A stretch of 20,433 nucleotides of DNA, from positions 1 through 20,433 of the IMG/VR virus record IMGVR_UViG_3300009605_002561. The stretch is one strand, 5' to 3'. This DNA comes from a virus. The translations under genes were made by a program, and so were the position numbers. The notes under the pieces were generated by a model. That model worked only from the letters and a program-made list of their open reading frames with translations. It was not told the DNA's origin and did no database searches. Below are positions 1 to 20,433 of the stretch, one piece after another; the first letter of the stretch is position 1; each line of letters begins with the position of its first letter.

Positions 1-491
1 AAGACCTCGAAGGGCAGGGGGGCGGGGTTCACATCCTCGGGAGAGAGACCAGGGAGCCAGTGATAGACCGCCCCCGTCTGGTGGACGCTCGGCGGGATGA
101 TGCTCTGCGCCCCCTGTCCGCCTCCTCCGATCCTGACCTCGAGCTTGTCGATGAAGACGACCGCCTTGTCCGGGAGTCCCTCTCGGAACTGGAAGATCCT
201 GTGGCGTCCCCGGTGAGACTCAAACATCGGCGTGACAGGGACATCCCCGTCGAACAGTTCCACCAGGGTTGCCTCGGCCCGCTCGTCGTCACATTCGACA
301 TCGATGATCCCGCTGTCCGGGCCGAGCTTCACTCCCCAGTTGCACCCAGGGAAGCTCTCGCTCCACGCGGCGATGATGTCCGGGTCAGAGGTCGCCAGGT
401 CAGGCCAGCGGGCCAGGAGCGGCCTCTTCCCCTTCTCGGCGACTGGGAGGATCTTCCAGCCGAGGGCCAGGATGTCCGCGATTGCTGTCAT
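1..491 (-). CDS. Primase-polymerase (bifunctional prim-pol), N-terminal part, cut by window edge
   Basis: The reading frame opens at ATG 491 and stays open to the left edge (about 163 codons), so the C-terminus is missing. The protein resembles the N-terminal bifunctional primase-polymerase domain of phage and plasmid replication proteins. An early 'ILPVAEKGKRPLLARW' resembles the entry segment of that fold. 'WGVKLGPDSGIIDVECDD' (about residues 52-69) looks like the G-x-G-I-I-D-V-x-x-D strand that carries the catalytic acidic residues. 'HRGRHRIFQF' matches the usual 'GGRHxxF' step, and 'VRIGGGGQ..IIPPSVHQTG' matches the late 'RGxGGyvvaPPSxHpsG' block. This family makes primers and can extend DNA; a helicase domain often follows, but here it would lie outside the window. 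Its start overlaps the preceding stop as ATGA, which implies translational coupling. The motif reading is direct; the function is inferred from the family. Confidence 0.8.
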   Translation of the reverse strand, partial: MTAIADILALGWKILPVAEKGKRPLLARWPDLATSDPDIIAAWSESFPGCNWGVKLGPDSGIIDVECDDERAEATLVELFDGDVPVTPMFESHRGRHRIFQFREGLPDKAVVFIDKLEVRIGGGGQGAQSIIPPSVHQTGAVYHWLPGLSPEDVNPAPLPFEV

Positions 492-778
492 GGCTCTCTG
501 ATCAAACCCTTTGCTAGTTTATGTTGCTGACTCGCGGAAGGACTCGACCATCCATCTGATAATTGATATTGCCGAGTTCTGCAAATCACTTCAGAAGTCC
601 ACCCGTCAGCACACATGGCGTTTACTACCCCTGCAATAGCGTACTCATTAGCCATAAACATCTCGATCACTGGCTTTCGTAATCCATTATCCTCATCAAT
701 GTCAGGGTCAACACGGCCCTCGACTACTTTTGAAAACCTCAAACGAAACAAGTCTGTACTCCAGTCCGTATCGCTCAC
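488..778 (-). CDS. Unknown 96-residue protein upstream of the primase
   Basis: I do not recognise this protein. It starts with GTG at 778, preceded by a clean Shine-Dalgarno GGAGG six bases upstream, and ends in an ATGA overlap with the primase gene. That coupling makes a replication-associated role plausible but unproven. The sequence is soluble-looking, with an acidic stretch (DPDIDEDNG, about residues 24-32) and a C-terminal part rich in Ser and Gln. No cysteine pairs, signal peptide or membrane segment is visible. Its DNA is less GC-rich than most of the window (48% in one hand-counted 60-base line), like the methyltransferase/helicase block, so it may have a separate origin. Confidence 0.75.
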   Translation of the reverse strand: MSDTDWSTDLFRLRFSKVVEGRVDPDIDEDNGLRKPVIEMFMANEYAIAGVVNAMCADGWTSEVICRTRQYQLSDGWSSPSASQQHKLAKGLIREP

Positions 779-798
779 AATTCACCTCCATTACAGTA

Positions 799-1074
799 TC
801 AATTAGTTCTCCGTTTCTCGATCATCATCGCGGCCCAGATGCCACAGACACCGCTGGCGAGATAGCTCGCATAAACTGACCAGTGTGATCCGTGTATCAT
901 GGCGTTCGCGATGATGTCCAGCGTCACCAGACCGCTCACCCCCAGGCCCAGCGAGACAGCCCCCGCCGTCCAGAAGCGACCGGCGACGACGTTGATCTGT
1001 TGGCTCCCCTTTAACGCGATAAATGTGAACTGGGAAGCAAAGACAATCAGAGCAGTCGCCGCGATCTTCTCCAT
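799..1074 (-). CDS. Small integral membrane protein, unknown role
   Basis: This 91-residue protein has about three hydrophobic segments: an N-terminal one (roughly AATALIVFASQFTFIAL), a central Gly-rich one (AGAVSLGLGVSGLVTL) and a C-terminal one (YASYLASGVCGIWAAMMI). It ends with a basic tail (EKRRTN). I chose ATG 1074 because GGAGG lies 8 bases upstream. The ATG five codons earlier, at 1089, has no ribosome-binding site and its first codons would themselves be that site. Its place between replication genes rather than lysis genes argues against a simple holin call. Small membrane proteins with this layout, including a 'LKGxQQxNV' turn between the first two helices, are common in phage early regions from memory, but none has a function I can name. 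Confidence 0.8.
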   Translation of the reverse strand: MEKIAATALIVFASQFTFIALKGSQQINVVAGRFWTAGAVSLGLGVSGLVTLDIIANAMIHGSHWSVYASYLASGVCGIWAAMMIEKRRTN

Positions 1075-1149
1075 CTCTGTCTCCTCCATAAAACAGGGGA
1101 ACCTGGCCGCGTCCTCCGTGACAGGCGACCAGGATCCTCGACAGCGTGA

Positions 1150-1914
1150 TCAGCTCCCCAGGGAGCGAGAGAGGGCGTCGGTGTAGAGTTCCTTGACGCG
1201 ATCGCCCTCGTCCTTCTCGACAGTTCCGACCAGGCGGAAGACGACGCGGCTGAAGCCCTGCCCGCTCTGGTTTGTCATCTTCTCCAGGGAGACCCCGATG
1301 ACTGTCCGCCAGTAAGGGACGCGGAGGCGGCGGATGAACGTCTCGAGCGGCTTGAAGCTCCCCGGAGTTATCCGGATCAGCAGGGGGAGAAGGTCATCAG
1401 GTCGGAGCAGGGCGACCGTCTGGAACTCGCTGACCCGCTTGCCTCCGTTCCTCCCGGCCCCGTAGCCGAAGGGACACTCAGGGAACCGGCCCCCGGCGAG
1501 TCCCTGCCAGTCGAAGAAGCCGTCCTCTCGCTTGAACCGCTCGAGGATCTTCCCGTCGATCTCCCCGAGGTCATCCCCGACCCGCCTGGCTGTCCGCCAG
1601 TCGTTCGTGACGAGGACAGGGCTGGAGTTCCCCGGCGAGTCAGTCGGCCAGAGGACGCCCCCGAAGCCCCGGAAGACCCAGAGGCCGACCAGCTCCTTCT
1701 CCGTCCGCTCCCCTTCGACGTCCTCGAACGTCCAGGAGGTGGATCCGGCTGAGGGCATCTTCACCGACACCAGATCCTGCTCGCTCAGGGTGACCTCCCC
1801 GCCATAGTTCGCCGCGATCAGTTCGGCCATCTCGCTCCCAGGTGCCAGGGCCGCGAACTCTGTCACAGCCAGCTCCGTCTTCTTCGTCTTCGTCTTCGTC
1901 GTGATCTCATTCAT
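1150..1914 (-). CDS. Phage replication-module protein, possibly ssDNA-binding type
   Basis: The protein has 254 residues. After a Lys/Thr-rich N-terminus (KTKTKKT) comes a globular region. Around residues 144-198 there is a 'FPECP...GxGRNGGKR' segment followed by 'LLRPDDLLPLLIRITPGSFK' and an Arg-rich helix, then a closing 'NQSGQGFSRVVFRLV' strand. From memory this arrangement occurs in conserved phage early proteins that sit beside helicases and primases; there a Cys-Pro segment, a 'lPGdxLPlxLxLPPtSlk' segment and a late 'Nksgx.Yxxvxf' strand recur. An ssDNA-binding or annealing role is a guess from that context. Only one Cys (in the ECP motif) remains, so a zinc site is unlikely. The start ATG 1914 follows AGGAGACGAGTGAG. 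Confidence 0.7.
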   Translation of the reverse strand: MNEITTKTKTKKTELAVTEFAALAPGSEMAELIAANYGGEVTLSEQDLVSVKMPSAGSTSWTFEDVEGERTEKELVGLWVFRGFGGVLWPTDSPGNSSPVLVTNDWRTARRVGDDLGEIDGKILERFKREDGFFDWQGLAGGRFPECPFGYGAGRNGGKRVSEFQTVALLRPDDLLPLLIRITPGSFKPLETFIRRLRVPYWRTVIGVSLEKMTNQSGQGFSRVVFRLVGTVEKDEGDRVKELYTDALSRSLGS

Positions 1915-1932
1915 CTCACTCGTCTCCTATCA

Positions 1933-2334
1933 TTAAGAACTTCTAACAGTCAGTCGTCGATGTGGAAAGAGCCGCACACACTCGCGGATCTCCTGGGGGA
2001 TGCTCTCATCCCCGTCAGCCAGCCACTCCTGGATGACAGTCTTCAGTCGGGCGGGCTGTACGGTGACCAGGTGGTCGAGTCCGTGGGCCTTTACCGCCTC
2101 GAGCAGTTGCTCCCGCTTCTCCTGGTCGATCGTCACGCCGAGGACTTCCCTGGGGAAGACCGTCCGGCCCTGTGACGTCAGCCTCTCGATCTTCGCTCCG
2201 TCCATCTCCTGGAGCAGCAGCTTCTCGAGGTTCGACCTGGTCGCCTTCTGTTCTTTGATCTCGGCCTCCTGCTTCTTGATCGTCCTGTCGACCTCCAGGA
2301 ACTCCGCCAGGATCCCGCTCTGTCGCTCGTCCAT
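1933..2334 (-). CDS. Coiled-coil replication-module protein, unknown function
   Basis: This 133-residue protein is highly charged. Residues about 8-48 form a likely coiled coil (EFLEVDRTIKKQEAEIK and following), then a beta-like patch (SQGRTVFPREV) and two helical segments ending in 'LTVRSS'. This order, long helix followed by a small strand domain and a C-terminal helical part, resembles a common unnamed phage family found near recombination or replication genes. I cannot assign a function. The start at ATG 2334 has AGGGAG upstream at good spacing. Longer readings starting at 2370 lack such a site. An alternative ATG at 2404 overlaps the upstream stop as ATGA but lies in another frame (see findings). 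Confidence 0.75.
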   Translation of the reverse strand: MDERQSGILAEFLEVDRTIKKQEAEIKEQKATRSNLEKLLLQEMDGAKIERLTSQGRTVFPREVLGVTIDQEKREQLLEAVKAHGLDHLVTVQPARLKTVIQEWLADGDESIPQEIRECVRLFPHRRLTVRSS

Positions 2335-2400
2335 TCTCCACTCCCTTCCTGAGTTCCTCCCATAGCACAAACAAGGCCGGGAACTTCTTCTTGTATGGAT

Positions 2401-4008
2401 TCATCGTCTTAACTCCTCCAGTATGCTCTCGACGACGTCCCTTCGTTTTGTGAGAGCGTTGACAACTCGACGGTCGACGGTTCCTTCCGCGACCAGGTGA
2501 TAGTACGTCACAGGATGCTCCTGTCCGGGTCTGTGGACTCTCGCGAGGCTCTGCTCGTAATCTCCCAGGGAGAAGCCGATCGAGTAATAGACCGCCCGCT
2601 TCGCCCTGGTCAGATCAATCCCCAGCCCCCCGCTCGCCATCTGGACGCCCAGCAGGGAGGTCTCCTGGAGGATCGTCCCCTCGGCTGTCAGGTCTTTCCT
2701 GGATCCGCTGATCTCGCCGTACTTGATCCCCTTCATCCTGGCGACCTCCCTGATCTGCTCGAGGTCGTGACGGAATCGACAGAAGACGACGACCGGCTCA
2801 CCTGGAGGGATGTCCTCCATGATGTCCTTTAGACAGTCCCGTTTCGCCGTGTCGATCTGCTGGATCTCACCTCCGTCTTCCTTGATGTGGCCGCTGGTGA
2901 TCTGCTGGAGGCGGAGGAGTCTCACCAGGGCGTGACCTGCTGTGACCGTCCGCTTCTCGTTGACCTCGGCGATGAACTCCCTCTCCAGCTCGTCGTAGAT
3001 CCGCTGGGCCTTCGCTGAGAGAGCCACAGGGATCTCGATGTGTTGAACTTCAGGGAGGTCGAGGACATCCTCCGCCTCGACGCGGTAGGACAGCTCCCAG
3101 AGCTTCCGCTTCATCTGCTCCTCGTTGCGCCAGAAGCGGACTTGAGAGGGGAAGCGCGGATGCGTGACAGCGTACTCGTCGCGGAACCTCCCGAAGGTCG
3201 TCCCGAAGACACCAGGGTCGAGGAAGCGGAACTGCCCGAAGAGGTCGAGAGGACTGTGAGGCATCGGCGTACCGGTCAGACAGAGCCTCCTTTTGGCCTT
3301 CTCGCCGATCCTAGCGACGATCTTGGACGTCACCCCGGTCGCTGACTTGATCCTGTGGCTCTCGTCCAGGATGACCAGATCCCAATTCCTCAAGGTGACC
3401 AGGTTCGCCATCTGTCGCGACCTGATCGACTCATAGTTGACGACCAGCCAGCGGGACTTCTCCGCGTTGATCGGGGAGAGGAACTCGATCGTCTCCTTCG
3501 CCTTCCTCGCGGCTGTCCATTTGTCGAGGATCAGGATGTCGGTCTCCACCTGCTCGGGGATGTGTATGGCCAGCTCCCGGAACCAGACGCGGAGGACGCT
3601 CTTCGGACAGAGGACGAGGATCCGCTTCGCTCGCCAGTTGACCGCCAGGTCGATCGCGACCTTCGTCTTCCCTGTCCCCATGTCCATCGCCAGCAGACAG
3701 GCGTCCTTGTGCCTGGCGAAGCTGTACGCGGTCTTCTGATGGCTCCAGGGCGGGAGGACAGTCACAGACGGCTCGACCTCGAAGGCTGGAGGGCCGACCT
3801 GGGAGACCCACCTGACCGCGAGAGTCGCGATCTCCCCGGACAGCTCGAGGTCTGTCCCGCTGGACAGTTCATACGCCGCCGCCGGGGTCGCCCTGCATGT
3901 CCAGCCGTCCCCGACCCTGTGGACTCCCGGAAGCCGCCGGCAGAAGCCGGAGAGCGTCGACGGAGCGACGATCTGGATCCTCTTGTTGTCGTTGATGTAC
4001 GCTCTCAC
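2401..4008 (-). CDS. SNF2-family DNA helicase/translocase (535 aa)
   Basis: Both RecA-like lobes of an SF2/SNF2 ATPase are present. Motif I is MDMGTGKT (residues 108-115), motif II is DESH (215-218), motif III is LTGTP (244-248), motif V lies around GVQMASGGLGIDLT (454-467), and motif VI is SLARVHRPGQ (487-496). The 'HRPGQ' ending is diagnostic of SNF2 rather than DEAD-box enzymes. The first 85 residues form a separate N-terminal region that could bind DNA. Such enzymes move along double-stranded DNA using ATP and remodel forks, R-loops or bound proteins. Start is GTG 4008 with GGAAG upstream; the gene sits 15 bases after the methyltransferase stop. It is GC-rich like the bulk of the genome, unlike the other SNF2 gene at 4929-6305. 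The precise role in phage replication is inferred. Confidence 0.92.
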   Translation of the reverse strand: MRAYINDNKRIQIVAPSTLSGFCRRLPGVHRVGDGWTCRATPAAAYELSSGTDLELSGEIATLAVRWVSQVGPPAFEVEPSVTVLPPWSHQKTAYSFARHKDACLLAMDMGTGKTKVAIDLAVNWRAKRILVLCPKSVLRVWFRELAIHIPEQVETDILILDKWTAARKAKETIEFLSPINAEKSRWLVVNYESIRSRQMANLVTLRNWDLVILDESHRIKSATGVTSKIVARIGEKAKRRLCLTGTPMPHSPLDLFGQFRFLDPGVFGTTFGRFRDEYAVTHPRFPSQVRFWRNEEQMKRKLWELSYRVEAEDVLDLPEVQHIEIPVALSAKAQRIYDELEREFIAEVNEKRTVTAGHALVRLLRLQQITSGHIKEDGGEIQQIDTAKRDCLKDIMEDIPPGEPVVVFCRFRHDLEQIREVARMKGIKYGEISGSRKDLTAEGTILQETSLLGVQMASGGLGIDLTRAKRAVYYSIGFSLGDYEQSLARVHRPGQEHPVTYYHLVAEGTVDRRVVNALTKRRDVVESILEELRR

Positions 4009-4023
4009 CCTGTGGCTTCCATG

Positions 4024-4941
4024 TTAGAAAAGTCTCTGCTCCTGAGTTGATTTCTCTGCCGCTCGCATATTCCTTCTGGCGACCTTGAAATATGACTCCT
4101 TTAACTCAAAGCCTACAAAACGACGTCCTGATTTGACGGCGACATGGCCTGTTGATCCAATCCCAGAGAATGGATCGAGGACGGTGTCTCCCGGATTGCT
4201 CCATAGCTGGACGCATCTCTCTATCACTTCCAGTTGAAGCGGGCAAATGTGCCTCTCGTCCCGGCCATCTCGGGCGGTCGTAAATTGTAGCGTGTTGCTC
4301 TGATTGATGTCGCTCCAAATCGGCGATGCGTACCGCTGCCAGATGTCGATTGACAGTCTGCCTGTTTGCTTGAATGTCGACTTGTCTCCGACCCATCGAT
4401 CCAACTCGCCCTCAACAGGCTCAGGATTATCGCCCGGCTTTCTGAATGTGCAGACGTAATCAGGAAGTGCCATCCGAGAGCGGGTCGAATCCTTGCATAG
4501 CTGTTTATGCAATAGCCCGAGAGACTTTGTTCTCTGCATTTGAGTAACTGGATCCTTCCAGATCGCCACCTCAGAATGATAGATGAATCCTGCATCGGTG
4601 AACGATCTGATGATGTCCCCCCTGAAGTCCTTCAATCCGATGTATCCGTCATGAGTCATTGTCGCTGGTAGATTCATGCAATGCACAGAACACAGTCGAC
4701 CAGGCATGGTAACTCGATGGAGTTCTGCGATCAGGTAGGAGAAGTGTTGCGAGAACTCATCATAATTCTGACAGTTCCCCATGTCGCGATCGGAGGCTGA
4801 ATAGGTGTAGAGGGAGGCAAATGGTGGCGAGAACATTGAGTAATGAATTGTTCCGTCCCCCAGGTCACCGATTCCCTCGACACAGTCACACTGATATAAG
4901 GCCCACTGATCCGCAGTCTGTTGATCGATTACTTTAGCCAT
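4024..4941 (-). CDS. DNA methyltransferase, N6-adenine/N4-cytosine type, beta class
   Basis: The catalytic motif SPPF is at residues 38-41 and the SAM-binding motif DPFSGIGSTG at 256-265. That order, catalytic motif first and SAM motif last, defines the beta class. The ending 'GRRFVGFELKESYFKVARRN' is the usual helix-strand after the SAM site. SPPF occurs in both N4-cytosine and N6-adenine enzymes, so the base cannot be decided here. The region between, around residues 130-235, would hold the target-recognition part. There is no adjacent restriction nuclease, so it is an orphan enzyme: protection from host restriction or marking of phage DNA are the likely roles. Its start overlaps the end of the helicase gene by 13 bases, with GAGG upstream. 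Both genes share lower GC than their neighbours, suggesting they moved as a pair. Confidence 0.92.
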   Translation of the reverse strand: MAKVIDQQTADQWALYQCDCVEGIGDLGDGTIHYSMFSPPFASLYTYSASDRDMGNCQNYDEFSQHFSYLIAELHRVTMPGRLCSVHCMNLPATMTHDGYIGLKDFRGDIIRSFTDAGFIYHSEVAIWKDPVTQMQRTKSLGLLHKQLCKDSTRSRMALPDYVCTFRKPGDNPEPVEGELDRWVGDKSTFKQTGRLSIDIWQRYASPIWSDINQSNTLQFTTARDGRDERHICPLQLEVIERCVQLWSNPGDTVLDPFSGIGSTGHVAVKSGRRFVGFELKESYFKVARRNMRAAEKSTQEQRLF

Positions 4942-6305
4942 GTTGGTATCCTCATTGTCTGGCGAGGTTCATAATCCTCGCGGTGTCTCTCTTGGCGACC
5001 TATCTCCGCACTCGTGATCTCGCTCATTGCCTCAACGATCCCTCGAACTAAACGATTATGTTCTGCCTCTTTGCGTTTAATGTTCGCCAGAATTGATCCA
5101 TCGCGGTCAGACATGATCAGGTGGACATTCACCTCGCTCCGTTGCCCGAATCGCCAACAGCGGCGAACAGCCTGATAATACTGCTCGAATGAATGCGACA
5201 TTCCGAGGAATGCGACATCCGAACAATGCTGCCAGTTTAGACCATGCCCCGCGATTGATGGCTTCGTAATAATGACTCGCTTATCACCATTTCCGAAGGC
5301 GTGGAGTGCAGCTTCTTTGTCTTCATTATCCATGCTACCGAAGACCTCGACGCCATCTGGGATCGCCTCGCTCGATGCTCTCGATTCGTCATTAAGATTA
5401 CACCATATAACCCACGGCTCTCCATTTTGATTCGCCAGGTCAGAAACAATCGAGACACGGTCACTGATTGAACTTCGGCGGACTGCTCGCTGCTCATTTA
5501 ACGTGATGGCGTCATTTTGAAACAGGAAGCCATCGGGGATGTCTGTTGAGACGATATGCTCGTGGACATTCAGATCTGGCAGGATGTACCCATCATCTGA
5601 GTAACCGAGATCGCTCGGCTTATTCAACATCACGCACCAGGAAGCCATCCACTCAAAGAACTTAAACTCTGCATGACGCTTCACCCGCCATTTTGACGTG
5701 TCGCCTCCATCGTGTATGAACCAGGTGGACAGCATCTCCGATCTCGTCATCACTCCGAGGAATTCAGCATAACTACCGATCTCCATTACATCATTTGGTG
5801 ATGGAGTCGCCGTCAGTGCATATCGATATGGAGTATGTTGGAATGAATCGATTAATGCCTGGCGAGTTTTACCTCCGAATGTCTTGAGGATGCTGGCCTC
5901 GTCCAAGGCGACTCCGATGAACTCTTCGATGTCGAACTTGTGGAGCTTATCGTAGTTTGTAACCGTAATCCCATCGACGACATCCGCAGCCGAGGATGCC
6001 ACAGCCACCGGGACTGAGATGCTGAACTTGTCAGCCTCTCTCACAGTCTGCGCACTCACAGCCAGCGGCGTCAGGATCAGGAACTTGCCGCCTGTCTTCT
6101 TTACGATTTCTTCACCGATCACGAGTTGCTGGAGTGTCTTCCCGAGGCCAGTGTCAGGGAACAGGCCAGCTCTGCCGCGACGTAAAGCCCATCGAACGAC
6201 GTCTGCCTGCCACTCAAACAGATGCTCGTTCAACGGCCCTGGATCAAAGCCTGATGACTTATCCGCCTTGGCCTTCGATTTTACGAAGTGTCGATATTTC
6301 ATCAT
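4929..6305 (-). CDS. SNF2-type helicase paired with the methyltransferase (458 aa)
   Basis: The protein shows motif I as DTGLGKT (residues 51-57), motif II as DEAS (135-138), motif III as TATP (165-168) and motif VI as QAVRRCWRFGQ (378-388). It is an ATP-driven DNA translocase of SF2/SNF2 type, shorter than cellular members. It has a 30-residue basic N-terminus and a charged C-terminal tail. 'DEAS' in place of DEAH/DEGH is common in phage members. Two Met codons open the frame (MMKYRH), preceded by GGAGGAGGCGAC; the first overlaps the CsrA-like gene's stop as ATGA. Base use is distinctly more AT-rich than in the flanking genes, as in the next gene, the methyltransferase. I remember helicase plus orphan methyltransferase neighbours from other phages, but the joint function is not established here. 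Confidence 0.9.
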   Translation of the reverse strand: MMKYRHFVKSKAKADKSSGFDPGPLNEHLFEWQADVVRWALRRGRAGLFPDTGLGKTLQQLVIGEEIVKKTGGKFLILTPLAVSAQTVREADKFSISVPVAVASSAADVVDGITVTNYDKLHKFDIEEFIGVALDEASILKTFGGKTRQALIDSFQHTPYRYALTATPSPNDVMEIGSYAEFLGVMTRSEMLSTWFIHDGGDTSKWRVKRHAEFKFFEWMASWCVMLNKPSDLGYSDDGYILPDLNVHEHIVSTDIPDGFLFQNDAITLNEQRAVRRSSISDRVSIVSDLANQNGEPWVIWCNLNDESRASSEAIPDGVEVFGSMDNEDKEAALHAFGNGDKRVIITKPSIAGHGLNWQHCSDVAFLGMSHSFEQYYQAVRRCWRFGQRSEVNVHLIMSDRDGSILANIKRKEAEHNRLVRGIVEAMSEITSAEIGRQERHREDYEPRQTMRIPTWLK

Positions 6306-6556
6306 GTCGCCTCCTCCATGATCTCGGAGCGAGTGATCGGGACAGCGTCAGGGGCCGAGACGATGATCTTCGCTTTGTGCTTGCTGATCCTGCCGAGCTT
6401 GATCACGATCTCCTGGGCCGGGATCTCCGCCAGGATCTCGCTCAGGCTCATCCCCTCGGCGGATCGGTTCATCGCGATCCGGATCATTGTCTCGAGGATC
6501 GGCTGGAGATCCATCTGGACGGACTGGTCAGGGCGTCTAGTGAGGACGAGCGGCAT
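6302..6556 (-). CDS. CsrA-like RNA-binding protein with an internal insertion
   Basis: The 84-residue protein begins 'MPLVLTRRPDQSV', matching the first strand of CsrA ('MLILTRRVGETL'). It ends with 'EIVIKLGRI...KAKIIVSAPDAVPITRSEI', which lines up strand by strand with CsrA 'EVTVTVLGV...QVRIGVNAPKEVSVHREEI'. The RNA-contacting positions of CsrA are kept: L5, R7 and R8 in the first strand and R77 in the last. Unlike the 61-residue standard protein, about 34 helix-forming residues (roughly 14-47) sit between strands one and two, and the loop Gly-Asp is lost. CsrA dimers bind GGA motifs near ribosome-binding sites and change translation. Start ATG 6556 has GGGGAG upstream. The CsrA assignment is my alignment by eye; an unrelated small fold remains possible. 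Confidence 0.6.
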   Translation of the reverse strand: MPLVLTRRPDQSVQMDLQPILETMIRIAMNRSAEGMSLSEILAEIPAQEIVIKLGRISKHKAKIIVSAPDAVPITRSEIMEEAT

Positions 6557-6890
6557 CGGTCTCCCCTGTTGTCAGAAGTTTCGGGTCGTTGATCATCGTC
6601 TTCATCTTCTCCAGGCGTCGGAAGCTCTCCTCCCGGAGACCCCCGTTCCTCTCGATCTCCTCGATGAGCTGGAGGATATGGGCCTTGAGTATGTTCAGCA
6701 GGGCGAGCCGCCTGGACGCGAGGGTCGCGGCCAGCTTCAGCTCCGCCGTCCCGAGGTAGATGATGTCAGTCTCCGCTCCCATCTCCCCACACCTGGGACA
6801 CTCGGGGAACTGGGGGACGTTCTCGTCGCCGATCGGGAGACAGGTCGAGTGATAGCTGACGCGACAGGGCTGGCAGATCATCCAGATCAT
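6537..6890 (-). CDS. Zinc-ribbon protein with helical C-terminus
   Basis: This 117-residue protein carries two Cys pairs, CQPC (residues 6-9) and CPRC (31-34), spaced as in a four-Cys zinc ribbon. A long helical region follows (around LKLAATLASRRLALLNILKA and onward) that may form a coiled coil. A DNA- or RNA-binding or adaptor function would fit the zinc ribbon but cannot be assigned. Start at ATG 6890 is chosen because it overlaps the stop of the HTH gene as ATGA, a pattern repeated in this operon. A further upstream Met would add ten residues inside that gene. The stop lies 20 bases inside the next gene, the CsrA-like one. Confidence 0.75.
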   Translation of the reverse strand: MIWMICQPCRVSYHSTCLPIGDENVPQFPECPRCGEMGAETDIIYLGTAELKLAATLASRRLALLNILKAHILQLIEEIERNGGLREESFRRLEKMKTMINDPKLLTTGETDAARPH

Positions 6891-7072
6891 CGGACGGATC
6901 CCTCCCGCTCTCTGAGCCACGCCTCGACGTCCTCCCTCCTCCAGCGACGTCGGCGACCGACCAGGATCCAGACCGGGAGCTTCTCATCCCGGAGCATCCT
7001 GTGAGCGGTCGACCTGGAGACGCGGAGCATCTCGGCGAGTTCGCTGAAGGTGAGGAGGGTCGTCTCTTCCAT
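6887..7072 (-). CDS. Excisionase/AlpA-type helix-turn-helix DNA-binding protein
   Basis: The protein has 61 residues and the typical winged-helix layout of the small HTH_17/MerR-like family: 'LLTFSELAEMLRVSRSTAHR' for the two helices, then a wing ('LPVWILVGRRRRWRRED'), then the closing 'VEAWL'. Members bind specific DNA and act as excisionases or transcription regulators. With no integrase in view, a regulator of this early operon is as likely as an excisionase. The gene starts three bases after the previous stop and overlaps the next gene as ATGA, so it is in the same transcript as the replication genes. A natural target would be the inverted repeat at 7295-7314, but that link is only inference. 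Confidence 0.85.
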   Translation of the reverse strand: MEETTLLTFSELAEMLRVSRSTAHRMLRDEKLPVWILVGRRRRWRREDVEAWLREREGSVR

Positions 7073-7075
7073 GAC

Positions 7076-7252
7076 TTACCTGGGCTTCCTGACTCTCGGG
7101 GTATCCATCGCGAGAGCCTGATCAATCAGAGGCCAGAGCTTCTTGAGCCTGGGAGAGTCCTCCCGGCTTCCGTAGAGTTCGCGGAGTTCCTTCTCGATCT
7201 CCTCGACGATCGGATCAGTCTGGTCGTCGTCGTCTCGTCTCTTGTCTTCCAT
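7076..7252 (-). CDS. Small charged protein, first gene of the replication operon
   Basis: This 58-residue protein has a very acidic start (MEDKRRDDDDQTD), a predicted helix (IVEEIEKELREL) and a basic end (RVRKPR). I do not recognise it. ATG 7252 is preferred over an upstream in-frame ATG at 7303, because 7252 has GAGGAGAC at proper spacing and shares its whole leader with the two genes at 7673 and 7971. It is the first gene after the terminator at 7327-7359 and the promoter candidate at 7295-7322, so it probably heads the transcript leading to the primase. The strong charge split suggests a binding protein or regulator, without further support. Confidence 0.7.
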   Translation of the reverse strand: MEDKRRDDDDQTDPIVEEIEKELRELYGSREDSPRLKKLWPLIDQALAMDTPRVRKPR

Positions 7253-7280
7253 GACGGTCTCCTCGTGGTGTGGTGTGATA
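7253..7280 (-). promoter_or_regulatory. Shared 5' leader with ribosome-binding site, copy A
   Basis: Directly upstream of ATG 7252 the minus strand reads CACACCACACCAC then GAGGAGACCGTC. Copies B (7674-7700) and C (7972-8000) have nearly the same text before their own start codons. The GAGGAG part is the ribosome-binding site; the CACACCA part has no standard role I know. Confidence 0.7.
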
Positions 7281-7294
7281 CCAATTAGGACGTC

Positions 7295-7322
7295 ATTGTC
7301 CATAATGCGACAATCCCGTCAA
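7295..7322 (-). promoter_or_regulatory. Sigma70-type promoter candidate with overlapping operator-like palindrome
   Basis: On the minus strand TTGACG (7322-7317) and GACAAT (7300-7295) are separated by 16 bases. They lie just after the terminator and about 43 bases before ATG 7252. A perfect inverted repeat, ATTGTC-8 bases-GACAAT (7295-7314), covers most of the spacer and the whole -10 element. That is where a repressor would block transcription. The -35 is good (5 of 6) and the -10 is weaker (4 of 6), as expected for a regulated promoter. Confidence 0.5.
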
Positions 7323-7326
7323 CCCC

Positions 7327-7359
7327 AAAAAGGAGAGGCCGCCCAGGGTGGACGGCCTC
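7327..7359 (-). terminator. Rho-independent terminator after the gene ending at 7380
   Basis: The minus strand can form an 11-bp stem, GAGGCCGTCCA with TGGGCGGCCTC (one G-U pair), around a CCC loop at 7335-7359. It is followed by TCC and a TTTTT run (7331-7327). It lies 20 bases after the stop codon at 7380 and before the next promoter candidate, so it separates two transcripts. Confidence 0.85.
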
Positions 7360-7379
7360 GCTCTCTTCGGTGACTTCCT

Positions 7380-7673
7380 TTAATACCTGCTCGGCCCGAA
7401 TAATCCGATCGGGTCGTCCAGGTCGTCGTCGTAGACGCTGGAGATCCCAGCCTTGACGGTCTCGTCTAAATTGATTTTCTCCATTCCAAGAGATGAGAGG
7501 AGCTTCTCATATTTGTCCCACTCAAGGTCTTGATCAAGCATCAGGGTCTGGGCTACATCGCTTGCCCTTTCCAGTACCACGGCCTTCTGGGATTCGACCA
7601 TCTGGCTGAATTGCAGAATCGCGGCGGCGATCCTTCTGGCGTCGTGCATGTCGTCCAATAATTTGCTGCCCAT
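7380..7673 (-). CDS. Unknown small acidic helical protein
   Basis: This 97-residue protein is mostly helical and acidic, with the sequence 'SVYDDDLDDPIGLFG' near its C-terminus. I do not recognise it. The ATG at 7673 follows the shared leader (copy B) with GAGGAGACAACG, so that start is chosen; an upstream continuation of the frame to 7832 has biased composition and no ribosome-binding site. It is the second gene of a short two-gene transcript that begins near 8010 and ends at the terminator 7327-7359. The position at the front of the early region suggests a regulator or host-takeover protein, but nothing in the sequence proves this. Confidence 0.7.
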   Translation of the reverse strand: MGSKLLDDMHDARRIAAAILQFSQMVESQKAVVLERASDVAQTLMLDQDLEWDKYEKLLSSLGMEKINLDETVKAGISSVYDDDLDDPIGLFGPSRY

Positions 7674-7700
7674 CGTTGTCTCCTCAGTTTGGTGTGATGT
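7674..7700 (-). promoter_or_regulatory. Shared 5' leader with ribosome-binding site, copy B
   Basis: Upstream of ATG 7673 the minus strand reads CACACCAAAC, T, GAGGAGACAACG. It matches copy C except for one inserted T and a few bases at the far end. The intergenic space just upstream also holds a GC-rich hairpin (7740-7755). Confidence 0.7.
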
Positions 7701-7761
7701 GTCTGCTGATGGTCTCGTCAGGCCCGGCACAACCGGACGACGCCCCTGGGGGCGTTTCGAC

Positions 7762-7971
7762 CTATGCGATCTCGAACAAGTGGGGAGAGAGCCACACCGT
7801 CGGTTTGTAATGATCAGAAAGGTGTATTCCATGTGTTAGCAATACATCGCCATTGACGGGCTGTTTACAGGCTTCTAGTTCTTTCCCGATTACGAAATCA
7901 ACAATCCTCGCGTCTCCGAAGTGGAGCATGAGTTCTTTCCTGTTGTCGGTAACTTTGATAAGGATCGTCAT
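7762..7971 (-). CDS. Unknown 69-residue protein, first gene after the early promoter
   Basis: The protein begins 'MTILIKVTDNRKELMLHF' and ends 'TVWLSPHLFEIA'. The alternating pattern suggests a small mixed alpha/beta domain. No motif, cysteine pair or membrane segment is visible and I do not recognise it. ATG 7971 is preferred to an in-frame ATG at 8010, because it follows the shared leader (copy C, GAGGAGACAACG) and because 8010 falls at the expected transcription start. Base composition is more AT-rich than in the structural genes. As the first gene downstream of a good promoter, it is a candidate early regulator or anti-host protein by position only. Confidence 0.7.
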   Translation of the reverse strand: MTILIKVTDNRKELMLHFGDARIVDFVIGKELEACKQPVNGDVLLTHGIHLSDHYKPTVWLSPHLFEIA

Positions 7972-8000
7972 CGTTGTCTCCTCGTTTGGTGTGGTGTTGA
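7972..8000 (-). promoter_or_regulatory. Shared 5' leader with ribosome-binding site, copy C
   Basis: Upstream of ATG 7971 the minus strand reads CAACACCACACCAAAC then GAGGAGACAACG. With copies A and B this gives three leaders in 750 bases, each placed exactly against a start codon. Confidence 0.7.
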
Positions 8001-8016
8001 TGTTTAACATGCTTCT

Positions 8017-8044
8017 ATTATGATCGTCTGGTGACCTATGTCAA
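8017..8044 (-). promoter_or_regulatory. Strong sigma70-type promoter candidate
   Basis: On the minus strand TTGACA (8044-8039, a perfect -35) and CATAAT (8022-8017, 5 of 6 for the -10) are 16 bases apart, in an AT-rich gap between the small membrane-protein genes and the early genes. Transcription would begin near 8010, about 40 bases before ATG 7971. A short inverted repeat TGAC-4 bases-GTCA (8032-8043) overlaps the -35 and could be an operator half-pair. Confidence 0.65.
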
Positions 8045-8054
8045 CATTAACCTG

Positions 8055-8084
8055 ATACTAAAAGCCCTTGTTTTATAGGGTCAA
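8055..8084 (-). promoter_or_regulatory. Second, weaker promoter candidate upstream in tandem
   Basis: On the minus strand TTGACC (8084-8079) and TAGTAT (8060-8055) are 18 bases apart, just upstream of the 8017-8044 promoter. Both elements deviate from consensus by one or two bases, and AT-rich DNA gives such matches by chance. Confidence 0.3.
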
Positions 8085-8119
8085 AAAAGAAATATGCCCT
8101 CTAAATTCTCATTTTGTCA

Positions 8120-8145
8120 GGAACCTGGCCGCTAGAGCCAGTTCC
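8120..8145 (-). other. Stem-loop spanning the stop codon of the 40-residue gene
   Basis: The minus strand can pair GGAAC-TGGC with GCCA-G-GTTCC (one bulged G) around a 7-base loop at 8120-8145. A T-rich stretch appears only about 30 bases later, so this is at best an imperfect terminator or an RNA-stabilising hairpin at the end of the late transcript. Confidence 0.3.
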
Positions 8146-8254
8146 ACCACTTCAAGACCTTCCAGGTCAGGAGCGTCGACAGGAGGGCGACCGCCAGGGT
8201 CGCCCAGATCGCGGCCAGCCACAGGGCCGCTTTGCACATCTCGTAGAATCTCAT
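8132..8254 (-). CDS. 40-residue Trp-rich single-pass membrane protein
   Basis: A short frame runs from ATG 8254 to TAG 8134-8132. It begins MRFYEMCKA, has a hydrophobic stretch (ALWLAAIWATLAVALL and onward) and ends with a Trp/Lys-rich tail (KVLKWWNWL). AGGAAAGGGAA precedes the start at correct spacing, and the codons favour G or C in the third position like the surrounding genes. It is the last gene before the promoter region. Its size and place at the end of a row of small membrane proteins fit a lysis accessory or a minor membrane protein, but no family is recognised. An in-frame ATG five codons upstream lacks a ribosome-binding site. Confidence 0.6.
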   Translation of the reverse strand: MRFYEMCKAALWLAAIWATLAVALLSTLLTWKVLKWWNWL

Positions 8255-8282
8255 TTCCCTTTCCTCCATGATTGGGAGCAGT

Positions 8283-8516
8283 TTAGTCGAGCTTCCTCAA
8301 GACCTCCGTCTGGAGATCCTTGATCGACTCGAGGATCTTCGTCTGTCCGTCGATCTGCTTCTCCAGCCGACCGAGGAACTCCTTGTGTGCGCTGACCAGC
8401 GGCTCGACGACCGTCCGGATGATCGTCTTCCCTGATGTCTGGATCATCCAGATCAGGATGAGGCAGAGGACGAGCGGGAAGCCGAAGTCAGTAACAGCTC
8501 GGAGGATGTCATTCAT
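8283..8516 (-). CDS. Small membrane protein with N-terminal helix, BhlA/UviB holin-like layout
   Basis: This 77-residue protein has one hydrophobic helix near the N-terminus (FPLVLCLILIWMI, about residues 14-26). A charged helical C-terminal part follows (EFLGRLEKQIDGQTKILESI and onward). That arrangement is the one seen in BhlA/UviB-type holin-like proteins, which are of similar length. ATG 8516 overlaps the preceding gene by 8 bases and has GGAGG seven bases upstream; a longer frame to 8627 has Arg-rich shadow composition. It may make holes in the membrane for lysis or only anchor another factor; no endolysin gene is adjacent. Confidence 0.65.
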   Translation of the reverse strand: MNDILRAVTDFGFPLVLCLILIWMIQTSGKTIIRTVVEPLVSAHKEFLGRLEKQIDGQTKILESIKDLQTEVLRKLD

Positions 8517-8664
8517 CAGCCTCCTCCCCCTGGGCGTCTCGTCCCGCCTGGATCTCGTCCAGGTATCTCGGATCAGACAGCTCGGCCTCCCGGCGAAGAG
8601 CCGCCTCGATCCTGTCCTGGTATTCACCCTGCCCGCTGTTCTCGAAGTATCTCGGATCAGTCAT
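8509..8664 (-). CDS. 51-residue acidic protein with repeated DPRY motif
   Basis: The protein starts MTDPRYFEN and repeats the motif later as SDPRYLDE, with acidic helical text between. At DNA level a 14-base segment recurs at 8563-8576 and 8647-8660. From memory, small phage proteins with a 'DPRyW' motif near lysis or tail genes are widespread, but they have no known function. The start ATG 8664 overlaps the previous stop as ATGA and follows GGAGGAAGGG. Its end overlaps the next gene. The same frame remains open upstream to 8943, so a longer product is possible (see separate entry). Confidence 0.6.
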   Translation of the reverse strand: MTDPRYFENSGQGEYQDRIEAALRREAELSDPRYLDEIQAGRDAQGEEADE

Positions 8665-8943
8665 CCCTTCCTCCAGAAGATCAGGTGTTTCAGATAACCC
8701 AGGAGGCCGACAGCCTCGAGTCCCTGGCTCTCCAGGAACTCCTTCAGCTTGACCACCTCCTCGCACCGGCTCGCCCTGATGAAGACCCGCCGAGGTTCCC
8801 CCCGCTTGATATATCTCGTTCTGATGCCCAGCATCCCATCCCCTCCATTGTTGAAGCATTGAAAAAACAGCGGCCCGCCTCTGGAACTCCATTGCCATAA
8901 CAGGCGGAACCGCCTCCGGCTTCCTTGCCTTTTTATACATCAT
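8509..8943 (-). CDS. Possible longer reading (144 codons) over the two small genes
   Basis: ATG ATG at 8943/8940 follows an excellent GGAGGAGGCTC, and the first ATG overlaps the previous stop as ATGA, exactly the coupling used elsewhere. The frame begins MMYKKARKPEAVPPVMAMEF and has no stop until 8509, so it would end with the DPRY protein. Its middle third has the Gly-rich composition of a shadow of the 8661-8834 gene. Either this is a real protein with dual-coded DNA, or the 8943 start is unused. Confidence 0.3.
   Translation of the reverse strand: MMYKKARKPEAVPPVMAMEFQRRAAVFSMLQQWRGWDAGHQNEIYQAGGTSAGLHQGEPVRGGGQAEGVPGEPGTRGCRPPGLSETPDLLEEGMTDPRYFENSGQGEYQDRIEAALRREAELSDPRYLDEIQAGRDAQGEEADE
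8661..8834 (-). CDS. 57-residue basic protein nested in another open frame
   Basis: A frame from ATG 8834 to TGA 8663-8661 encodes a basic protein. It begins MLGIRTRYIKRGEP, has a helical centre (CEEVVKLKEFLESQGLEAVG) and ends 'LIFWRKG'. GGAGGGG lies just upstream of the start, and the stop overlaps the next start as ATGA. Third codon positions are mostly G or C, as in the neighbouring real genes, while the competing frame over the same DNA reads Gly-rich and shadow-like. I do not recognise the family. Confidence rests on ribosome-binding site, coupling and codon pattern. Confidence 0.6.
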   Translation of the reverse strand: MLGIRTRYIKRGEPRRVFIRASRCEEVVKLKEFLESQGLEAVGLLGYLKHLIFWRKG

Positions 8944-9209
8944 GAGCCTCCTCCGACTAGCCCCTTGATCTTCTCGACCCAGTCGCCGATCCCGCCGCCT
9001 CCGGCCATCTTCGAGCCGAAGTAGATCACCGCCAGGGCGATCAGCCCCCACTTGATCAGCGAGACGAGAGCCTTCCGCTTCTCGCTCTTGGCGAGGGCCA
9101 GGGTCGCCTTGCTCTCGATGCGCGAGAGCTTGTAGTCCCGCTTGTCCTGCTTCTTGCTTTCGTCCGGGACGACAGGTATCTCGTCGCTGTCTCTCCTACG
9201 CTTTCCCAT
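8940..9209 (-). CDS. Small membrane protein with basic cytoplasmic N-terminus
   Basis: This 89-residue protein has a highly charged first half (MGKRRRDSDE to KSEKRKA). It then has one hydrophobic helix (LVSLIKWGLIALAVIYFG, about residues 49-66) and ends with a Gly-rich hinge and a short amphipathic helix (DWVEKIKGLVGGGS). GGAGG lies 9 bases before ATG 9209; a longer frame to 9248 reads through the upstream gene with shadow composition. The start overlaps the upstream gene by 14 bases. Single-pass proteins of this type in a lysis region may be holin partners or spanin-like, but I cannot assign it. Confidence 0.7.
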   Translation of the reverse strand: MGKRRRDSDEIPVVPDESKKQDKRDYKLSRIESKATLALAKSEKRKALVSLIKWGLIALAVIYFGSKMAGGGGIGDWVEKIKGLVGGGS

Positions 9210-9420
9210 TGTTGCTGACCTCCGTCGTCGAGGACTTCCCGGATACACTCCTGTAACTGTCTCCTAGTATCAAGGCGATGATCATCCCGCTGATCGCGAG
9301 CGTCTGCTCCTGGGCCATCCCCATCTCGTCGCCCCAGGCGACCAGGCCAGCCCCGAGAGCCGCCGCGAGGATCCGCTTCGATTTCGCCGAGACGAGAACG
9401 TCAATTAACCAGTCTTTCAT
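9196..9420 (-). CDS. Putative holin, two hydrophobic segments
   Basis: The 74-residue protein has two hydrophobic segments, ILAAALGAGLVAWG (about residues 17-30) and TLAISGMIIALILGDSY (about 40-56). They are joined by a short turn containing an acidic 'DEMG' and followed by a polar tail. This layout, beginning 'K(S)KRIL' and having 'MAQEQTLAISGMI' before the second helix, resembles small phage membrane proteins usually annotated as holins. ATG 9420 has GGAGGGAAG upstream. It is the first gene of the membrane-protein row after the tail genes, the normal place for lysis genes. A holin role is inferred from size, topology and position. Confidence 0.65.
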   Translation of the reverse strand: MKDWLIDVLVSAKSKRILAAALGAGLVAWGDEMGMAQEQTLAISGMIIALILGDSYRSVSGKSSTTEVSNNGKA

Positions 9421-9433
9421 CTTCTTCCCTCCA

Positions 9434-10273
9434 CTACTTCGCCTTCGTTGCAGACCAGCGGGCTGGGTAGTCCGCCTCGACAATAGAAGAGACCGTCACG
9501 CTCTCGGGATCGTATACGAACGCTCCCTCGTTGAGCTTCAAGCTCGAGACCGTGACATTCAGCCCTCCCTGGGAGACGTCCAGCTCCCCGCCCTGGATGA
9601 CCGCCGAGGCGATCGTCCCGGTTGAATTGTGGATCAGGCGACCGCCCCAGAGGGTGACGCTCGACGAGATCGCCGCTGCCTCTGTTGTCTTCACTGTCCC
9701 GCTCCGGATGTCCATGTCGGCGCAGCTCGCCCGCGTCGTCAGCTTCGCCCCGGATCCGACGTCGATATTCGTGACAGTTGTCCCGGATCCGACGACAGTC
9801 CTCCCTCCCAGACAGCGGAGCGTCGTGATTGTCGCGGTGTCAGCAGGATCCCCGACAGCGATCCCGACCTTCCCGCCCTCGACAGCCAGGACATCGATCC
9901 CCGTCCCCTTGATCGTCAGGCCGTAGGATCCCACAGCAGCCGACGCTGTACTGTGGATTGTCATATTGACAGCCGAGCCGCCGATGTCGAGATGTGACTC
10001 CCCGGATCCGGAGAATTCGATCCTCCCGCTGGTATCGGTGATCCCGATCCTGAAGGGGGAAGTCCGGGATCCGATCGTCCCGGTGTATGAACTTTCCACG
10101 ATGAAGGCGTCCACATCCACGCTCGACCAGTCCAGGCCGTCGTCGATGTTCTGGCTCCCTCGGATGTATACGTCATCGCCCGCCACAGGGGCCGCGCCTC
10201 CGGCCCAGTTTAAGGCCGTATTAAAGTTCCCCTCCGATCCGCCTGTCCCGCCTACCCATAATTTAACAGCCAT
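9434..10273 (-). CDS. Beta-solenoid virion protein, possible tail fibre or host-binding protein
   Basis: The 279-residue protein begins 'MAVKLWVGGTGGSEGNFNT', continues 'ALNWAGGAAPVAGDDVYI', and then consists of repeating short beta-strand units rich in Ser, Thr, Gly and Val (for example 'GGRTVVGSGTTVTNIDVGSG'). This is typical of right-handed beta-helix or passenger-domain-like stalks. The opening W-x-GGTG...W motif is familiar from phage proteins and from bacterial surface proteins with beta-strand repeats. No catalytic motif is visible. It starts one base inside the upstream gene (TAATG) with AAGGAGACT upstream. As the last large gene of the tail module, receptor binding or decoration is likely by position. 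Confidence 0.65.
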   Translation of the reverse strand: MAVKLWVGGTGGSEGNFNTALNWAGGAAPVAGDDVYIRGSQNIDDGLDWSSVDVDAFIVESSYTGTIGSRTSPFRIGITDTSGRIEFSGSGESHLDIGGSAVNMTIHSTASAAVGSYGLTIKGTGIDVLAVEGGKVGIAVGDPADTATITTLRCLGGRTVVGSGTTVTNIDVGSGAKLTTRASCADMDIRSGTVKTTEAAAISSSVTLWGGRLIHNSTGTIASAVIQGGELDVSQGGLNVTVSSLKLNEGAFVYDPESVTVSSIVEADYPARWSATKAK

Positions 10274-11655
10274 TAGAGTCTCCTTCTTTTGTGGATCCGC
10301 TCCAGCGTCTCCAGGATTGCTTGATTGTTAGTCCGCTTGACCCGATCGGCGACCTCTCTCGCCTCCTGGGAGTGTTCCTCGTAGTTGTCCAGGTGCATCC
10401 GGAGGACTCTCGCGATGTCGTCCGGGCTGTCCGGGTCGGCCTTCCAGCTCGCCGGGAGATATCTCACCGCCGAGGATCCGACGACAGGACGCCCCTGGAT
10501 CAGATGCTCCAGAGCGATGTAGTTGAAGGACTCCGAGAAGCTCGCCTGGAGTCCGACAGCGATCCGCTCGCCGATCAGCCTGTTCCAGTCCGACCAGCTA
10601 CCCCAGGGGGGGAACTCCACCTCCAGGCCGATCGACTCGGCGAAGGACTGGGCTGACTGTCTTCCTCGCTTATCTTTTACAATCATCAGACCCCGGACTC
10701 CCGCCAGCTTCATCGCCATCAGTTGTTGAAGTTGATTTTTGACGATATGCCAGCGGCCTACAAGAGAGACTAGGGGGGCGTCCAGGTCGACCTCCACAGG
10801 GGACGACTCCGGGATCGTCACGACGTTCGGGAACCAGAGACACCGCTGGAGGCCGAGCCTGGTGAAGATATCCCGCTCGTCGACATGGCCAAAGATCACA
10901 TTCTCCTGATCCTGAGCGAGCTGGATCGTCCCGGCCTGCTGGCTCATCCATGCCTCGTTGGACTGGGTGTATGCGTGAGAGCTGTGATTGACCGAGACGA
11001 AGGTGGTCTCAGGGAAGTCACCGGCGAGCTGCTCGACCACTCCGACGTCCACCAGGAACGCCCGATTGATCAGGATCCCCGGCCTGGTCAGCCGGATCAC
11101 CTTCGCGATCTCGTCCCTCAAGATTGACGCGTAATTCCATCCCTTCCTCGGGGAGCTTGACTTTACCAGGGCGACGACGGCCCGGATCCCGTTCGCCCGG
11201 AGAAAGTCGGCGACATGGATCCCGCGCGTCTCGACCCATAATGTATTCGAGCTTTTTGGGAAGATCATCACCAGGTCGACAGGCTGTCCGTCCCAGTCAG
11301 GGAGGAACCTCGGATTCTCCTCCCAGCGTCCGATGGGACACTCCTGATCAGCCCAGGCGAGCTTGTTCAGGAACCTCCGGGAGTTCACCAGACAGCCACA
11401 CTTCAGACAGGTCGAGCCTGTGAAGAACTCACACCGCCGACAGACCCCGAGCCGATGGTCGATCTCACCCTGGTCGGCTGTCGGGGATCCCCTGACGACA
11501 TGGCTGATCGCCGCCTTCGTGAAGGAGAAAGCCCTGGCCGCGAGGCTGATCTTCTCCGGATTCCCGGAGTCGTAGCCGCAGGAGCAGCGGACAGGGAAGT
11601 CCGCTTCGTCCATCGGGACGACGATCTCGCAGTTCGGACAGCTCCACTCGATCAT
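10273..11655 (-). CDS. Glycosyltransferase (GT-B/GT4-like) with N-terminal zinc-binding Cys clusters
   Basis: The 460-residue protein has two N-terminal Cys clusters, C6-C9-C24-C26 and C72-C75-C83-C86-C88-C106, both with zinc-ribbon spacing ('CRRC...CLKCGC...CP'). Residues about 125-460 follow a two-lobe GT-B plan. The second lobe opens with 'LVSLVGRWHIVKNQLQQL' (the usual 'GR..K(n)qlll' strand-helix). Near residue 372 it carries 'SFSESFNYIALEH' and 'GRPVVGSS', matching the E-x7-E sugar-nucleotide motif of GT4 enzymes. It would transfer a sugar from a nucleotide donor; donor and acceptor are unknown. It lies between structural genes and overlaps the previous stop as ATGA, so a virion protein may be the acceptor, or host surface sugars changed on infection. 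Confidence 0.8.
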   Translation of the reverse strand: MIEWSCPNCEIVVPMDEADFPVRCSCGYDSGNPEKISLAARAFSFTKAAISHVVRGSPTADQGEIDHRLGVCRRCEFFTGSTCLKCGCLVNSRRFLNKLAWADQECPIGRWEENPRFLPDWDGQPVDLVMIFPKSSNTLWVETRGIHVADFLRANGIRAVVALVKSSSPRKGWNYASILRDEIAKVIRLTRPGILINRAFLVDVGVVEQLAGDFPETTFVSVNHSSHAYTQSNEAWMSQQAGTIQLAQDQENVIFGHVDERDIFTRLGLQRCLWFPNVVTIPESSPVEVDLDAPLVSLVGRWHIVKNQLQQLMAMKLAGVRGLMIVKDKRGRQSAQSFAESIGLEVEFPPWGSWSDWNRLIGERIAVGLQASFSESFNYIALEHLIQGRPVVGSSAVRYLPASWKADPDSPDDIARVLRMHLDNYEEHSQEAREVADRVKRTNNQAILETLERIHKRRRL

Positions 11656-13529
11656 AGGGCGGTAATCCTGACTGATGACTCATCGTGTACACACTCCAGA
11701 TAGTCATCGTTAAAGCAGGCATCATGCTTTCCGATCAGCCATTGTCCAGGCGGCTTGTTTTCGTGCCAGGTCTGATTTGTCGAATGGAATGGAAGCTCCA
11801 TATCGAATATCGATAAGCAATCGGGCTTTGTTTGGAAGTCCCTCCTCCAATAAGTGTAATCTCTATTACATCGATCGACGGTTCCGCACGTCGGGCCAGA
11901 ATTCCAGGCGATACTGAGAGGATTGATATGGAGAAGTGATACGAAGTGATTTGTTCCGTCATGACCGATCTGGAGCAAGTAGACGTGCTGCGCCCCATAC
12001 GGGCCACAACTGAAAGATCCATTTGGAGCGTCGGCCTCCCAGCGACACTCTGTGTCTGTGCTCATTGTCTTGGAGAGGATGAAAGTTCCGTTGATGTCAC
12101 ACTCACACTCACAATCAGGACAGGCACCGGATCCTGAATCGTCCGGGGTGCCGGGACAATCCCATCGGTTCACCTCCTGCGTCCCAGCCCCCGGCGAGAA
12201 TCCAGAGACCGCGACCTTGAAAAGCGACGGAGCGACGTCGCCTTCGCAAGCTCCACAGAATTCCTCATCGATGCAGCTTGGGCAGTCCATGTCGTCTGAG
12301 TTTTTTGCTCTCTGCCAGATGAAATAGTCGAAGGTGACGATCGAGCTGTTCCCGGATCCCGTCCCGAGAGCGGCCTTGTCACCGCCGTAGGGGGTCGTTA
12401 CGGCGTCCAGGTGAAGCTGATCCCCGACAACTCCGGAACCCGAAACGGAATGGATGTCTGTTTCGATATAGACATCTTGAAGACAGACTGTGAAGTTCCA
12501 ATCGACCCCCGGCTGGATCACCTTGACAACCGTCGCGAGGACTGTCGTTCCCTTGAGAAGCTCCACCTTCCCGAAGCCTGGGGCGGGCGCCGAGACGCCG
12601 CAGGTAATTTGTAAAGCGTGGGAGTTACTTCCGTCCACGTCCAGCATCATCCGCGCAACATCTCCCAGCGCATCGGTATCGAACGGCCCAGTCCCGAAGC
12701 GGACAGTCCCTCCGATGATCCCGTACTCAGGCCGAAAGTTCGTCATCGTCGTCGTCGCCTGGGCCGACGCGCTCGAGGTCACCAGCTCGTTGTCGTCGAT
12801 CTCCCAGGATCCGCTGGTCTCCGTCCAGTTGCATCCCAGATCAGTCGAGTCGGCCCTGGTGAAAGCATCTTCCAGGAGGAGACAGGTCGATCCCTTGCAA
12901 TCAGGACAGCTCCCTTGATCCTTCTTACTTTTGTTCCACTCGAAGCTCTCGAAGCTCGCCGACCCGCTCGAGGTCAGCGTCCCCGTCCCCAGTCCCACCT
13001 GGTCGCCTGTCGCCGTGATGGACGACTCGCAGAACGTCCAGGAGTGAGAGCCGTCAGAGAGTGACAGCTTCACACATAGCTCCCCGCCGTCGTTTGGATA
13101 GGTGTCATCCTGGAAGCAGACCTCGAGACGATAGTCCGTCCCCGTCGCCAGGATCCCGATCTTCCTGGTGTCCCCGACCTGAGAGGTCGACCCGCCGACC
13201 CGCTCGAAGAACTTGATCTCCGAACAGTCGGAGGTGTTGATCATCAGCTCCACAGACAGATAGTCATCGGCTGAGTCATAAGCGACGACCCCCCGGATCT
13301 TGCTCTCGGTGTCCGACACTTGCCCCAGGACGCTGATGTGGTGTGAGCTGGATTCCTCGGGGTGATCTGTCGCGAAGATCGCCAAGGCGTCCGAGTCGCT
13401 GGTCTCGAGGCGGTTCGAGGAGATCGCCCAAGTCCCCGCGACCTGAGTCCAGCCCGCCCCCACGCTCGCCCGATCGAACTCGTCCGAGGCGATGTCACAA
13501 CCAGTACAGCAACAGGGGAAGCCAGGCAT
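11652..13529 (-). CDS. Large Cys-rich virion protein with tandem LamG-like domains
   Basis: This 625-residue protein starts MPGFPCCCTGC. It then has two copies of a jelly-roll-type domain (about residues 14-200 and 218-410). Each copy opens with the same signature: 'DEFDRASVGAGWTQVAGTW' and, in the second, 'DAFTRADS...CNWTETSGSW'. Such LamG/concanavalin-like folds often bind sugars. Cys pairs between and after the domains (CPDC, CPSC, CGAC, CPDCECEC) and a Cys-rich C-terminal third (about 415-625) could bind metal or form disulfides. The gene starts directly after the previous stop without a clear ribosome-binding site, so it depends on coupling. In a tail module it fits an adsorption or baseplate protein. 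Family resemblance to planctomycete phage genes is from memory. Confidence 0.7.
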   Translation of the reverse strand: MPGFPCCCTGCDIASDEFDRASVGAGWTQVAGTWAISSNRLETSDSDALAIFATDHPEESSSHHISVLGQVSDTESKIRGVVAYDSADDYLSVELMINTSDCSEIKFFERVGGSTSQVGDTRKIGILATGTDYRLEVCFQDDTYPNDGGELCVKLSLSDGSHSWTFCESSITATGDQVGLGTGTLTSSGSASFESFEWNKSKKDQGSCPDCKGSTCLLLEDAFTRADSTDLGCNWTETSGSWEIDDNELVTSSASAQATTTMTNFRPEYGIIGGTVRFGTGPFDTDALGDVARMMLDVDGSNSHALQITCGVSAPAPGFGKVELLKGTTVLATVVKVIQPGVDWNFTVCLQDVYIETDIHSVSGSGVVGDQLHLDAVTTPYGGDKAALGTGSGNSSIVTFDYFIWQRAKNSDDMDCPSCIDEEFCGACEGDVAPSLFKVAVSGFSPGAGTQEVNRWDCPGTPDDSGSGACPDCECECDINGTFILSKTMSTDTECRWEADAPNGSFSCGPYGAQHVYLLQIGHDGTNHFVSLLHINPLSIAWNSGPTCGTVDRCNRDYTYWRRDFQTKPDCLSIFDMELPFHSTNQTWHENKPPGQWLIGKHDACFNDDYLECVHDESSVRITAL

Positions 13530-14324
13530 TTATGTACAGTCGAGCTGGATCAGCTCCCACCTTTCGAGGCCGATGTGATTATTCCAGACGACCAGGGCGT
13601 TCGCGCCATCACTCCCGGCCCAGGCGAAAACATTGTGAGCCGTCAGGCTGTCTGTGTCGAGGTGCTGGATCCCGTCCATCGGGACGAGGTTGTCGACAGT
13701 TATCGAGGCGGTCGAGTCCGTCAGCTCCCCGTCCAGGGTGACTCGATACATCGAGGCGAACTTGGAGCGGAAGTTCCCCAGCAGAGCCAGGCACCACTGA
13801 ACGCCCGTCTCCCCGGCCTTGTGCCAGAGGATCGACGCTCCACTCTCCCCGGATGTCCAGCTCTTTAGGCTGGTCGTGTTCCCATGTCGGACGATCGCGA
13901 TGTCGTCGTAGTTATTAACGATGTTTACCTGGACAGGCGTCAGGCCCGCCACCTTCGCCCATCCGATCGCACCGCTCCTGATCGGCTCCTGGACGACCGC
14001 GACCTTCGCCACATGCCGCCCGTAATTTAAGGCCGACGTCCTGACAGGAGCCTCCGCCTCGAAGGTCGGGCGAGAATAGAAGCTCTGGGCGTTGTCTTCG
14101 TGGCTGATCACCATCTCGCCGAGGCCGACGACGTTGAAGCGGTCGAAGGCGTTCGATGTGGCATTCCTGACCCTGACCGTCCCCTCGTACCTGGATGACT
14201 TGAGCGGATCCGATCCGATCCCACGAAGATGTCCCTGAAAAGCCTGGGCCGCGTCGACCATTGCGTTGTAGGTGGACGCGGGGATCTGCAGCGGCTGACC
14301 CGGTTGGACTTTCTCGATCGGCAT
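13530..14324 (-). CDS. Virion structural protein, tail module, function unassigned
   Basis: The 264-residue protein begins 'MPIEKVQPGQPLQIPASTYN', with a helix ('AMVDAAQAF') that may be a packing segment. It then becomes mainly beta with repeated hydrophobic strands ('HVAKVAVVQEPI', 'GWAKVAGLTPVQVNIV') and ends in 'LERWELIQLDCT'. The 'VQPGQPLQIPA..YNA' opening recurs in phage structural proteins from memory. There are no catalytic motifs. It is preceded by AAGGGGACGAG nine bases after the previous stop and is followed immediately by the LamG-like gene. A role as a baseplate or distal tail component is inferred from position. Confidence 0.65.
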   Translation of the reverse strand: MPIEKVQPGQPLQIPASTYNAMVDAAQAFQGHLRGIGSDPLKSSRYEGTVRVRNATSNAFDRFNVVGLGEMVISHEDNAQSFYSRPTFEAEAPVRTSALNYGRHVAKVAVVQEPIRSGAIGWAKVAGLTPVQVNIVNNYDDIAIVRHGNTTSLKSWTSGESGASILWHKAGETGVQWCLALLGNFRSKFASMYRVTLDGELTDSTASITVDNLVPMDGIQHLDTDSLTAHNVFAWAGSDGANALVVWNNHIGLERWELIQLDCT

Positions 14325-14333
14325 CTCGTCCCC

Positions 14334-15275
14334 TTATCCGAAGTCAGGATCCTCTGGATCGTCACCGCCCTCGTCACCACCGCCCCCGAAGCCTGGGCGA
14401 TCTCGATCGACCGCGGCGTCCTTCTTGTCCATCGAGGACTTCACGATCCCCAAAGATGAAAAGGTAAAGCTCTCGTATACTTTCGCGACGTAGATCGCGC
14501 CGACGTTCGGGACAAGTTCCTTCGCGTCCGGGTCTTCCCTCTCGAAATAATGGCACCAGAGATACTCATGGCCGAGTTTCTCTTCCACAGTAATCCCGCC
14601 GACGTTCTGGTCTTCCATGTTCTCAGATGCCTCGAACTTATAGGTTACCGCGACATGCTTGTCCGAGTAGTTCCCAGAAGCTCCCAGGAATAACACCTCA
14701 CCAGGGGAGAAGCCCCGGAAGCTGTCCTCGTTGGTCTTCCCGGTGTTCCTGGCGAGAGCCTTCACCCAGGTCGAGGTGATCGTCGATGCTGGGAATGTGT
14801 GCGTCTCCTGCCAGGAGAGCTTCGGGATCACGATGTCCACTCCGTCGACCTCGTTGTTACTGCTGACATTGATCGCTCGACCGAAGTCAGGAGGAGCGGC
14901 AGCAGCTCCGAAGACCGCGTCGTCTGAGCCGTAGCTCGTCTGCTCCAGAGCCTGGGTGATCTTCATCGACCCGCCGCCTGTGTCGAATGAGAACGCCAGC
15001 TTGTCCTCTGGATCCGCGTCGTCGTCCCCGTCCTTGTCCTTCTTCGCATAGGTTGCTGTCGCCTCCCAGAGATCGGGACGATCCATCGGCTTGATCGTGA
15101 TCGAGTTCAGCGGGAGGCCGTCGTAGCTGGTCGGAGCTGTCGAGAGCATCAGCCCTTTGACCTGGAAGTCGTCGGAGGTGCCATCGATAACGTACTCTAG
15201 ATCGACGCTCGGAGACTCGGACATCGTCGACCGTCTCGAGCTGGCTCGTTCGCTGATGCTTATATGATTTACCAT
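14334..15275 (-). CDS. Virion structural protein after the tape measure
   Basis: The 313-residue protein is mainly beta with a highly acidic middle ('KDKDGDDDADPEDK') and a Gly/Asp-rich C-terminal tail ('GFGGGGDEGGDD'). The strongest features are aromatic beta segments ('HEYLWCHYFEREDPD', 'VYESFTFSSLG'). In siphovirus-like gene order, the gene directly after the tape measure encodes a distal tail or hub protein, so that is the working call. No peptidase or lysozyme motif is visible. The start ATG 15275 follows GGGGGATAA, 11 bases past the tape measure stop. Confidence 0.65.
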   Translation of the reverse strand: MVNHISISERASSRRSTMSESPSVDLEYVIDGTSDDFQVKGLMLSTAPTSYDGLPLNSITIKPMDRPDLWEATATYAKKDKDGDDDADPEDKLAFSFDTGGGSMKITQALEQTSYGSDDAVFGAAAAPPDFGRAINVSSNNEVDGVDIVIPKLSWQETHTFPASTITSTWVKALARNTGKTNEDSFRGFSPGEVLFLGASGNYSDKHVAVTYKFEASENMEDQNVGGITVEEKLGHEYLWCHYFEREDPDAKELVPNVGAIYVAKVYESFTFSSLGIVKSSMDKKDAAVDRDRPGFGGGGDEGGDDPEDPDFG

Positions 15276-15286
15276 TTATCCCCCAC

Positions 15287-17116
15287 CTACATAAAACTGT
15301 AACCGCCTGAGACATTCATCTTGTGGAGATGGTTGTTTATCGCGTTTAGCTCCTCAACTGTCTTCTCGGTGTTCTTAGCTGTCTCTTCCGCTGGATCCTT
15401 GCCGACGCCGCCCATCCTGGCGACCGCCGCAGATGAGAATTGACCAGAGGCCGCGATCTTCTTCGCCGCTGTCGCCATGCCATCCCAGCCGGGAACCTGG
15501 TCGAGATCAGGGAGCGGAGGAAGGTCTGGAACCTCGAGACCCGTGGAGTCCTCCTCCAGTCTGGATTTATGCTCAGCCCGCCGCTTCGCTGCCTCTGCCC
15601 TAGCTGCCTGGAGAGCGGCTCGCTTGTTCTTCTCATCCGCTCCGATCGCAGCCAGCTCGTTAGCTACTTCCTCATTGATGCCGTCGAGTCCGGCTCTGAG
15701 GACATTGTCGTCCATCTGATTCGCTGCCGCGTCCTCTGCTCGCTTCTTCATTATGGCCTTCCGCGCCGCCGCTGTTTTTTCTTCGTGAGTCCCTTCGGCT
15801 GACCAGTACGCTTTGGTGGCCTCCCATCCCTGCCTGACTTCGGATGTATTCTTCCTCCAGGTTTTCTTGAACCATGTTCCCAGCTTCAAAACGGTCGATT
15901 GCCACCAGCCCGCGAAGCCGACCCAGGCTTCTCTGAGCGGCTTGATCCCAGACGTCCAGGCGGACTTTATCCCGAGCCAGGCGATCTCTGCGGCCAGCTT
16001 CCACTCGCCCGACATCAGAGCATCTGTCACACCGCCGAAGGCTGTCAGGGCAGCGTCCTTGATCCCTCCCCAGGACTCCTTGACGATCCCCGCCGCGTCC
16101 TGGGTGATGTTCCCGAGGTTCCCGGTCGCGTGAGCGAGGTACACCATCGCCCCGACAATGAACCCGATCGGGGAGACCATCACGGCGAGGAGTCCCTGGA
16201 GGACGCCGACGACCGTGATCAGGACGCCGACCGCCACAGCCGCCGCGCTGATCGCAGGGGAGAGAATGAACAAAGCAGCCCCCACAGCCATCAGACCCCC
16301 GGCGAGCTTCACAACCAGCATGATCAAGTCCCGGTTGTTTTTAATCCAGGCCAGGGCGACCGTCGTCCAGTCTCGCATCTTCTCCGCCGCCTTCGTCAGC
16401 ATCGGAGCCAGGCCTGCCCCGATGTGGAAGACCGCCATCTTCACACTCGACCATAGCTCCGTCATCCTGTCCGTCAGGATCGCGGCGGCGTTCGCGTCGT
16501 CTGTACTCATCGTGAGGCCGAGCCTGTCGGACTCTTCCATCATCGCTTTTAGACCGTCCGCTCCCTTGTCGAGCATCGGGAGCATATTCGCCCCTGCCCG
16601 ACCGAAAATCTGGAGAGCGAGTCCGGCCTGGAGCGTCTTGTCGTCGACCTTCGACAAGGCTCCCGCCATCTTCATAAACTGATCCTCCGGGGAGAGACCC
16701 TTCAGATCCTTGAAGCTCAGACCCAGAGCTTGCAAGGCTCTCGTCTGGGTCATGAGACCCTGACCGGCTCCCAGCATGAAGCGAGCTTGAGCCTTGAAGC
16801 CCTTCTCCATGTCGGCGACAGACGTCCCGGCGATCTGGGCCGCGTGAGATAGGCGGGACAAGAACTCGACGCTCGTCCCTGTCCTCATGCTCATCTTCTG
16901 GAGAGTGTCTCCCATCTTCGCGAAGGCGAGACCCGCCAGGGCGAGAGGGGCCGCGATCATCGCTCCGAGCTTCATCATCGCGAGACCCGCCGCCCGGACG
17001 CTCGCCGCAAACGCCTTCAGCTTCGCCTGGACAGCTTTGAGGCCAGCGGAGACAAAGTCCCGGAGGGTAAGCTCCACAAAGGCCCGCCCCGCTCTTACTG
17101 ATTTGCCGGCAACCAT
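15287..17116 (-). CDS. Tail tape measure protein (609 aa)
   Basis: The protein is long, Ala-rich and helical. A first hydrophobic stretch covers residues about 43-66. A motif region around 78-105 ('RTGTSVEFLSRLSHAAQIAG' and following) is typical of tape measure proteins. A second long hydrophobic region covers about 263-330, and a charged coiled-coil region lies near the C-terminus. It sits at the expected place after the tail chaperone and the gp10-like gene, and is the largest helical gene in the late module. It sets tail length and helps DNA entry; at the usual 1.5 angstrom per residue, 609 residues correspond to roughly 90 nm. It starts inside the previous stop (TGATG). No peptidoglycan-degrading domain is apparent. 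Confidence 0.9.
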   Translation of the reverse strand: MVAGKSVRAGRAFVELTLRDFVSAGLKAVQAKLKAFAASVRAAGLAMMKLGAMIAAPLALAGLAFAKMGDTLQKMSMRTGTSVEFLSRLSHAAQIAGTSVADMEKGFKAQARFMLGAGQGLMTQTRALQALGLSFKDLKGLSPEDQFMKMAGALSKVDDKTLQAGLALQIFGRAGANMLPMLDKGADGLKAMMEESDRLGLTMSTDDANAAAILTDRMTELWSSVKMAVFHIGAGLAPMLTKAAEKMRDWTTVALAWIKNNRDLIMLVVKLAGGLMAVGAALFILSPAISAAAVAVGVLITVVGVLQGLLAVMVSPIGFIVGAMVYLAHATGNLGNITQDAAGIVKESWGGIKDAALTAFGGVTDALMSGEWKLAAEIAWLGIKSAWTSGIKPLREAWVGFAGWWQSTVLKLGTWFKKTWRKNTSEVRQGWEATKAYWSAEGTHEEKTAAARKAIMKKRAEDAAANQMDDNVLRAGLDGINEEVANELAAIGADEKNKRAALQAARAEAAKRRAEHKSRLEEDSTGLEVPDLPPLPDLDQVPGWDGMATAAKKIAASGQFSSAAVARMGGVGKDPAEETAKNTEKTVEELNAINNHLHKMNVSGGYSFM

Positions 17117-17571
17117 CAGAGGATCCCCTTGAATAAATTCCTGTGTTTCATGATCACCTGCTCGAAGGCTGGCACCATGAACGGCCTCGGCTTGTACCTG
17201 ACCACGCGCCGCTTCCCTGTCCGCTTACTAACGATCCGATGAGTCCCCCCATACTCCAGGCGGGGGGCTGTCAGCTTCTCCTTCGCCTGGCGGAAGATCA
17301 GCGGCCCGATCACGACCCCCTTCTTGAATGGATCGTAAGCGAAGAAGATCAGCTTCCTGATCGGACTCGAGGCCGACCGCGCCTTCGGTGGATCCCCTGG
17401 GGAGCTGAACTTCTTCTTCGATACCCGGATCGATTGCTTCGCCTCGCGCCGGACGAAGCCGCCGAAGGTCATCATCTTCTTCCGGACGCCGCCGCTGACC
17501 CTGTTCTTGATCTTCTTCGAGTCCAGGAACGATCCCGCTCGGCTGTTTACGCTGATACCGAACTTCGCCAA
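17116..17571 (-). CDS. HK97-gp10-like tail/neck morphogenesis protein
   Basis: This basic protein of about 151 residues carries the family's landmarks: 'SSPGDPPKARSASSPIRKLI' in the middle, a strand 'GVVIGPLI', and a late 'YKPRPFMVPAFEQV', which matches the usual 'aRPFl.PAl' ending. Proteins of this kind act in head-tail joining or tail completion. The best start is TTG 17571, because GGGAGGTGA precedes it at 5 bases. A GTG at 17577 would add two residues but would have the ribosome-binding site in contact with it. It lies between the chaperone and the tape measure, unusual for gp10 but consistent with tail assembly. It overlaps by about 350 bases with the open -1 frame of the chaperone. Confidence 0.75.
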   Translation of the reverse strand: MAKFGISVNSRAGSFLDSKKIKNRVSGGVRKKMMTFGGFVRREAKQSIRVSKKKFSSPGDPPKARSASSPIRKLIFFAYDPFKKGVVIGPLIFRQAKEKLTAPRLEYGGTHRIVSKRTGKRRVVRYKPRPFMVPAFEQVIMKHRNLFKGIL

Positions 17572-18282
17572 GGTCACCTCCCGCGAGCTGTTTCAGTAAG
17601 TCGAAGCCCGCTCTCTTGTCTGTAACTGGTTTACTCTTCTTCTGTTCCTGGTTGTATGGATGGAAGTCGCTCGGCGCGAAGACCTTGGAATTTTTGCCCC
17701 GGTTCACGTTCGCGATCAGGCTCATAACGGCGGAGGTGTGATTCCAGAGAGCCATCTGATGACCGTTCATCATCCAGAACAACTCTCGGAGAGTCAGGGG
17801 GAGGGGATCGACTCCGACAGATCCGGCGATCTCCCAGACGAGCCTCCATCCTCTGCTGCGTTGATCACCTCCTCCACTATCTCCTCCGCCGTCTTGCTGC
17901 TGATCAGATCCTCCGCCCTGGTCATCAGGAGAGCTTCCGCCTCCTCCATCTTGTCCAGGGCCATCCGGAGGACTTTCCGCTTCCGGGGCGGGAAAAAATC
18001 CACGATCTCGTCCAGGAGGGCTTCCGTCGCCGACCCGATCGCCTCGCCCGCCATCGACTCACCGAAGTCCTCGTCCGTGATGTTGTTTCTCTCCGCCTGG
18101 TCACTGACCAGGACGAAGATCACATCACAGAGGAGGACAGGATCGATCGCCAGGCGTCCGACCATTTCGCCGACATCCTCAGACAGTAGATCGAAGCTGA
18201 CCGCGTCCTTGACCTTCTTCGCTGTTGCGATATTCAGGGAGAGCGTCCAGCTCCTCTCTTTATTGTCTGTGAATTGTTTCAT
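17228..18282 (-). CDS. Tail assembly chaperone, -1 frameshift extended form (G-T type)
   Basis: The -1 frame after the slippery heptamer (17992-17998) is open to 17228 and has no ATG, GTG or TTG before 17782. Yet it encodes a conserved-looking segment: 'WEIAGSVGVDPLPLTLREL', then 'MALWNHTSAVMSLIANVNR', then 'APSDFHPY'. From memory that is the standard text of the second tail-chaperone frame in such phages. A Gly/Asp/Gln-rich linker joins it to the first part. The fusion would have about 351 residues with the shorter N-terminus. Its last 110 or so codons overlap the gp10-like gene and look like shadow sequence, so the functional end is uncertain. In lambda-type phages the extended form recruits the tape measure and tube proteins. 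Confidence 0.7.
17794..18282 (-). CDS. Tail assembly chaperone (G-type), unshifted form
   Basis: The 162-residue helical, acidic protein begins MKQFTDNKERSW, continues with 'TLSLNIATAKKVKDAV', and has 'FFPPRKRKVLRMALDKMEEA' after the slippery site. Tail chaperones of tailed phages sit exactly between tube and tape measure genes and keep the tape measure soluble before tail assembly. I prefer ATG 18282, which overlaps the tube gene stop as TGATG, to GTG 18300 six codons upstream, because 'MKxFTDN.gR.W' is the familiar family opening. Neither has a strong ribosome-binding site. Residues D95-F96-F97 are encoded by the slippery site; ribosomes that do not slip finish at 17794. Confidence 0.8.
   Translation of the reverse strand: MKQFTDNKERSWTLSLNIATAKKVKDAVSFDLLSEDVGEMVGRLAIDPVLLCDVIFVLVSDQAERNNITDEDFGESMAGEAIGSATEALLDEIVDFFPPRKRKVLRMALDKMEEAEALLMTRAEDLISSKTAEEIVEEVINAAEDGGSSGRSPDLSESIPSP
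17965..17998 (-). promoter_or_regulatory. Programmed -1 frameshift signal in the tail chaperone gene
   Basis: The minus strand reads T TTT TTC at 17998-17992, in the exact X-XXY-YYZ phase relative to the chaperone frame (codons GAT TTT TTC). Five bases later a hairpin can form: CCGGA (17986-17982) pairs with TCCGG (17969-17965), with an inner GGA/TCC stem and an AAG loop. The downstream -1 frame holds conserved coding text without its own start. Confidence 0.75.
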
Positions 18283-18722
18283 CAGGAAACTGTCAGCCAC
18301 TCCGGGGTGTTTGCGGACTTGGTGATCTTGAGCGAGATGTCGACCATCAGAGCCTCCTCGAGAGCTTCGCTCCTGGAGAAGTTCGTGACAGAAAAGTCAG
18401 CGTGAAGTCCCTGGGATCCCGTCGTCGCGATCAGGCCGTCCATGAAGGCCATCTCGACGGACGTATTCGCAAAAAATGCGGTCTGCAGGGCCGTGAATTC
18501 TGCGTCAGCAGTATCCCAGACCATCTGAAAGTCCACAGAGCCGTCCTTCAGCGTCGCGACCGACTGGCGGAAGCCGCCGCCGCCCCTGGTCGTGACATCC
18601 GCGTCACCGGCTTCCAGGTTGATCGTGACGTCCTTCAGGTTGTCGATGAGACTCCACGTGGCGGAAGTCCAGGTTCCCGTGTTTCTGTATGCTTTCGCGT
18701 CTAATCCTAATACAAGAGCCAT
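18282..18722 (-). CDS. Major tail tube protein
   Basis: The 146-residue protein is mostly beta strands with one central helix, as in siphovirus tube proteins. It has 'LIDNLKDVTINLEAGDADVT' and the sequence 'TRGGGGFRQSVATLKDGSVD' followed by 'FQMVWD', which together form the usual tube signature of a charged loop followed by a strand. The C-terminal 'EALEEALMVDISLKITKSA' is a typical closing helix-strand. It forms the stacked hexamer rings of the tail. It starts at ATG 18722 a few bases after the previous stop with AGGTAGAG upstream, and ends overlapping the chaperone gene. Its position before the chaperone and tape measure supports the call. Confidence 0.85.
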   Translation of the reverse strand: MALVLGLDAKAYRNTGTWTSATWSLIDNLKDVTINLEAGDADVTTRGGGGFRQSVATLKDGSVDFQMVWDTADAEFTALQTAFFANTSVEMAFMDGLIATTGSQGLHADFSVTNFSRSEALEEALMVDISLKITKSANTPEWLTVS

Positions 18723-18726
18723 TGCT

Positions 18727-19146
18727 CTACCTCACCTTTCTAAAATTGACCTCGAGCGATGCGAGGAACTCGCGCCGCTCCTGTAAAACGTCTGGATCAA
18801 AAAGAGGCGAGTGATCCGTCCGGATCCATGTCGCCCCGCTGTGACCTGTAAAGTCCAGGCCGTCCTTCATCTCTTCGACCAGGTCGAGCATCCCGTCCAG
18901 GTCGCTCGTCGAGTCCGGGTCGACCGGCTTCCTGATCCCGATCATGATCGTGTAGTCGTGTTGATTCCTGGAGCGGGACTCCAGGCTGATCTCCTCGTCA
19001 GCGGCCCAGACGGTGACATCCAGACCGGCGAGATCCTCGAGAGCGAAGCGGGGGAGAGCGACTCGGGTCGCGGTGAAGGACTGGCTGAGTGATAACCCAT
19101 TCAGGGCGGAGACCAGACCATCAGCGATGTCGCCGATCACGCTCAT
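18727..19146 (-). CDS. Tail terminator/neck protein
   Basis: The 139-residue protein has an N-terminal helix ('VIGDIADGLVSALNGL'), strands ('DVTVWAADEEISLE'), a central 'QHDYTIMIGIRKPVD' strand, an acidic helix ('LDGMLDLVEEMKDGL') and a closing strand ('EFLASLEVNFRKV'). This alpha-beta order matches tail terminator or tail-completion proteins that cap the tail and connect it to the head. ATG 19146 overlaps the previous stop as TGATG. It lies between the head-closure gene and the tube gene, where the terminator is expected. Assignment to a named family is uncertain. Confidence 0.65.
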   Translation of the reverse strand: MSVIGDIADGLVSALNGLSLSQSFTATRVALPRFALEDLAGLDVTVWAADEEISLESRSRNQHDYTIMIGIRKPVDPDSTSDLDGMLDLVEEMKDGLDFTGHSGATWIRTDHSPLFDPDVLQERREFLASLEVNFRKVR

Positions 19147-19523
19147 CAATTCACCTGCTTCGTATGGACTCTGAGGATCTGCCGGTGTGGATCCGAAAAG
19201 GAATAGTGCCGCGAGCCGCCGAGAGCCATGACAGGGAAGGTGACCTCCTCCCCTGCCACAGTCTCGCGTATCTCGTCGCCTCTTTTCGGCCTGACTCTCT
19301 CGCCTCCGATCTTGAGATCCTCGGCCAGGACGAGGTAATCCCTCGCCGTGTGGCTCTCGTAGATCCCGCCGCTCGTCTCCGTCTCGTAATCCGTAGAGCC
19401 AGGGACGGCTGTCAGGTCGACAACGTCGTCTCCTCGGACATAACGGATCGACACTCCGCCCGTCGAAGCGAGCGTCTGGAACGATTGGACTAGGATGTCG
19501 GCGATAATAGTCAAGGTCGTCAC
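19146..19523 (-). CDS. Head-closure/head-tail connector protein
   Basis: The 125-residue protein shows a beta-rich core: 'GGVSIRYVRGDDVVDLTAVP', then 'ARDYLVLAEDLKIGGERVRP' with 'KRGDEI' after it, and the ending 'SFSDPHRQILRVHTKQV'. These are recurrent landmarks of head-closure or neck proteins downstream of the capsid gene. It starts at GTG 19523, eight bases after the capsid stop, and ends overlapping the next gene as TGATG. Its job would be to seal the portal and receive the tail. The family call rests on gene position plus pattern memory, not on a catalytic motif. Confidence 0.65.
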   Translation of the reverse strand: MTTLTIIADILVQSFQTLASTGGVSIRYVRGDDVVDLTAVPGSTDYETETSGGIYESHTARDYLVLAEDLKIGGERVRPKRGDEIRETVAGEEVTFPVMALGGSRHYSFSDPHRQILRVHTKQVN

Positions 19524-19531
19524 CGCTTCCG

Positions 19532-20433
19532 CTAACTCAAGAGAGCTTCAGTTTCCGATAGGCTGTCCGTGACAACAATCGGAATTCCGAAGGCCGAATC
19601 TGGGAACGCAGCAGGGGCACCACTCGGTGACGTTGCTGTCCGGGAAGCCTGCAATTGTTGCAAGCTCCGTCGGTTCATCGCCATGAAGCTCGGCCCGCGT
19701 CCTGCGGGGAACTTGCTGATCGCCTGAGAGATCAGGGCGTCAGATAGTCCCTTTCCGCTGTCCTCGGTGATGTTGCAGATCCGCCCGAGCGAATAAGCTC
19801 CGCCGACCTGGAGACCACACCAGGAGGTTATCGGGGTGTAGTACGCCGGGTAGGATCCAGTCGAGGATCCGGCGAACTTCTGGATCGTTGTCTCGCCGAC
19901 ATCGATCACGCCGTTCTGACCCCAGACCACATGAACGTCCGAGATCCCGGTATTGACCAGGTACACACTCGAGGCCGTGTCTGCTGTCGTTCCCGCCGCG
20001 TTGACGTTCATCGCTCCGCCGATGTGACCGGTCGTCTGGTCGGCCATCGCGTCGAAGCCGTTGGCGTTGTCACCGTTGAGGATCTCGTCCTCGGCTTTTG
20101 CCATCGCCGATCGAAGGTGATCGATAGCCTGGGTGCCGAGCATCGCAGACCATCCACGCTCGTCGCTCTGGGCGACCGCGACATCCACGCCGAAGGAGGC
20201 GTCGAGGATCGCCAGGGTGACCGTCACGGTCGAGTAAGTCCCGAGGTTCAGGTCTCGCCCGTCGTTCTCAGTCCGGAAGCCGGTCGTCGGATTTGCTGTC
20301 CGCTTGAGGTATTTGTAGGTATAACCGGCGATCGATCGCGCGGCTAAACGAGCCAGAACCGGCGCGTCGTCGAGGACGTCGCTGATGATCCCGACATCCA
20401 GATCGGAGTCGTTGAATTTAGTGACCTCTGCGG
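19532..20433 (-). CDS. Major capsid protein, N-terminus cut by window edge
   Basis: The frame is open from the right edge to TAG 19534-19532, about 299 residues, so only the first residues are missing. It contains 'LDDAPVLARLAARSIAGYTY', 'TGFRTENDGRD', 'VTVTLAILDASFGVDVAVAQ', 'YPAYYTPITSWCGLQVGGAY', 'ICNITEDSGKGLSDALI' and 'MNRRSLQQLQASRTATSPSG'. I recognise this text as a major capsid family of tailed phages, presumably HK97-fold, seen in planctomycete-type prophages. A GTG at 20227 looks like a start but is inside the conserved region, so it is not the real start. The protein forms the icosahedral shell. It is followed at once by the head-closure gene, confirming the head-to-tail order. Confidence 0.85.
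   Translation of the reverse strand, partial: AEVTKFNDSDLDVGIISDVLDDAPVLARLAARSIAGYTYKYLKRTANPTTGFRTENDGRDLNLGTYSTVTVTLAILDASFGVDVAVAQSDERGWSAMLGTQAIDHLRSAMAKAEDEILNGDNANGFDAMADQTTGHIGGAMNVNAAGTTADTASSVYLVNTGISDVHVVWGQNGVIDVGETTIQKFAGSSTGSYPAYYTPITSWCGLQVGGAYSLGRICNITEDSGKGLSDALISQAISKFPAGRGPSFMAMNRRSLQQLQASRTATSPSGAPAAFPDSAFGIPIVVTDSLSETEALLS

Follow-up and report, generated by a model that had tools for sequence, protein, structure and literature searches.

Why does a phage carry a glycosyltransferase gene with two N-terminal Cys clusters, tightly joined to tail genes on both sides, and what does its product modify? We examined this question for one gene, whose product we refer to as P0001, in a viral stretch of 20,433 nucleotides (the window; IMG/VR record IMGVR_UViG_3300009605_002561). 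An earlier note, made from the sequence alone, had suggested that the product modifies a virion protein and that the zinc part serves for docking. Our own reading, on which we find the scales evenly balanced, is that an active GT4 enzyme glycosylates one of the tail proteins, with the Cys-rich neighbour as the most likely target, and that the zinc part acts as an adaptor. The features on which the argument draws are as follows.

8940-9248, minus strand: small protein, with a homologue downstream of the L256 glycosyltransferase
9196-9483, minus strand: small protein, holin-like by reading only, with a homologue downstream of the L256 glycosyltransferase
9434-10273, minus strand: beta-solenoid-like protein of 279 aa, putative fold
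10273-11655, minus strand: glycosyltransferase gene (P0001), 460 aa, ATG start
10276-11286, minus strand: GT4 (GT-B) domain of P0001, residues 124-460, predicted from the AlphaFold2 model and fold matches
10507-10533, minus strand: EX7E motif of P0001, E375 to E383, from aligned glycosyltransferases
11323-11550, minus strand: Cys cluster 2 of P0001, residues 36-111, a DUF6171/phrog_13558-like module
11572-11646, minus strand: Cys cluster 1 of P0001, residues 4-28 (CPNC...CSCG), zinc-ribbon-like
11652-13529, minus strand: Cys-rich protein of 625 aa, two repeated halves, putatively LamG-like, and a Cys-rich C-terminus
13530-14324, minus strand: tail-cassette gene P3, 264 aa
14334-15275, minus strand: tail-cassette gene P2, 313 aa
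15287-17116, minus strand: tape measure protein
L332, 408-1427: Cys-rich upstream ORF of the L274 lineage

The arrangement of the gene proved to be as the earlier note had described it. Two Cys clusters and a GT4-like region, which takes a GT4 fold in the model, lie in one 460-aa ORF, and the gene is coupled to both neighbours: its ATG shares ATGA (11652-11655, minus strand) with the TGA of the LamG-type gene, and its TAA overlaps the ATG of the next gene (TAATG at 10273). It is also embedded among tail genes, with the tape measure, P2 and P3 upstream, in a gene order kept in other phages. Matches to PF06199 (tail tube), PF25138 (head-tail joining) and a GP7-type capsid at 18282-20227 (minus strand) confirm the structural module of the window. 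Because an independent virus record, IMGVR_UViG_3300009604_000042, encodes the same P0001 protein (its DNA is 99.85% identical to the window across 17,035 bases), the gene is not an assembly artefact. With tblastn, whole P0001 had no match in phages, and its glycosyltransferase part had none in phages and plasmids.

The glycosyltransferase region was assigned largely through its predicted structure. Pfam gave no glycosyltransferase match for P0001 at E<=1, TIGR04047 and Glyco_trans_1_4 matched weakly (E 0.0027, and E 0.2 with a P0001 fragment as query), and the relatives at L256 and L234 scored 26.7 and 26.4 bits against a Pfam cut-off of 27. An AlphaFold2 model built from a 72-row alignment had a mean pLDDT of 88.2; a single-sequence model (pLDDT 34) was discarded. 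Fold matches to the alignment-based model, which cover residues 124-460 with the Cys part outside, include TarM (PDB 4x7r; Z 27.0, rmsd 3.1 over 315 residues, 14% identity), BshA (Z 26.1) and SdgB (PDB 7vfm, in complex with UDP and an SD peptide; Z 24.5 over 320 residues). MshA, GlgM and BshA held the top Foldseek ranks, and the BFVD matches, mostly glycosyltransferases or unnamed or uncharacterised proteins, added no function. As modelled, the domain has the GT-B fold expected of GT4, and its nearest solved structures are GT4 enzymes. SdgB shares this fold but differs in being bacterial and 13% identical to P0001; it is a protein GlcNAc transferase with UDP-GlcNAc as donor and is not known to carry a Cys module. 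TarM, among the best fold matches, has teichoic acid and not protein as its substrate.

Viral relatives of the enzyme, recovered by a motif pattern and a profile (L256 at 315 bits, L234 at 204 and L274 at 143, then L327 and L330/L331), point to the gene immediately upstream as a recurrent partner. This gene is Cys-rich in the window, L327, L330/L331, L274 (on L332) and L256, that is, in 5/5 lineages with the upstream gene in hand, mostly as the LamG-like-repeat type; the L256 gene is shorter than the LamG-like-repeat genes of the other lineages. L234 differs: its glycosyltransferase has portal, capsid and fibre-like genes as neighbours (by reading only). The two halves of the window protein are repeats of each other (E 2.5e-8), and 0/200 shuffles of its first half match any sequence of the set at 1e-3. 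Its similarity to the proteins of L330 (E 5e-8), L327 (E 9e-7) and L332 (E 1e-3) is low but real; comparison with the L256 protein gave no significant similarity (E 0.49), and that protein is tied in through L327 (E 5e-5). The solenoid-like gene on the other side is matched by homologues in L327 and L330, at E about 1e-37, in L331 and, by profile, on L328, the L256 contig (E 1.7e-80), in varying positions. At L274 a sulfotransferase-like ORF (L274:1558-2127; PF00685 E 3.9e-4, below the cut-off) extends over the stop codon of the zinc-GT4 gene.

How general is this tail setting? Relatives of P2 occur at no fewer than 589 viral loci (>=589), and among the best 80 of these a tape measure is present in 80/80, P3 in 74/80 and a zinc module in 4/80, with a Cys-rich tail-type protein before the module in 3/4 of the last. 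Free zinc proteins directly follow the Cys-rich protein in L505 and L480, and do so after a short gap in L507. No glycosyltransferase was found in the L505 cassette, where a double-Cys protein stands behind the Cys-rich one. At L443 the zinc ORF shares an overlap with P3, and behind it come glycosyltransferase-like genes, two with Pfam GT2 matches, one of them weak and in an ORF that also has a radical SAM part. That ORF (L443:7161-8549), a single frame that matches radical SAM and, weakly, GT2-type families, is followed by YD/Rhs-like repeats. Three in-house glycosyltransferase profiles matched at 1/80 cassette loci and at 0/106 Cys-module loci, the latter zeros being weak because the profiles are narrow and missed the L443 glycosyltransferases. 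The LamG and beta profiles matched at none of the 80 loci, and neither gene is thus a general part of the cassette.

The region downstream of P2 appears to be a hot spot for sugar-modifying genes, judging from the Pfam families in 134 ORFs from 56/80 loci: 15 methyltransferases, 10 Gly_transf_sug, three each of GT1, GT2 and GT25, and two sulfotransferases. Hint/intein-type domains occur in eight ORFs downstream of P2 in L430-L508.

This uptake of many sugar and methyl enzymes could have brought in late cargo, a moron whose product changes a surface glycan or a cell-wall polymer of the host, with receptor masking or superinfection exclusion as the outcome. We regard such a role as possible but doubtful. 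It would suit the TarM-like fold, and the one strong P0001 glycosyltransferase homologue in 392 Planctomycetota genomes (L370, E 4.9e-56, without a Cys part) lies away from tail genes, next to recombinase-like and transposase-like genes (by reading). Against it stand the overlap of the P0001 gene with tail genes on both sides and the pairing with a Cys-rich gene, kept in five lineages.

A tail protein is, in our view, the likely substrate of P0001, and precedent exists. Virion glycosylation by phage-encoded glycosyltransferases has been reported for mycobacteriophages, with glycans on capsid and tail-tube subunits (Freeman et al. 2023, Cell Host Microbe, as cited in PMC12619734, PMC11256854 and PMC13313380); the glycosyltransferases of Maravista are encoded close to the 3' end of its genome (PMC11256854). 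Phage virion glycosylation is thus already known, and P0001 would be a variant of that kind. As would be expected of a virion-glycosylating enzyme, its gene lies among virion genes, downstream of the tape measure, P2 and P3. Both systems use phage-encoded glycosyltransferases, whereas the zinc module and the coupling to a Cys-rich tail gene, both present in P0001, go unmentioned in the parts of those sources consulted. The P0001 arrangement was not found in a literature search that covered titles and abstract starts, with subscription papers and preprints outside its scope.

What, then, does the zinc part contribute? Cluster 1 has the pattern C6-x2-C9...C24-x-C26, and cluster 2 reads C72-x2-C75, C83-x2-C86-G-C88, C106. 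Cluster 2 matches phrog_13558 (E 3.7e-7) over positions 10-68 of the 69-position profile, most of its length, as membership of that family demands; we call it only DUF6171-like, since P0001 scores 21.5 bits against DUF6171 (PF19668), under the curated cut-off of 27. A literature search for DUF6171 found no paper that names this family. From these patterns the N-terminal Cys part is predicted to bind zinc.

The docking role proposed by the earlier note for this part would fit the cassette but not the module at large. Among relatives of the enzyme, L274 has the same order as P0001 (ribbon, Cys module, GT4), so that the domain pair does recur in another phage; the glycosyltransferases of L256, L327, L330 and L331 combine a ribbon with a shorter CGGC module, and L234 has a glycosyltransferase of the P0001 family without any Cys part. 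A P0001-like N-terminus precedes cluster 2 in L004, L040, L274 and L505, and in L004, L040 and L505 ribbon and cluster 2 occur without a glycosyltransferase. Occurrence as a free protein (L505) or with other glycosyltransferase folds is what an adaptor within the cassette might show. The module is not specific to glycosyltransferases, however, and most viral copies are free-standing: in one scan 75/75 other viral Cys-module ORFs were small free proteins of up to 143 aa, and of 27 loci matched in another search, 26/27 align over the Cys region alone. The phrog_13558/PF19668 proteins, like cluster 2 in sequence, are in that viral scan mostly free-standing, in contrast to the fusion in P0001. A Cys-rich gene preceded the module in 6/85 such loci with a loose filter. 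In the cassette loci a loose Cys-rich filter picked up spurious frames, and the counts there rest on reading of the ORFs. Free modules also occur in known cyanophages and Stenotrophomonas phages, next to lysis genes, 2OG oxygenases or fibres; in the cyanophages Sf-FS3 (L035) and S-SSM7 (L038) the module overlaps or adjoins 2OG-Fe(II) oxygenase genes, near sugar epimerases. Since most copies of the module stand free, at a distance from glycosyltransferases, an adaptor role fits the cassette and not the whole module family.

Bacterial genomes provide further cases of the association. A first scan of genome contigs with the zinc part as query found no relative; a zinc-motif scan of genome contigs placed 11/13 loci in Planctomycetota, by name or by genus and order, and a Cys-module profile matched 18/392 Planctomycetota genomes in 24 places. 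A homologue of window P2 or P3 was found in the fetched stretch at 10/24 of these places (8/22 as an independent count, L389 and L391 having helped to build the P2/P3 profiles) and a tape measure homologue at 8/24, each vs 0/16 control regions; the cassette is absent from the other 14/24. At these prophage-like loci the order with the tail genes is kept: L389 has tape measure, P2 and P3 (E 2e-48, 2e-43 and 2e-22 to the window proteins), the zinc protein, a GT2 (E 4.9e-9) and a last gene that matched nothing in Pfam and that we take to be sulfotransferase-like from its motif. In L391, a GT9 (E 4.6e-8) with a C-terminal zinc module directly follows a tail gene. Among the 118 ORFs lying no more than 2.5 kb from one of these 24 places (those over 1000 aa removed), GT2 matches occur in 8/118 and GT9 matches in 2/118, and 118 control ORFs (of 149 selected) had no glycosyltransferase among the best 25 of 151 families. 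Seven Planctomycetota chromosomal zinc-module clusters (L393, L394, L398, L400, L403, L407 and L408) lie outside the phage cassette and have very Cys-rich proteins by reading; several have glycosyltransferases, and L394 has Rhs-like repeats.

These loci bear on a second alternative, that the module is a small late phage protein with an unrelated role, joined to the glycosyltransferase by chance and docking nothing. Its wide occurrence as small free proteins, and its lysis, oxygenase or fibre neighbours in known phages, are what such an origin would leave. A chance join nevertheless seems to us on the unlikely side, since the module is separately joined or adjacent to GT4 (window, L274), to GT9 (L391, L392) and to GT2 (L069, L072, L389), the L069 and L072 proteins being GT2-type with the module at the C-terminus, beside Cys-rich genes in L393 and L394. 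The free ribbon-and-module protein behind the Cys-rich protein of L505, in the same cassette, also speaks against it.

Residue conservation speaks for an active enzyme. H224, K306, N277 and E375 are invariant in 51/51 aligned viral glycosyltransferases and position 383 is E in 9/51 and D in 42/51, although the search pattern for most alignment rows already contained E375 and E/D383, so that the independent evidence is H224, K306 and N277 only. Loss of the E375/E383-type residues, which the earlier note had named as a sign of an inactive enzyme, did not occur: both are present in P0001. Sequence and model together support well an active GT4 produced with the tail. An inactive domain serving as a sugar-binding tail part, in keeping with LamG-like and solenoid-like neighbours that may themselves bind sugars, is very improbable given that H224, K306, E375 and E/D383 are each kept in all of these enzymes. 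Glycosylation of phage DNA, a role known for some phage glycosyltransferases (PMC12619734) and conceivable beside a DNA methylase gene at 4024-4941, can be largely dismissed, because the coupling is to tail genes, with the DNA genes some 5 kb away, and no pyrimidine-modifying gene was recognised among the window genes searched. That N6/N4 DNA methylase gene (minus strand) is flanked by SNF2-type helicases at 2401-4008 and 4929-6305 (minus strand).

In the tail-protein model that we prefer, P0001 would be a catalytically competent GT4-type (GT-B) enzyme, expressed late from the tail operon, that moves a sugar from a nucleotide-sugar onto a tail protein. The most likely target, or else partner, would be the Cys-rich LamG-type protein whose gene comes immediately before (11652-13529). 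The N-terminal Cys ribbon and the DUF6171-like module would bind zinc and serve as an adaptor for the Cys-rich protein or the tail cassette, so as to place the catalytic domain at its target. Since the cassette and zinc modules recur in Planctomycetota genomes, the window phage probably infects a member of this phylum.

A broader proposal is one that we put forward tentatively and hold to be rather unlikely as a whole: that Planctomycetota phages have a tail-glycosylation slot in which a Cys-rich tail protein is paired with a zinc adaptor that stands alone or takes on swappable GT4, GT2 or GT9 enzymes, followed in some cases by sulfotransferases, such that an enzyme swap would switch the sugar coat of the tail while the adaptor stays. 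Should the zinc part dock glycosyltransferases of different folds on a tail protein, tail glycosylation would have a general adaptor. A common family of small phage proteins (DUF6171) would then gain a suggested function, and a simple pull-down could test the target of many phage glycosyltransferases.
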